Part shown: one piece after another, positions 1-64,000 of the stretch
Layout of the letters: every line of letters begins with the position of its first letter
Numbering within the stretch: position 1 is the first letter of the stretch
Origin: Bacillota bacterium
GTDB lineage: Bacteria; Bacillota; Dethiobacteria; DTU022; UBA8154
Assembly (NCBI GenBank): GCA_012798755.1
Contig: JAAZMP010000026.1
Location: forward strand, 1 to 64,000
Direction of reading: 5' to 3'
Length of the DNA stretch: 64,000 bases
The notes under the pieces: generated by a model
Databases searched by the model: none
Seen by the model: the letters and a program-made list of their open reading frames with translations, nothing else
What the model was told of the DNA's origin: nothing
Translations under genes and position numbers: made by a program

Positions 1-122
1 TAACCTTGGTTCGATAAACAGTAAGTTATCGCAGAAGTAAGCGTTGTCTTGCCATGGTCCACATGCCCGATCGTACCAACATTGACATGAGTTTTGGTCC
101 TTTCAAATTTTTTCTTGGCCAT
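1..122 (-). CDS. tuf: Elongation factor Tu, N-terminal part (runs off window)
   Basis: Minus-strand translation [33 protein letters not shown]; start at 122 with upstream GGGAGG. Confidence 0.95.
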
Positions 123-240
123 GTTTTAAAATCCTCCCGTCCAAATTGATGTTTTTCAAGCACTATTTAACAGATTATATATCAAAACAACACCTGATTG
201 TCTGTTTTCTTCTGCAATTTAGCTATATAAATAAAAATGG

Positions 241-315
241 TGGCGGCGCAGGGATTCGAACCCCGGACACTACGGGTATGAGCCGTATGCTCTAACCAAC
301 TGAGCTACACCGCCA
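241..315 (-). tRNA. tRNA-Met (CAT)
   Basis: Reverse complement GGCGGTGTAGCTCAGTTGGTTAGAGCATACGGCTCATACCCGTAGTGTCCGGGGTTCGAATCCCTGCGCCGCCA; anticodon CAT, GTTCGAATC T-loop. Confidence 0.93.
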
Positions 316-391
316 TGGAGCTCACGACCGGAATCGAACCGGTGGCCTTATCCTTACCAAGGATACGCTCTGCCGACTGAGCTACGTGAGC
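316..391 (-). tRNA. tRNA-Thr (GGT)
   Basis: Reverse complement GCTCACGTAGCTCAGTCGGCAGAGCGTATCCTTGGTAAGGATAAGGCCACCGGTTCGATTCCGGTCGTGAGCTCCA; anticodon GGT. Confidence 0.93.
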
Positions 392-524
392 AAAAAAAAA
401 CCAAAGGGAACTAATTTCCAGCCATTGTTCTCTCAAAAAACTTCCTTTGCTATATGTCCCTTAGCTATTGGCCTATATAAGGCTGTCTCTATACAAAAAT
501 GATCCTTTCGAATCATATTTTTTT

Positions 525-602
<78 letters not shown>

Positions 603-818
603 TTGCTAGACGCCAACCGTGCTTTATAGGAATGTTGTACTTGGTAGTGTACGGTTTGCATTCAAGATTTTTTATCAGTTTGTTGCCCTATAAATCTTTT
701 TGCTTTTATGAAACGGGACTCCGTCAATTCCACGCGCATTATTTGATATTAAATCCACCAAGGCAACTTATGACTAGCTTGTGAATACCTCATGATTGTC
801 TTGAAGCAGGCAAAAGTT

Positions 819-847
819 ATTTTAGCACCAATTATACGGTTTGTCAA
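819..847 (-). promoter_or_regulatory. Sigma-A-type promoter reading towards the tRNA/tuf cluster
   Basis: Minus strand TTGACA, 17-nt spacer, TAAAAT upstream of tRNA-fMet. Confidence 0.65.
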
Positions 848-979
848 GAGAACTAAAACGATAAACGCCAAAATAAACAAAAACACCATACCTATGGTGC
901 TATAGTATGGAATATCCCCCGGGCGCCAAGGATTTTCCAATAAAGTTATTTTAAAACTGTAGCCAAACCAAATGTACCC

Positions 980-1018
980 CGGAAAGCTTTCCTAAAAAGC
1001 TTTTCCGGGGTACATTTT
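980..1018 (-). terminator. Intrinsic terminator (possibly bidirectional)
   Basis: CCCCGGAAAGCTTTCCTAAAAAGCTTTTCCGGGG hairpin flanked by A/T tracts, downstream of the 1101-1412 gene. Confidence 0.7.
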
Positions 1019-1100
1019 AGCGTTGCTTTCCACTGTAATCACCTTCGATTCCTAAGAACTTGAATAAGTTCTAATATTTTTAATGTATTTAGCGTCATCT

Positions 1101-1412
1101 TTAAGAAGACTTCTGCATTTTGTTTAATTCATAGGTACTAAGTCCCTCGATAGCATGGTTCGCTTTACTGATTTTTTCCAGCAGCAGATTCCACCTTGAA
1201 ACCTTTTTTTCTTTTCGTTCCTCCTTTTGAAATTTTTCTAAGCACTCTTTGGAACAAAAATAATAAATCTTACAATCCATCACTTTGGCCAGCACTTTAG
1301 TACGAGGGTACAACTCTTCTCCGCAAAGCACTTTTCCTTTCACTGAAGTTTCAGGAAAAAAAGTTTTTTTACATACCGGACATACTACCTCATGACTGGT
1401 TAACTCTAACAT
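1101..1412 (-). CDS. Small Cys-rich (TRASH/zinc-ribbon-like) protein of unknown function
   Basis: ORF with CPVC...YFCSKEC; GGGAGG Shine-Dalgarno places the start at MLELTSHEV (1412), not the longer ORF start at 1469. Confidence 0.65.
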   Translation of the reverse strand: MLELTSHEVVCPVCKKTFFPETSVKGKVLCGEELYPRTKVLAKVMDCKIYYFCSKECLEKFQKEERKEKKVSRWNLLLEKISKANHAIEGLSTYELNKMQKSS

Positions 1413-1452
1413 TTTTTTGCCTCCCTTTTTTATTATTTTTAGCCTAAGCTGT

Positions 1453-1487
1453 ATGAACTGTTTGTTCATTATGCTGAACGGCCGTTC
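1453..1487. promoter_or_regulatory. Candidate repressor operator: two adjacent inverted repeats
   Basis: ATGAAC-N5-GTTCAT (1453-1469) and perfect palindrome GAACGGCCGTTC (1476-1487) in the leader of the 1101-1412 gene. Confidence 0.45.
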
Positions 1488-1697
1488 TCTATAATAAATT
1501 ATAGATCGTTTTTACCATGTTGTCAAGCATTTTTTTCTAAAATATTAAATTTATTTTTGTAAGGAGCTTGTTAATAAATTAACAAATACAGAATATTTAG
1601 ATAAATTAAGTCAAATACTATCACGGGAAAAGGAGAATGTCAAGCCATTTTGGAAAGATATTTTTTTCACATTTTAGGTATTTGTATTTTATCAAAA

Positions 1698-2354
1698 CTA
1701 ACCAAAATTATAATCTAATAGGACGGTGTTTCCAACAGTTTTGAATCCGGATGTTTCAATTTTTAGTTCTTCTTCAAAAAGCGGTCCGTTGATGACTAAG
1801 GTATGGTATTCCCCTGTTTCTCCACAAACAGATAAGCTTTTGTTTCGTATTTCATTAATAAAATCCAGATCTAAAAACCTGCCTAACCATTTGTCCTCTA
1901 TAAGATCACGGCGCAAGGCTACGATAAGCAGCTTAACATTTCGCGCCAGCAATTCGTGGAGAACATCTTCTTCTTTCATCCCCCACAAGGGCAAATGACA
2001 ATTTACAGCAGCCCTGGAACAGGCTTTTTCTACCCAACGGCGGTGATCCACAAGGTTAATATCACCAAAAACACCGCCTTTGAAACCCTTTAGTTTTAGT
2101 TCGGTAATGACTTTATGGAAGCTTTCTGCGTATTTACCACGGACCACAGGCACCAGCACTTGAGGCAAACCAAGAGCTTTGGCTTGTTGTTTCAGCAGCT
2201 GCACAGGTACGCCATGTGATATGCTGCCGCCTTTTTTGTCAATATAGGTCAACAGTTTTCCCGGGTTCAGCCCGGCCTCCTGTGCTTTTAACATAGCCAA
2301 ATAGCTATCCTTTCCACTGCTCCAGGAAATAAACACTTTTTCGCCGGGTATCAT
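1698..2354 (-). CDS. DUF71/COG2102 PP-loop ATPase (diphthine-ammonia ligase-like; B12-associated subgroup by context)
   Basis: 218 aa; N-terminal FISWSSGKDSYLA PP-loop, CGETGEYHTLV motif; last gene of the cobalamin uptake cluster. Confidence 0.8.
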   Translation of the reverse strand: MIPGEKVFISWSSGKDSYLAMLKAQEAGLNPGKLLTYIDKKGGSISHGVPVQLLKQQAKALGLPQVLVPVVRGKYAESFHKVITELKLKGFKGGVFGDINLVDHRRWVEKACSRAAVNCHLPLWGMKEEDVLHELLARNVKLLIVALRRDLIEDKWLGRFLDLDFINEIRNKSLSVCGETGEYHTLVINGPLFEEELKIETSGFKTVGNTVLLDYNFG

Positions 2355-2446
2355 TTATATACATTCCCTTCCAATGATCATTTACAGCACTTTGCTTAAA
2401 AGCAAAAAAACTATCCTATGCAAAACAAGGCGGAAACCAAGTACAC

Positions 2447-3748
2447 TTATTTTTCGACTGCTTCCGTAACCCGATCATCTAAGTAATTGTTATGAAGAAA
2501 AGATAACAGTCCCTTGCAACCAGTAAAAAAATGTGCTCCTCTTTCTTTGAGTCTTTTGCAAATCGCGATGGCCTCTCCTCCACTGTAATCGCGCTTTTTT
2601 AAACATTCTTCCTCTGGCAGCAACACTTCAAACTGTTCGGATAGGGCCTCCTCAACCGCTTTAAGGTTGCGTAGGTTTCCGGGGCCAAAAGGAATTGGAG
2701 GGATTACAACTACATGGGATTTTTTGATCAGTGATAAGTGTTTCTCATGAAAATGATCGCTTATCGGCGAAAAAGGAGGTAAGGTGACCACCGGGAGGCC
2801 ATAATATGCAGCAAAACGGTGGCTGCTATCTTGTGCTGTAACAGGTCCTACCGATAGCTGGAAGCCAGCTTCATGAAGAGAAGACAGTACGGGAACTGAT
2901 TCTTCGCCACCGCCGATGATATGCACTTTTGTGTTAAAAGGTTTTTCCGGCTTTTTTTCCTGCAGCCCCCGTTTCAGGACAGTTATTGTCAATTTTCCAT
3001 GGAGAGGGTTGCGCTGTATAACAGCCGGTGCCCGGTAGGCCTTATAAATGTTTTCCTCCGTCAATACCTCTTCTGGTTTTCCTATGGACAGGATTTTTTT
3101 ATCGGCAAGTAAAAGGAAAGTATCGAAAAATTGTGAGGCTAAATTTAGATCGTGAATTGCAGCAATAACGGTGATTCCTTTTTCCCGGTTGAGCTTCTGG
3201 ATGAGTTCCATAAACTCCACCTGGTAGTTTATATCCAGATTTGCCGTAGGTTCGTCCAGAAGCAAAAGTTCCGGTTCTTGCGCCAAAGCGCGGGCAATAA
3301 TTACTCGCTGCCGTTCACCCCCGCTTAGATTGCTAACGGCCTTCCCTGCCAGATTGGCAACTCCTGTGGTTTTCATGGCTTTACGAATTATTTCCTTGTC
3401 CTTGCGGCTTTCTTTCTGAAAGCGCCCCAAGTAAGGGTACCGCCCCATCGCCACGATCTCTTCCACGGAAAAATCAAAATCTACGGCCGTATCTTGAGGA
3501 ACCACGGACATTAAAGTTGCTGTTTCCTGCAAAGGTATTTTGTGCAGGTCCCTGTCATCAAGGCATACTGTTCCCCGGGCCGGCCTTAACAGCCGGCTGA
3601 TGCAGCGTAACAGTGTCGATTTGCCGGCACCATTGGGTCCGATCAGCGCCACAAAATCTCCGGCTTTGACAGAAAACTTAAGGCCGTTAAGCGCAGTAAA
3701 GGAACCATACTCCACAACAAGGTCATTTACACTAAGTTCTATCCCAAT
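2447..3748 (-). CDS. btuD: Cobalamin/iron-siderophore-type ABC transporter ATPase (BtuD/FecE-like) with an extra C-terminal domain
   Basis: Walker A GPNGAGKST, LSGGERQRV, LLLDEPTANLD. Frame is open upstream of the listed start 3715; IELSVNDLVV N-terminal strand begins near 3748, just after AAGGGGTGATC. Confidence 0.85.
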   Translation of the reverse strand: MGIELSVNDLVVEYGSFTALNGLKFSVKAGDFVALIGPNGAGKSTLLRCISRLLRPARGTVCLDDRDLHKIPLQETATLMSVVPQDTAVDFDFSVEEIVAMGRYPYLGRFQKESRKDKEIIRKAMKTTGVANLAGKAVSNLSGGERQRVIIARALAQEPELLLLDEPTANLDINYQVEFMELIQKLNREKGITVIAAIHDLNLASQFFDTFLLLADKKILSIGKPEEVLTEENIYKAYRAPAVIQRNPLHGKLTITVLKRGLQEKKPEKPFNTKVHIIGGGEESVPVLSSLHEAGFQLSVGPVTAQDSSHRFAAYYGLPVVTLPPFSPISDHFHEKHLSLIKKSHVVVIPPIPFGPGNLRNLKAVEEALSEQFEVLLPEEECLKKRDYSGGEAIAICKRLKERGAHFFTGCKGLLSFLHNNYLDDRVTEAVEK

Positions 3749-3759
3749 CAGATCACCCC

Positions 3760-4854
3760 TTAGATGCCTGAAAAATATCGTATTTTTTTCCGCCTGCGCA
3801 ATAAATAAAGGAAAAAGGGGGCCCCCAGCAGAGCTGTGATAATACCCACCGGAAGTTCGGCGGGAGCAATGATTGTCCGCGCCAGAGTGTCAGCTCCAAG
3901 CAATAAGACAGCCCCGGTCAAAGCAGAGGCAGGCAACAAAAAACGGTGGTCAGGCCCGGCTACGAGACGGATTATATGGGGAACAACCAGGCCGATAAAG
4001 CCAATGATCCCGGATGTTGAAACAGCCGCGGAAACAAGCAGTGATGCCGCCACCAAAAAAACCTTCTTAAACTTTTCGGCATCGATTCCCAGATACTGAG
4101 CTGTATCTTCACCCAGGAGTAAGGCATTTAACTCCCTGGCAAAATAATAAATAACACCAAACCCAAGAAAAAAATAGGGGAGCATGATGTGCACATAGCT
4201 CCAGCGGGCACCGCCCAGCCCCCCCATCATCCAAAAAACTACTTGGTGCAAGCGTTCGCCGGCGAAATAGATCAGCAGGGAAACAAAAGCGGAAAGAAAA
4301 GCATTGGTAGCAATTCCGGCCAAAAGCAGTGTCATCACCGGAACGAAGTTGCCCTGCCGCGACAGTTGATAAACCAACATAATGGTTAGTACCCCTCCAG
4401 CAAAGGCCATTATGGAAACGGCCCCGAATCCGGCCCAACCCATGGATAGTCCGGATACTATAGCCAAGGTTGCCCCCAGGGCCGCTCCCGATGATACACC
4501 GATAATATAAGGATCGGCAAGGGGATTGCGGAAAATCCCCTGAAATGTAGTACCAGCCACAGAAAGGGAAGCACCGACCACTGCTGCCAAAATTACCCGT
4601 GGGAGGCGTATATTAAACACTATATCTCTTGTAGTGTCAGTGATGGATTTCGCAGGGGAAAAGCGGGCAATTTTTTCCAGGATAACATAGATAATATCCT
4701 TTTTAGCCAACGCAGTCGTGCCTATGCCAATCGAACAAATGAAGGAAGCTAACAAAAGAATCAAAAGACCCGCCATGCAGGCTTGCTTTTGCCAACCGCT
4801 ACTAAGTAACACCTTGTTTTGTTCTTGCATGTTTTTATCCGATAGCATAGTCAA
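3760..4854 (-). CDS. btuC: FecCD/BtuC-family ABC transporter permease
   Basis: 364 aa hydrophobic protein with IRLPRVILAAVVGASLSVAGTTFQGIFRNPLADPYIIGVSSGAALGA and GLVVPHIIRL. Confidence 0.9.
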   Translation of the reverse strand: MTMLSDKNMQEQNKVLLSSGWQKQACMAGLLILLLASFICSIGIGTTALAKKDIIYVILEKIARFSPAKSITDTTRDIVFNIRLPRVILAAVVGASLSVAGTTFQGIFRNPLADPYIIGVSSGAALGATLAIVSGLSMGWAGFGAVSIMAFAGGVLTIMLVYQLSRQGNFVPVMTLLLAGIATNAFLSAFVSLLIYFAGERLHQVVFWMMGGLGGARWSYVHIMLPYFFLGFGVIYYFARELNALLLGEDTAQYLGIDAEKFKKVFLVAASLLVSAAVSTSGIIGFIGLVVPHIIRLVAGPDHRFLLPASALTGAVLLLGADTLARTIIAPAELPVGIITALLGAPFFLYLLRRRKKIRYFSGI

Positions 4855-4884
4855 CCTCCACCTTCCGCCCTACATTTTCCCCTG

Positions 4885-5817
4885 TTACAGTTCCGGATAA
4901 AAAATCGCGGCCATTTCTTCTATTATCTCGGCCACGCGTGGTCCGGGGCGGGATATTTTATCCGGGCCTATGCCAAAAATACGCTCTTCCGTAATAGCAG
5001 ATATTGTACCCCAGCCGGGACGGTTTACTATTTCGCCGGACTGAAGCCCCTCCGACCCATGGTATTCAGGAAAAAGCATTACCTGCGGATCGCGGCTGAC
5101 CACGGCCTCTGCGCTTACTTTGGGATATTCTACTTCTACATCTGCAAAAATGTTGTTTCCGCCGGCAGTCTCAAGAAGTTCATGAATAAAAGAGGTGCAG
5201 CCGACACTCATGGGAGGATCGGCAGATACCTCGTAATAAACTCTTATCCGTTCTTTTTCCGGGATTTTGGATAACTTTTCTTTTACTGCATCTACCCGGG
5301 TTTTTGTTTCTGTTACAAGCAAATGAGCACTTTCTTCTTCCCCGGTGGCTTGGCCCAAAAGTTCCATGGAACGATATACATCTTCTAAAGTAGTGGGATT
5401 GAGGATTATCACCGGGATTCCCAGTTCCTCAAGGCGAGCCAGTTCTTCTTCTTGTAAGCGCACCGCCACAACAAGCTCGGGCTCCAAAGAAACTATACGT
5501 TCAATATTCGGTTCGGAAAAACCACCCGCTTTGGGTTTCTCCAAAGCTGCCGGTGGATAATTGCAGTATTCGGTTACCCCTGCGATGCGTTCCTCCAGGC
5601 CCAAAGCAAAAAGAGTCTCTGTGCTGCTGGGCGCTAAGGATACAATTCTTTGCGGTTTTTTAAAAAGCTGGATTTTACGTCCCCGATCATCCTCTAATAC
5701 AACTTTATACTCATTGCCCCCCTGCTCCATATCAGAATGGGCATCATTTGGTTGTGTACAAGCAGAAATTACAAATAACAGTAATACCAGCATCAATGCC
5801 GGGGTAAATTTTTTCAA
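4885..5817 (-). CDS. btuF: Cobalamin-binding periplasmic/lipoprotein component (BtuF-like)
   Basis: 310 aa, lipobox ISAC, RIVSLAPSSTETLFALGLEERIAGVTEYCNYP; preceded by a cobalamin riboswitch. Confidence 0.9.
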   Translation of the reverse strand: MKKFTPALMLVLLLFVISACTQPNDAHSDMEQGGNEYKVVLEDDRGRKIQLFKKPQRIVSLAPSSTETLFALGLEERIAGVTEYCNYPPAALEKPKAGGFSEPNIERIVSLEPELVVAVRLQEEELARLEELGIPVIILNPTTLEDVYRSMELLGQATGEEESAHLLVTETKTRVDAVKEKLSKIPEKERIRVYYEVSADPPMSVGCTSFIHELLETAGGNNIFADVEVEYPKVSAEAVVSRDPQVMLFPEYHGSEGLQSGEIVNRPGWGTISAITEERIFGIGPDKISRPGPRVAEIIEEMAAIFYPEL

Positions 5818-5857
5818 AACTTTTTCCCTCCATTACCTATGCTGTTTTTTCCAGTCT

Positions 5858-5892
5858 TTAAAAACAAATGCCACGGGGAAGTACACGTGGCA
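5858..5892 (-). terminator. Riboswitch expression-platform terminator
   Basis: Minus strand GCCACGTGTACTTCCCCGTGGC followed by ATTTGTTTTT, between riboswitch and btuF. Confidence 0.65.
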
Positions 5893-5935
5893 GAATTGTA
5901 CACCCCCTCTCCCTCGTAGGGGTATTGTGTATTTT

Positions 5936-6100
5936 AAGCAGCCGGCAGGTCTCCTGACTTACAGTCGCTGTCTTTCCTCGCCTTCCCGGTTTTTCACCAG
6001 TGGCATGTTGAAAAAAGCCTATCTGTTTACAGTGGCGGGACCGTACCGGATTTGCACCGGTTTCCCTTTTTAAGCCTCTTACGAGCACCGCTGCTCAGTC
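5936..6100 (-). ncRNA. Cobalamin riboswitch
   Basis: Minus strand GGGAAACCGGTGCAAATCCGGTACGGTCCCGCCACTGTAA ... GGGAAGGCG ... GTAAGTCAGGAGACCTGCCGGC, matching the conserved cobalamin-element blocks. Confidence 0.93.
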
Positions 6101-6200
6101 ATATTTAGTTTTGCTTTCAAAGACATGATACCATAAAAATAGGATGTCTTCCAGTAAAATTTTCGGGGTACCTGATACCCGGGCATCAAAACGACCCAAA

Positions 6201-7475
6201 TTATATCAAATAGGGGACTTGTGCAGATTCTTTACCCTTTTGCACCTTCACCTTCGTATGCATCGTCTCCTCCTCCCCTGCTTGCTTTTGCCAGCGTTTG
6301 TTTTCGGAAGAAAATACAATTTCTCGATAAATTTCGGCGGTCTTTTGGGCGATTTTATCCCAAGAAAAGGTGCCCGCTTTCTGGTAAGCTTTTTCGGCAA
6401 GAGAGGCTGCCCATTCCTCGTTTTCCAGCAAACGGCAAATTTGGTCTGCCAAAGAACGGTGATCTCCGGGGTAAGCCTTCAAACCATCCACCTGGTGTTC
6501 AACAATTTCCTCCAATCCCCCTACTGAAGAAACAACAACCGGAGCCCCGGAGATCATAGCCTCTAAAGCAACGATGCCAAAAGGTTCATACAGGCTGGGG
6601 AACACAGCTACGGAAGCCAGGCTATACAGTTCGTTACGTACCTGGTCACTGATATAGCCACAGAACAATACATTTTCGGTCAACCCCAGTTTATGAGTAA
6701 GTCCTTCCAAATGCTCTTTGTGAGGACCGGTGCCGGCAATAACAAATTTGGTTCCGGGAAACCGTTCCAAAATGGACGGTGCAGCCCCCAAAAGCACCTG
6801 GACCCCCTTTTCCTGAACAAGACGTCCAATAAAAAAAACTATTTTTTCCTCGGGATCAAAACTAAGCCCTTCAATATCCGGTTTTATTCCTTCTGCTTCA
6901 TAGGCATCCGGTCTTATACCATTAGGAATGATCGCTATTTTATCTTCAGGAAGCTGGAAAACATGCTGTAGTTCCTTCTTCATATGCTCACTGCAACAGA
7001 TCACTTTCCATGCTTCATAGCCAAGCCACCACTCCAGATCGCTTATATAGCGCTGATTAGAGGTATGCAGGCCTTCGTTTCGCCCAAATTCTGTAGCATG
7101 TATTGTTGCCAGCAGAGGCATACGAAAGATGCTCTTTAGCCCCCGGCCGGCATAAGCAACAAGCCAGTCATGAGCATGAACCAAGTCATACTTACCTATA
7201 CGGTTGCAAAGGAGCGCTCCTTTTTCTATTAAGGCAAAGTTTAATCTGTGCACCCAGTCAATAAAATCTCTTTCACTACCCCCATGGTAGGGCGTAACCC
7301 TCCAGATGTTTATACCTTCCATGGTTTCCTTTTCCGGTAAATTTTCTCCGCAAAAAGTCAAAACATCCACCTGGTTTCCGGCCTCCGCCAAAGAACGCGA
7401 AAGTTCAAAAACATGTTGTGACAGACCACCTATTACCCGCGGGGGAAATTCCCAGCTAAGCATCATAATACGCAC
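6201..7475 (-). CDS. GT4-family glycosyltransferase (glycogen-synthase-like)
   Basis: 424 aa; MLSWEFPPRVIGGLSQHV, VHAHDWL, FIGRLVQEKGVQVLL, PSLYEPFGIVALEAM. Confidence 0.85.
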   Translation of the reverse strand: MRIMMLSWEFPPRVIGGLSQHVFELSRSLAEAGNQVDVLTFCGENLPEKETMEGINIWRVTPYHGGSERDFIDWVHRLNFALIEKGALLCNRIGKYDLVHAHDWLVAYAGRGLKSIFRMPLLATIHATEFGRNEGLHTSNQRYISDLEWWLGYEAWKVICCSEHMKKELQHVFQLPEDKIAIIPNGIRPDAYEAEGIKPDIEGLSFDPEEKIVFFIGRLVQEKGVQVLLGAAPSILERFPGTKFVIAGTGPHKEHLEGLTHKLGLTENVLFCGYISDQVRNELYSLASVAVFPSLYEPFGIVALEAMISGAPVVVSSVGGLEEIVEHQVDGLKAYPGDHRSLADQICRLLENEEWAASLAEKAYQKAGTFSWDKIAQKTAEIYREIVFSSENKRWQKQAGEEETMHTKVKVQKGKESAQVPYLI

Positions 7476-7613
7476 GGCAAAACCATCCTTTCCATTATCT
7501 GTTAGATCTTCCGTGCTTTATTATACCCTTTTGCTATCTTAATAATCCGATGGTGGCTCTGACAACATGACAACTAAGCACAAAATTGAATAGTTACCTA
7601 TATTTTTCAGTGG

Positions 7614-8450
7614 TTAGCAGTTAGAAAACAGTCTGGCCGCATTTCCTCCCGCTATCATTTCCACTTCTTTTTGGGACAGCCCTGTTTCTTGCAGTTCTTT
7701 AAGGTAGCGCTTTGGAGATATCAAGGGATAATCCGTGCCGAGCAAAACTTTGTGTAAAATTCCTATTTCGCGGGCGACACGATAAATATTTTTATGATAT
7801 AAAAAAGGACTGGCTGCCGTATCGTAATAAACGTTCTGCAACTGATCTTTAAGTTCCGGCATTAGTTCATAAAACAGCAATCCACCGCCCCAGTGAGCAT
7901 AAATGATGGTGAGCTGCGGATATTTTAAGGCAAAGGCTGCAGCTTCCTCGACAGAAACATCTCCCTTGCCCGCGTAGTAGTGGCCGACAGTTTCGTTGAT
8001 ATGCAGTAACAACGGTAATTTTTTTTCGCTGCAGATCGAAGCCAGCTTGCCTGCTTCCTTCCCATCCAGGGGAAATTTTTGTCCCCAGGGCATAAGCTCT
8101 CCTACGCCAACGGCCCCCATTTCATGACATCTACGGATCTCTTTTTCCATGCCGGGATCCAAAGGATCGACAACCGCCATGGGAAGAAATCTTTGGGGAT
8201 GGGCTTTAGCCATCTCCAAAATATAGTCGTTCATTTCGCGGCACAAGCCTTGGTCAGAAGAAGCAAAACCGCTAATGGCCGACTTATCGATGCCGCATTT
8301 ATCCATCTCTGCCAAAAGATCTTCTGCCGTGGCATATTTGTGCCGCGGACTGGAACAGAGCTGAGCCAAAAATTCGTTTTTTTCCAAGTACTTTTCAATA
8401 TTAGCGATAACATCCGGCGGGAAAAGGTGAACATGAACATCTATGAGCAT
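7614..8450 (-). CDS. TIM-barrel amidohydrolase (ACMSD-like, amidohydro-rel 2)
   Basis: MLIDVHVHLFPPDV ... YAHWGGG ... LLGTDYPLISP; likely start is the internal Met at 8450. Confidence 0.8.
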   Translation of the reverse strand: MLIDVHVHLFPPDVIANIEKYLEKNEFLAQLCSSPRHKYATAEDLLAEMDKCGIDKSAISGFASSDQGLCREMNDYILEMAKAHPQRFLPMAVVDPLDPGMEKEIRRCHEMGAVGVGELMPWGQKFPLDGKEAGKLASICSEKKLPLLLHINETVGHYYAGKGDVSVEEAAAFALKYPQLTIIYAHWGGGLLFYELMPELKDQLQNVYYDTAASPFLYHKNIYRVAREIGILHKVLLGTDYPLISPKRYLKELQETGLSQKEVEMIAGGNAARLFSNC

Positions 8451-8639
8451 AAATACGCCTGGTTTTCCAAACCATTGTGTTATATATGATATATGTGTAT
8501 ATATGTGCGGCTTGGCGCTTGACAGATCATCAAGGAGGAAATTTACAGAAATTTTGCGCATTCTTCCGGTTGGATGATATCGACCGGTAAAGCAAAAAAC
8601 TGTTCTTATCCAAAAACCAGGCTTTCACCTCCATTTCAT

Positions 8640-10724
8640 CTAATTCCAGGCCACATCAAATTCCTTACGTTCGTTGAATTCACTTTGCTTACCCTTGTTC
8701 CAATTTTGTACCGGCCGGTAAAAACCGACCACCCTGCTCCAAACCTCAGTTTCTTTACCGCAAAAAGTACAGGTGTATTGTTCCCCGTTCAGATAGCCGT
8801 GATCCGGACAGATACTAAAGGTGGGAGTAATTGTGACATAAGGAAGGCGGTAATTTTCCACAATGCGCTGTAATAATTTTTTACAGGCGCGTATATCTTC
8901 AATTCTTTCCCCAAGGTAGACATGGAAAACAGTCCCCCCTGTATAGCGAACTTGCAGTTCTTCTTGTAAATCCAGTGCCGAAAAAACATCATCGGTATAT
9001 CCTGCTGGCAGTTGGGTGGAATTTGTATAGTAGGGAGTATCCTCCCCGGATACGGCAATCCCCTGCAAACTATCCTGGTCAATTTGGGCCAGTCTGTACG
9101 CCGTCCCCTCGGCGGGGGTGGCCTCTAAATTGAAAAGCTGTCCTGTCTCTTCCTGAAATTCAACCAGTACATCCCGCATAAAATCAAGCGTTTGCAGCGC
9201 AAACTGTTGCCCTTTGGCCGAAGTTATGTCTTGATCCATAAAAGCAAGCAGGGCCTCATTCATTCCCACCAGGCCAATCGTATTGAAATGGTTGTACCAG
9301 TAGAGGTCAAAACGTTCTTTGACAAGGCGCAGGTAATGACGTGAATAGGGGTATAACCCTTGCTCTGTCAACTTTTCCAGAACATTCCTTTTGATGAGCA
9401 GGCTGTCGCGGGCCATTTCCATTAGTCTTCGCAACCTCACAAAAAAATCTTTTTCATCGGCGGAAAGATAGCCCAGGCGGGCCATGTTGATCGTTACAAC
9501 ACCAATCGAACCGGTCAGCGGATTGGCCCCAAAAAGGCCTCCGCCCCGACGCCGCAGTTCACGGTTGTCCAAACGCAGGCGACAACACATGCTGCGCACA
9601 TCCTCCGGAGAAAGGTCAGAATTGATAAAATTAGCAAAATAAGGAATGCCATAACGTGCCGTCATCTCCAAAATTTTCCCGGCTACCGGACTTCCCCAAT
9701 CAAAATCCTCCGTAAGATTGTAAGTCGGGATAGGAAAAGTGAAAATTCTACCCCGGGCATCCCCTGCCATCATAATTTCACAAAAAGCCAGATTTAGCAT
9801 GTCCACTTCTTTTTGGAATTCGCTGTAGGTTTCATTTTTTCTTTCTCCGCCGATGATTACCGGTTCATATTTCAGAGCAGGAGATACGATCACATCCATG
9901 GTAATGTTGACAAAGGGGGTCTGGAAGCCAACGCGGGTGGGCACGTTTAGATTAAAAATGAACTCCTGCATGGCCTGTTTGACTTCCTTATAATTCATCT
10001 TATCATAGCGAATAAAGGGGGCCAAAAAAGTGTCGAAATTGGCCATGGCTTGGGCTCCGGCACATTCACCCTGCAAAGTATAGCAAAAATTAACGATCTG
10101 CCCCAGGGCCGTTCTGAAATGTCGGGGCGGAGCGCTTTCAACCTTCTGGGAAACGCCACAGAAACCGTTTTCCAAAAGATCTGCCAGATCCCAGCCACAG
10201 CAGTAAGGCGCCAAAAGACCGAGATCGTGAATATGAAAATCCCCCTGGCGATGGGCTTCGCGAATTTCCTCGGGATAAATTTTTTCCAGCCAATATTTGG
10301 AGGTAACAGCAGAAATAATGTGGTTGTTCAAACCTTGCAAAGAATAGTTCATATTGCTGTTTTCGTTAATACGCCAGTCCTCTCCCCCTAAATACTCTTG
10401 GAACATTTTCTCTGTATTGAGCAGCAAATGTTGGAAGTTTCTTAATTCTTCGTGCTGTTTTCGGTAAAGAATGTAGGCTTTGGCTGTCTTAGCATGACCG
10501 TTTTCAATTAAAACTTTTTCCACAATATCCTGGACATCTTCTACGGTGGGTATAGCATCACCGAATTTTTTTCCGATAAGATCCACTACTTCCCCTGAAA
10601 GTTTTCCTGCAATCCATCTATCTGCACCACCAACAGCTTTCGCTGCTTTAAAAATAGCATTAATTATTCTTTCTTGATCGAACGCAACTACCCGACCATC
10701 TCTTTTGATAATCTTTTCCGGCAA
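8640..10724 (-). CDS. nrdD: Anaerobic (class III) ribonucleoside-triphosphate reductase
   Basis: 694 aa; N-terminal ATP-cone, C-terminal CPDHGYLNGEQYTCTFCG zinc site and RVVGFYRP glycyl-radical segment; TTG start after AAGGAG. Confidence 0.94.
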   Translation of the reverse strand: MPEKIIKRDGRVVAFDQERIINAIFKAAKAVGGADRWIAGKLSGEVVDLIGKKFGDAIPTVEDVQDIVEKVLIENGHAKTAKAYILYRKQHEELRNFQHLLLNTEKMFQEYLGGEDWRINENSNMNYSLQGLNNHIISAVTSKYWLEKIYPEEIREAHRQGDFHIHDLGLLAPYCCGWDLADLLENGFCGVSQKVESAPPRHFRTALGQIVNFCYTLQGECAGAQAMANFDTFLAPFIRYDKMNYKEVKQAMQEFIFNLNVPTRVGFQTPFVNITMDVIVSPALKYEPVIIGGERKNETYSEFQKEVDMLNLAFCEIMMAGDARGRIFTFPIPTYNLTEDFDWGSPVAGKILEMTARYGIPYFANFINSDLSPEDVRSMCCRLRLDNRELRRRGGGLFGANPLTGSIGVVTINMARLGYLSADEKDFFVRLRRLMEMARDSLLIKRNVLEKLTEQGLYPYSRHYLRLVKERFDLYWYNHFNTIGLVGMNEALLAFMDQDITSAKGQQFALQTLDFMRDVLVEFQEETGQLFNLEATPAEGTAYRLAQIDQDSLQGIAVSGEDTPYYTNSTQLPAGYTDDVFSALDLQEELQVRYTGGTVFHVYLGERIEDIRACKKLLQRIVENYRLPYVTITPTFSICPDHGYLNGEQYTCTFCGKETEVWSRVVGFYRPVQNWNKGKQSEFNERKEFDVAWN

Positions 10725-11059
10725 GGAATTTTCAGCTCCTTAAATTCAACTAGAATTCAACACGGTAAATAACATCCGAAGTCACAAAAAACCCCCGGTT
10801 AAAAGCAATTATCATTCCGGAACATAGTTGAAAGATTTTGTAGATCCAGTTCGTGAGCAGATCTTTCGCTGTTATCCCAAAAACATTTCTCTTAAAAGCA
10901 CTTGACAAGAAGTTATTCTCGTCCGACCATAGAAAATCCTTCGTACAGAACGTAAAAAAATTGGCCCTACAGTGTTAATTATATTAAAAACGAAAACATT
11001 TATTTTTTTATGAATCTTCCCAGGTATATGTTTCCCTTTTTACAAAATCATACCTTTAT

Positions 11060-13639
11060 TCAATCAAGCCTAAGCATCCCATCCCCGACACCTTTGTTTT
11101 TTACCGCTGACAGATGAAAAAAAGGGCTAGGGCTATAGAAAAAAGCGGTCATTAAACCGGGAGCAAATAACATCGTTTTTGTTTCGTATGCATGGCCATT
11201 GCTCCGGATGGTAACGGCACCATGAAGATCCGTACGGTAAATTTTTATGCCATGGTTTTCCAAATCCTCAAGAGTTTCGGAACGAGGATGCCCAAAGGTG
11301 TTAGCTCCCACAGAAATTATAGCTGTTTGGGGCGTAATTTGTTCTAAAAAAAGTGGCAAATTGGAAAGATGTGCCCCGTGGTGGGGCACCTTTAAAACTT
11401 TTACGGGTGATAGGCATCCTTTCGCCAAAAGATATTCGACTGCTTCTTTTTCCATATCTCCCGTAAAAAGAAATCCCACCTCTTTATACTGCAGGTGCAA
11501 AACCAATGAATTATTATTGGAATCGCTGCCGGTACCGCCGAACAGTTCTAGGGGAGGACCCAGCACTTTTAGCTTGAAAGAAGGCCCCGCTGTAAAAAGA
11601 TCACCCTCACTGGCAATTTCCCGGGAAATGTTTTTTTCCCGGGCCAGTTCCAGAAGCTCATTATAGGACTGTGTTTCCGATACCTCCGCAGTGGTTACCA
11701 ATTGCTTCACGGGGATTTTTTCCAGCACAGCAAACAACCCGCCGTAATGGTCTTCATGGGGATGACTTATGATGACCATATCCAGTTTTTTGATGCGGCG
11801 GTGCTCCAGAAAAGGCAGCACAACATAGCGTCCCGGCTCATCAATGTCACCCCTATAAGCAGGTTTTCCGCCACTGTCCAAAAGGATGTTTTGGCCCTGG
11901 GGGGTTCGCATAAAAATAGCATCGCCTTGTCCCACATCTAAAAATACAACCTCCAACGGAGAAAAACCCAAGCCAGGCCATCCCCATACTGCCAATAGAG
12001 CCAAGACAAGAAAAAAAACCAATAGATGGAAAGGCTTAAACCTGAATTTTAAACGGCGGTACAGATCAAGCGCCGCCCTCCAACCACCAGCCGAAAGCGC
12101 TATAATGGCCGCTATGATGGCATAATATAACGCAATTTCTGTTAGTTGCGGTGGGTATACTTCGCAATATGCAAAGGGTAGCGCACTAAACATCCTGGCC
12201 ATAAACAAAACATAAGACAAAAGAGGATAGTTTGCTATATTTAAAAGCGCTCCCATGGGTGGAAGCAGCAGCCCCAGGGATGCAGAAACAAGCCCTAGCC
12301 CCATAACTGCAGGCATAACAGGTAAAACAAAAATATTGGCCACCAAGGCAGCAAGCGAAACCTGCCGGAAATAATAGGCAGTCAGAGGAATTACACCCAG
12401 CTGGGCAGCAAGTGTAACAGCAAAAAGCGAAGAAAAACCCTTTAAGTAAGAAGGTTTTAGGGGTAGAGAAAGCTTGTCCAAAACAGTGTTGATTTTTACC
12501 TGCAACAACGGGGCCAAGAAAAGAATCGCCGCAGCAGCGGCATAGGAAAGCTGGAAACTTACAGAAAAAAGTAAAAAGGGGTTGTAAACAAGTGTGAGCA
12601 ATGCCGCTGCAGACAAAGCCGTAGGAAAGTCTCCGGTGCGTCCAAGGTGTACTGCACCCATGGATAAAAGAATCATTATGAAGGCCCGGATAGCAGAAGG
12701 TTTCAAACCGCAAAGGTAGACATAGGCAAAAAGAAGCAGAGCTGAAAAAAGATAGGCATTTCCTCCCCGTAAACCCAAACGCCGGCCTAAAAAAAATATC
12801 GCCCCGGCCACAAGACCCGTATGGAGCCCTGATACAGCTAATAAATGAGCTATTCCAGAGCATCTAAATGTATTTTCTGTTTCCTTCTCCAAGCTGCTCC
12901 TTTCTCCAAATAACATGCCTACAAGCAGATTGCCTTCCCGTTCCGGAAGAAAAGCTTTCAGGACAGCTGCCATTTTGTTCTTAAGCAGAAAGGCACTACA
13001 GCGCAGGCGGGAAAGATCCGGCGATAAACCTAGTGAAACAATATCCTTTGCCGATCCATAAAAGCTGACCGCAATTCCTCTGCTTTCTAAAAAAACCCGG
13101 TGATCAAAACCACCGGGGTTGCGCCTTTCCTTTGGCTCATAAATAACACCCGGCAAAGATATGTTTTGGCCATAATTCAAAGAAGCAGATTCGGGAGAAG
13201 ATAAAAACTTATCCCTTTCATCTTTCCAATCGCTGCCAAAGGCACCGAACTGTACAGTTACCTGGACTTTGCCGCTTACAGGATATTCCTTCCCTTTGCA
13301 AATTATCTGCCGGGAGCGCAGGGGAAATACTATATCGTCTTCCCGCCATAAAGGTTCATCGTCAATCATGCCTACAAGTGTACACTTTTCCCCGGCAAAA
13401 TCACGGATATTGCCCTTTACCCCGGCCAGTGCATGATGGTACCTTAGCCCTCCGGCAACAAGAAAAAGAAGCAAAAGAGGAATGAAAACCTGCACTCCTT
13501 TTTTCGCGTAGAAAACCTGCCATAAGGCCCAGAGGAAAGCTACAACCGCCGGCAAGATAAAAATATGAGGCGTAAAAAAACGCCCCAGGGTGATTCCTGC
13601 GACGTACGCCAAGGTTAGAAAAACCAGCAACCGAGCCAT
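11060..13639 (-). CDS. comEC: DNA internalization competence protein ComEC/Rec2
   Basis: HLLAVSGLHTG, C-terminal metallo-beta-lactamase domain LDVGQGDAIF...SHPHEDHYGG...KVPHHGA; start at 13639 follows GGAAGGAG. Confidence 0.92.
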   Translation of the reverse strand: MARLLVFLTLAYVAGITLGRFFTPHIFILPAVVAFLWALWQVFYAKKGVQVFIPLLLLFLVAGGLRYHHALAGVKGNIRDFAGEKCTLVGMIDDEPLWREDDIVFPLRSRQIICKGKEYPVSGKVQVTVQFGAFGSDWKDERDKFLSSPESASLNYGQNISLPGVIYEPKERRNPGGFDHRVFLESRGIAVSFYGSAKDIVSLGLSPDLSRLRCSAFLLKNKMAAVLKAFLPEREGNLLVGMLFGERSSLEKETENTFRCSGIAHLLAVSGLHTGLVAGAIFFLGRRLGLRGGNAYLFSALLLFAYVYLCGLKPSAIRAFIMILLSMGAVHLGRTGDFPTALSAAALLTLVYNPFLLFSVSFQLSYAAAAAILFLAPLLQVKINTVLDKLSLPLKPSYLKGFSSLFAVTLAAQLGVIPLTAYYFRQVSLAALVANIFVLPVMPAVMGLGLVSASLGLLLPPMGALLNIANYPLLSYVLFMARMFSALPFAYCEVYPPQLTEIALYYAIIAAIIALSAGGWRAALDLYRRLKFRFKPFHLLVFFLVLALLAVWGWPGLGFSPLEVVFLDVGQGDAIFMRTPQGQNILLDSGGKPAYRGDIDEPGRYVVLPFLEHRRIKKLDMVIISHPHEDHYGGLFAVLEKIPVKQLVTTAEVSETQSYNELLELAREKNISREIASEGDLFTAGPSFKLKVLGPPLELFGGTGSDSNNNSLVLHLQYKEVGFLFTGDMEKEAVEYLLAKGCLSPVKVLKVPHHGAHLSNLPLFLEQITPQTAIISVGANTFGHPRSETLEDLENHGIKIYRTDLHGAVTIRSNGHAYETKTMLFAPGLMTAFFYSPSPFFHLSAVKNKGVGDGMLRLD

Positions 13640-13793
13640 TATAGTACTCCTTCCCCCCGCGATTATAACCAGCAAATACAATCTTCAACATAAACTGTAC
13701 CATTAAAGTATTCCTTTGGTCAACTTTATCACATTATACCCCATTTTGTGCTGTTTTTATAGCATCGCTTTTTAGAAAAAATACACCGCTTGC

Positions 13794-13888
13794 GGGGCGG
13801 CATGGAAACCGCCCCCTACAATGGCAAACAATGTTTTACCTTTGGGGCGGCATGGAAACTGCCCACTACAATGGCAAACAATGTTTTA
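13794..13888. repeat. Two tandem 50-bp-period units, each with a GGGGCGG...CCGCCCC-type hairpin
   Basis: Copy 1 ggggcggcatggaaaccgccccctacaatggcaaacaatgttttacc, copy 2 ggggcggcatggaaactgcccactacaatggcaaacaatgttttaag. Confidence 0.9.
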
Positions 13889-13950
13889 AGCCTAATTTAG
13901 GGACACCTGTGTACTAAGATCGTGAAATATCATACAAAACATCATGTCCT

Positions 13951-16900
13951 TCATTTGTTCCCGCTTTCCAATAAAGAATCAATTTTATCTGCTGCAAAAG
14001 CATTGGCTGCAAGTAAAATCCAGTCGTTAAAATTTATTGGTACAGTAGAAAATAATGGCCTCATAAAGGGTAAATACATTGTCAGCGCCAACATGGATGC
14101 AGACAAGGCAGCAGCGGGCAATATCAGCGGGTTTCTCCCAACACCGGTAACTCCCATGTTTCTTTTCCTTTCATTAAGAAGATCAAACACCCTGTTAATT
14201 ACAAGTTGCGAAAATGCCATTGTGCGGGCCTTTGTCAAGGACCATCCGCCCCACTTAAGGCCTGCTGCATAAAGACCAAAGGTAGTCAGGCCAAAAACCA
14301 AACCTTTTTGAAGAATTGCTCTTCCCTGTTCAAGGAAAACCTCCTCTTTAAGGTTGGAGGAAGGCTGGTTCATGCAATTTTGCTCCGGGGGATCCGCCGT
14401 AAATGACATGGCAGGAATACTTTCGGTGACGAGGTTTACCCAAAGTATTTGGGCAGGTAGCAGGGGCGTGGGTAACCCCAGCGCTGCTGAGGTAAAAACC
14501 GTAAGGAGTTGGACAAAGCTGCCGGAAAGAATATAATGTATAGACTTTGTTAAATTCGCATTTACGGTCCTTCCTTCTTCAATGCCATCTACAATGGTAA
14601 CAAAGTTGTCATCGGCCAAGGTAATGTCGGCAGCTTCTCTTGCCACATCCGTCCCGGCAACCCCCATGGCAATTCCGATGTCTGCTTCCTTAATAGCGGG
14701 GGCATCGTTTACCCCGTCCCCTGTCATGGCCACAATTTGTTTGCGACCTTTCAAGGCACGAACAATTCTAAGTTTCTGATCAGGTGTAGTTCGCGAAAAG
14801 ACGGCAATATTTTCTACCTGCCCTATAAATTCCTCATCAGAAATCTTTTCCAGTTCCTCACCGGTGATGCTTCGGCCCTGTTCCAAAATACCCAGCTCAG
14901 AAGCAACTGCTTCTGCTGTTTTTTGATGATCTCCGGTGATCATGGCGACCCTGACGCCAGAAGCATGGCATTTTGCAATAGCCTCCTGTACACCTTCCCT
15001 GGAAGTATCAGCCATCCCAGCCAAACCACAAAAGATAAGATCCGATTCCAGGTCAACCCTATCTAAATCAATCCCCTTAGGCAGTTTTTTGTAGGCGATG
15101 GCCAGAACGCGAAGAGCTTTTTGGGCCATGGTTTCATTAGCTACAAGAATCTTGTGACGCATTTTAAGATCTAAGGCTTGCGGTTCGGGACAACCGACCA
15201 CTGAGGAACAATAATTTACTACCGCATCCGGAGCCCCCTTGACATATACACCATATTCCCCGCCCGATTCTTGACATACCACCGTCATAAGGCGGCGTTT
15301 GACATCAAAGGCAATTTCTCGCCGGCGGCAGTGTTTCTTTTTAAGATCCTGCCACCACAAATCTACTTTTGCTGCTGCAGTTAAAAGGGCTCCTTCTGTA
15401 GGATCCCCCAATATTGTCCATTTTCCTTTTTGATCATGTGCTAGCCTGGCATTGTTACATAAAACGGCAGCCGTTAAAGTTTCAGCAACAAATGGAGAAA
15501 GATCCTTTTCCTTTCCATCCCCCTGGGGCAGTATTTCCCCTTCCGGATGGTAACCGTCACCGGTAATTTTATAGAATGTCCGATCAATGTACAGTTCTTT
15601 CACAGTCATTTCGTTTTTCGTCAAGGTTCCTGTCTTATCCGTACAAATTACGGTAGTGGAACCTAGGGTTTCTACAGCAGATATATTCCTTACCAAGGCA
15701 TTTCGTTTTACCATTCTTTGCACTCCTGCGGACAAGGCCACCGTTAACACAGCCGGCAGACCTTCAGGGACGGCACCAACTGCCAGGCTGATCCCACTGC
15801 GAAGAACTTCCCAGAAGGGACGGCCCCGGAACAAGCTGATAATAGCAATGGTTCCTACAGAAATCACCACAAGATAGGTAATCTTTTTCCCAAGATAATC
15901 CAACTGCTTTTGTAAATTGGTCTGTTCGTTTTGGAAATTGCCTAAAAGTTGGGCAATTCGACCCAGCTCTGTTTGCATTCCCGTTGTTACCACCATTGCC
16001 GTGGCCCGGCCCCCGATGATACTGGTCCCGGAAAACAACATGTTAGCCTGATCAGCTACAGGAATATGCGGTTCATTTTTCCCCTTGTTATCCTTTGCCA
16101 CCGGAATTGATTCCCCGGTTAGGCAAGCCTCATCGGTCATTAAATTTATAGCTTCTATGACTATGGCATCTGCCGGTACCATATCCCCAACACTTAAATA
16201 CAGGATGTCCCCCGGCACCAGCTCCTTGCTGGAGATCCTTTGAACCCTTCCTTCTCTTAACACTGTTGCCAGGGGAGCAGAAAATTCCTTTAGGTTATCC
16301 AAAGATTTTTCTGCACGGTAACCCTGGGCCGCTTCCACCGCTGCTTGCACTACAACAATGGCCCCAATAACTGCCGCATCCATTGTTTCGCCAACAAATA
16401 AAGATACTCCAGCGGCAACTAAAAGAAGTTTTGTCATAAAGCCATTTAAAGAATTCAGGGCCATTTGCCAAAAAGAAAACCTTTGCCCCTTTCTAAGTTC
16501 ATTAAAACCGAAATGTTCTAACCGTAACCGTGCATTACGGTCAGACAAACCCGTTTTAACAGAACTTTCCAGAAGGGCAACAGCCTTTTGGCCATCCAAA
16601 AGATGCCAGGGCATTGATTCTTTGTGTACAGGTGTCCGTAGTTCCAATTTTTGGCTTGCATAAGAATAGCTCTTTGTTTCAGCGGAATGAAAAACGGGAT
16701 CCTGGGCCTCCAGGCCGGCACTACCGATATAAGAAATCCATGATAACAACAGTTTAAGATCCGTTTTCAGAGGATCAAAGTTAACTAAAATTTGCCCTGT
16801 AACGGGGTTTGCATAGCTTATCTTCACCCCGGAAAATTTTGCAAGGCGATGAGCTATTTGGAATGCCAGTTTTTCGTTGTTTAATAGATCAGGTATACCA

Positions 16901-16974
16901 ACCCTGAGCCGTCCCGGGATCAGATGAAAATTTTTTTTATGCAGCTGCAAGTCATTATTTTTTAGGACGCTCAT
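13951..16974 (-). CDS. Type II (Ca2+-ATPase-like) cation-translocating P-type ATPase with N-terminal HMA-like domain
   Basis: 1007 aa; CTDKTGTLTKNEMTVK, LTGESIPV, MVTGDH-type MITGDHQKTAEAVA, AMTGDGVNDAPAIKEADIGIAMG; N-terminal IPGRLRVGIPDL...VKISYANPVTGQILVNFDP. Confidence 0.92.
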   Translation of the reverse strand: MSVLKNNDLQLHKKNFHLIPGRLRVGIPDLLNNEKLAFQIAHRLAKFSGVKISYANPVTGQILVNFDPLKTDLKLLLSWISYIGSAGLEAQDPVFHSAETKSYSYASQKLELRTPVHKESMPWHLLDGQKAVALLESSVKTGLSDRNARLRLEHFGFNELRKGQRFSFWQMALNSLNGFMTKLLLVAAGVSLFVGETMDAAVIGAIVVVQAAVEAAQGYRAEKSLDNLKEFSAPLATVLREGRVQRISSKELVPGDILYLSVGDMVPADAIVIEAINLMTDEACLTGESIPVAKDNKGKNEPHIPVADQANMLFSGTSIIGGRATAMVVTTGMQTELGRIAQLLGNFQNEQTNLQKQLDYLGKKITYLVVISVGTIAIISLFRGRPFWEVLRSGISLAVGAVPEGLPAVLTVALSAGVQRMVKRNALVRNISAVETLGSTTVICTDKTGTLTKNEMTVKELYIDRTFYKITGDGYHPEGEILPQGDGKEKDLSPFVAETLTAAVLCNNARLAHDQKGKWTILGDPTEGALLTAAAKVDLWWQDLKKKHCRRREIAFDVKRRLMTVVCQESGGEYGVYVKGAPDAVVNYCSSVVGCPEPQALDLKMRHKILVANETMAQKALRVLAIAYKKLPKGIDLDRVDLESDLIFCGLAGMADTSREGVQEAIAKCHASGVRVAMITGDHQKTAEAVASELGILEQGRSITGEELEKISDEEFIGQVENIAVFSRTTPDQKLRIVRALKGRKQIVAMTGDGVNDAPAIKEADIGIAMGVAGTDVAREAADITLADDNFVTIVDGIEEGRTVNANLTKSIHYILSGSFVQLLTVFTSAALGLPTPLLPAQILWVNLVTESIPAMSFTADPPEQNCMNQPSSNLKEEVFLEQGRAILQKGLVFGLTTFGLYAAGLKWGGWSLTKARTMAFSQLVINRVFDLLNERKRNMGVTGVGRNPLILPAAALSASMLALTMYLPFMRPLFSTVPINFNDWILLAANAFAADKIDSLLESGNK

Positions 16975-17118
16975 ATTTCACCTCTTCAGTTTTGTCAAAA
17001 CAAAAGGTTCGGTTTTTTACAAAAGGAGGATATGCCATGGGTTGAAGGGTTCGGTTGTGGTAGAATCTAACATATGGGATTTTAAAAACAGGAGGTTTTT
17101 GAAATTGGACCTGGGAAC

Positions 17119-17150
17119 CAAAAAGGGGGTAGTTATAGGCTTACCCCCTT
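17119..17150 (-). terminator. Intrinsic terminator separating the 262-aa gene from the P-type ATPase gene
   Basis: Minus strand AAGGGGGTAAGCCTATAACTACCCCCTTTTT. Confidence 0.75.
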
Positions 17151-17169
17151 GGTATTCTATTGTTTTATG

Positions 17170-17958
17170 TCACCCATCGGTGGGGGGCTGATCACCTTCA
17201 GGGGGAGGTTGTTGAGGAGGGGGTTGCTGAACAGGGGCAGCAGAGTTCGGCGGCGGACCTTGCTGGGGGCGTCCACTGACAAAGGATTTGGCCCGGTCCA
17301 CCATAGCGATGCCTTCTTCCATGGAATGCACAGCTATAGAACGCATAGTTTTTCGACTTGATGGCAAAAGTAAATGGCATAAAATTCCCATTCCCACCCC
17401 ATACAAGAAACCCCTGCGTTGCCCCCTATTAAGTTCTTCTGACAGGCGGCCCATTAAACCGGTACCTGTAGAAGTTTTTTGATCCAAACTACGTACCAAT
17501 TGTTCTTGAGGAATACCCTGCCTGCGGGCCTCCTCGGCAAGCAAGTTGGCTGTTTGCCTGATGTAAGGATCCCTGGCCCGTTGGGTTTCCGTTTCTTGTA
17601 AAGCCAAAAGCTCCTTTTTTATATCTGCCTTAAGATTATCAATAGCTTGGTACCTGGCATCAATCATTTGTTGAATTTTCCGATCTGATAACGAACGGTC
17701 CAGGCCGTACACTTGAGCCATTCTATCTAGCTGTTGCATCTGCATATCTGCCAGGATTTCATTTTTAACGCTTTCCTTTACAGTTTGATAGGTCTGGTCC
17801 GGATTACCTAAAGAAATATCTTCCCACTGGCCCTGGGCTTCAAAATTTGGATACTGCAAGCGGCCCGGCTGGGGAATACCAGTAAAATTTCCCCGTTGTA
17901 AATCTGCTATTACCTCCTGTTTTACCTCCTGGGCTAAAGTTTTTTGATTGGGGTACAA
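17170..17958 (-). CDS. Hypothetical membrane-associated protein with SIKxEI-type repeats, LYGVG membrane segment and Pro/Gln-rich tail
   Basis: 262 aa; TTG start with AGGAGG; LAQEVKQEVIADLQ / VKESVKNEILADMQ / LKADIKKELLALQ; RGFLYGVGMGILCHLLLPSSRKTMRSIAVHSMEEGIAMVDRAKSFV. Confidence 0.85.
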   Translation of the reverse strand: MYPNQKTLAQEVKQEVIADLQRGNFTGIPQPGRLQYPNFEAQGQWEDISLGNPDQTYQTVKESVKNEILADMQMQQLDRMAQVYGLDRSLSDRKIQQMIDARYQAIDNLKADIKKELLALQETETQRARDPYIRQTANLLAEEARRQGIPQEQLVRSLDQKTSTGTGLMGRLSEELNRGQRRGFLYGVGMGILCHLLLPSSRKTMRSIAVHSMEEGIAMVDRAKSFVSGRPQQGPPPNSAAPVQQPPPQQPPPEGDQPPTDG

Positions 17959-17980
17959 TGGAATTCCTCCTTTAACAAAA

Positions 17981-18400
17981 TCATCTGGGTTGGGTTGCGT
18001 TTATTTCTGCCATAACACTATCCTTTACAGTTTGAACCAGAACTGGATCCACCCCTGGTGCTTCTCGTTCAGATTCTATTTGGGCAACGATCTCTCGTTT
18101 TATGGAGTCTATAGTAGCTCTGTCCAAATTGACGGGGTTGCCTGAAGCCAGTGGGTTCAGCTGTACCCCGCCCCAAATTTGGCCCAGGACCTCGTTTTTT
18201 ATAGATTCGATAAAAAACCTGTTTGGATCAGGTTTTTGTCTGTAATGACCTAAACCTAACTCCATAAACACCTCTTGCTTAATACTGTCAACTAAACGCT
18301 GGTGCAGACCGTCATGCCGCCCAAATGAACGGTTTAAGTCCATCAATATTTCCCTCTTGATTTCTCCGGCAAGGGCTTGTTTGTCAGACAAATTTTTCAT
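17981..18400 (-). CDS. Hypothetical protein built of five SIKxEI-type repeats
   Basis: 139 aa; GEIKREILMDL, DSIKQEVFMEL, ESIKNEVLGQI, DSIKREIVAQI, QTVKDSVMAEI; 22 nt upstream of the 262-aa gene. Confidence 0.85.
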   Translation of the reverse strand: MKNLSDKQALAGEIKREILMDLNRSFGRHDGLHQRLVDSIKQEVFMELGLGHYRQKPDPNRFFIESIKNEVLGQIWGGVQLNPLASGNPVNLDRATIDSIKREIVAQIESEREAPGVDPVLVQTVKDSVMAEINATQPR

Positions 18401-18619
18401 TGGAATGTCTCCTTCACCTTAAAACTTGTTGTTAAAGTTATTGCTCAAGTTTATTATGGCAAACCATAGAACATTTATACCTTAAATTTGAAGAACATGT
18501 TTTTTATGCCTATGCGAATAAATTTTACCCCCTAAGGCAATTATTAAATAAAGGAATATGGTTATTGGAGAGTTTTGTTTGTAAAAATTAGGAGGTCTGA
18601 CAAAAGGGGATGAACAGCA

Positions 18620-19141
18620 ATGAATACCTTATATCCTTATAAAACAAATATGAATACCATAATTTTTGCCCAATTAATCAAAGAAGAAATTAAAAAAGAG
18701 ATCATGAGCGAACTTTTGGCCCATCAAGAACACTATTTTGCATCAAATTTACACCAAAACGTGGGTAAAAAAGCATATGACAAACCGTTTGGAGACTTAA
18801 ACGCTGGCCCCTTTGTCAGGAGCATGGAAAAAGCCTTGCTGGAAGAACCAAACGCTTCATTTTACATAAACAAAGAAGAAGAATCCGGAAGGATCGGTGA
18901 AAATATTCTGACCGGTTTGCAGGGAAGAGGGGTTTTATACGGAATTGGCACAATGGCCCTTATGGGGATGCTTTTACCACCATTTGGGAAAAAAATTCAA
19001 ACAGTGTTGGCACGTGCAGCCTCAGAGGGTATGGAATTGATCTCAAAGGCCCAATTTATAGTGGCAAAAACCAAAGAAGATATTGAGGATCTAATTGCTG
19101 AGGCAAATTTGCAAAACCATATGAATAGACCCGGGGAATAA
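18620..19141 (+). CDS. Hypothetical membrane-associated protein sharing SIKxEI-like motif and LYGIG segment (DUF5132-like in pattern)
   Basis: 173 aa; QLIKEEIKKEIMSELLAHQ and RGVLYGIGTMALMGMLLPPFGKKIQTVLARAASEGMELISKAQFIVAKTKEDIEDLIAEA; divergent from 17981-18400. Confidence 0.85.
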   Translation: MNTLYPYKTNMNTIIFAQLIKEEIKKEIMSELLAHQEHYFASNLHQNVGKKAYDKPFGDLNAGPFVRSMEKALLEEPNASFYINKEEESGRIGENILTGLQGRGVLYGIGTMALMGMLLPPFGKKIQTVLARAASEGMELISKAQFIVAKTKEDIEDLIAEANLQNHMNRPGE

Positions 19142-19302
19142 TCCGGACTAAAAACAAAAGTCCATCCTTTGCATAAATATGTCCTAAACAGCAGCTTCTA
19201 TTATAATACGCAACAAGAATTTCTCCTTCAAAGCTATCCGATGAAAACTTATTCAGTATTGGGACGGTAACAAACTATATTTGTAATTTATTAATGAAAT
19301 AG

Positions 19303-19842
19303 TTATTCCATGCAACATTTTTTTCTGGTACAGATATAATTCCCCCTAAGTTGAGAAAGATCATGCCCTTCATGTGCTAAAAATTTTTCCCTTAAATGGC
19401 CGGCACCGGTTCTGCAAATTCCTATTCCTTTTTGTGGAAGCACCCGGTGGGTGGGTAAAAAATAAGAAACTGGGTTTTTGGCAACTGCACTGCCTACTGC
19501 CTGGGCAGCGCCCGGCTTGCCAAGGATCTCGGCTATCCCTTTGTAAGTGACAATCTTACCTGGCTCTACCCTGCTAACCGCTTCGAAAACACTTTGCTGG
19601 AAAGCTGTAAAATCGGAAAGGTCCAAAGGCATATCATGCCGGCCGGTTTCAATAAAATTCAAGGTTTCTTTAATGATTAACCTTGTCAGCGGATCCTGTT
19701 CCTGTTTTCTACCGGCAAGTCTAAATTCTATGCGTCGTTCACCTCGATCGGCTTTTAGGGATAAGTATTTTAACCCTTTAGAAGAAAAAGTTGCGCTAAG
19801 AGTATCAGTCCCCAGAAAAGAAATTACCTCTTCTATTTTCAT
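19303..19842 (-). CDS. MGMT/Ogt-like methylated-DNA cysteine methyltransferase homologue lacking the catalytic Cys
   Basis: FQQSVFEAVSRVEPGKIVTYKGIAEILGKPGAAQAVGSAVAKNPVSYFLPTHRVLPQKG...GAGHLREKFLAHEG; start at internal Met 19842. Confidence 0.85.
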   Translation of the reverse strand: MKIEEVISFLGTDTLSATFSSKGLKYLSLKADRGERRIEFRLAGRKQEQDPLTRLIIKETLNFIETGRHDMPLDLSDFTAFQQSVFEAVSRVEPGKIVTYKGIAEILGKPGAAQAVGSAVAKNPVSYFLPTHRVLPQKGIGICRTGAGHLREKFLAHEGHDLSQLRGNYICTRKKCCME

Positions 19843-19922
19843 TAAAATAGACCCCCCACTCCTTATCATCCCTATAAGCCTTGTTTTTAACCGGTTTCTT
19901 TTTTCGTTTTCTAAATTTATTT

Positions 19923-20396
19923 CTAGCGGCGTAGGGAAGCAATCAAACGTTGGGGTTTTAAAATCATACACAGGGCATCGTCGATGTTGTTCACCACCAG
20001 TTCGGAGACACAAAGAGCTTCTACTGCACAACCTTCCGGGCCTAAAACGGCGATGCTTATAGCCGCTTTTTCCAACATTCCGGCATCGTTTTTTCCATTG
20101 CCCACTGCCATCGTTTCAGCAGGCCCCAAAAGTTCTATAAAACCAATCTTGGCCGTAGAAGTATCTTCGCCGGAAACAACCTGTACATTTATATTGTTTT
20201 TACAACCTATTTTTTTAGCAGATTTCAACGTGTCGGCAGTTAAAACATAAACCTCCAGAACCTCAGCTACTTTTTTTAACAGGGAACGGGTATTGGCGTG
20301 TAGTTTCCCATCCACCGTCAAAGTGCCATTTAAATCAAAAATTGCTTTCGTAAGTCTTACTGTTTCCCTGCCCGGGATTTTTAGTTCCAAAGACAT
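19923..20396 (-). CDS. HAD-family soluble P-type-ATPase-like protein (COG4087-like)
   Basis: 157 aa; IFDLNGTLTVDGKL, VYVLTADT, AVGNGKNDAGMLEKAAISIAV. Confidence 0.8.
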   Translation of the reverse strand: MSLELKIPGRETVRLTKAIFDLNGTLTVDGKLHANTRSLLKKVAEVLEVYVLTADTLKSAKKIGCKNNINVQVVSGEDTSTAKIGFIELLGPAETMAVGNGKNDAGMLEKAAISIAVLGPEGCAVEALCVSELVVNNIDDALCMILKPQRLIASLRR

Positions 20397-20497
20397 ATTA
20401 TCACCTTATCGTAAGCATAATTCTACTGCAAAATATTTTCAGTCCTATTGCTGTATAAAATTCATGCCTGCAGTCACTAACCCAGGCCTTAAAACTA

Positions 20498-21037
20498 TTA
20501 TTCTTCTTTTGGTACATTTTTCGCTGCATCAATTAAAATATCCATAACCCACATCGCCGCCTTTCCGACTACACCGGTACATTTATCATCATGGGCACCC
20601 GCTGTTTCAAACTCCTCCCAACCTTCTTCACAGTTTAAATCAAAGGTCCTTCCAAATATGTTTTGATGTATTTCTTTACAAATGCAGCTTCCATAATGTT
20701 CAACGAACTTATTTCTAAAATCCAGGATCATTTCTTTGGGCCTTTCTATCAATTGCTTGTTTTCTAAACTATTATAATCCCTGCCAAAAAAATAGCCTAA
20801 ACAAAGAATACCGGCAATATAGGCCCCACAGGGGCCTTCGGTTGTGCTTGCTATTCCCCCCGCCATACCTGTTAACCCTTTAAGAACTTCGGCATTTAAG
20901 CCAAGCAGTTCTATGAAAGGCAACATTATGCTTTGAGAACATCCCCAATATTTTTTTTCACCCTGAAATGCAATTTCGTAGGCTTTCTCCAGTAGTTCCT
21001 TTTCTGACAATCCTGTTTTTACTAAGATTTTTTCCAC
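20498..21037 (-). CDS. C_GCAxxG_C_C-family redox-type protein
   Basis: WGCSQSIMLPF...GMAGGIASTTEGPCGAYIAGILCLG; GTG start 21037 after GGGAGGG. Confidence 0.75.
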   Translation of the reverse strand: MEKILVKTGLSEKELLEKAYEIAFQGEKKYWGCSQSIMLPFIELLGLNAEVLKGLTGMAGGIASTTEGPCGAYIAGILCLGYFFGRDYNSLENKQLIERPKEMILDFRNKFVEHYGSCICKEIHQNIFGRTFDLNCEEGWEEFETAGAHDDKCTGVVGKAAMWVMDILIDAAKNVPKEE

Positions 21038-21463
21038 GTTTATCCCTCCCATAAGCATTATTATTGCTTCTGCTCTAAATTCAACAATGAGTATTTCCAG
21101 CCAATCCAGCGCCGCTGTGATGGGTCCCGTTGTTTTACAGCAAATGAAAAAAGAAGGCAACTTGGACACTGGCCTTTCCATAGTAGAAGTTGCCGCCGGC
21201 AGTACTCTTACCCTTCTCATACCGCCCGGGCTTGGATTTATACTTTATGCCATGTAGAAGCTGACAATATACAAAGAAAATACCATGGAGTTTAAAAATA
21301 ACAGGCAGATAGGATCGCCTGTTTCTACATGCTACCAGCCGGAACGCTTTTGTAGTGGGATCACAAAAATTGCTTTTTTTTAGCAGCCTCGGACTGTTCG
21401 AAACCACTGGAAAAGCATATTTTTATTAATTGCTACCGCTATTACCATCCTAAGCGATAACGT

Positions 21464-21506
21464 GGTGTCAGAGAACCGTCCCCCTGACACCGGTCCCCCT
21501 GACACC
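21464..21506. repeat. REP-like hairpin element, one and a half copies
   Basis: GGTGTCAGAGAACCGTCCCCCTGACACC followed by GGTCCCCCTGACACC. Confidence 0.75.
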
Positions 21507-21520
21507 GGATTTTGTGTCCT

Positions 21521-22102
21521 TCAACAGGGCTTGCTTTTTACCTTGCTCTGCTCGATTTTAGATATTTGCTTAATATAACTTTCCCGTTTATCCTTATTTA
21601 GCAACGGAAGATTATAGCATGCTACTGCAAGGGCGGCTTTTCTGCTTCCTTCCGCCAGAAGGCGGGCACACTGTATGTCCGCCTGAACAGGCGCATAAGA
21701 TTCGGCAAGGAAACGTATGGTCAAAGAAACGATTTCATCGGCACAGTAGGCAATTTTTAAAGGAATATCCATTATCTTTTCGGCGCTCCGGGGAACTCCT
21801 TCCATAAAGCCCTTTATGGCAAAACCGTCTTCCTGAGCCAAGGCAAGTGACTGTTCTAAAAGTAGCTCTGCACTTTGCAAAGCTTCCTGCCAGGGGGTTT
21901 TACGATCATTGTTTTCCTTTCCTTCAGGCAACCCCTCCTCAATTTTTCTTAAGTTTACACGGCAGGCCATGGCAAAAAGAGCTGCGGCATGGGCAGAAGT
22001 CATAGCCGCTGATGAACCGGCACTGGGATAAAGGGAATCTGAAGATAACATTTGAAAATACTCTGCCAAACGAAGATCTCCGATCACTGGTATATTATTC
22101 AT
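21521..22102 (-). CDS. Cyclodeaminase/cyclohydrolase family protein (FTCD C-terminal-like)
   Basis: PSAGSSAAMTSAHAAALFAMACRV and helical pattern; start at MNNIPVIGDL. Confidence 0.7.
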   Translation of the reverse strand: MNNIPVIGDLRLAEYFQMLSSDSLYPSAGSSAAMTSAHAAALFAMACRVNLRKIEEGLPEGKENNDRKTPWQEALQSAELLLEQSLALAQEDGFAIKGFMEGVPRSAEKIMDIPLKIAYCADEIVSLTIRFLAESYAPVQADIQCARLLAEGSRKAALAVACYNLPLLNKDKRESYIKQISKIEQSKVKSKPC

Positions 22103-22258
22103 AAAAATCATCCTTTGTATTCTCTTCCGGGAAATGGCTGACAGCTGATTTTTGTGTTGCAAGACCATTTCCGGGAACATTAAACAGTTCTTCCCGCAAG
22201 TGCTCTTCCAAGAATGTTATTTTACCGTCTGCTTTTAGCGCGTTGCGGTGGCATATGG

Positions 22259-23443
22259 TTAAACAGGTATAATCTCTTCAGGGATGACTGTTATTTTTTC
22301 CAAGCCTTGTTCCGTAACAAGAATGGTGTTTTCCACCCCGGCAACGCCTACGCCCGGGATAACCATTTTGGGTTCCAGAGCGAAAACCATGCCTGCTTGT
22401 AAGGGATAATTCTGCCTGTTGGCTAAAACAGGCATCTCATCCAGTTCCAAACCCACGCCGTGGCCTATAAATTTGGCTTGATCAGCGCCATGTCCCATAA
22501 AATAATCTTTAAAACCAAGCTTTTCGGCCATTTGACAAGCTTGTTTGTATATATCTGAGCAAATGGCTCCCGGTTTTGCTGTTTTAATGATCTCCTCTTG
22601 TATGACCAGTGCGACCTGGTGGGCCTCCTGCAACAACGAGGGAATATCGCCCAAGGAATAAAAACGCGTACAGTCCACACAGTAACCAAGGTAAGCGGTA
22701 ACATAGTCTACGATGACAACTTCATCCCGGCTGATTACTTTCCATCCCGGTCCCTGGGGAAAAGCCGGAGAAAGGCCCGGCCCCCCTGTAGGGCTATCAA
22801 AAAAAGAAGGACGGGTAAGGTTTTCTCCGGACATGATATGGCCGTAAAAAACCTCCTGGTTAAATTGCCGCACATGTATGGCCCCTTGATGCCCCCGTTT
22901 GCGCATAAAACATTCCACCTCTGCCGCAAATTCTATTTCCTTTTTCCCTTCTTTGAGAAAGCGGGGCACTGCTGCAAACATTTGCCGGCTAATTTCGGCT
23001 CCTTGTCTGATGATCTCAATTTCATAGGGGCTTTTGATCAACCGCAGATCCTTAATTTCGGTAGAAATATCTACTATTTCTGCTGGTGAAAACATTTCTT
23101 GAAAGCGTAAGTAAAGGAAAGCTGGAAGCACATCCAGCTCCAGACCGATTTTTTTAAAGCCCGGTACTGTTTCCTTCAGTATCTGGGGTAAAGCACGGGA
23201 GCTTTGCAAATGCCGGATATTGGACAACGGCGATTCCTTAAGAGCTCTTTCATAGCTTTTGCTCACCAAATAAAGGGGTTCGCCCTGCGCGGGTACAATA
23301 AGATAGCCTCTTTGACAACTGCCGGTAAAGTAATACAGATCTACATTTTGCGCTACAATAGCTGCATCTGTTCCCTTTTCTTTTATTTTCTTTTGAAACT
23401 TTTCTATTCTCCCCCTTATTTCTTCGGCGGGTACGGTTTCCAT
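22259..23443 (-). CDS. M24 Xaa-Pro aminopeptidase family protein
   Basis: 394 aa; DEVVIVDYVTAYLGYCVDCTRFY, GHGVGLELDEMPVL, AGMVFALEPKMV. Confidence 0.9.
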   Translation of the reverse strand: METVPAEEIRGRIEKFQKKIKEKGTDAAIVAQNVDLYYFTGSCQRGYLIVPAQGEPLYLVSKSYERALKESPLSNIRHLQSSRALPQILKETVPGFKKIGLELDVLPAFLYLRFQEMFSPAEIVDISTEIKDLRLIKSPYEIEIIRQGAEISRQMFAAVPRFLKEGKKEIEFAAEVECFMRKRGHQGAIHVRQFNQEVFYGHIMSGENLTRPSFFDSPTGGPGLSPAFPQGPGWKVISRDEVVIVDYVTAYLGYCVDCTRFYSLGDIPSLLQEAHQVALVIQEEIIKTAKPGAICSDIYKQACQMAEKLGFKDYFMGHGADQAKFIGHGVGLELDEMPVLANRQNYPLQAGMVFALEPKMVIPGVGVAGVENTILVTEQGLEKITVIPEEIIPV

Positions 23444-23656
23444 ACTATATCATCCTCCCAATTGTATAAACTTTCCCTGTATAAATTAGATATTCTACTT
23501 CTATAAAAGTTCTCCCTTTTATTTTTCGGGAAAGATATTGATTAATTACCTGTACCGTTTTATAATTTGTATGGCGTTTCGATTTTTCATGTAGAACGGA
23601 TATTTATTTTTCAACATACAACATGCTTGCAGGTGTTGGTAGAACGGGAGGAAAAA

Positions 23657-25291
23657 ATGCTTATTACGGAAATTTTATCGCGCAATGCTGAAATGTACGG
23701 ATCGGAAACATGCCTTACGGAGATCAACCTGGATTTACAAGAAAGACACAACGTTACCTGGCTTGAATACGAACTGATTGAAAACAATCCGGCCGGTGAA
23801 TACCGGCGGGAAATGACCTGGCAGGTCTTTAACGAAAAAGCAAACCGCATGGCCAACCTGTTGCTGCAAAGGGGGATAAAAAAAGGGGACAAGGTCGCTA
23901 TTTTATTAATGAACTGCCTGGAATGGCTGCCTATCTATTTTGGAATTTTAAAAGCAGGTGCCATTGCAGTACCGTTAAATTTTCGCTATACTGCTGAGGA
24001 AATAAAATACTGCTTGGACTTGTCCGATGCCGTTGCCTTAATTTTTGGGCCGGAATTTATCGATCGCATGGAGGCAATTTTAGAACAGATACCCAGGGTA
24101 AAAACGCTTCTTTTTGCAGGGGAGAACCGTCCTTCCTTTGCAGAAAACTATGACCGTCTTACCGCCAATTGTTCCTCGGCAGAACCGGGGATAAAACTTA
24201 CAGATGACGATGATGCGGCCATATATTTTTCCTCCGGAACCACAGGTTTTCCCAAAGCGATTTTGCATTCGCACAAGGCTTTGATGTCGGCATGTTGGAC
24301 TGAGATCAAGCATCACGATCAAAGGCGCGAAGATAATTTTCTGTGTATTCCCCCGCTTTACCATACCGGTGCCAAGATGCACTGGTTTGGAAGTTTAATC
24401 TCTGCCAGTAAAGCTGTATTGCTCCGTGGGGTTAAACCGGAATGGATACTTAAAACGGTTTCTGAGGAGAAAATTACCATCGTTTGGCTTTTGGTTCCTT
24501 GGGCACAAGATATTCTCGATGCTATTGAAAATAAAGATGTGAATCTGGAGGATTATGAGCTTTCACAATGGAGGCTAATGCATATCGGTGCACAACCTGT
24601 CCCCCCCAGCCTGATTCGCCGTTGGAAAAAATATTTCCCCGATCACCTTTATGACACAAACTATGGCTTAAGCGAATCTACCGGGCCCGGATGTGTCCAT
24701 CTGGGAACGGAAAATATCCACAAGGTCGGCGCTATTGGTATACCGGGCTATAATTGGGAGGCCAAGATTGTTGATGAAGATGGGCAAAAAGTGGCCCGGG
24801 GACAGATTGGAGAATTGGCAGTTAAAGGACAAGGTGTCATGAAATGCTACTACAACGATCCCCAGGCAACAGCAGAGGTACTCAAAAACGGCTGGTTACT
24901 TACCGGAGATATGGCCCGCATGGATGAAGATGGTTTTATTTATTTGGTCGATCGGAAGAAAGATGTGATCATCAGTGGCGGGGAAAACATTTACCCGGTA
25001 CAAGTTGAAAATTTTCTCCGCACCCATGATGCCATTAAAGATGCCGCCGTTATAGGTTTGCCTGATGACCGTTTAGGAGAGATAGCGGCCGCGATCATAG
25101 AATTGAAGGAGGGCCACAAATGCACAGATGAGGAGATAAAAACATTTTGCGCTCCCATACCGCGCTATAAACGGCCCCGAAAAATCATTTTTGACAAGAT
25201 TTTACGCAATCCCACCGGCAAAATTGAAAAACCACGCTTAAGAGCAAGGTATGGTGCAGCAAATCTGGTGGCAGATCAGACAAAAAAATAA
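23657..25291 (+). CDS. AMP-dependent acyl-CoA synthetase/ligase
   Basis: YFSSGTTGFPKAILHSHKAL, YGLSESTGPG, GWLLTGDMARMDEDGFIYLVDRKKDVIISGGENIYP; start at 23657 after GGGAGG. Confidence 0.9.
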   Translation: MLITEILSRNAEMYGSETCLTEINLDLQERHNVTWLEYELIENNPAGEYRREMTWQVFNEKANRMANLLLQRGIKKGDKVAILLMNCLEWLPIYFGILKAGAIAVPLNFRYTAEEIKYCLDLSDAVALIFGPEFIDRMEAILEQIPRVKTLLFAGENRPSFAENYDRLTANCSSAEPGIKLTDDDDAAIYFSSGTTGFPKAILHSHKALMSACWTEIKHHDQRREDNFLCIPPLYHTGAKMHWFGSLISASKAVLLRGVKPEWILKTVSEEKITIVWLLVPWAQDILDAIENKDVNLEDYELSQWRLMHIGAQPVPPSLIRRWKKYFPDHLYDTNYGLSESTGPGCVHLGTENIHKVGAIGIPGYNWEAKIVDEDGQKVARGQIGELAVKGQGVMKCYYNDPQATAEVLKNGWLLTGDMARMDEDGFIYLVDRKKDVIISGGENIYPVQVENFLRTHDAIKDAAVIGLPDDRLGEIAAAIIELKEGHKCTDEEIKTFCAPIPRYKRPRKIIFDKILRNPTGKIEKPRLRARYGAANLVADQTKK

Positions 25292-25440
25292 ATACGGGGC
25301 CGACAACTGCTAACTACTCTTTATGATTATGATAGGCAGTTATGACATGCGGTTTTCCCAGCGCAGGGACAGTTCCGGAATCAGTGAAAAGTGCCATTTT
25401 TAGCACCTGCATTCCGGGATAAAATTAAGAATCTTGCCTT

Positions 25441-26988
25441 TCAACCATCGAAAAACAATTTACGCCCCAGCACCTGTTCCAGATCTGTTAAAGTATTGCA
25501 AGGAAACATAGCCGCTATCTTTTGAAACGCCTGCACTGACGAATATTTATCCCAATCCCCCTGTGGCAGGGTATTAAGCCAAATTATTTCCTTAACTTCA
25601 TCACGTAGGCGCTGGACCTCTTTTATAGCATTACGGTGTCTGACCGTGCGGGTATCGCTGACAATGATGACAATGGTATTCCTGTTAAGCTCTTCAGCGC
25701 AACTGTTAAACAGGGATTTTATGGCCCTATCCAGGCTGGTGCCTCCGCCCCACTGCTTACTTTCCTTGATGATGCTTTCGATTGTAGAGTCAAAATTTTT
25801 CCCCTGTTGGAAATAAGGGGTGATTCTTTCCAGGCCCTCAGAGAAAACAAAACTTTCTATACGTTTAACTACTGTATTTAAACCATAAATAAACTGAAGT
25901 ACAAAATTAGTGTAACGAATCATGGAACCGGAAACATCGCAAAGCAAAAGTAATTGGGGTTTTTTTCTTCTCCGGCTTTTATATTTTAACAAAAAAGGCG
26001 TCCCGCCATATTGAATACTGCAGCGGATCGTAGATCTGAGATCGAGCTTGCGGCGGTTTTTGCTGTAGCGATAGCGCCGTGAGATGCGATAAACCAACAA
26101 GCGGGTCATTTTTCGTATTATAGCTGTAGCACGTGGCAGATCCTTGCGGGCAATATTTTGCATATCCTCTGTTAAAATATTAGAACCGCCCCTGCCGGCT
26201 CCTGCCGCGGCATCCCGAATAGCATTTAACCCCTCATCTCCAACATCGGGCTGGTTTAGCTCTTCTTCGATCTCCCGGCCCAACTGTTTATGCCAAAAAC
26301 CCAATCGCCCCTTTACAATTGTTTCCAAAAAAGGGCGGTAATCTTGTTCCAGTGTTTCCCTGCTTTCGTTCATTGCTAAAAAATCTTGCAGCCTTTTTTG
26401 TTCCTTTGCCGGCATGTAAGCATACACTATCTTATCTGTTTCTGATAGATCCATTCGCTCACCACGAAAACTCAGCACCTTCTCCGCTTCCTCCATCCGC
26501 GCACGATGTTCAATCAGTTTTTCCCGCCGGGCCTCCTGAAACTCCTTCCTTGTCTCCGGAGAAGCAAAAAAAAGAACAAAATATCGTGCAAATAGTTCCT
26601 GATCGGAGGCTTTCTTAATTAAAGTCGCCTTCAATGTTGCTTTAAAATATTCCTTGTTTGTAAGTGGTATCAACTGTAGAGCATGAAGGGCATCAATAAC
26701 CTCAGAGCTGCCAATCTGTATTCCTGCGGACCTAAGAAGGTAAACAAAACGAATCACATTGTTTTCCAAGTAGTCCGGCAAGCCTGTACCGCTAATGTTT
26801 GCCCTGCCACGGTCATAGCTACTGCCGCTAATTGCTTTTTTTTGCCTCCCTTTGGAATGTTCATTTTCGAAGGGATAGTTTTTATGTTCCTCGTTGGCAT
26901 CGTTGCCATCATCGAAATACATTTTATTCGCTGCTTCCTTATCTTTTCCGGTTCGACACTTTGCAACTTGGCAAAGTACGTATATCAA
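25441..26988 (-). CDS. VWA-domain protein (CoxE-like), partner of adjacent MoxR ATPase
   Basis: 515 aa; MIDAS motif LLLLCDVSGSMIRYTNFVLQF, GGGTSLDRAI, IVSDTRTVRHRNA. Confidence 0.85.
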   Translation of the reverse strand: MIYVLCQVAKCRTGKDKEAANKMYFDDGNDANEEHKNYPFENEHSKGRQKKAISGSSYDRGRANISGTGLPDYLENNVIRFVYLLRSAGIQIGSSEVIDALHALQLIPLTNKEYFKATLKATLIKKASDQELFARYFVLFFASPETRKEFQEARREKLIEHRARMEEAEKVLSFRGERMDLSETDKIVYAYMPAKEQKRLQDFLAMNESRETLEQDYRPFLETIVKGRLGFWHKQLGREIEEELNQPDVGDEGLNAIRDAAAGAGRGGSNILTEDMQNIARKDLPRATAIIRKMTRLLVYRISRRYRYSKNRRKLDLRSTIRCSIQYGGTPFLLKYKSRRRKKPQLLLLCDVSGSMIRYTNFVLQFIYGLNTVVKRIESFVFSEGLERITPYFQQGKNFDSTIESIIKESKQWGGGTSLDRAIKSLFNSCAEELNRNTIVIIVSDTRTVRHRNAIKEVQRLRDEVKEIIWLNTLPQGDWDKYSSVQAFQKIAAMFPCNTLTDLEQVLGRKLFFDG

Positions 26989-27004
26989 GATAGTTACATA
27001 ATAT

Positions 27005-27898
27005 TTACCTTGAGATACCGGCCCTGCTATTTTCTCTTAAAGCCTTAGCACCTATCTGTTCGTGAAAAACCCGCTGGTCGGCTCTATTTTTCAAAAGAAG
27101 ATTGAGCGTGAGTTCTATAGTACTGCTTTGCAAACGATCTTTGTTCAAACTGACAAGGGCTCTTGTCCAATCAAGTGTTTCCGCTATGGAAGGTTTTTTG
27201 CGTATCTCTGCATTTTGGCGGATAAGGTTTACTGCTTTTGCAATCTCCTTGGTCAAATTTTCCCCTGCCTGGGGAACTTTAGCCCGAATTATTTCTACTT
27301 CTCTTTCTATCCCGGGAAAATCAAGGTAAAGAAAAATACAACGCCGTTTTAGTCCATCGGAAAGTTCGCGTTCGCTGTTGCTTGTTAAGACCACAATGGG
27401 TATATGATTTGCTCTGATAGTGCCCAGTTCAGGGACGGAAACCTGAAAATCGGAAAGTAATTCAAAAAGAAAGGCCTCAAATTCATCATCAGACTTATCT
27501 ATTTCGTCAACCAACAACACAACTTTCCGGGGGGACTGAATTGCCTTCAGCAATGGTCTTTCCAGTAAGTATTCCGGAGAAAAAAGATCGTTTTCCAGTT
27601 CATTGGTTTCAGCATTATCTCTGTTGATCTGAATCTTTAAAAGCTGTTTTTGGTAGTTCCACTCATAAAGGGCCTTATTTTCATCCAGTCCTTCGTAACA
27701 CTGCAGCCTGATTAGTTCAGTATCAAATATTTGGGACAGTACCTTACCCATCTCTGTTTTGCCCACTCCCGGAGGACCTTCGATCAAAATTGGTTTTTCC
27801 AGGACCAAACTTAAGTACACTGTTAAAATTGTTTCTTCATCGCAGATATAGCCTACATTTTCAAAACCTTTACGTAAATCTTTCAAGGTCAAATGCAC
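27005..27898 (-). CDS. MoxR-family AAA ATPase
   Basis: 297 aa; PILIEGPPGVGKTEMGKVL, VVLLVDEIDKSDDEFEAFLFE, VVLTSNSERELSDGLKRRCIFLYLDFP. Confidence 0.9.
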   Translation of the reverse strand: MHLTLKDLRKGFENVGYICDEETILTVYLSLVLEKPILIEGPPGVGKTEMGKVLSQIFDTELIRLQCYEGLDENKALYEWNYQKQLLKIQINRDNAETNELENDLFSPEYLLERPLLKAIQSPRKVVLLVDEIDKSDDEFEAFLFELLSDFQVSVPELGTIRANHIPIVVLTSNSERELSDGLKRRCIFLYLDFPGIEREVEIIRAKVPQAGENLTKEIAKAVNLIRQNAEIRKKPSIAETLDWTRALVSLNKDRLQSSTIELTLNLLLKNRADQRVFHEQIGAKALRENSRAGISR

Positions 27899-28145
27899 AA
27901 TTCCTCCTCCTTACCTCTGATTTAATTATACAGTACAGCCCGAAAAAAAACATCATCCAAGTGAAAGAAGACAATATGTAAAAAAGGATTATTAATAATT
28001 TTCACGAATATTAACCATTGTGAATGTATTTTACGGCAAAGCAGCTGAGCGAACCTGTGTATTAATGCTTTAAATAACAGCTAATGGGGAAAATATCCTA
28101 CACCGTCACCTAAAAAAATACCCCAATCAAGGAGGTAGCTTTATT

Positions 28146-29450
28146 ATGAATGTTATGAACATGGACGAACTGGCACGCCTGGTAAAAGACTCATCCATTA
28201 AGCTGGCCGCAGTCCCAACCAACCTTAAAAATAAGGCGCTTGAAAACATTGCTAAGTCTTTGAAAGAAAAGGAAAAAGAGATCATTGCGGCCAACCAAGA
28301 TGACCTGGAAAGAAGTAAGCGGGAAAATTTGTCTGAGCCGCTTCTTAAAAGATTAAAGTTCGATGAAACTAAGATAGCAGATGTAGTTGATGGAATATAT
28401 GATTTGATTGATCTTGAAGATCCCGTGGGCAAGACGCTGCTTTCCACCGAACTGGACAGGGGATTGGAACTGTACAGTGTTACATGCCCGATCGGGGTCA
28501 TCGGCATCATTTTTGAATCCAGGCCTGATGCGCTTGTACAAATATCAACTCTTTGTCTCAAAAGCGGAAATGGGGTTCTTCTTAAAGGAGGATCCGAGGC
28601 AAGCAAAACCAACCGCATCTTAGCTGATATCATTATTGCTGCCGCCGAAGAAGCAGGCATCCCTCCACATTGGGCTGCGCTGTTGGAAACGCGGGCAGAT
28701 GTAAACGATATGCTTAAGATGGATCGCTATATTGACCTTATCATCCCCAGGGGTTCAAACGAATTCGTACGTTATATCATGGATAATTCCAGAATCCCGG
28801 TTATGGGCCATTCTGACGGTATTTGCCACTGCTATGTGGATGAAGACGCAGATCTTAAGGTGGCTTTAAACGTTACCGTAGATTCCAAAATACAGTATGT
28901 AGCCGTATGTAATGCTGTAGAAACGTTGCTGGTACATGAAAAGATCGCACCGGAATTTTTGCCCTCCTTAAAAGAATCACTGGATAGCGAAAGTGTAGAA
29001 CTTGTGGGTTGCGCCAAGACCCGGGCTTTAATCTCCGTTTCTCCTGCTGTGGAGGAAGACTGGAGAGCGGAGTACCTGGATTATAAGCTGGCAATTAAAA
29101 TTGTTCCGGGGCTGGAAGAAGCAATTGATCATATCAACAAATATGGATCGGGGCATACCGATAGCATCATAACCAGGGATAAAGAAAAAGCAGCACGTTT
29201 TATGAACTATGTAGACTCAGGGAATGTGTTTTGGAACTGTTCCACCCGTTTTAGCGATGGTTTCCGCTATGGATTTGGAGCAGAGGTAGGAATAAGCACC
29301 AGCAAAATTCACTCCCGTGGCCCGGTAGGCCTTGAGGGTCTTGTGATTTACAAGTACAAACTGATCGGGGATGGCCATATCGTAAAAGATTATGCCGATC
29401 GCAGCAAAACTTTTAAGCACACAAACTTGAACAAAAAACTTGAATTATAA
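28146..29450 (+). CDS. proA: Glutamate-5-semialdehyde dehydrogenase (gamma-glutamyl phosphate reductase)
   Basis: 434 aa; CPIGVIGIIFESRPDALVQISTLCLKSGNGVLLKGGSEA, GHTDSIITRDKEKAARF, RFSDGFRYGFGAEVGISTSKIHSRGPVGLEGL; GGAGG upstream. Confidence 0.93.
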   Translation: MNVMNMDELARLVKDSSIKLAAVPTNLKNKALENIAKSLKEKEKEIIAANQDDLERSKRENLSEPLLKRLKFDETKIADVVDGIYDLIDLEDPVGKTLLSTELDRGLELYSVTCPIGVIGIIFESRPDALVQISTLCLKSGNGVLLKGGSEASKTNRILADIIIAAAEEAGIPPHWAALLETRADVNDMLKMDRYIDLIIPRGSNEFVRYIMDNSRIPVMGHSDGICHCYVDEDADLKVALNVTVDSKIQYVAVCNAVETLLVHEKIAPEFLPSLKESLDSESVELVGCAKTRALISVSPAVEEDWRAEYLDYKLAIKIVPGLEEAIDHINKYGSGHTDSIITRDKEKAARFMNYVDSGNVFWNCSTRFSDGFRYGFGAEVGISTSKIHSRGPVGLEGLVIYKYKLIGDGHIVKDYADRSKTFKHTNLNKKLEL

Positions 29451-29469
29451 AAACCCGTGTCCTATTTTA

Positions 29470-31491
29470 TCATTTAAAAAGCCTGTGGATTTTAATCGCT
29501 ATGTTCAGCTCTAAACATGTTTCGGCATCCGACAGGTCTATTTTAAGGATCTCTTCTATTTTTTTCAACCTATAGCTCATTGTTTTTGCATGTATAAACA
29601 GCCTTTCGGCAGACTCTTTAATAACACTTTTGGTAGCCAGGAAAGTCTCTAAAGTTAACAATAGGGAACTTTTCTTACTTCTATCATGTTCAAGAAGTGC
29701 TCCTATTTTTTCACTGACATACCTTTTTAATAATTTTTTGTTATTTATGCCAAATATTAAATTGTAGATGCCTAAATCGCTGTAGGCTACTGCATTTCCT
29801 GAGTTAAAAATGATATTATTTTTTTCACCTGCCTCCAACACCCTTTTTGCCTTTTGATAGCTTTCCTTTATTTTAACAATCTCCTTCACCGGTTCGCCTA
29901 TGCCGGCTACAACTTGAGTTGCAGGATAATTTTTTTGTACTTTTATACAAATAGTGTTTAGTTTTCCCACAATGCGGCTTTGTTCATTCGCCGGGCATAA
30001 GACAATCAGATTGTTTCCCCTTAATAACGAAATGTACTGTGGCAAACATTTATCCAACAAAAAAACCAGGTTGTCTATCGGTTTTTGCAGGCACATGGAA
30101 ACATTCTGCCTACTGCTACCTGGTTTTTTTTGTATGCTAAGCACCGCCGCTAATTGGGGGCTGGAAATATCATAATTTAAAAACTTTGCACGCTCCAGTA
30201 TTTCCTTTTCGTTTTTAAAATCTCCTTGCAATAATAAATCCAAAAATTCGCCTTTTAGTCTGCCTTCAATTTCATAGGCATTTTTTTCCTTTACCAGCTC
30301 GAGTGCTGCAACCAATGCAGTCTGTTCGATAGCAATCATATTAAATTCACTGAAAGATTTTTCATCAAATAAAGCAGAAAGGTAACCTAAAATATCGTTT
30401 TTGTCGGTTAAAGGAACCAAAACACGGTAATAGGTGATCCCTTTTTCCGGCAAAGGAGCTATACAGGCAATTTTTTTCTTTTGAACTGCTTCCCTGAACT
30501 GAGTGCCAATGTGGTCTTTGATGATCTTTAAACGTTCAGAGTCTTCAGGCATGTAGCGATCTTTTTCTTCCAGGGAGGCTTTACATAAAATGTTGAAATG
30601 TTTGTCCTCCACGATTACTTTTGATTTCAAGAATTCGGTTAGGGTCTGCGTTACAGCAGACAATCCTTCGCCGTATAGCACTTTTCTAATCAGTTTTCCG
30701 TGTATATCCATCAGCAGTCTTAATTTTTTCTGCTGATCGCTTAGGTTTTCATTGATTTTTTTTAGTTTTTCCCGTTGTTTTTTTTCATTTTTTATATAGG
30801 CAGAGTTTTCCAGTAGCAGCGCCATATGCGAAGATAGTAAACTTAGCAGCTCGACATCTTTCTCCGTAAAATCGCCCGCTTTTTTATTGTCAACATGAAG
30901 AACTCCAATACGTTTTGTATTGACCTCCAAAGGAACTGTTATAGTACTGCGGGCTCCATATTTTAAAACAAAATTTTTTAAGAACCTGGGGTCAGATCGT
31001 GTATCGTTTGAAATGGAAGGTGCACCGGTCAAAAAAACGCTTACCGCGTTGCCTTTGCCGTTTAAAGGCACGCGGTAAGCGTTGATGTCTTCGTCTTCTT
31101 CCAACCCGAATGCAGGCTTTTGTAATACAAGCTCTTTGCTTTCCTCATTATAAAGCATTACCCCGGCTGCTTCTGCACCCAGTATTTTACTTACAAGATT
31201 AACAATTTGCTCCACTACCTTTTTAAATGTAAAATTTTCAACGTTAATTTGCGGCAGAACCCTGTCCATAAATAAAGAACCCTGCTGTCTTTGTCCCCGA
31301 TCATCAGTTCCGGTATAACTGCCCATATTATTTGCCAAATTAAACAAAGCCTTTTTCATAACTTCTGACCTATTCAATTGCGATTGATCGGCAATCCTGT
31401 CCAACAATTTTATTTCCCTGGGAGAAAAAGAAACTGTCAAGCTGCTAAGTTGTTTTTTTTCATTTTCAAATCTAGCTGTTCTGCCGTCCAT
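29470..31491 (-). CDS. RHH-like N-terminus + GAF + PucR/CdaR-type C-terminal HTH transcriptional regulator
   Basis: 673 aa; FSPREIKLLDRIADQSQLNRSEVMKKALFNL; GAF-like LGAEAAGVMLYNEESKELVL...; C-term LLLTLETFLATKSVIKESAERLFIHAKTMSYRLKKIEEILKIDLSD. Confidence 0.8.
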   Translation of the reverse strand: MDGRTARFENEKKQLSSLTVSFSPREIKLLDRIADQSQLNRSEVMKKALFNLANNMGSYTGTDDRGQRQQGSLFMDRVLPQINVENFTFKKVVEQIVNLVSKILGAEAAGVMLYNEESKELVLQKPAFGLEEDEDINAYRVPLNGKGNAVSVFLTGAPSISNDTRSDPRFLKNFVLKYGARSTITVPLEVNTKRIGVLHVDNKKAGDFTEKDVELLSLLSSHMALLLENSAYIKNEKKQREKLKKINENLSDQQKKLRLLMDIHGKLIRKVLYGEGLSAVTQTLTEFLKSKVIVEDKHFNILCKASLEEKDRYMPEDSERLKIIKDHIGTQFREAVQKKKIACIAPLPEKGITYYRVLVPLTDKNDILGYLSALFDEKSFSEFNMIAIEQTALVAALELVKEKNAYEIEGRLKGEFLDLLLQGDFKNEKEILERAKFLNYDISSPQLAAVLSIQKKPGSSRQNVSMCLQKPIDNLVFLLDKCLPQYISLLRGNNLIVLCPANEQSRIVGKLNTICIKVQKNYPATQVVAGIGEPVKEIVKIKESYQKAKRVLEAGEKNNIIFNSGNAVAYSDLGIYNLIFGINNKKLLKRYVSEKIGALLEHDRSKKSSLLLTLETFLATKSVIKESAERLFIHAKTMSYRLKKIEEILKIDLSDAETCLELNIAIKIHRLFK

Positions 31492-31542
31492 TGATCACAA
31501 CCCCCAAAAATTTAAAGAACTTGTTTAAGCCGACATTATTCC

Positions 31543-32904
31543 TTACTGTAAAATGTGTTGCAGTTTGTCTTCCAGCAAACGGGTATGCACTTTGCCGGCC
31601 TTAAAATCAGGAGTACTTATAAATTTATGATGAAACGATACGGTTGTACTGATCCCTTCCACGGCAAATTCGTCTAGAGCCGCCAGCATTTTTCTAATAG
31701 CATGATCGCGGTTTCGGCCGTGAACAATCAGTTTGCCGATTAGCGAATCGTAGAAAATGGGTATTGTATAACCCACATAGCAATGTGAATCAACCCTAAT
31801 CCCCGGCCCTTGCGGGATTTCCCATCTCGTAATTTTCCCGGGGGTCGGACGAAAATTTTCTTCAGCTATTTCGGCATTGATTCGACATTCAATTGCGTGA
31901 CCTGAAAAAGTAATTTCCTCCTGGGAAAAAGACAGCTTTTCACCTGCAGCAACATTGATCATTTCCTCAATCAAGTCAACACCGGTGACCTCTTCCGTTA
32001 CTGGATGCTCTACCTGAACCCTGGTGTTGACTTCAAGAAAATAGAATTTTCCACTGTCCTGATCCACCAAGAATTCTACCGTCCCGGCACTTTCATAACC
32101 TATGAATTCTCCTAATTTTACAGCGGAAGCATGGAGCTCCTTACGCAATTTTTCAGTAATATTCGGAGCCCCTGCTTCTTCAATCAATTTTTGGTGGCGC
32201 CGCTGGGTTGAACAATCCCGTTCGCCTAAATGGACTACATTGCCATATTTGTCTCCTATGATTTGTACTTCAATATGTCGGGCATGGGCAATATATTTTT
32301 CCACAAAAAGTGAACTGTCACCGAAAGCAGCGCGTGACTCAGCAGAAGCCTCGTTAAAGGCTTGCTCTAATTTACCCTTATTCTCTTCACTTACAATTTT
32401 CATGCCGCGACCGCCGCCGCCGGCTGCTGCTTTAAGCATTACCGGAAAACCTATTTCCCCAACAACATCGAGCACATCTTCAAAAGAATTTACCTTTTCT
32501 GAACCCGGCAGGCAGGGAACACCGCTTTTTTCCGCCAGGGATCGCGCAACCAGTTTATTTCCCATGTTAACGATATTTTCGGTCTTGGGCCCGATAAAAA
32601 CAACGCCGGCTTTTTTACAAGCCTCCGGTAGTTCAGGTTGTTCCGCTAAAAATCCGTAACCCGGGTGGAGAGCTTCCGCACCAACATCCTTTGCAGTTTG
32701 GATGATGGCCGGGATGTCCAAATAAGTAGCGACACCCGGCCCCCCGATAATAACAGTTTCATCGGCTAACCTTGCCGCCAAAGAATCCTTGTCAGCTTCC
32801 GAAGCGGCAAGAACGGTTTTAATACCCATAACCCGGCAAGTTCTAATCAGGCGTACAGCTATTTCTCCTCTGTTAGCAATTAAAATCTTGGAAAATCTTT
32901 TCAT
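31543..32904 (-). CDS. accC: Biotin carboxylase subunit
   Basis: 453 aa; FSKILIANRGEIAVRLIRTCRVMGIKTV, GGGGRGMK, RDCSTQRRHQKLIEEAGAP, EVNTRVQVEHPVTE. Confidence 0.93.
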   Translation of the reverse strand: MKRFSKILIANRGEIAVRLIRTCRVMGIKTVLAASEADKDSLAARLADETVIIGGPGVATYLDIPAIIQTAKDVGAEALHPGYGFLAEQPELPEACKKAGVVFIGPKTENIVNMGNKLVARSLAEKSGVPCLPGSEKVNSFEDVLDVVGEIGFPVMLKAAAGGGGRGMKIVSEENKGKLEQAFNEASAESRAAFGDSSLFVEKYIAHARHIEVQIIGDKYGNVVHLGERDCSTQRRHQKLIEEAGAPNITEKLRKELHASAVKLGEFIGYESAGTVEFLVDQDSGKFYFLEVNTRVQVEHPVTEEVTGVDLIEEMINVAAGEKLSFSQEEITFSGHAIECRINAEIAEENFRPTPGKITRWEIPQGPGIRVDSHCYVGYTIPIFYDSLIGKLIVHGRNRDHAIRKMLAALDEFAVEGISTTVSFHHKFISTPDFKAGKVHTRLLEDKLQHILQ

Positions 32905-33000
32905 AAGAAACCGGGCCTCCTAAGTATCACTATTTCCAACATGCCTATACACCGTCACAAGATATAAACAGGCAGTACTTTCGGTATTTTGTATCGCAAG

Positions 33001-33546
33001 CTATTCAACTTTAATAGCCATAAGTGGTTGTTCCGGTTCAATTTGTTCGGCATTTTTGACATAGATCTCAATAACTTCTCCATCAGCAGGTGCCGCAATA
33101 CTACTGAAGACCTTCATCACTTCATACAGCCCAACCGTATCGCCTTGTTTCACCTTGCTCCCCACTTCAACATATGGGGGTTCCCCCGGTGCCGCTTGGG
33201 CATAAAAGAGCCCATACGAAGGAGCCCTTACGATTGCAACCCCTTCCCGTTCCACAACTTCTTTTTTGGTTACAGTGGCAGACGCCTCTTCAATTGCAGC
33301 TGTTTCGACTTTTTCCGTCGTTTCTTGTGGTTCCACGGCTACCGCTTCAGTACTGCTGCTTACGGAGGCCACTGCTTTGGTTGAACTTTCCCCAACATCC
33401 GATACTTCGCCCTTACTAATGACTATTTTAGTGTCTCCATTTTCCAATTTGAGGTAATCAAACGGTGATTTTTCCAACCTGTCAATTAAAATTGCCATGC
33501 TTTTAAATTCTTCGGTATCGAATATGCCAAATATATTTGTACTCAT
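33001..33546 (-). CDS. accB: Biotin carboxyl carrier protein
   Basis: 181 aa; biotinylation motif YEVMKVFSSIAAPADGEVIEIYVKNAEQIEPEQPL (E-V-M-K variant of E-A-M-K). Confidence 0.88.
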   Translation of the reverse strand: MSTNIFGIFDTEEFKSMAILIDRLEKSPFDYLKLENGDTKIVISKGEVSDVGESSTKAVASVSSSTEAVAVEPQETTEKVETAAIEEASATVTKKEVVEREGVAIVRAPSYGLFYAQAAPGEPPYVEVGSKVKQGDTVGLYEVMKVFSSIAAPADGEVIEIYVKNAEQIEPEQPLMAIKVE

Positions 33547-33575
33547 TTAAACACCTCCGGCTTTTAGGTTTATTT

Positions 33576-35126
33576 TTATTTTTGTTTCCGCAGCTCAAAG
33601 GTACCTTTCGGGCCCTTGATCTGGAAATTTGTAACCTTAGGCTGTTGGCTCAACTTATCTATAAGTTCCAGTATCGGCATATCATGCGCGGAAAATTTCA
33701 TGAATTTGCTGCCGCGCTCTTCTATGGTTCTATACATGGTATCTATTTCGTCCTGACCCTTCATGAGATAGCGTAACATAAATTCTTCATCGGACAGGTG
33801 AACGGCATCAAGCTGTTTTCTAACGTCCTTGACGGATAAATGCTGTATCACATTTTTGGAGTGATCAAAATCTCTTTGCAGTTCCTTGGCTCTGGGTAAA
33901 CTTAAAAACTTGTCCTTTAGATTTTGATCCATTTCCAAATAGCCCGAATCGGCCGAAAAACAACCCAGCGCCACCTTGATCATTTCGTCTATAACTACTT
34001 TGTAACGTTCACCCGTGGCTACGTTTAGCGCAGCCTGAGTGCAGACAAATTGCGAATAAGGTGTAATCATATGTGGGTAGCCTGTTTCTTCACATATCGT
34101 GATACATTCCTCGGCAACCTCGTCCATTCTACCCGTAAGTTTTAGTTCCTTTAACTGGTGCACAGTATTAGATATAACACCGCCGGGAATCTTATGCTTA
34201 TAGAGATAAAGGTTATAGCGTGTAGGGCCAAAATGAGTCGGCAAGGGGTAGGTCCCTACTGCTCGCATAGCATCTTCCGGACCCACCTGTTTTGCCATAG
34301 TGTATATGCGTTCGGAGACCCTTTGGATCCTTTCCATATCGAGATTTGTTTTCAGACCCAGATGTTTGCAGTTGTCCACGGTATTAAATACGCTTGGCTG
34401 CGCTGTCCCTTCGGCCATAGGCGGAATAGCTACATGGAAGGTCCGGCATCCCATTTTCATTGCTTCCACATAGACAGCATCGGCCATACCGGTAGTACAA
34501 TGGCTATGAAGCTCCAGGGGTAGGCCTTTTGAATGTTCTTGAACAATTGGCAGCACTTCCCTTATTGAATCTATCTCCAGCAACCCGCCGGCATCCTTAA
34601 TATACATGGAGGTAGGTTCATAGGCCGCCATCATTTTTGTTTTTTCTTCAAAGTAGCCCTCCGACTGGTGCCTCGGGGAAATGTAATAGCAGACACCAAA
34701 ATTAATCTCCAAACCCAGTTTCTTAATCATTGGGACAAACCACCCGTAACTATCAGTGCCATAGACGTTGCCCATAAGTTGCACACGCTGCAATGCCCCG
34801 TAGTTTACCAGCAGCGACAAAAATAATTCTGTCATTGCACGGGGAGTATCCCACATATCCCAAGGATCGATGCCCGGCTCGCTCATTATACCTTTCTTGG
34901 TCTTGGTTTTGCCGAACATTCTTACCATTTCCCAAATATCTTCCCTTAAATCACGCGTATATTTTTTAAAGTTTACAGCCACATAGGGCGCATCAATATA
35001 AGCGTAGCCGGCATTATCAATGTCTTCCAGTATTTCCTTCATCATACCGGCCGGCATACCGGAGGCCCAGTTACTTTGCGCCCCATCCCTCATTGTAGTA
35101 TCAACGAAATTTACAACCTCTTTCAT
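33576..35126 (-). CDS. HMGL-like carboxyltransferase (pyruvate carboxylase subunit B/oxaloacetate decarboxylase-alpha-like, divergent)
   Basis: 516 aa; FVDTTMRDGAQSNWASGM, YIKDAGGLLEIDSI, LELHSHCTTGMADAVYVEAMKMG, GTAQPSV. Confidence 0.8.
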   Translation of the reverse strand: MKEVVNFVDTTMRDGAQSNWASGMPAGMMKEILEDIDNAGYAYIDAPYVAVNFKKYTRDLREDIWEMVRMFGKTKTKKGIMSEPGIDPWDMWDTPRAMTELFLSLLVNYGALQRVQLMGNVYGTDSYGWFVPMIKKLGLEINFGVCYYISPRHQSEGYFEEKTKMMAAYEPTSMYIKDAGGLLEIDSIREVLPIVQEHSKGLPLELHSHCTTGMADAVYVEAMKMGCRTFHVAIPPMAEGTAQPSVFNTVDNCKHLGLKTNLDMERIQRVSERIYTMAKQVGPEDAMRAVGTYPLPTHFGPTRYNLYLYKHKIPGGVISNTVHQLKELKLTGRMDEVAEECITICEETGYPHMITPYSQFVCTQAALNVATGERYKVVIDEMIKVALGCFSADSGYLEMDQNLKDKFLSLPRAKELQRDFDHSKNVIQHLSVKDVRKQLDAVHLSDEEFMLRYLMKGQDEIDTMYRTIEERGSKFMKFSAHDMPILELIDKLSQQPKVTNFQIKGPKGTFELRKQK

Positions 35127-35341
35127 AAATTTTTCACCTCTACATACCCTGTTTTTTTACATTTAAATCTGAGATATCAGATCTGCAAGAAAACACAAGC
35201 TTTCCTTGCAGACGTCCTGCACTATCATCTGTAAAATTTTATTAGCATTACCACTGCCCATACTTTTAACAATCTTTGCCCCTTAACCTCAGGTGTACCG
35301 GTAGGAATTTTTATTAACATAAAACAAAAGATTGTGTGTTT

Positions 35342-35446
35342 TTACAAAACTAGTACTATGTTTGTTCTTTTTGTTTCTTTATGGCGACAATAGCTGCTTC
35401 TGCTTGCCAGGCCATCCGACAGGTTCATTACAGTCATTATTTTCAT
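35342..35446 (-). CDS. Candidate small ORF (34 aa), MKIMTVMNLSDGLASRSSYCRHKETKRTNIVLVL
   Basis: Not in supplied ORF track; ATG preceded by AAGGAGGTGATCA, almost a full anti-SD complement. Confidence 0.45.
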   Translation of the reverse strand: MKIMTVMNLSDGLASRSSYCRHKETKRTNIVLVL

Positions 35447-35561
35447 TGATCACCTCCTTCCAACTTCCCAGTGTCCTTAAATTGTTACTTGTCCTAATAT
35501 TAAATATACTATCCTTACCGGCTAAATACCTCTTAAAAAAATATGGAAATGCAATTAATGC

Positions 35562-36929
35562 TTATTGCTCGTCTTTTTCACGTATACGAATCAAAGGAGA
35601 TTTGTACTGCGTTCTTTGAATGGTTTCCGGGGGAACAAGATTTGCTTCCACGCGAATGTTTAAAGTATCCCTGACAATACTTTCGATTTTTTGTTTTAAA
35701 TCAGCCTGCTTTTCTTCCGGCAAGGTGGTCTCAATATCTACAGGTATGGCCGTATCGAAGCGAACTTGCTCGGGGCTGTCTTTTACAACTTGCATTTGTC
35801 CTGTCAGATGTTCTTTGTAATGCGTTAGGACTACATCGCGGATTGCCGAAGGATAAACGTTCATGGCTTTAAAAATAATGAGATCGTCAGCCCTGCCAAT
35901 GCAGCGGATTTTCGGAGATGTTCTGCCGCATGGGCAAGACATGCCTTCCAAGCGAACAAGATCCGCAGAACGATACCTCAAAATGGGCGTGGCTCCCCTG
36001 CTAAAGTTAGTATAAACAACTTCACCGACGACACCGGCCTCCCAGGGCAGATGTTCTTCTGTTTCCGGATCGATTAACTCAATCATCACATATTTTTGGG
36101 CATTGAAATGCATACCCGTTTCTTCTTCACATTCGCCCCACATAGCTGGCATTACATCTGCAAGCCCCATAATTTCCCGTACTGTCTTTGCATTCCAAGC
36201 ATCCTTTAGTTTTTGGCGAATTGCTTCTTCTCCCAAACCAGGTTCCCCGCCACCTATAATATTAGTAATACCTAAATCCCGGGGATCAACCCCCAATGCA
36301 TCTTGGCAACGTTCCGCTAAATAAAGGTTAAACGATACAGTGGCCTGGATTACATTACAATGGAGGTTTCTAATTGTTTCCAGCATCCTGGAAGTCGATA
36401 AATTACCGGGCCAAACGGTCATGGCTTCAATGTTCCTGATCCCTTCAAAATAAGATGATCCGCCGGCAAACAAAGGAATACCCGTGGTATGGGCAACAAT
36501 ATCACCTTTTCGCACACCTGCCGTATAGTATACATTGGCGATGGCGTCATTCCATATCCCCAGGTCTTTTTTGGTGGCCCCATAATAGACTGGCCGTCCG
36601 GAAGTACCAGATGAAGAGATCACCTGTACAATATCTTCTGTGTCCACAACCTGAATTTTACCCAGCGGGTTTTTCCGGTCAGTGTCCGCCTGGGCATCAC
36701 GGAGATCGTTTTTCGTTAAAAAGGGAATGCTTTTTAAATCATCCAGCGTTTTAATATCTTCGCTTTTAATGGAAGACAACCGATCTTTATAAAACTGAGA
36801 GTTGTTTTTCAAGTACTCCAAAAACGCGGGAAACTTACTGAGGCAATAATTCTGAACTTCCTGCCAAGGCATCGTTTCAAATTCTTTGTTCCAGTACATT
36901 TTACAACATCTCCTTTTCCTAAATTTCAT
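35562..36929 (-). CDS. Phenylacetate-CoA ligase (PaaK)-family adenylate-forming ligase
   Basis: 455 aa; VISSSGTSGRPVYYGATKKD, YRSADLVRLEGMSCPCGRTSPKIRCIGRADDLIIFKAMNVYPSAI. Confidence 0.88.
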   Translation of the reverse strand: MKFRKRRCCKMYWNKEFETMPWQEVQNYCLSKFPAFLEYLKNNSQFYKDRLSSIKSEDIKTLDDLKSIPFLTKNDLRDAQADTDRKNPLGKIQVVDTEDIVQVISSSGTSGRPVYYGATKKDLGIWNDAIANVYYTAGVRKGDIVAHTTGIPLFAGGSSYFEGIRNIEAMTVWPGNLSTSRMLETIRNLHCNVIQATVSFNLYLAERCQDALGVDPRDLGITNIIGGGEPGLGEEAIRQKLKDAWNAKTVREIMGLADVMPAMWGECEEETGMHFNAQKYVMIELIDPETEEHLPWEAGVVGEVVYTNFSRGATPILRYRSADLVRLEGMSCPCGRTSPKIRCIGRADDLIIFKAMNVYPSAIRDVVLTHYKEHLTGQMQVVKDSPEQVRFDTAIPVDIETTLPEEKQADLKQKIESIVRDTLNIRVEANLVPPETIQRTQYKSPLIRIREKDEQ

Positions 36930-37137
36930 TAAGATACCATAAAAACAATTGTTATTTATATTTTAAATTAACAAACTATAAATTGATATACCTGTCATAG
37001 ATAAAAAATAAGATATGACTTTATCTGCAACAGACAATGCCATATCTTACCTTGCCTTAAATTACCCGGAATTCGATCGCTTTAAAACTGTTAAATCATC
37101 ATGATTGAATCAATAAACCGGGCTGGTTGTGCCATAT

Positions 37138-40100
37138 TTATTTGGCCTTTGCCCTTTGGAGGAGGCGCTGTTTAGCCTGGAAGACCAAACTGCGGACAAA
37201 TTCCTCACGGTTGGCATTTTCTTTACCATCATAATAAACGGCAACCATAGGAAAACCCAGATCTTCACGCAACGAACCCATTTGGGATTCTACTACAGAA
37301 CCCGGCATACAGGTAAAAGGAGCTACAAAAACCGCACCATCAACATCAGTCTGGTGGGCCAGTGCGCATACCCTTCCTATGGTCATCGGAGGTTCCCCGC
37401 CATAATGATCGGAAACATATTTTCGCGAATAATCCCTTATTTCCCGGGGGGAAGGCTCTTCCAAGTGAGCCAACAGCTTATGTGCCGCCCGTGATAGCAG
37501 TTTTTCTTCCCTCTTGGCCAGGTGCAACGCAAAACCAAGCGCTACCTTTTGCAAATATTTTACCGCGGTTTTGTTTAACCTAAAAGCTGTACTGGCCTCT
37601 AAATAATTGATCAAAGCCGTGTAAGAAAATAATTCTGAGGCCGGTGCCAGAGAAACCTCTCCGCCTTCTGCTTCAATTTTCTTGATAATATCACGGTTAC
37701 AACGATCATCGAGACGGACATAAAACTCCCCTCCTACCAGGATGAGAGGTCTTTTTTCCTTTGATTTGGGAACCTGGGTAAATTCCTCGCAGGCTTCCCG
37801 CAATAATTTTTCCAGTGGCTGCAAATGCTTTTTAGTAAGAAGATGTATAGGGGAAAAACGGAAATTTTCCAAGATGTGCATTAACTTTTCCGAATACTTT
37901 TCAAATACAGCCTCGCTGGCTCCCTCGACTAATTCATAAGGCCTTGTGGCATGCAACATCTTATAAAGAATATCCATGGCAACCAGGCCATCGTAAACGC
38001 CTACAACAAAATTAAGGCCAAACCTTTTTACGGCGTCATCGTATTTAACAGCACAGATCCGTCGTTCGCCGAATCCTGCCCTGTTAATGATCAAGGATTG
38101 GGCAGGTGCATAAAGGCCATAACGGCAGGGGCCACAGGCCCACCCCTGGAAAAATACAGTTTTATCTAAGTCTTCTGCGTGACCATCAGTAAAAAGATAA
38201 TCCAAAAAATCCTGTACGTTCTGGATCATGGGCAAACATTCCTCACCGTTTACGAAGCGCCGGGCCAAAACCATATCCCTGTCCTTGCTGCGCGGCAGTA
38301 CATCGGCATCTACACCAAAAGCCCTGAATACAGCTGCAAAAACCCGGGAATGGTAAGTAGGTTCGGGAATCAAGATTTTTTCCCACTCATCATCTTTTAT
38401 ATTTTTTGTCCTGGAGGAATAAAAATCCGGTAAAGAAGGACTATCTTTGGTGCGGCAGGTATTCTTAAAAGCCTCCAGCCTGGTAATCATTCCCGCAGGT
38501 GCTGTATGTTCATCCAGCGTAAGACGAAGATAACCGGTCAGTTCCCCCAAAAAGTGCCGCAACATAGCGTTAGGACCACATTTAAAAGGATCCTGAAAAA
38601 CAATGTGCAGCAAGGGCAACCCGGTTTTTACTGTTCTTTCATTTAAAAAATTGATGAAATGAACCGTGGAAAGCATCCTTTGCAACTGTATAGGATAGAT
38701 ATTGTCCATGTGTTTCAGGAGCCCTTCGAGGCTTTTTTGGAATTCCTCTCTTTCATCATCAAGGACTGCATCGTGGATCTTCCCTTCAAACCAGCCTCGC
38801 AAGTACTCTAAAATGAAATCCTGCGGAACTGCAACCAGGCCCCTTTGGCGTGCATAATGAAAGGAACCTTTGGAAACATAGTCATCATATATCGTATAGG
38901 ATCTACCCAAAAAAACAGCTATTACCATATCGCTGTAGCTTTTAAGTTCATCCACAACACTTTGGCTTTCTTGGATCATGGCACTGCGAAAATTTTCCTG
39001 CGCGGCATAGCCCGCATCTACAGCTTTTTGCAGCTTTTCCTTGCTATAGCCGGCCCCCATGACTCTTTTAGCCACTTCTTCCAGTTGCAGGATTATTTTC
39101 TCACGGCCGCCTTTATAATTTAGCTGGGCATAAAGGAATTGTTCCGGTCCAATGTTAAGCGAATTGGCTACCGTCCCTTTGAGGGTTTGCAACAAAGAAC
39201 AGGTAAAGGAACGGGGCCAGTTGGGTGCCCAGGGAAGAGGCTCCATATCGACAACATCCGGAACAAAGATAAAATCCGGTTCCTTTTCCATAAGCTCCCC
39301 ATAATGCCCGATCAGGACTTCCATGGGGTAACACATTTCCGCTCCCAGATTGCCTTTACCTTTTTCTAAAGTATGCTCAGAGGTCTCTGACGAGAGAACC
39401 AATTCAGCTCCAATTTCCCTAAAAAAAGCGGACCAGAAAGGATAAAGCTCAAAAAACATCCCGCTCCGGGGCAGGCCTACACGCGGCCCCCCTTTTACAG
39501 GTTCCCCCGCGGAACGGGAAAAAAAAACATTCCTGCGTTCTATGTAATCAGGCAGATCATAGCCTTTTGATTTTTTTGCCAACCCGGAATAACGGCCGCA
39601 ACGATCGCCGTAAAGGAATTTGCTGCCATCAGAAAATTTTATGATATCGAGGGTACAATTGTGTTCATGTTCGCATTTAGCCTTGCACTTGCGCTTGTCT
39701 ACGGTAAATGTATGTAGGTTCTGCAAACTCCTAAAAGAAAAATCCCCTTGCTGGCCCATTTCACGGAACATTTTAGCAACAGAGGCACTGCCAATTGCTC
39801 CGGAAAGTTCCGGATACGGGGGAACAGTGATCTTTTGAGCACATTCAACGGCAAAAGCACTTGCCAAAGCGTGGTTTTTAGCCGTTGCTCCCGTAAAAAT
39901 GATTTTCCCCTCCAATGGTCTGTTTTCTACAGTTTTACTAATATAATTTCGTACGGAAGAATAAGCCAAGCTGGCCAGTTGTGAAGATAAAGGCAAGCCT
40001 TGGGAGGCTGCAGAAACAAGTGCCGTCTGGGAAAGAAGAGTGCAGGTATCGCCCAAGTCTATGGCATACTCGGCTTCAAAAGATCGTCTGGAAAACTCCC

Positions 40101-41484
40101 CTTCGATCTGAACGCCAAGCAATCCGGCCAAATTTTCCAGAAAAGTTCCAGTTCCTGCGGCACAAACGGGATTCATATTGTAATCATAGAGCACACCATC
40201 TTTAAGCTGTAGAAACTTGGAATCCTCCCCGCCAATTTCTATGATCGAAAGGGTACCCTTCTCACCACAAAGATATTTCACGCCCTCTGCCTGGCAGGTA
40301 ATTTCATCTACGGCATATTCCGCGTTCAAAATTTTTTGGGAAAGGAAACGCCCGGAACCTGTAGTGCAGGCAACAATAGGGGCATCCTGAAGTAATTGGC
40401 CGTACTTATGTTCTACTTTTTTCATCAATTCCAAAACTTGTAGTGCAGGGCGTCCGGCGGTAGGAAGGTAAATCCCTCCAATGTATCCCCCTGCAGCATC
40501 CAAAAGAGCACACTTGGTAGAGACAGAGCCGCAATCCACTCCTAAATAAACAGTGGAGAGATCATAATTATTTTGCTTAGGAGGAAAATCCATATATTCG
40601 ACTCCTTCGGGATCAAGGGATGGCAAGGGGTTTTCCGGCACATACTGCGCTTTCAAAAGGTTCTCCAAATTTAGGTTCCCGGTATTAATCCGGTCATTTC
40701 CCCGTGCCGCACCCAAAGCGTTAACATATTCATGATCAGAAGGTACAATCACCCTGACGGATAAATCGCGGCAGTACTCCTCAATATATTTCATAACGGC
40801 TTTATTATTGGCCACGCCTCCCACGGCGATTAAAGTTTCTTGATCAATAATTCTGTTCTGTGCTATGCTCGTGATAACCATATCAGCCAAGGCCTTAGCC
40901 ATACCTGCGGAAACTGCGCTTTGCGTGGCTCCCTCGTTAATGGCATGTGTCATATCCGATTTGGCAAAAACGGCACAACGTCCGGAAATCTTGACTGCTG
41001 CATCCGTTTCCAAAGCTATTTCAGCCAGCTCCCGATCATTATAACCCATCCTGGTAGCTTGCTGGTACCAAAAGGCCCCGCTACCCGCGGCACATTGACC
41101 GTTGCGGTTAAAAAATAGGACCCCGCCTTCCGGTCCAATTTCCAAATAATACATATTTTCATGACCCAAAGAAAGAACGGCGCAATTGTCCAGTTTGCCA
41201 AAAATAAGGCCGGCTTGAATGGCCTCTATTTCCAACAGAGGTTTAATGCCCACCTCCCTGGCAATGAGGGGCGCATTTGCACCGGTTAATCCACAGTAAA
41301 CGGATTCTTCTTTCCTACCTTCCAGAAGGTAAAAAAGACATTCCTTAGCTGCTTCTATAGGGCTGCCTTCTGTAGGCACAGTAATTTTTTTAATTTGTTC
41401 ACCATCCAGCAAAACTCCTTTCACAGCAAAAGTACCCAGATCCAAACCTAATCTGGGCAGTCTATTGCCTTCGTTGCTGTTCAC
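37138..41484 (-). CDS. Large acyl-CoA dehydratase activase-related protein (tandem BcrAD/BadFG-type ATPase domains + DUF2229/HgdB-like region)
   Basis: 1448 aa; RLGLDLGTFAVKGVLLDG and YLGVDCGSVSTKCALLDAAG phosphate-binding motifs, NPVCAAGTGTFLENLA, C-terminal CMPGSVVESQMGSLREDLGFP. Confidence 0.88.
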   Translation of the reverse strand: MNSNEGNRLPRLGLDLGTFAVKGVLLDGEQIKKITVPTEGSPIEAAKECLFYLLEGRKEESVYCGLTGANAPLIAREVGIKPLLEIEAIQAGLIFGKLDNCAVLSLGHENMYYLEIGPEGGVLFFNRNGQCAAGSGAFWYQQATRMGYNDRELAEIALETDAAVKISGRCAVFAKSDMTHAINEGATQSAVSAGMAKALADMVITSIAQNRIIDQETLIAVGGVANNKAVMKYIEEYCRDLSVRVIVPSDHEYVNALGAARGNDRINTGNLNLENLLKAQYVPENPLPSLDPEGVEYMDFPPKQNNYDLSTVYLGVDCGSVSTKCALLDAAGGYIGGIYLPTAGRPALQVLELMKKVEHKYGQLLQDAPIVACTTGSGRFLSQKILNAEYAVDEITCQAEGVKYLCGEKGTLSIIEIGGEDSKFLQLKDGVLYDYNMNPVCAAGTGTFLENLAGLLGVQIEGEFSRRSFEAEYAIDLGDTCTLLSQTALVSAASQGLPLSSQLASLAYSSVRNYISKTVENRPLEGKIIFTGATAKNHALASAFAVECAQKITVPPYPELSGAIGSASVAKMFREMGQQGDFSFRSLQNLHTFTVDKRKCKAKCEHEHNCTLDIIKFSDGSKFLYGDRCGRYSGLAKKSKGYDLPDYIERRNVFFSRSAGEPVKGGPRVGLPRSGMFFELYPFWSAFFREIGAELVLSSETSEHTLEKGKGNLGAEMCYPMEVLIGHYGELMEKEPDFIFVPDVVDMEPLPWAPNWPRSFTCSLLQTLKGTVANSLNIGPEQFLYAQLNYKGGREKIILQLEEVAKRVMGAGYSKEKLQKAVDAGYAAQENFRSAMIQESQSVVDELKSYSDMVIAVFLGRSYTIYDDYVSKGSFHYARQRGLVAVPQDFILEYLRGWFEGKIHDAVLDDEREEFQKSLEGLLKHMDNIYPIQLQRMLSTVHFINFLNERTVKTGLPLLHIVFQDPFKCGPNAMLRHFLGELTGYLRLTLDEHTAPAGMITRLEAFKNTCRTKDSPSLPDFYSSRTKNIKDDEWEKILIPEPTYHSRVFAAVFRAFGVDADVLPRSKDRDMVLARRFVNGEECLPMIQNVQDFLDYLFTDGHAEDLDKTVFFQGWACGPCRYGLYAPAQSLIINRAGFGERRICAVKYDDAVKRFGLNFVVGVYDGLVAMDILYKMLHATRPYELVEGASEAVFEKYSEKLMHILENFRFSPIHLLTKKHLQPLEKLLREACEEFTQVPKSKEKRPLILVGGEFYVRLDDRCNRDIIKKIEAEGGEVSLAPASELFSYTALINYLEASTAFRLNKTAVKYLQKVALGFALHLAKREEKLLSRAAHKLLAHLEEPSPREIRDYSRKYVSDHYGGEPPMTIGRVCALAHQTDVDGAVFVAPFTCMPGSVVESQMGSLREDLGFPMVAVYYDGKENANREEFVRSLVFQAKQRLLQRAKAK

Positions 41485-41559
41485 GATATCACCTCGTTTT
41501 GCTTCTTTTAGTCAACTATTACCTTTATAACCTTTATTAGTTATAAGTGTCAAGCCAAT

Positions 41560-42312
41560 TTATTGCTTAAATGTCGAAATATACCTTTGCCCAAGCAAGA
41601 TACCTGCCCCGGCTATGATAAAAGCCCCTGCCATCAGCTGGGCTGGGGTTAAAATCCAAAAAGTTACTTCGCTTACACGAAAAAATTCTACGACAAAACG
41701 GTAAATTCCGTAAAGAATAAGGAACCAAACAAAAATAAAACCGGGGAAATGTTTGAGCCTTTGCAAATAGCGTAACAAAAAGAAAATCAGCAGCGCCGAA
41801 GCTGAAGCGTACAGCTGCGTAGGATGCCGGGGAAAATTATCTATGGCCGGGTAAACCAGGCCCCAGGGAACTGAAGTTATTTTTCCATAACAGCAGCCGT
41901 TTAAAAAACAACCTATTCGGGTGATAGCATAACCCAAAGCGATGAAAGGGGTAACAAAATCAAGGTATTTTAAAAACGAAAGCTTTTTGTAGTGGGTATA
42001 AACCAATCCCCCCAGCAAAGCGGCAAGCAAACCACCATAAAAAGTAAGGCCGCCCTCCCTAAAAGCAAACACCTTCCACCAAGGCTGGCCACGATACAAT
42101 AAATCCCAGTTTAACCAAACAAATGCCAACCGGGAACCCAACAAAGCTAAAACGATGACAATAATAAATATTTCATAAAGGTGATCGGGATCAATATTTT
42201 CAGAGGCAGCTTCTTTTAAGGACCAGATTATTCCTACAGAAAATGCTAAAAAGAGCATGGCCCCGTAGGAATAGAGTTCGAAACCGCCTATTTTACATAA
42301 AATTGGGTGCAT
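41560..42312 (-). CDS. lgt: Prolipoprotein diacylglyceryl transferase
   Basis: 250 aa; EGGLTFYGGLLAALLGG, ITRIGCFLNGCCYGKIT, RHPTQLYAS. Confidence 0.95.
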   Translation of the reverse strand: MHPILCKIGGFELYSYGAMLFLAFSVGIIWSLKEAASENIDPDHLYEIFIIVIVLALLGSRLAFVWLNWDLLYRGQPWWKVFAFREGGLTFYGGLLAALLGGLVYTHYKKLSFLKYLDFVTPFIALGYAITRIGCFLNGCCYGKITSVPWGLVYPAIDNFPRHPTQLYASASALLIFFLLRYLQRLKHFPGFIFVWFLILYGIYRFVVEFFRVSEVTFWILTPAQLMAGAFIIAGAGILLGQRYISTFKQ

Positions 42313-42330
42313 AGAAATTACCTCTGTTTA

Positions 42331-42768
42331 CTAAGAATTTGTAGGAACAGCCTGCCGGGCCAAATAGTCACAACGATTGTTGCGTTCATCATCGCTATGA
42401 CCTTTAACTTTAAACCACAGAACGTCATGTCGATGGCTGAGCTGTAACAATTCCTTCCAAAGATCCTGATTTTCCACTGGATCTTTATTTACAGTTTTCC
42501 AGCCGTTTTTCTGCCATTTATCAAGCCATCCCCTTCGGAAAGCATTGACCAGGTAGGCACTGTCGGAATATAGCTTTACTTTGCAAGGTTCTTTCAGGCA
42601 TTTCAAACCCTCCACAGCAGCCCTAAGCTCCATCTTCTGGTTGGTAGTATACCTCTCTCCTCCGGATACTTCCTTTTCTATTTTATTATAGATAAGAAGA
42701 GCCGCCCAGCCCCCCGGCCCCGGGTTGCCGCGGCATGCTCCATCAGTGTAGATGATTACTTCCTTCAT
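42331..42768 (-). CDS. rnhA: Ribonuclease HI
   Basis: 145 aa; IYTDGACRGNPGPGGWA, ELRAAVEGL, YSDSAYLVNAF, VKGHSDDERNNRCDYLA. Confidence 0.95.
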   Translation of the reverse strand: MKEVIIYTDGACRGNPGPGGWAALLIYNKIEKEVSGGERYTTNQKMELRAAVEGLKCLKEPCKVKLYSDSAYLVNAFRRGWLDKWQKNGWKTVNKDPVENQDLWKELLQLSHRHDVLWFKVKGHSDDERNNRCDYLARQAVPTNS

Positions 42769-42862
42769 TCAACTTAATCCTTTCCATAATAACTTCACAA
42801 TTCCGCAAGTCCGCCAAAAATTCAAGCTTGAAGTTTACTGCTAAAGCCCATCGTTAAATTTT

Positions 42863-43546
42863 TTATCCCCGTCCTAGCCCTTGCCTACCCGGATCCAAGG
42901 CTTGTTTTACCTCCCGGGCCAGTTTTCTTGCCGCAGCGGCAACATCCGAAGCACCGACTACAGAGGAGATAACGGCAATCCCCGCAGCCCCTGCTTCAAT
43001 AACCGGTTTGGCATTGGAGGAATCTATGCCGCCGATCCCAACAACAGGTATGCTTACATTGCTGCAAATATTGGCAAGTGCCTGCAGACCGATAGGTTTT
43101 CCGGCATCGGATTTCGTCCCCGTTTCGAAAATTGCCCCCACCCCCAGGTAGGATGCCCCTAAAGATTGGGCCTCTTTGGCCTGCTGCAAGTTGCCGGCAG
43201 ATGCGCCCAGGATCATTCCGGAGGGCAGAAGACGAGCAGCCGCATAAAGAGGCAGATCGTCCTGCCCAAGATGGACACCGTCGGCTTCCACGGTAAGGGC
43301 TATATCCAGACGGTCGTTGATAATCAAGCCAACACCTTTTTCGCGGGTAAGTTTTCGTAATTCCCGGGCGGAAGCATAAAATTCCCCTGTGGTAACATCC
43401 TTTTCGCGCAGTTGTATGCAAGTAGCTCCACCGCTGATAGCTTCTTCAACTACCTCCCGGTGAGAACGGCCACGTGCCAAAAAACGATCGGTAATAACAT
43501 AAAGGCTAAGATCTAAAATGCCTTTCAATTGCATATCACTCTCCAT
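42863..43546 (-). CDS. thiE: Thiamine-phosphate synthase
   Basis: 227 aa; YVITDR, CIQLREKDVTTGEFY, GVHLGQDDLP, LGVGAIFETGTKSDAGKPIGL. Confidence 0.93.
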   Translation of the reverse strand: MESDMQLKGILDLSLYVITDRFLARGRSHREVVEEAISGGATCIQLREKDVTTGEFYASARELRKLTREKGVGLIINDRLDIALTVEADGVHLGQDDLPLYAAARLLPSGMILGASAGNLQQAKEAQSLGASYLGVGAIFETGTKSDAGKPIGLQALANICSNVSIPVVGIGGIDSSNAKPVIEAGAAGIAVISSVVGASDVAAAARKLAREVKQALDPGRQGLGRG

Positions 43547-43642
43547 GCGGGATCAGCGAGCGACCAAGAATCACCCCGGGATCATATTTTTATGTCCCTA
43601 TCTATATTACCTTTATTCCGGTTCCCAGGCAAATTCATTGTA

Positions 43643-44470
43643 CTAATTTGTATCCCTAAGTTTTGTCCGGCATGTCCTAAAATGGTCCAAAGGCCCATGT
43701 CCCTGCCCGATATTCAATCCGTATGGAATGATCCTTTGCAGGTATTCCCGGGCCGCTTTAACCGCCAGGGGCACCGTTTTGCCAAGAGCAAGATGTGCAG
43801 CGATAGCCGAGGCAAATGTGCAACCGGTACCATGTGTATTCTTTGTAGCAATACGGGGTGCCCGGTAGTAGTAATATTTTTCACCATCGTAAAGTATATC
43901 CACTGCCTCTTTCCCTTTTGCATGCCCCCCTTTAAGCAAAACATAAGAAGGACCCCGGTTGTGGATAATACGGGCTGCCGATTTAAGATCAGCGGAAGTT
44001 TTAACATGATGCCCGCAAAGAACTTCAGCCTCAGGTATATTAGGGGTAATGAGCAAAGCAAGCGGGATGAGTTCCTCTTGCAATGTTTGTTGCGCACTAC
44101 TTTCCAGGAGCATATCCCCGCTTTTAGCAACCATCACGGGATCAAGCACTAATTTACGGATCTTATACTGTCTTAATTTGGCTGCAACGATGCCTGCGAT
44201 CTTTGCTTCTCCTAACATACCCGTTTTAACAACTTCTACGGGAAAATCGTTTAAAACAGCGTCTATTTGGGCATCCACCATTTCCGGTGGTAACATGTGC
44301 ACTTTTTCCACGGAAACAGTATTTTGAGCTGTAACAGCCGTTATAGCACTCAACCCATAAACGCCCTGGGCAGCCATAGCTTTCAAGTCAGCTTGGATCC
44401 CGGCGCCTGCTCCGGAATCAGAACCAGCAATAGCTAACACGCATTTTGGTAACCTTCTGTTGTTCTTCAT
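43643..44470 (-). CDS. thiD: Hydroxymethylpyrimidine/phosphomethylpyrimidine kinase
   Basis: VLAIAGSDSGAGAGIQADLKAMAAQGVYGLSAITAVTAQNT, DPVMVAKSG, NTHGTGCTFASAIAA; start from internal Met. Confidence 0.93.
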   Translation of the reverse strand: MKNNRRLPKCVLAIAGSDSGAGAGIQADLKAMAAQGVYGLSAITAVTAQNTVSVEKVHMLPPEMVDAQIDAVLNDFPVEVVKTGMLGEAKIAGIVAAKLRQYKIRKLVLDPVMVAKSGDMLLESSAQQTLQEELIPLALLITPNIPEAEVLCGHHVKTSADLKSAARIIHNRGPSYVLLKGGHAKGKEAVDILYDGEKYYYYRAPRIATKNTHGTGCTFASAIAAHLALGKTVPLAVKAAREYLQRIIPYGLNIGQGHGPLDHFRTCRTKLRDTN

Positions 44471-44618
44471 AAGTGCAAAACGAGCCTCCCTTATAAGCAT
44501 AGGCAGCAACCGATCAGAAAAATAATATCTCCATTTCAATTATACTACAAAAAAACCCTTTTTTAACATGGCCGGAATTTATTTTACAGCGTAATGAACG
44601 CTTTCTAACTGTATCGGC

Positions 44619-45824
44619 TCATAGGCCGTACTTTTCAGCTTCGCGAAGGGCCAGTTCAATTCTTTCCAACACCGGGGGATGGGTATACAGAACTAACTTT
44701 ACAAATGGATGGGGATCCACTTCCGCAAGATTTGCTCTGGCCAAATTTTGTTCCAGGGTTACAAAGGTAGAAGCGTCCCCACCAGTTAGATATAATGCCT
44801 CCCGGTCAGCCTGGCGTTCAAAAGAACGCGAAAGTGCATTCTGAAAGGGAAGGCTTACAAAAGAAAAAAAGGTGAAAAAAAGCAGGGCCAGCGCAAGAAC
44901 TTGAGGGCCCGTCCCCACCCCCATTCCGTCAAGTAGCTTTTGAAGTATAAAAAGCCCCAAAAATATCCCTGCTGCACTAAGAAACATCCCCTTGGGAATG
45001 TGGGAGTGTTTCCAATGGCCCATTTCATGCGCAATAACGGCAAGTGTTTCTTCAGGGGTAAACCTATTTAGCAAATTATCGTAAACAACGATACGTTTGG
45101 TTCGGCCCAGGCCTGCAAAGTAGGCATTTACCTTATTTGTCCTGCGGCTGGCATCCGCTACAAGCACTTCTTCCACCTTGATCCCGGCTTCGTCCGCCAT
45201 TTGTAAAATCCCTAAGCGCAGTTCTTCATTTTCCAAAGTCCTAAAATTATAAAAAAGCGGATCAACAATCAAGGGGTAAAGGTAGGCACTTAAAACCATA
45301 AAAAAAAGAACGAATACCCCCGCGATCGGCCACCATTTTCCCGGAAACCGGATCATAAGCAGGTACAGCCCCAGAAGCGCAAAAACGGTGAGGACAAAGG
45401 AAATAGAAAAACTTTTCGCATAGTCAGCCATCCAGGCACCAAAAGCCTGCTGCGAAAGACCAAAGCGGTGTTCCAGAACAAAACCCCGGAAATAATCCAG
45501 GGGAAAAGTCAAAAGAGAAAGAGCAAAAACGATAAGAGCAATATAGCCGGCAGCCGGAAGCAAAGAAAGTGGCAAGCGGGTCGAGGGGGACGTCCCGATA
45601 ACTGCTGCCAGCACAATTAAAAACCCCCACATGAGCAGCTGTTTGGCAACAAGGGCAAATGTAGCTATACGTTGGTATGCTGCTGCCTGGTTCAAAAAAT
45701 CACGATCAAAATATTGCAGCGCTTCATAGCTGCCGGGAGATTTTAAAAAAGTACCCACCAGCACACCCGCCAGAAGAATAAAAGCCGCGGCGCCAAGAAC
45801 CAGCCAAAATTTTGACGTCCACAA
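44619..45824 (-). CDS. M48 family metallopeptidase (CAAX protease/Ste24-like)
   Basis: 401 aa multi-TM; VIAHEMGHWKHSH, SRSFERQADREAL. Confidence 0.92.
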   Translation of the reverse strand: MWTSKFWLVLGAAAFILLAGVLVGTFLKSPGSYEALQYFDRDFLNQAAAYQRIATFALVAKQLLMWGFLIVLAAVIGTSPSTRLPLSLLPAAGYIALIVFALSLLTFPLDYFRGFVLEHRFGLSQQAFGAWMADYAKSFSISFVLTVFALLGLYLLMIRFPGKWWPIAGVFVLFFMVLSAYLYPLIVDPLFYNFRTLENEELRLGILQMADEAGIKVEEVLVADASRRTNKVNAYFAGLGRTKRIVVYDNLLNRFTPEETLAVIAHEMGHWKHSHIPKGMFLSAAGIFLGLFILQKLLDGMGVGTGPQVLALALLFFTFFSFVSLPFQNALSRSFERQADREALYLTGGDASTFVTLEQNLARANLAEVDPHPFVKLVLYTHPPVLERIELALREAEKYGL

Positions 45825-45956
45825 AACCTGCTTCCTCCTTAGTTGTTACAACCACAGGCTACTATTTTTGCTGTTAGATCTCATGACTTTATGTTTTCCG
45901 GATTTGTAAAGTATAATTCGCCTTTACCCGGGAACTCTTGCATTCCTTGAAAAAAT

Positions 45957-48716
45957 TTAGGGAACTTGTTTTTCTAGAGAGATACTGCTTGCCTCTACCA
46001 ATTCTTTTAAGATCGCCTCCAACTCCTGCTGCAAATGGCCGTAGCCAGTCCAATCGCCTTCTTTCAACGCTTCCTGCGCTTTTTGGAAAAGATCCTGCGC
46101 CTGACGGGCCAGCTCCGAAACATCCGGCGATACCTCCGGTCTTACTGAAGGTTCTGCAGCATCCTCAGGCTCCGTTTCGTCTTCTTCCTCTTCTACCAAA
46201 GGAGGTGTTTCTGCAATTCCGAAAGCAGATAAAAGGGCCTGTTCCAGGGTCGGTTCCATGACTACCACATCCTGGAAGGCAACAATAACACGTATCAACT
46301 CAGGAAGCTCACTTTGCTCAGCCTCAAGAAAGACAGGCTCAATGTATAAAACCGAATCACTAACAGGTATCACCAGCAAGTTGCCACGGATTACCCGGGA
46401 TCCTTTTTGATCCCAGAGGCTCAGTTGCTGGGAAATAAGCGTGTTTTGATCTATAACCGTTTCGATTTGCATGGGGCCGTAGATGACTCTGTCCTTAGGA
46501 AAAAGATAGACCAAAAGTTCACCGTAATTATCACCATCAGAACGCCCCACCATCCAGGCAATCATATTGTCCCTCCCGGCCGGCGTAAAAGGAAGCATTA
46601 GAATGAATTCGGGTTCCTCGTGGCCCGGAAGCTGTAAAATGGTGTAGTAGGGTTCTACCGGCTGGTAGGAACCGGCATATTTTTCATTGGGTATCTGCCA
46701 GAGATCCTCCTTATTATAAAAAACCACGGGTTCGGTCACGTGATAACTGGCATAAACCCGGGATTGCAGAGATAAAAGATTTTCCGGATAACGCATGTGG
46801 GAACGAAGTTCTGCAGGCATCTCCTCCATGGCCTGGAAAAGCCCGGGGAAGATTTGGGCACAAGTCAAAATAACAGGATCGGAAGAATCAGCGATATAAA
46901 AATCGACTGATCCGTTGTAGGCATCCACAACAACTTTTACGGCGTTACGCATATAATTAATGCCATTGAAAGGTTCCGCATAGGGATATGTTCTACTGAT
47001 AGTATAGGCATCTAAAACCCAGAACAATTTTCCCTCAGAAAGCACCAGATAAGGATCGGCATCGTATTCCAAAAAAGGAGCTATTTTAAAAACCCGTTCT
47101 TTAATAGCACGGTTAAACATGATCCTGCTTTTATCCGTTAGTTCCCCCGAAAGCAGAATATGATAGTCGGAAAATTTAAGAGCATAAACGATCTTCTTGA
47201 TCATACTGTCCAGCAGTACCCCACCGTCCCCTTCATAATGAGCATAGACATTGCTGTCTCCCATCGGATAGTTAAATTCCGGAGTTTTGGTATTAACGAT
47301 GACAAAATCGTTGTTGATCTCGCCATAATAAATTTCCGGCCTGTCCACCTCCAGCCCGACCGTGGAGGAAGGAGGTATATCCCTTAAAGCAAACTCAGGC
47401 AGGCCTTGTTTTGTTACAACTGAAACAGGGCTCATTGTCAACCCGTAGCCATGCGTATATTGTAAACGTTGGTTAATCCAGGTCTGAGCCTGGGCAGGAA
47501 GGCGTTTCTGGTTGAGTTCCCGGGCCGAAAGCATTACCTGCCTGTATTCTCCGTCCAGATAATAACGATCGGTATCCACATCTACAAATTCATAATAGTC
47601 ACGTATGCCCTGTAGCTGATTATAGGTTTGACGCAGCGGCCGGTAATCCCAAAGACGCAAATTTTCAATGATCCCCGTAGCATCTTTAAGATCTGCATAC
47701 TCCATTCTGGGAACAACCGGGTGATCTTTTGTGCGAACGCTATCCAAATTATAGGCCTTCAGGGTAAAGTTAATATTGTGTTCCAAAAAAGGGCGTTCAA
47801 AGGCAAATTCATTAGGATTTACTCTGAACTGCTGGACCAGGGCAGGAAAAATATTTCCCAGAACAATTGAAGCCACGACAAGCGCAGCAATACTAAAAAA
47901 AATCAGCCTATTTCTCCGACGATAGATATTAAAAATAAGTAAACCTGCAATTATCAGGGTAAAAACCAGAAGAACCCATAATCCCGGCAGTTTGGCATTT
48001 AGATCGGCATAACCCGGACCAAAAATCCTCCCCTGTGGAGAAAGCATTAATTCATACATCTTTAAACGATAGTCCCCGGCTTTTAAAAGAAAAATAAAAG
48101 AAAGCAAAAGGGAAAGGTGTCCTTGTCCGCGATGGGGAAGAAATATAATTCTCCTGCCTACCTGAACAGGGGGGTTAGTCATAAAATATATTATTCCGGT
48201 AACGATAAGCGTAACAATAATCACACCCTGCAGATAAGCATAAAGAGAACGCAAAAACGGAAGCTGGAACACGTAAAAAGAAACATCCTGGTGAAAGATC
48301 GGATCGGTTATCCCAAATTTCACCCCTTGCATAAATTGCCGCGCTTCCAGCCAGAGACTTCCGGTATACAAAGAAAAAAGAAACGTAAAAAATAAGCTGG
48401 CAAAAAGAAAGAAAAAGGTAATTTTACGGGGGGTTAGGAACTTACCCAAAAAAGTGCCGGCGATTCTTTCTCTTAGTTCAAAATTGGAGATATTTGTAAT
48501 GGTACTGCGAGTAAACAAGAGATTAATAAATAAAAAAAGGAAAAAGACCAGCCAAGCAACCAGCCTCACCGACCATTGCGATAAAAAAATATTCCAAAAC
48601 ACAGAAGTATAGCCAAGATTCTCAAACCACAATATATCAGCATAGAGACCTGCCGCCCAGAAAACCAACCCAACAGCAGCAAGGGCTACAATAACGATAA
48701 CCGTTCTTAAACTCAT
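45957..48716 (-). CDS. UPF0182-family large membrane protein
   Basis: 919 aa; seven N-terminal TM segments, large extracytoplasmic region (WDYRPLRQTYNQLQGIRDYYEFVDVDTDRY), acidic C-terminus. Confidence 0.9.
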   Translation of the reverse strand: MSLRTVIVIVALAAVGLVFWAAGLYADILWFENLGYTSVFWNIFLSQWSVRLVAWLVFFLFLFINLLFTRSTITNISNFELRERIAGTFLGKFLTPRKITFFFLFASLFFTFLFSLYTGSLWLEARQFMQGVKFGITDPIFHQDVSFYVFQLPFLRSLYAYLQGVIIVTLIVTGIIYFMTNPPVQVGRRIIFLPHRGQGHLSLLLSFIFLLKAGDYRLKMYELMLSPQGRIFGPGYADLNAKLPGLWVLLVFTLIIAGLLIFNIYRRRNRLIFFSIAALVVASIVLGNIFPALVQQFRVNPNEFAFERPFLEHNINFTLKAYNLDSVRTKDHPVVPRMEYADLKDATGIIENLRLWDYRPLRQTYNQLQGIRDYYEFVDVDTDRYYLDGEYRQVMLSARELNQKRLPAQAQTWINQRLQYTHGYGLTMSPVSVVTKQGLPEFALRDIPPSSTVGLEVDRPEIYYGEINNDFVIVNTKTPEFNYPMGDSNVYAHYEGDGGVLLDSMIKKIVYALKFSDYHILLSGELTDKSRIMFNRAIKERVFKIAPFLEYDADPYLVLSEGKLFWVLDAYTISRTYPYAEPFNGINYMRNAVKVVVDAYNGSVDFYIADSSDPVILTCAQIFPGLFQAMEEMPAELRSHMRYPENLLSLQSRVYASYHVTEPVVFYNKEDLWQIPNEKYAGSYQPVEPYYTILQLPGHEEPEFILMLPFTPAGRDNMIAWMVGRSDGDNYGELLVYLFPKDRVIYGPMQIETVIDQNTLISQQLSLWDQKGSRVIRGNLLVIPVSDSVLYIEPVFLEAEQSELPELIRVIVAFQDVVVMEPTLEQALLSAFGIAETPPLVEEEEDETEPEDAAEPSVRPEVSPDVSELARQAQDLFQKAQEALKEGDWTGYGHLQQELEAILKELVEASSISLEKQVP

Positions 48717-48849
48717 ATCAAGCCTTGATCAAACTTTTCCGATCAAGGTTAACCCCCCTTCCAAGGAGAAAACCATTAAATTAGGTTCTTTTATATTCAA
48801 GTCCACCGAAAATAAAAACAGGACCATTTAAATATTTTAGAACACACGA

Positions 48850-49485
48850 TTAGTAAACAGTAATAAGTTCCTTTATTTGTTCCAGCGTTTTTTCGCCTAT
48901 TCCATTTACCTTTGTTAAATCTTCAACGCTTTGGAAAAAACCATTGCTTTCCCGATAATTAATGATGTTTTGCGCTTTCACGCTGCCAATGCCGGGAAGC
49001 GTCTCCAGCTGGGCTTTGTTTGCCCTATTTATATTGATTTTCTGGGCACCGGCAGCAGAAAAACCTTCCTGCTGCGAAAACGGATCTGCAGATGGTTGCA
49101 GGCATTCATCCCCTTTTCGCGGCACATAGACCGGTTGTCCATCATATAAAGGTTGAGCCAAGTTAATTCTTTCCAGATCGGCATCATCTGAGGCTCCGCC
49201 CGCCTCATCTACAACATGGAAAACCCGGGAGCCCTCCTGCAAAGTATATACGCCCGGATTTTTAACTGCACCGGTTACATGTACAATCACAACTTTGGTT
49301 TCTACCTCCGGGTTTTCTTCCGCTCCCTCTGCTTCAGCAGTGTTTCCCAGATCAACCGTTTCCGTTGTTTTAGCAATACCCGGCTCGTTCTGCTCCGGCA
49401 GGGCAAAACGTAGCACTAACCCCAAAACAAGAAGGCTTATCAACAAAAAAAGCAGCTTTTGTTCCTTGGGAGTCAGTTTGAACAA
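48850..49485 (-). CDS. comEA: ComEA-like competence protein (SLBB + helix-hairpin-helix)
   Basis: 211 aa; VHVTGAVKNPGVYTLQEGSRV and INRANKAQLETLPGIGSVKAQNIINYRESNGFFQSVEDLTKVNGIGEKTL. Confidence 0.93.
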   Translation of the reverse strand: MFKLTPKEQKLLFLLISLLVLGLVLRFALPEQNEPGIAKTTETVDLGNTAEAEGAEENPEVETKVVIVHVTGAVKNPGVYTLQEGSRVFHVVDEAGGASDDADLERINLAQPLYDGQPVYVPRKGDECLQPSADPFSQQEGFSAAGAQKININRANKAQLETLPGIGSVKAQNIINYRESNGFFQSVEDLTKVNGIGEKTLEQIKELITVY

Positions 49486-49565
49486 TTTTTATCATCCTTT
49501 TAGAATAGATAACTGTTACAGCTATTATTGGAATTCGTCATATCATCCCAATTTCCTTCCTTTGC

Positions 49566-52064
49566 TTAACGCACCACAATATTTATAAGCCTGCCGGGAA
49601 CGGTTATCACCTTAAGTACTTCCTTATCTTCCAGGTGGGGCCGCACTTTTTCGTTCAAACGGGCCTCCTCAAGGAGCTCATCTTTCGACAGATCAACAGG
49701 GACAAAAACCCGGCCTCTGACCCTGCCATTTATTTGGATTGCAATTTCCGTTTCCTCTACTTCCAACAATTTTTCATCGAAAGAAGGCCAACTTTGCCTG
49801 TGAATGCTGTCGCCAAAGCCGCATCTGTGCCAGATCTCTTCGCAGATATGGGGGGCAAAAGGAGCTAAAAGTCTAACAATCACCTCCAAAACTTCACAAA
49901 TCAGATGCCTGTTATCCTTCCTATCTTTTTCAGAAACCTCGTTGAGATAGACCTGGGTAGCATTGACCAACTCCATTATGGCACTGATAGCCGTGTTGAA
50001 ATTGAAACGTTCCTCTATATCAATAGTAACTTTTTTAATTGCCGCATGACAGTCTCTTAGTAGATCTTTTTCCTTGCCGGAAAATTGTTGATCCCGTATT
50101 CTTTCGCTTCCCTGTTCCTTGTTTTTGAAAAGCTCCCGGTTCTGCTGGAAAAGACGCCAGACGCGACGCAAAAAACGATAGCTTCCCTCCACACCCTGCT
50201 CGTTCCAATCCAGATCTTTTTCAGGAGGAGCAGCAAAAAGAATAAAAAGCCGCCCCGTATCAGCGCCGTAGTGTTCGATAATCTCATCCGGTGTAACCAC
50301 GTTACCTTTCGACTTGGACATTTTGGCGCCATCTTTATATACCATACCCTGGGCCAAAAGCCTTTGGAAAGGCTCAAGAGCACTGACCATGTTAAGATCG
50401 TAAAGGAATTTAGTAAAAAAACGGGAATAAAGCAGATGCAGCACGGCATGTTCGATGCCACCGATATACTGATCGACCGGAAGCCAATAATCAACTTCTT
50501 CTTTGTAAAAAGGTGCTTTTTCCTGGCAGGGATCAGCGTAGCGCATATAGTACCAAGACGAACAGAAGAAGGTGTCTAAAGTATCCGTTTCCCTGCGTGC
50601 TTCCTTTCCACAGCGAGGACATTTTGTATATGCAAAGTCATCAGACGTGATCAAAGGCGATTGACCATATGCAGTCAAGTTTAGGCCCGTGGGCAGCAAA
50701 ACAGGAAGTTCCTCCTCCGGGACGGCAACTGCTCCGCAATCAGTACAATAAACAATGGGGATAGGGGTTCCCCAGTAACGCTGACGTGAGATCAGCCAAT
50801 CACGAAGACGGTACCTGACAGAATGGCTTCCTTTACCACGTTCAAAAAGCCAGTCGGTGATCTTTTTCTGGGCATCCTCACTGGACAAACCATTGAAATC
50901 TTCGGAATTGACCAAAATACCAGGGTCTTCGTAGGCCTCCTGCAAAGGTTCGCCGGTTAAATCTTTTTCCGGGGAATTAATAACCACTCGTATAGGCAAA
51001 TTATACTCCGTAGCAAAAAGAAAATCCCTTTGATCGTGCGCCGGCACTCCCATCACGGCCCCGGTGCCATAGCTCATGAGAACATAATTACCTACCAATA
51101 TGGGAACTTCTTCACCGTTAGCAGGGTTTATGGCATGGCCACCGGTGAAAAATCCGACTTTTTCCGTTTCGGCAGAGGTCCTGTCGATCTCGCTCTCTTG
51201 ACGCACCTGTTGTATAAAATTTCTGATCTTTTTTTCTTGCGGTTTTCCGGCAATTAATTTTTCAACAAGCGGGTGCTCGGGTGCCAAAACCATATAGGTT
51301 ACCCCAAAAAGGGTATCCGGCCTGGTCGTAAAAACCGTTAGTTCATCCCCGGTTTCCTTCACGGTAAAAACTATATCGGAACCCCGGCTGCGCCCAATCC
51401 AGTTTTCCTGCATAATTTTTACTCTTTCCGGCCACCCTTCCAAAAACTCCAGGTCTTCCAGCAAGCGATCAGCATAGGCAGTAATTTTTAAAAACCATTG
51501 CTCCAGTTCCTTAAAAGACACTTCGCTGCCACAACGCCAACAACCTCCGTCAACAACCTGTTCGTTAGCCAAAACGGTTTGGCAAGACGGGCACCAATTT
51601 ACCGGGGCTTTCTTTTTATAAGCCAGGCCGTGGCGATAAAACAGCAAAAAGAGCCACTGGTTCCAACGATAGTAGTCCGGGTGAGATGTAGTCACTTCAC
51701 GCTTCCAATCGTAACTCAACCCCAGCGCATCTTGCTGTTGTTTCATAATCGCAACATTGGTATCTGTCCACTCCGCCGGGTCGACACCGTGCTCTATAGC
51801 AGCATTTTCAGCCGGCATGCCAAAGGCATCCCAACCCATGGGATGCAAGACGTTGAATCCTTTCATTCTTAAAAAACGGGCCAGGACATCCCCGATCGAA
51901 TACACCCGCATATGTCCCATGTGCAATTTTCCGGAAGGGTAAGGAAACATTTCCAGAACATAATATTTTTTCTTTTCAGGATCCCTTTCCGCTCGATGAA
52001 GATCTTTTTCTTTCCAAAAATTTTGCCATTTTGATTCTATCTCTTTGGCATTATACTCTTCCAC
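49566..52064 (-). CDS. leuS: Leucyl-tRNA synthetase
   Basis: 832 aa; MFPYPSGKLHMGHMRVYSIGDV, DKMSKSKGNVV-type AKMSKSKGNVVTPDEI, editing domain TTRPDTLFG. Confidence 0.97.
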   Translation of the reverse strand: MEEYNAKEIESKWQNFWKEKDLHRAERDPEKKKYYVLEMFPYPSGKLHMGHMRVYSIGDVLARFLRMKGFNVLHPMGWDAFGMPAENAAIEHGVDPAEWTDTNVAIMKQQQDALGLSYDWKREVTTSHPDYYRWNQWLFLLFYRHGLAYKKKAPVNWCPSCQTVLANEQVVDGGCWRCGSEVSFKELEQWFLKITAYADRLLEDLEFLEGWPERVKIMQENWIGRSRGSDIVFTVKETGDELTVFTTRPDTLFGVTYMVLAPEHPLVEKLIAGKPQEKKIRNFIQQVRQESEIDRTSAETEKVGFFTGGHAINPANGEEVPILVGNYVLMSYGTGAVMGVPAHDQRDFLFATEYNLPIRVVINSPEKDLTGEPLQEAYEDPGILVNSEDFNGLSSEDAQKKITDWLFERGKGSHSVRYRLRDWLISRQRYWGTPIPIVYCTDCGAVAVPEEELPVLLPTGLNLTAYGQSPLITSDDFAYTKCPRCGKEARRETDTLDTFFCSSWYYMRYADPCQEKAPFYKEEVDYWLPVDQYIGGIEHAVLHLLYSRFFTKFLYDLNMVSALEPFQRLLAQGMVYKDGAKMSKSKGNVVTPDEIIEHYGADTGRLFILFAAPPEKDLDWNEQGVEGSYRFLRRVWRLFQQNRELFKNKEQGSERIRDQQFSGKEKDLLRDCHAAIKKVTIDIEERFNFNTAISAIMELVNATQVYLNEVSEKDRKDNRHLICEVLEVIVRLLAPFAPHICEEIWHRCGFGDSIHRQSWPSFDEKLLEVEETEIAIQINGRVRGRVFVPVDLSKDELLEEARLNEKVRPHLEDKEVLKVITVPGRLINIVVR

Positions 52065-52218
52065 AATGAATACCCCCTGCCTAAAAAATTTGCGATTTTC
52101 CCTTTTCTACTTTGTCAATAAACTTTCCTTATCTATTAGTTTATCCCATTATTGTTATTTAGCAATAGAAAAATTGAAAACCCCGCCATATATGCTACAA
52201 TGTAAAATGAAGGAATTT

Positions 52219-52254
52219 GGTTAGTGGTTAGTGGTTAGCGGTTAGTGGTTAGTG
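52219..52254. repeat. Short tandem repeat, five GGTTAGT-type 7-mers
   Basis: ggttagt ggttagt ggttagc ggttagt ggttagt g. Confidence 0.9.
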
Positions 52255-52442
52255 AACAAAAAGGAAATATTGATTCCGTTGCATTAACGCCATTTTTATT
52301 TTTCGGTGATTATAAAGCAGGCTAAAAATCTTGGAATCCTTTTGCGGCACGCAAGATGGCAAACCATAAATAACAAGAAAGGAGGGCCCTGTTTAGTTAG
52401 CAGAAAAAATATTGACACAAAAAAATAGTAGGAGGAGATGTA

Positions 52443-53768
52443 GTGACTTCACAGACAAATTCCCTTAACAACTTTCTGGAAAGGGTATACAGGCTACGGG
52501 ACCATAATACTACCGTCAGGACTGAAATTATTGCCGGCTTTACCACCTTCATGACCATGGCTTATATCATCGTGGTAAACCCCTCGATACTTTCCGATGC
52601 AGGCATGGATTTTGGTGCTGTACTGACCGCCACCTGTCTTGCTGCGGGACTGACCACGATCCTTATGGCCTTTTATGCCAAATATCCTTTTGCTTTGGCA
52701 CCGGGAATGGGACTCAACGCCTTTTTTGCCTATACGGTGGTTATCGGTATGGGCTATAGCTGGCAACTGGCACTGACGGCTGTCTTTGTAGAGGGTCTGA
52801 TTTTCATTGTCATGTCTTTTTTTAGAGTGCGCGAGGCCATTATTGATTCCATCCCCATGAACCTAAAATATGCAGTAAGCGTGGGTATTGGGCTGTTTAT
52901 CGCCTTTATCGGCTTTGTAAACGCAGGTATTGTTGAAGGCGGAGGAGCCATCCTGCAATTAGGCGATATGTCAAATCCCTCCGCCATTCTGGCTGTAATC
53001 GGTTTGATTATCACGGGTATTTTGCTTTATAAAAAAGTTAGAGGTGCTCTTTTCATCGGTATTTTACTTTCTACAGCAATCGGAATCTTTATGGGGGTTG
53101 CTGAACTTCCCTCCAGCATTGTTCAAGCACCCCTATCCATGAAGCCCACTTTTTTGGCTGCGCTTAAAGTTGATTGGGCAACTATTTTCAGCCTTGATTT
53201 TCTAATTATCATTTTTACTTTTCTCTTTGTTGATGTTTTTGACACAGTAGGAACAGTTATAGGGGTGGCCTCCAAAGCAGATATGTTGGATACCAAAGGC
53301 AGGCTTCCTAAAGCCAGCCAGGTACTCCTAACGGATGCCGTTGGTACAACCGTTGGGGCACTTTTCGGTACCAGCACGGTAACAACTTACGTTGAAAGTG
53401 CCTCCGGTGTCGCCGAAGGCGGCAGGACCGGCCTTACTGCCCTGACAACAGGAATCCTCTTTTTGCTGGCGCTTTTCTTATCCCCCATATTTCAAATCAT
53501 TCCGGGTGCGGCAACAGCCCCGGCCTTGATCCTGGTGGGGCTGTTTATGATGGAACCAATCTTTAAAGTTGATCTTAAAGACTACACTGAAGCTATACCG
53601 GCTTTTTTAACAATTATAATGATGACCATAGCCTATAGTATTGCCGAAGGTATCGTTTTTGGGATGCTTTCCTATACTTTGCTCAAATTGTTCACCGGTA
53701 AAGCCAAAGAAGTTTCCATAGTAATGTATGTACTTTCTTTAATTTTCATTTTGAGGTTTTTCCTCTAG
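52443..53768 (+). CDS. NCS2 family guanine/hypoxanthine/xanthine permease
   Basis: 441 aa; GFTTFMTMAYIIVVNPSILSDAGMD, FALAPGMGLNAFFAYTVV, GALFGTSTVTTYVESASGVAEGGRTGLTA; GTG start. Confidence 0.93.
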   Translation: MTSQTNSLNNFLERVYRLRDHNTTVRTEIIAGFTTFMTMAYIIVVNPSILSDAGMDFGAVLTATCLAAGLTTILMAFYAKYPFALAPGMGLNAFFAYTVVIGMGYSWQLALTAVFVEGLIFIVMSFFRVREAIIDSIPMNLKYAVSVGIGLFIAFIGFVNAGIVEGGGAILQLGDMSNPSAILAVIGLIITGILLYKKVRGALFIGILLSTAIGIFMGVAELPSSIVQAPLSMKPTFLAALKVDWATIFSLDFLIIIFTFLFVDVFDTVGTVIGVASKADMLDTKGRLPKASQVLLTDAVGTTVGALFGTSTVTTYVESASGVAEGGRTGLTALTTGILFLLALFLSPIFQIIPGAATAPALILVGLFMMEPIFKVDLKDYTEAIPAFLTIIMMTIAYSIAEGIVFGMLSYTLLKLFTGKAKEVSIVMYVLSLIFILRFFL

Positions 53769-53773
53769 AAACC

Positions 53774-53820
53774 GCAAAAGGGCTGCCATCAGCAAACAGA
53801 TGGTAGCCCCTTTATTTTTA
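53774..53820 (+). terminator. Intrinsic terminator downstream of permease
   Basis: AAAAGGGCTGCCATCAGCAAACAGATGGTAGCCCCTTTATTTTT. Confidence 0.8.
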
Positions 53821-54028
53821 AGAAATGGATACAAATCCGGCTAGTGTAAGAACGACACGATACTAAAGCCGACACCTGGGCATACGTTGCTGTCATTTTG
53901 GGTCCATTCGAAATGCTTCGAACATTTAACAGCAAAGCTAAAATAGACCTTCATTAAAATGATAATATGACAATCTTGCCTTTGACAGAAATCTTTTTCA
54001 AAAATACAAAAATATAAAGGAGGCCGCA

Positions 54029-55780
54029 GTGAGTAGTCAAATCAAATCTTTAATAACGGCAGCAGCCGGCAGAAAAAAGGCTGAATTAGTTTTTAAAAAC
54101 ATTAATATCGTCAATGTTTTTACAGGGGAAATATTAAAAGCTGATGTGGCACTTCACAACGGGTATATTGCAGGTATAGGATCCTATGAGGGCATAAAAG
54201 AGCTTTATATGGAAGGCAAATACCTTTGTCCGGGCTTTATCGATGCCCATATACACCTCGAATCAGCCCTGGTAACACCCGGGGAGTTTGCCAGGGGCAT
54301 CGTCGCCCGGGGCACTACGGGAGTAATCGCTGATCCCCATGAAATTGCCAATGTTAAGGGACTAGCAGGAATAGAATATATGCTGGCGGCAACCTTGGAT
54401 TTACCCCTGGACGTATATTTGATGTTGCCCTCCTGTGTACCGGCTACCCCTTTTGAAAACTCCGGCAGCATCCTCGAAGCCAAGGATCTGGCGAAATTGA
54501 TAGATCATCGCAGGGTCCTGGGCCTGGGTGAACTGATGGACTTCGAAAGCGTTGTTGCCGCCAAGGATTCTATTATTGCCAAAATAGCCCTGTGTCAAAC
54601 CGCCGGAAAACTAATTGACGGACACGCTCCAGGCCTAAGCGGGAAAAAGCTTAACGCTTACCTGGCTTCAGGCGTGCGCACAGATCATGAATGCGTGACC
54701 CCCGAAGAAGCCATAGAAAAATTGCGGCTGGGTATGTATATACTTCTTAGGGAAGGCTCGGCAGCTAAAAACCTGGTTGACCTGTTGCCTGCCATGAATG
54801 ATATAAGCAGAAACAGGTGTATGTTTTGTACAGATGATCGTCATCCGGAAGATATTTTAAAGGAAGGACATATTGATAATAACATCCGTTTGGCAATCAA
54901 AAACGGGCTGGATCCCGTTGTAGCCATCCAAATGGCAACTATCAATGTGGCCAATTGCTACAAGCTGGAGCACGTAGGAGGAATTGCCCCGGGTTATATT
55001 GCAGACGTGCTGGTGCTGGATGATCTGGAAAATGTGGAAATAGCCCAGGTTTATAAAAGGGGCAGGCTTGTAGCGGAAAAAGGCAAGGCATTGTTTGAAA
55101 CAGCTCTTCCGGACGACAGTGCTATGCGCCAATCCCTGAACTTTAAAAAACTCTCCAAGAAGAGCTTTACCCTAAACATTGATGACAACCCGGTAAGGAT
55201 AATGGGTTTGGTTCCCCATTCTTTTCTTACAAAAACCATTATCGAAAGGGTATATACTCGCGACGGCAAATATTATACACAAGAGGGGAAAGCACTTTTA
55301 AAGATCGCCGTCATCGAAAGGCATAAGGCCACGGGAAATATAGGGTTGGGACTGGTTGCCGGGTTGGGCCTGAAAGATGGGGCTGTTGCTTCCTCAGTAG
55401 CCCATGATTCCCACAATATCATCGTCGTTGGCGATAATGACAAATATATGCATATCGCTGTAGAAAAACTGCAGGCCATTGAAGGCGGTGTTGTACTTGT
55501 TTCCCAAGGAGCAGTTGTAAACTTCGTCAGCCTGCCTATAGCAGGTCTGATGAGCGATCGGCCTTTGGATGAAGTAAAAGAAAGACTGGGCGATTTGATT
55601 GCCGCAGCCCATAAAATGGGGGTCCCCAACCATTTCGATCCCTTTATGACTTTATCTTTTCTGGCTTTGCCGGTTATACCGGAGCTAAAAATAACAGATC
55701 TGGGCCTCTTTGATGTAAATGAATTCAAACATGTAGATATTATTGACTATCCCCAAGATAGCTATTTCCCAAACAAATAA
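54029..55780 (+). CDS. ade: Adenine deaminase
   Basis: 583 aa; GFIDAHIHLESAL, HEIANVKGLAGIEYML, GHAPGLSGKKLNAYLASGVRTDHE, CTDDRHPEDI; GTG start after GGAGG. Confidence 0.94.
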   Translation: MSSQIKSLITAAAGRKKAELVFKNINIVNVFTGEILKADVALHNGYIAGIGSYEGIKELYMEGKYLCPGFIDAHIHLESALVTPGEFARGIVARGTTGVIADPHEIANVKGLAGIEYMLAATLDLPLDVYLMLPSCVPATPFENSGSILEAKDLAKLIDHRRVLGLGELMDFESVVAAKDSIIAKIALCQTAGKLIDGHAPGLSGKKLNAYLASGVRTDHECVTPEEAIEKLRLGMYILLREGSAAKNLVDLLPAMNDISRNRCMFCTDDRHPEDILKEGHIDNNIRLAIKNGLDPVVAIQMATINVANCYKLEHVGGIAPGYIADVLVLDDLENVEIAQVYKRGRLVAEKGKALFETALPDDSAMRQSLNFKKLSKKSFTLNIDDNPVRIMGLVPHSFLTKTIIERVYTRDGKYYTQEGKALLKIAVIERHKATGNIGLGLVAGLGLKDGAVASSVAHDSHNIIVVGDNDKYMHIAVEKLQAIEGGVVLVSQGAVVNFVSLPIAGLMSDRPLDEVKERLGDLIAAAHKMGVPNHFDPFMTLSFLALPVIPELKITDLGLFDVNEFKHVDIIDYPQDSYFPNK

Positions 55781-55789
55781 TAAGCGTGA

Positions 55790-56104
55790 TTATCCTTCAT
55801 CAAGCAGTATCCTAGCATAATCTCTTCTCCCATAAAAAATACGGTAAATGCTGACATAAACATCATCCACTTTGTAGAAACCAATATATTTGCCGCTGAC
55901 AAGATACCTGAAATCAGTAATCATATCAATTCTTGAAGATAATTCCACACCTATCAGTGGGAAATCTTTAAGCTTTTCATAGCTTTCAACAATCTGCGAT
56001 ATTATTTTTTCAGCGGCAGTTGGGTTACCCAGCTCTTCACTAATATATTTTTTAATCTCAAGTAAATCTTTTCTGGCTATAGGGTTTATTCTTAATTTAC
56101 GCAC
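55790..56104 (-). CDS. RelE/ParE-family toxin
   Basis: 104 aa; KLRINPIARKDLLEIKKYISEELGNPTAAEKI...FRYLVSGKYIGFYKVDDVYVSIYRIFYGRRDYARIL; GTG start. Confidence 0.85.
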   Translation of the reverse strand: MRKLRINPIARKDLLEIKKYISEELGNPTAAEKIISQIVESYEKLKDFPLIGVELSSRIDMITDFRYLVSGKYIGFYKVDDVYVSIYRIFYGRRDYARILLDEG

Positions 56105-56107
56105 AAA

Positions 56108-56206
56108 CTACAACCCTAAATCTTGACGAACTATGTCTTCAGACAGCCACTCATCGCCAGTAGCTATAGCTTTTTCTGCTTCCATCAGTTTGAAAAAATT
56201 GAAAAG
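56108..56206 (-). pseudogene. Phd/YefM-like antitoxin, C-terminal remnant
   Basis: Only NFFKLMEAEKAIATGDEWLSEDIVRQDLGL is antitoxin-like; upstream sequence is an IS66-like end. Confidence 0.6.
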
Positions 56207-56312
56207 GTAAGCCAACTTATTCAACCCAAAATGAGGTGATTGTATGGAAACACAAAAAGTTACAGACCGGTACCGACTGTCACAATGGGCAAAAAAAACC
56301 ACCTACCGATAA
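56207..56312 (+). mobile_element. IS66-like element left-end remnant (terminal GTAAGC and N-terminus of accessory ORF)
   Basis: GTAAGCCAACTT... then AGGTGATTGT-ATG giving METQKVTDRYRLSQWAKKTTYR*, resembling the TnpA-type N-terminus of IS66-family elements. Confidence 0.55.
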
Positions 56313-56343
56313 AAATCTCTTTATCAATAGATGGTAGTTTCTT

Positions 56344-56418
56344 TGGTGGAGCTGGTGGGAATTGAACCCACGGCCTCTTCCATGCCAAGGAAGCGCGCTC
56401 CCCCTGCGCCACAGCCCC
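56344..56418 (-). tRNA. tRNA-Ala (GGC)
   Basis: Reverse complement GGGGCTGTGGCGCAGGGGGAGCGCGCTTCCTTGGCATGGAAGAGGCCGTGGGTTCAATTCCCACCAGCTCCACCA; anticodon GGC. Confidence 0.92.
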
Positions 56419-56500
56419 ACGTTTGTCTTCTGTTTCGACCATTTACATTATAGCTGCTCTACTGCCCCCTGTCAACACCAACGGCTACAAAAAACTACAA

Positions 56501-56539
56501 GAAAAGAGGAACCCAGCCTTTATGCAGATTCCTCTTTTC
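56501..56539 (-). terminator. Hairpin terminator downstream of ferredoxin
   Basis: GAAAAGAGGAA...TTCCTCTTTTC, 11-bp perfect stem. Confidence 0.6.
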
Positions 56540-56678
56540 ATGCAGTTCCCTTATGAATTAGCGAACAAGCGGGGAGGGATCTGGGCATTTTAAAGCCCGT
56601 CGCCGAGCACGCCGCCGTTCAAAAAATCGTCGGCACTTCATCATAAATTAGCAAATAGGTTGAATCTACGTGCCGATA

Positions 56679-56855
56679 TTAATCGTCCTCAAGTTCAATG
56701 GCTTCCTCGGGGCACTCGTCAACACAGGAACCACAATCTGTACATTCTTCTGGATCAACAACTGCTACATCATTTACGGTAATAGCTTCTGTAGGACAAA
56801 CATCGGCACAACTACCACAACCGGTGCACAGTTCAGCATCAACAACAGCTGGCAT
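56679..56855 (-). CDS. 2[4Fe-4S] ferredoxin (58 aa)
   Basis: Minus-strand translation MPAVVDAELCTGCGSCADVCPTEAITVNDVAVVDPEECTDCGSCVDECPEEAIELEDD*; two CxxCxxCxxxCP motifs; GGGAGG upstream; absent from ORF track because it is short. Confidence 0.95.
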   Translation of the reverse strand: MPAVVDAELCTGCGSCADVCPTEAITVNDVAVVDPEECTDCGSCVDECPEEAIELEDD

Positions 56856-57056
56856 AATCTTCCCCTCCCAAGTAATGTGATTTTAATAACCTATAATTCA
56901 AACCAACTTATATTAAAGCACATTTGTTTTTAATCGTCAAATACTTTTTTAAAAAAGCGCTATCCGCGTTACACACTTTTTTAAAATAAAATAGTGAATA
57001 ACTTTTTTCAAGGCATTATCTTTGGCAGCTTTTTTCACCAAAAAAATAGTCCCCAT

Positions 57057-60038
57057 CTAGACCACTATTTCTTCCTCTATAAATTCATTAAAACTATCTA
57101 TATCTTTAAAGACTACCGCGTTACCTAATGCCTCAAAGTGCTTTTTCCCGCATTTAATTTTAGCACTTTCTGAAGGTCTTAAAATGTCAAACATGGTATC
57201 TGCCTTAGTTTCCAGCACAAAGTAGAGCTTATCCTTGCCGTCTACTTCAATTAAAACCACCCAGTCAGGGTTATAAGTACCCAATGGAGTTGCAATAGTA
57301 AACCACCCCGGCAACTTTGCATATAGCTTGACGCTGTTATTGTTTTCAAAGCTGGTAGCAAAGCTTTCTTCGTTAGCACTGTCGTAGACAACATATTCAT
57401 AGACTGACTTTTTACTTTCTATCATATTTTTAGATAGATAACCTGTCAGTTCTTTAGTTTCAAATAGTTCTTGGGCATAATATTCATCGTTACCTATCTT
57501 GGTATATTTAATGCCATCAACAATCATATATCTCATTTTAGCAGAAATAATTTGCACCACTTGTTCCATATACCTTTGAGGATTTTTCTTAAACAGGTGA
57601 ACGGTTTTACTTCTTAAAAGTATTTCAACAATAGTTTTTCTTGTTAAATTGGTTTCGTTCTGCAAATAGGCAATAATATCTGGTATATTTTCCCGTAAAT
57701 TGCTCAATCCTACTGCATATCTTTCTGATTCCTCCGCGGAGATACCACCGGCACTTATATCAAGACCGGCTTTTGTATAGATAAGCTTAGCGGAGCTTAC
57801 ATACAGGCTGTTCTGCATTTCTTTGCAGCACTCATCAACCAGCCTTTCACTATCAAAGTCAACGGAATATGTGGTCTTGTATTTTATCCTGTCCCAGAGT
57901 TCTTTGAACTCAGGGTCCAGATAAACCTGTTTATTAAGCTTAATGGTCTTTTTATCGCTGTTATTCTTGATATTAAGACCGCTACATATTTTTCTGGCTA
58001 GGGCTGTAATTTCTGCCTTTACAGGTTCAAATTCTTTTGGCACATCAAGCTTATTATTTTTTACAGCAATTTTGAGCTTGTCTTGCACCTTACCATCCTC
58101 GTCGATATATCCATTATCTAAAAACCCCTTGAATATTGTTTCGGAGGCTTCCTGCCCCAAATATTTTATGCTTCCGTCTTCTTGTTTTACGGGAATATTG
58201 GCAAACAAATGGGTTTCAACAACACCGAACCTTATGCCGCTTTCTGTTTCATATTCCTTTTGCAAGGCATCGGCAAAGTCTTCGTAACTCTCATTAGCCA
58301 TAACAGTCAACGTATTAATGGAAAATCCATGCTGCCGTTCACCGTCTTGGTTTACGCTTAGGCGTAGGCCCCGGCCTATTTCTTGACGCTTCTTAACTTC
58401 GCTTCGTGTCTCATTCAAGGTGCATATCTGAAAGACATTAGGGCTATCCCACCCTTCACGAAGGGCTGAGTGGGAAAATATAAACCTGAGCCGGGTATCA
58501 AAGGATAGCAATTTTTCCTTGTCCCTCATGATTAAATTATAGGTATCGTCATCAGCCATTGAGAAACCCCTCGTATCCTTTAAAACACCTCTCCTGTCTG
58601 CCGAAAAATAGCCATTATGGACGCCTTCGGCGGCTGTACCTAAATCAATATCCTTAGTCAGCGTATTATATTTGGGCTGTCTTATAAGGTCACTATAATG
58701 TTTTTCAAAGAGCTGGGCATAAACACCCTTTTGGGGGTTCCCATCCTCATCATAGTAACGGTAATTTGCCACACGATCTATAAAAAACAAACTTAAAACC
58801 TTAATGCCCTGTCTATTTAATACAAGCTCTTTATCCAAATGCTCCTCTATTGTTTCTCTGATCTGTTGCTCTTTTATGACCAGATCATCCACATCTCCTA
58901 CAGGTTTACCTATACGCAGAATATCTGGTTTACTTGTAAAAGCTACATACTCATTTCCTTCTTCACAATAAATCTCGCTGATGATATATCCTTCATAAAT
59001 ATCACGGCCTTTGGATTTGTCATAAAGGTCATCTCCACGCCTAACTGTTACAGTGGACCGTTTTACTACACCCCTTCTATTTTTAACATCCATCTCTAAC
59101 CTTGCCGTGATAGGGGACTTCTTGTTATTTACAGATAGAAGCTTCATATAGGCCTTGTTGTGATAATCTTTAGTGGCAAATCCTGCAACCTCTATTTGCT
59201 TTACTAGCTCCAAATTATAGCTATCTACAGCATCTAACTTATAGACTAGGTTATGCTTTTCCACATGGGTAGCAGAGTAGCGTAAGGTGCACAAGGGGTT
59301 AAGGGACTTAATGGCCTCCTTAGATTTCGGCGTTGTATCTACCGATTGTGGTTCGTCTATAATAACAAAGGGTCTGGTTTCCTGTATAAGCTCAATGGGT
59401 TTCATACCGTTTAACCTATCATTTGTTCTATGAATAATGTTAGCCTTGGTTTCTTTGCTAGGGTCAGTAAAACTCCGTCTAAAGGCGTCTATATTGATAA
59501 CCATAATCTCAATATTATTGCTTACTGCAAAGCTTCTGACCTGTTCAGGGCTACTGCTGTCATAAATAAAATAGTTATAAACTGTGTTACCAAATAATTC
59601 TTGAAAATGCTCCTTTGTAATCTGTAAGGACTTGTAAACCCCTTCTTTGATAGCAATGCTAGGGACAACGATTATAAACTTGGAAAAACCATAATTTTTA
59701 TGTAGTTCTAAAATTGTCCTGATATACACATAGGTCTTGCCTGTACCTGTTTCCATTTCTACATCAAAGTCATAAGTGCCAGCTTTCAAAGTCTTTGTTT
59801 GTGGTAAGCTATTTCTAAGCTGGATTTCTTGCAGGTTTTTAAGTATTTCTTCTTCATCTAGCTCCAACCTGTTGCCAATACCATTTCTAGTGTCAATCAA
59901 ACCAATTTGTCCATTGTAGGCTGATACGGTGAAGTTAGTCTGCATGGGTGTTTGCCCCCGGAATAAATCCACTATGGAGGCTATGGCTTGGTGTTGGTAT
60001 TGTAAGTTTTTATCAAATTGTAGTTTCATTTCGGCCAT
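57057..60038 (-). CDS. res: Type III restriction enzyme Res subunit
   Basis: 993 aa; VEMETGTGKTYVYIRTI, FVIIDEPQSVD, LRYSATH, REGWDSPNVFQICTL, RQEIGRGLRL. Confidence 0.92.
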   Translation of the reverse strand: MAEMKLQFDKNLQYQHQAIASIVDLFRGQTPMQTNFTVSAYNGQIGLIDTRNGIGNRLELDEEEILKNLQEIQLRNSLPQTKTLKAGTYDFDVEMETGTGKTYVYIRTILELHKNYGFSKFIIVVPSIAIKEGVYKSLQITKEHFQELFGNTVYNYFIYDSSSPEQVRSFAVSNNIEIMVINIDAFRRSFTDPSKETKANIIHRTNDRLNGMKPIELIQETRPFVIIDEPQSVDTTPKSKEAIKSLNPLCTLRYSATHVEKHNLVYKLDAVDSYNLELVKQIEVAGFATKDYHNKAYMKLLSVNNKKSPITARLEMDVKNRRGVVKRSTVTVRRGDDLYDKSKGRDIYEGYIISEIYCEEGNEYVAFTSKPDILRIGKPVGDVDDLVIKEQQIRETIEEHLDKELVLNRQGIKVLSLFFIDRVANYRYYDEDGNPQKGVYAQLFEKHYSDLIRQPKYNTLTKDIDLGTAAEGVHNGYFSADRRGVLKDTRGFSMADDDTYNLIMRDKEKLLSFDTRLRFIFSHSALREGWDSPNVFQICTLNETRSEVKKRQEIGRGLRLSVNQDGERQHGFSINTLTVMANESYEDFADALQKEYETESGIRFGVVETHLFANIPVKQEDGSIKYLGQEASETIFKGFLDNGYIDEDGKVQDKLKIAVKNNKLDVPKEFEPVKAEITALARKICSGLNIKNNSDKKTIKLNKQVYLDPEFKELWDRIKYKTTYSVDFDSERLVDECCKEMQNSLYVSSAKLIYTKAGLDISAGGISAEESERYAVGLSNLRENIPDIIAYLQNETNLTRKTIVEILLRSKTVHLFKKNPQRYMEQVVQIISAKMRYMIVDGIKYTKIGNDEYYAQELFETKELTGYLSKNMIESKKSVYEYVVYDSANEESFATSFENNNSVKLYAKLPGWFTIATPLGTYNPDWVVLIEVDGKDKLYFVLETKADTMFDILRPSESAKIKCGKKHFEALGNAVVFKDIDSFNEFIEEEIVV

Positions 60039-60044
60039 ACCCCC

Positions 60045-61649
60045 TTATAAAGTTATAAATTCTTCTATGCCAGCGGACTTAAGTATTTCTTTTACATTAG
60101 TCTTATTGCTATCTGTTTTAAATCCGTTATCCTTGAAAACTACCCTAGTGTTTTCTTCAGGTTTCAATTCCTTTACCTTTTCTATAATACCCTTGGCAAC
60201 TTCTGTGGTAATCTCATTATCGAGGCAAATCATAAGCATACCAAAGCCGATGGAATATACTTTCTTCTGGGCTATTGTATATTCATTCACCGAGTATGTT
60301 AGGTCCAGGCCGTATTTAAGTATTATTTCATAGACCACATCAAGTTCTGTTCTGCCTTCCGCGTAATTATCCACATAATCCAATAAAGATTGCTCTAAAT
60401 TATCATAGTCCGGCTGCCATTTACGGATATTGGAGGTATCGAGCTTTAAGACCTTAAAGCCAATATCAAGGTTTTGTGCTTCTAAGCCCTTTTCTTTCTT
60501 GATTTTTTCCCCGGCACGGCGAATACGTTCTTTGCCTATCTCAGAAATATTCATATAGCCAGCTCTGTAGGCTTCAGATTTTTCATCTGTGGGTTCTGGG
60601 AGCTGAACCATAATAAATTTACGATTGCCACCGTCTTCGGCATTAAGCTGCATTACGGCGTGGGCAGTGGTGGAGGAGCCGGAAAAGAAGTCAAGGGTAA
60701 TAAACACCTTGTTGTCGATAAGTTTTAGTAATTGCCCAATAAGCACAGGGGGTTTCGTATATTCAAAAATATTATTGCCCATAAGTTTATCAAATACTTT
60801 TTTTGCGTTGTCGTTGGAGTATTTATTCTCAGTAAACTCCAGTGTAGACAACGGTTTTGTGCGATCAATATCAACAACCGCATATTTCCCACTAATATCC
60901 TTTATTTTTACTTTTTGATATGTTTTTGTATATATTCGGGGTCTTATGCCACCACGGCGCACTTCAATAAATCCATTATCATACCCAAACATAAAAAGTT
61001 CTTTGCTCCATCGCCACGCCCAGTCTGCTCTGCTATGTAGACCATTTTGCCGATTGTTATATAGGTCAATGTCACCACCAGGATAAAAAATTTCCCCGTC
61101 AAGTTCAATAGGGTAATCTAGTGATCGGGAATACCCCAGCGAATTATAGTCAAGAGTTTGATTCAATTTGTAATATCCACGTTCCTCGAGAAATTCATCC
61201 TGATTATTGTATCCACTATCATCGTGTGGAACCCCAGCCAAATCTACCAATGTTGCATTTCTTGAATATAAAAGGATATAGTCATGGTTTTTTGCTGTAA
61301 CATCTGAGGATTTTCCACCCCTCTTTGTAACCCTTGAAAATTCTACTAAATAGTTACTTTCACCAAACACCTCATCACAAATTTTTTTAAGATTATGTAC
61401 TTCATTATCATCAATGCTGATAAAAATGACACCATCATCAGCAAGTAAATTCCTTGCAAGCCTAAGCCTAGGATACATCATATTAAGCCAATCAGTATGA
61501 TAACGGCCACTGGTTTCTGCATTTGTGCTTATTGCCTTGCCATTGCCATCCACTTGTCCTGTGATTTTCTTATAATTCTCTAAACTATCATGAAAGTCAT
61601 CCTTGTAAATGAAGTCTTTCCCTGTGTTGTAGGGTGGGTCTATGTTCAT
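60045..61649 (-). pseudogene. mod: Type III DNA-methyltransferase Mod subunit, apparently 5'-truncated
   Basis: 534 aa beginning directly at motif IV (MNIDPPYNTGKDF); motif I-like TLDFFSGSSTTAHAVMQLN present; no Shine-Dalgarno and no start in the 36 open codons upstream. Confidence 0.7.
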
Positions 61650-62003
61650 GCAGATTTTGATACAAAATAAAAAGCCCTCTCCTGGGCTTAACCTCGGAAA
61701 AGGCTTGAAATCAGTGCATTTATAGAAATCTTCGGACTTGCTAAACTCATTAGATCGCTAACATATTGAGTTTTTCGATTAGCGCGTTGGTGATTAAATC
61801 TAACTTGAATACCCTTACATTTATTCAGAAGCAATAATTAAAAAGTATATCTAAAATTAAAAGGTTCAGTGTAAATATGTTTCCTCTAACACCATGGCTC
61901 GAGAGGACAGCATTGATGTCTTTCGAACCGTCTGTTTGCGGAAACATATCCACATCTTTTTTCATTCGAGGTATGGGGAAACATATCAATAGATTTTTAC
62001 TTT

Positions 62004-63854
62004 CTATCTTTCATAATAAATATTAGCTATATCATAAAGTGTTATTGACTCATTTCCCTTATTAAGACGAACACTAATGTGTCCCATAAGGGACTCTGTA
62101 GGTGCCCAAGTAAACTCAGCATATTGAGTGTCTTTTTCTACATTTGATATGCCAATAATCTTTTGTTCTATATATGTTTCAGTACCTGTAGGCGTGAAAA
62201 TATAGTCTACCTGGTCGACATCTCCTTTAAATTTAACAATAATTTTTATCTTACCTTTAATTGTAAGCCAGTTATCAACCTTCTCCATTTTATTGTCAGC
62301 GTCATCCAAAAATGAAACATCTATTATTTCGATACCAATTGCTTCATCGATCATCTGGTTTGCAGCAAACAAATATCCTCCGTTTTTCTTCCGCAAGGTA
62401 AGTACTTTGTCTCCATCATTAAAGAATCCGTCACTATAAAAAAGTCGAATTACATCGCCTTCACGCTCTCCCCTTGAAAAACTGATGTTTGAGCGATAGT
62501 TCGTGTCACCATGGAAGAAGTAATAAGCATCATAGTCGGAAAGATACACAAAATTCTCCAGTCCTATCTCATTCGTATCAGCAAGTGTTATATTCATATA
62601 TTCTGTAAGTATTTTGTCCATATTCTCGGAGCTATTTTTCTCACAAGGGCACGGAATATCATCGATACTCATAGTCATTTCATATTTATCCATAACAGCC
62701 ATCAACTCATCGTCAGTTATTGTTTCATCGAGGCCACTGCCACAATAAAACAGTTCAAATAGGTTGATGTCCGCTGGTTTATCATAAAGGGAACTTAGAA
62801 ATTGATTATGCATATTCATGTAATCCCCATTGAAAAATGAGTCCCCATTAAAATAAGCTAGCTCATCTTCAGATAATGATGTTTTCTCGATACCACCAGA
62901 ATTTGGGGGCTTTTCAGGATTTATAGGATTTGTTGAAAGTCCTATAGCAACAGCCACTACCAATATTACTGCAATCACAACCACCCAAAAAGTCATTTTT
63001 TTATAATTCATCACGTTTTTAATCCTCCCTTTTACATTCCCTTCACCAAAAGCAAGGGGACTACCATTTAAGATATGTCTTTCAGTAGCTAGTGACAATA
63101 ACGAATTAGCATAAGGTTTTTTAATATCTTCATTCATCTCTTTCAGTACCCGTTCATCACAGGAAAGCTCCATATCCCTACTCATTAATATAAATGCAAT
63201 CCATACAAGGGGATTAAACCAATGTATAGACAATACAAAGAATGCTAATATTTTTATAACATGGTCTTTTCGTTGAATATGGGTCTGCTCATGCAGTAAA
63301 ATATAGTTTCTTTCTTCAGCATTAATCCCTGCCGGTAAATATATCTTTGGTTTTATTACCCCAAGCACAAAGGGTGTTTTCAAATTCTTAGCTTCGTAGA
63401 TATTTTCCTCTATTAACCTTGAGCCTTTAAGTTGTTTTTTTAAGATAAAAATAGATACAAAACTATAAACAAGTAAGGCTACTATTCCTAGAATCCAGAT
63501 ATATGCCCCTATCTCGATATAAATCTGTAAAGGATCTACACTTGCACCCGTTGCTGGTATTGGTAGTAATTGATTTACAAAAGAATCTACCGTTTCTATC
63601 CCACTATTAACCTGTGGACTTTGCTGATAGATGATATCGCGGGGAATTAAAACTGCATTCGTATTCCTTGGCATAAGGCTAAACATACTTTCAAATGAGA
63701 ATGGAATTATCAGACGAAAAGCAGCCACACCCCATAAGGCATAGGAGATGAATTTTGGAGCTTTTTTAAGCGGTAGCCTGATAAGCATTATAAAGATTAT
63801 TACGTAGCTAGCTGTAAGACTCATATTTAAAATAGAAAGGAATAGCTCACTCAT
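62004..63854 (-). CDS. M56 family BlaR1/MecR1-type membrane metallopeptidase
   Basis: 616 aa; N-terminal TMs, LHEQTHIQRKDHVIKI zinc site, FNPLVWIAFILMSRDMELSCDERVL. Confidence 0.9.
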   Translation of the reverse strand: MSELFLSILNMSLTASYVIIFIMLIRLPLKKAPKFISYALWGVAAFRLIIPFSFESMFSLMPRNTNAVLIPRDIIYQQSPQVNSGIETVDSFVNQLLPIPATGASVDPLQIYIEIGAYIWILGIVALLVYSFVSIFILKKQLKGSRLIEENIYEAKNLKTPFVLGVIKPKIYLPAGINAEERNYILLHEQTHIQRKDHVIKILAFFVLSIHWFNPLVWIAFILMSRDMELSCDERVLKEMNEDIKKPYANSLLSLATERHILNGSPLAFGEGNVKGRIKNVMNYKKMTFWVVVIAVILVVAVAIGLSTNPINPEKPPNSGGIEKTSLSEDELAYFNGDSFFNGDYMNMHNQFLSSLYDKPADINLFELFYCGSGLDETITDDELMAVMDKYEMTMSIDDIPCPCEKNSSENMDKILTEYMNITLADTNEIGLENFVYLSDYDAYYFFHGDTNYRSNISFSRGEREGDVIRLFYSDGFFNDGDKVLTLRKKNGGYLFAANQMIDEAIGIEIIDVSFLDDADNKMEKVDNWLTIKGKIKIIVKFKGDVDQVDYIFTPTGTETYIEQKIIGISNVEKDTQYAEFTWAPTESLMGHISVRLNKGNESITLYDIANIYYER

Positions 63855-63856
63855 TA

Positions 63857-64000
63857 CTACACCTCCTTGTGTTCATCAATTAATTTTTTCAATTCTTCTG
63901 CTTGGTGTCTATTTAGACTTTTTGCCCCGATAAAAGCCGTTAAGAATTTCGGCAGGGATCCTCCAAAGGTATCCTCAACAAAACGTATACTTTGTTTGGC
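63857..64000 (-). CDS. BlaI/MecI/CopY-family repressor, C-terminal part (runs off window)
   Basis: Minus-strand ...FVEDTFGGSLPKFLTAFIGAKSLNRHQAEELKKLIDEHKEV*, stop 3 nt before the M56 start. Confidence 0.85.
   Translation of the reverse strand, partial: AKQSIRFVEDTFGGSLPKFLTAFIGAKSLNRHQAEELKKLIDEHKEV

Follow-up and report, generated by a model that had tools for sequence, protein, structure and literature searches.

The three small proteins encoded beside a P-type ATPase in this DNA, designated p139, p262 and p173, are best read, by analogy, as a scaffold of the mycobacterial PacL type that would organise the pump. Positions 13,951 to 19,141 of the window (the whole 64,000-nucleotide stretch that was analysed) consist of one P-type ATPase and three uncharacterised open reading frames of 139, 262 and 173 aa (Table 1), and searches of Pfam, NCBIfam and PHROGs with the three products gave no significant match, no Pfam threshold being passed. 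Since the trio, in scattered spore formers, is always found with one unusual pump and comes with a promoter that looks spore-type, it probably organises that pump in the spore membrane; the reading of a PacL-type pump-organising module, probably expressed in the forespore, is given about an even chance of being correct. The gene set and its conservation, the paralogy of p262 and p173, the conservation of the repeats, the linkage to the ATPase and the match of the promoter to those of SASP genes were all established by computation. The trio as first described in a sequence-only reading of the same DNA is real, with reading frames and positions as given there, and its interpretation as a scaffold or chaperone set was partly supported.

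Table 1. Features of the ATPase locus, in positions of the window
Feature	Positions	Strand	Description
P-type ATPase, 1007 aa	13951..16974	-	HMA_2 N-terminus and type-II-like pump core; PF19991, PF00690, PF00122, PF13246, PF00689
HMA_2 domain of ATPase (residues 17-81)	16732..16926	-	PGRLR, without CxxC; PF19991 E 9.6e-09
Terminator-like hairpin, p262/ATPase intergenic	17123..17150	-	TTTTT 3' of stem (coding strand)
p262, 262 aa, p173 paralogue	17170..17958	-	three IKxE segments, DPxIRQ..EARRQGIP module, glycine segment, Pro-rich tail
p262 glycine/hydrophobic segment (residues 182-199)	17362..17415	-	RGFLYGVGMGILCHLLLP
p139, 139 aa, soluble	17981..18400	-	five IKxE[IV] helices, variable linkers between
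p139 repeat 1 (residues 14-22)	18335..18361	-	IKREILMDL
p139 repeat 2 (residues 40-48)	18257..18283	-	IKQEVFMEL
p139 repeat 3 (residues 67-75)	18176..18202	-	IKNEVLGQI
p139 repeat 4 (residues 100-108)	18077..18103	-	IKREIVAQI
p139 repeat 5 (residues 125-133)	18002..18028	-	VKDSVMAEI
Sigma-G-type (forespore) promoter-like site of p139-p262	18451..18480	-	GTATA-n17-CATAATAA; present in 10/10 genomes
Conserved element 5' of p173	18515..18550	+	GAATAAATTTTA..CCCTAAGGCAATTATTA, from alignment; second, sigma-F-like promoter possible, assignment uncertain
p173, 173 aa, divergent	18620..19141	+	one IKxE segment, glycine segment, EDIEDLIAEA tail
p173 IKxE segment (residues 20-32)	18677..18715	+	IKEEIKKEIMSEL
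p173 glycine/hydrophobic segment (residues 101-120)	18920..18979	+	RGVLYGIGTMALMGMLLP
p173 tail (residues 153-162)	19076..19105	+	EDIEDLIAEA; PacL-like Glu/Ala motif, proposed to bind the ATPase
HAD gene with DLNGTLT	19923..20396	-	about 0.8 kb from the p173 gene

The order ATPase-p262-p139 with a divergent p173 is kept in 10 genomes, which belong to different families, while an 11th has a rearranged version, and a P-type ATPase is adjacent in every one of these loci. The p139 gene, 22 nt upstream of p262, occurs in seven of 399 genomes of the phylum, each time within the ATPase cluster. A scan of the phylum with the 173-aa family led to distant p173-core loci, 10 of 11 with a P-type ATPase nearby, the exception (L087) having none within the stretch fetched; the neighbourhood association, on which the sequence-only reading had staked its own refutation, was therefore borne out. 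A contig scan with p173 alone found no relative, one with the p262 alignment found six loci, and a plasmid search with p173 gave no match. The HAD protein had been counted with the set; tblastn finds neither HAD157 nor the methyltransferase in any related locus, and both were rejected as partners of the module. A recurrent fourth partner that the earlier reading did not have, p80, is missing from this genome.

Profile comparison showed that p173 and p262 are both homologous to the wider family, whose best Pfam matches are weak and all below gathering cutoffs: among its 21 members, seven match DUF5132 (PF17195; best E 0.0026) and three match YtxH (PF12732; best E 2e-4). Of DUF5132, YtxH and DUF1490, named earlier as families to check, the first two match wider relatives weakly and none matches the window's own proteins in Pfam, nor does DUF6110. 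The DUF5132 matches in the phylum adjoin P-type ATPases, and the PacL analogy was strengthened by a 92-aa bridging relative of the DUF5132 type, encoded between two P-type ATPases, whose scores against DUF5132 and against DUF6110 (E 0.0087, below cutoff) are weak. In favour of the PacL-type forespore module, DUF421/YetF genes stand beside p173 in two loci (L076 and L083). Weak encapsulin ferritin matches were seen among distant members.

The core motif h[KR]x[EDS]h[hK] matches p139 five times (residues 14, 40, 67, 100 and 125), p262 five times with overlaps that reduce to three segments (12; 60/64; 109/113) and p173 twice within a single segment (20/24). Counts this high occurred at frequencies of 0, 0 and 0.00265, respectively, among 20,000 shuffles, and the common h-K-x-E-h motif in five, three and one copies, as originally noticed, is far beyond what shuffling yields. 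When 10 p139 homologues are aligned, the columns without variation (K15, E17, L22; I40, K41, E43, L48; E70, V71, L72; S128) fall almost entirely within the repeats, which are therefore conserved features rather than a by-product of composition. The same repeats link p262 to p139.

Sequence comparison identifies p262 and p173 as paralogues (BLASTP E 5e-09; profile-profile E 1.7e-16, probability 98.7). The motif RG(F/V)LYG(V/I)G followed by LLP is indeed common to both, with a gap of 7 residues in place of the 10 first reported. In the glycine segment, G183, L185 and G189 of p262 are conserved (11 homologues) and Y107, G108, G110, G116 and P120 of p173 are invariant (10 homologues); the hydrophobic segment mostly has K/R just before it, and what is conserved is GxG rather than GXXG. 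Both proteins had been taken for membrane proteins, and the hydrophobic segments are there, but they are moderate, with best 19-residue Kyte-Doolittle means of 1.35 and 1.44. AlphaFold structure models (pLDDT 56 and 58) were of too low quality to be used for finding similar folds. In the p173 tail, E153, D154, E156, D157, A160 and E161 are invariant in 10 homologues, and E153, E156, D157 and E161 across the 21 wider-family members. No His/Cys-rich motif was found in p139, p262 or p173, and a metal-chaperone role for them is not supported; some distant relatives have His-rich N-termini.

Nearly all partner pumps of the family have an HMA_2 N-terminus with 'PGRxR', and in this genome only the trio-linked pump, one of six P-type ATPases, carries it; the earlier reading had missed this correlation with HMA_2. 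The pump core resembles the LMCA1-like bacterial Ca2+ P-type ATPases, with PEGLP in M4 and NLV in M6, and departs from them in its HMA_2 N-terminus and changed M5/M6 residues. The cutoffs for a Ca2+ P-type ATPase (type IIA) equivalog were not reached, with 624 bits against TIGR01522 (cutoff 798) and 593 bits against TIGR01116 (cutoff 703). M5 reads SGSxxQ and M6 NLVTES where SERCA has N..E and NLVTDG, and these differences make the ion choice of the ATPase uncertain.

In mycobacteria, PacL1, PacL2 and PacL3 (DUF1490) form effluxosomes with CtpC, CtpG and CtpV, the scaffolding of the P-type ATPases by PacL was shown experimentally, and the PacL proteins combine a glycine segment with a Glu/Ala tail (PMC9374683, PMC13043812). 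PacL1 has a C-terminal metal-binding motif that is absent in PacL2-type function (PMC13043812). PacL-like proteins of Firmicutes were noted from sequence by the PacL authors, with no function given, and DUF6110 (PF19605) is a 'PacL-like' family encoded there with P-type ATPases (P1B6) (PMC9374683). The present proteins resemble PacL in being small, in being encoded with a P-type ATPase and, more loosely, in a glycine-containing hydrophobic segment, mostly after a basic residue, and a tail with a Glu/Ala motif; like PacL2, none of the three has a metal-binding motif. They differ in the long N-terminus with IKxE repeats, in comprising two paralogues and a soluble repeat protein, in the HMA_2 type-II-like pump and forespore-type promoter, in occurring outside Actinobacteria, and in giving no DUF1490 match (none for the trio at E<=1, none among the 25 families listed for the 21 wider members). 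The p173 tail holds one conserved EDIEDLIAEA motif; in PacL, cytoplasmic Glu/Ala repeats recruit the pump. DUF6110 shares the Firmicute origin, the P-type ATPase neighbours and the weak match to the 92-aa relative, but the trio does not match it and the pump class differs.

As a scaffold, p173 and p262 would be paralogous small membrane-associated proteins whose glycine segments may come together in the membrane; the tail of p173 would hold and stabilise the ATPase, perhaps by way of the HMA_2 domain at the pump's N-terminus. Short amphipathic helices of the pattern IKxE[IV]hxE[LI] on flexible linkers would occur throughout p139 and at the N-terminal ends of p262 and p173, which would make p139 a multivalent soluble cross-linker of both paralogues through repeat-repeat binding. 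A single membrane crossing in p173 and p262 would place repeats and tail on opposite sides, leaving p139, in the cytoplasm with the pump, unable to contact both, and a hairpin must be assumed. If p139 and p262 are transcribed from a sigma-G-type promoter, the platform would be assembled inside the spore as it develops, and the pump would there export a cation from the forespore cytoplasm.

This promoter, not suspected earlier, reads GTATA-n17-(C/T)ATAATAA in nine of 10 genomes, the tenth having GGATA. SASP genes are present in all 16 genomes tested, and nine SASP loci of the clade have GTATA-n17-NATA(A/C)TA, equal in box and 17-nt spacing to the p139/p262 site, which suggests forespore (sigma-G-type) expression of p139-p262. 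p173 is without a promoter of this type, no sigma-G-type site lies directly upstream of the ATPase, and among distant family members one was found at two of 12 loci (L071, L084), which is not significant. Between p262 and the ATPase lies a terminator-like hairpin whose fold is no stronger than those of shuffles; similar hairpins are present at most related loci. The -10 boxes CATAAT/TATAAT are also like those of sigma-A, and in two of 10 genomes the box reads the sigma-A-like TATAATAA, as would fit a PacL-like scaffold that is not spore-specific, with a housekeeping or stress promoter and a role in the ordinary export of metal or calcium during growth. The partner pumps at distant loci include CPC-type metal exporters, some members are His-rich N-terminally, and the known PacL systems respond to metal stress (PMC13043812). 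This alternative nevertheless appears rather unlikely, given that the upstream box is GTATA with no TTGACA, that SASP promoters share it with the same spacing, and that a sigma-70 scan found no site at the promoter position.

The trio might instead be spore structural or membrane-remodelling proteins with repeats related to SASP helix 1, tied to the pump by shared timing and without a physical role, an idea that is considered improbable. The forespore-type promoter agrees with it, as do the presence in L083 of SASP and DUF421 genes close to p173 and the likeness of the IKxEVhxEL repeat to the MKxEIAxELG helix of alpha/beta-type SASPs; in a ranking with the SASP profile, two p139 homologues came next after a true SASP with 15.0 and 12.3 bits, the best of 2,600 shuffles scoring 10.3. 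The likeness is marginal, however: the window's p139 scores 7.2 bits with the clade profile, PF00269 gave one match among 10 p139 homologues (E 0.017) and the second SASP helix motif is absent; SASP homology is not claimed for p139. The core family, moreover, follows P-type ATPases phylum-wide, even at loci without a recognisable forespore promoter. Were the proteins accessory subunits for regulating or gating the pump, in the manner of phospholamban or KdpC and with no clustering role, the tight linkage to one pump class and the small single-segment membrane proteins would be explained, but a pair of membrane paralogues together with a soluble protein of several repeats resembles a multivalent assembly more closely than a 1:1 subunit, and with the PacL precedent (PMC13043812) this is very improbable. 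Chance, for which the commonness of K/E-rich amphipathic helices in unrelated neighbours and L087, with no ATPase in the part retrieved, might be cited, is effectively refuted by the synteny in 10 genomes, the shuffle test and the profile homology.

The PacL-type reading can be taken further, tentatively, to a spore-specific 'effluxosome'. In this version p139, made in the forespore alongside SASPs, would cross-link the PacL-like paralogues and thereby concentrate the HMA_2 type-II-like pump in patches on the forespore membrane, with an effect on the cations contained in the spore core or on their release during germination. Relative to the sequence-only reading, three points are new: the promoter of forespore type, the correlation with HMA_2 and the p80 partner. 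The locus would represent a Firmicute form of PacL-type scaffolding that differs in its pump class, in a scaffold made of three proteins and in its forespore-type promoter. If true, pump clustering would be tied to sporulation, HMA_2 would become a candidate for recognition by scaffolds of this kind, and a defined gene set would be at hand for asking how ions cross the forespore membrane.

The three small ORFs beside the P-type ATPase (p139, p262 and the divergent p173, of 139, 262 and 173 aa) have no significant family match in Pfam or NCBIfam. ORF calls of the sequence-only reading were matched on re-checking, as were the h-K-x-E-h repeats it had described as common to all three, with five copies in p139, three segments in p262 and one in p173; shuffling (20,000 trials) reached these counts at frequencies of 0, 0 and 0.00265, respectively. 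In an alignment of ten p139 sequences, nearly all invariant columns are repeat positions and the linkers vary, a pattern that looks like short binding helices on flexible linkers, and we infer that the repeat helices bind each other. Profile comparison found the repeats in common between p139 and p262 (E 3.5e-10, probability 96.7), only a weak match between p139 and p173 (probability 17.9), and homology of p262 and p173 across 144 columns (probability 98.7). Of these paralogues, p262 retains a DPxIRQIAxxLAxEARRQGIP module along with its Pro-rich tail, and p173 an EDIEDLIAEA tail. Relatives at loci L084–L087, homologous to each of them, combine an IKxE-like segment with the glycine segment and tail within one protein, which in L085–L087 also has the p262 module; this suggests, without proving it, that the trio arose from one ancestral protein that was duplicated and then divided. 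In other distant p173 relatives (L071, L088, L090), long Gly/Tyr/Asn/His-rich N-termini replace the IKxE repeats; lying beside CPC-type pumps, these are possible metal-binding versions.

An order-level search found the gene set in 5 of 71 genomes, and further loci were added from phylum sampling and a profile search of genome contigs. The arrangement ATPase, p262, p139, divergent p173 recurs in ten genomes (window, L025–L028, L076 and L079–L082, the ATPase being cut by a contig end in some), and genome G322 (locus L083) has all four genes in rearranged order. p139 occurs in 7 of 399 phylum genomes, exclusively within this cluster. The expected association with P-type ATPases was borne out, within the stretch retrieved around each, at 10 of 11 distant loci found with the p173 model, the exception being L087, a second copy in genome G295; since the window's 2.33-Mb genome encodes six P-ATPases, we take the chance of meeting one in a random 16-kb stretch of it to be about 5%. 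The DUF5132 model matched in 3 of 250 genomes, twice between two P-ATPases and once in an ORF also matched by the p173 model. The soluble HAD ORF, earlier mentioned alongside the set, drops out of it, as neither it nor the methyltransferase-like ORF is conserved beside the trio.

By Pfam search, the window ATPase combines an N-terminal HMA_2 domain with a type-II-like core behind it. Its scores fall well short of the equivalog cutoffs for PMR1- and SERCA-type Ca2+ pumps, and among solved structures the Listeria pump lmo0841 (LMCA1) is the closest relative. PEGLP is retained in M4; because M5 reads SGSFVQ and M6 NLVTES, the transported ion cannot be named. Nearly all partner pumps, P1B (CPC) and type-II-like (PEGLP) alike, have a PGR[LIVM]R motif close to the N-terminus; the other five P-ATPases of the window's genome lack it. 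There are two exceptions: L029, where the ORF may be incomplete, and a 1571-aa ORF of L084, where that part of the query is matched by a separate ORF upstream. Two glycine-zipper proteins lie near the double ATPase of L029.

A further family of 75–96 aa, p80 (LKxAVDxS...LWExFLxxFxxYIxxRSxETGxNLL), recurs in 15 genomes (14 by clustering, plus G322), next to HMA_2 P-ATPase loci. It had no significant match in Pfam or NCBIfam searches, and the window's genome yielded no member.

Coordinates of the features discussed (p80 rows are examples; others exist)
Locus	Positions	Strand	Feature
Window	13951-16974	minus	P-type ATPase
Window	18401-18619		p139/p173 gap
Window	18515-18550	towards p173	second conserved intergenic element, GAATAAATTTTA-CCCT-AGGCAGATTATTA
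Window	19303-20396		O6-methylguanine methyltransferase-like ORF together with the soluble P-ATPase-like HAD ORF, whose 3' end it overlaps by ~0.1 kb as called
L025 (G010)	5447-5962		MntP-type membrane protein adjoining p173, weakly similar to sporulation protein YtaF
L029	3292-7842		1516-aa ORF, two tandem P-type ATPase units (P1B-like half, type-II-like half)
L071	8935-9843		distant p173 relative
L088	6218-7312		distant p173 relative
L090	7546-8625		distant p173 relative
L076	11882-12127		p80
L079	8700-8945		p80
L080	5560-5793		p80
L083	12008-12250		p80
L085	8652-8885		p80

The p139/p173 gap is conserved in alignments of related loci and reads, towards p139, G[T/G]ATA-n17-[C/T]ATAATAA in 10/10 genomes. 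In eight genomes (about 19 Mb), GTATA-n17-NATAATAA has 18 matches. Five lie 31–33 nt upstream of alpha/beta small acid-soluble spore protein (SASP) genes; another four precede p139 and three precede a ribbon-helix-helix gene, with the remainder scattered. A reversed control pattern gave 9, about the number of leftover matches. SASP genes, present in 16/16 genomes tested, are classic sigma-G targets, and in G011, G017 and G020 their promoters read GTATA-n17-AATACTA. In C. difficile they are members of forespore regulons (PMC7438776), and forespore promoters are similar to their B. subtilis counterparts, an A being conserved after the -10 box of the sigma-G type (PMC3789822). Three congeneric genomes (G004, G003, G000; loci L145, L146, L148) have GTATA-n17-GATAATAA about 90 nt before the ribbon-helix-helix gene. 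The element oriented towards p173 has a -35-like box as in forespore promoters and a different downstream box. In L076 and L083, p173 is closely neighboured by DUF421 (YetF) genes; YetF is a protein of the spore inner membrane (PMC10126465), and one DUF421 gene of C. difficile is under sigma-G control (PMC3789822). A hairpin precedes the ATPase gene in most genomes, so this gene may have a control of its own; in L026, L027 and L076, the gap before it leaves little or no room for a further promoter. The p262-ATPase gap of L079–L082 contains a palindromic GTAGAAACTAC (or GCAGAAACTAC), possibly a separate operator.

The nearest prior statement is that Firmicutes DUF6110 proteins are PacL-like and typically encoded with P1B6 pumps (PMC9374683, PMC13043812); no description of the three-protein form, of its HMA_2 type-II-like pump or of the forespore-type promoter was found in the open-access papers searched, which is weak evidence of absence. 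In PacL systems, the glycine segment leads to protein clustering, and Glu/Ala repeats to pump recruitment and stabilisation (PMC13043812). Here, both glycine segment and tail are present in p173; p262 has the segment but lacks the tail, and p139 has repeat helices only. In the simplest model, p173 would hold the pump, p262 would be a second membrane anchor and p139 would cross-link them. Topology is a weak point of this model: the glycine segment may form a hairpin, because a single crossing would put repeats and tail on opposite sides, and the predicted structures were too poor to inform contacts. As to the proposed analogy with PacL/DUF1490, the trio are not members of DUF1490, DUF6110 or DUF5132 by the tests run; on present evidence, the window's system probably works like PacL.
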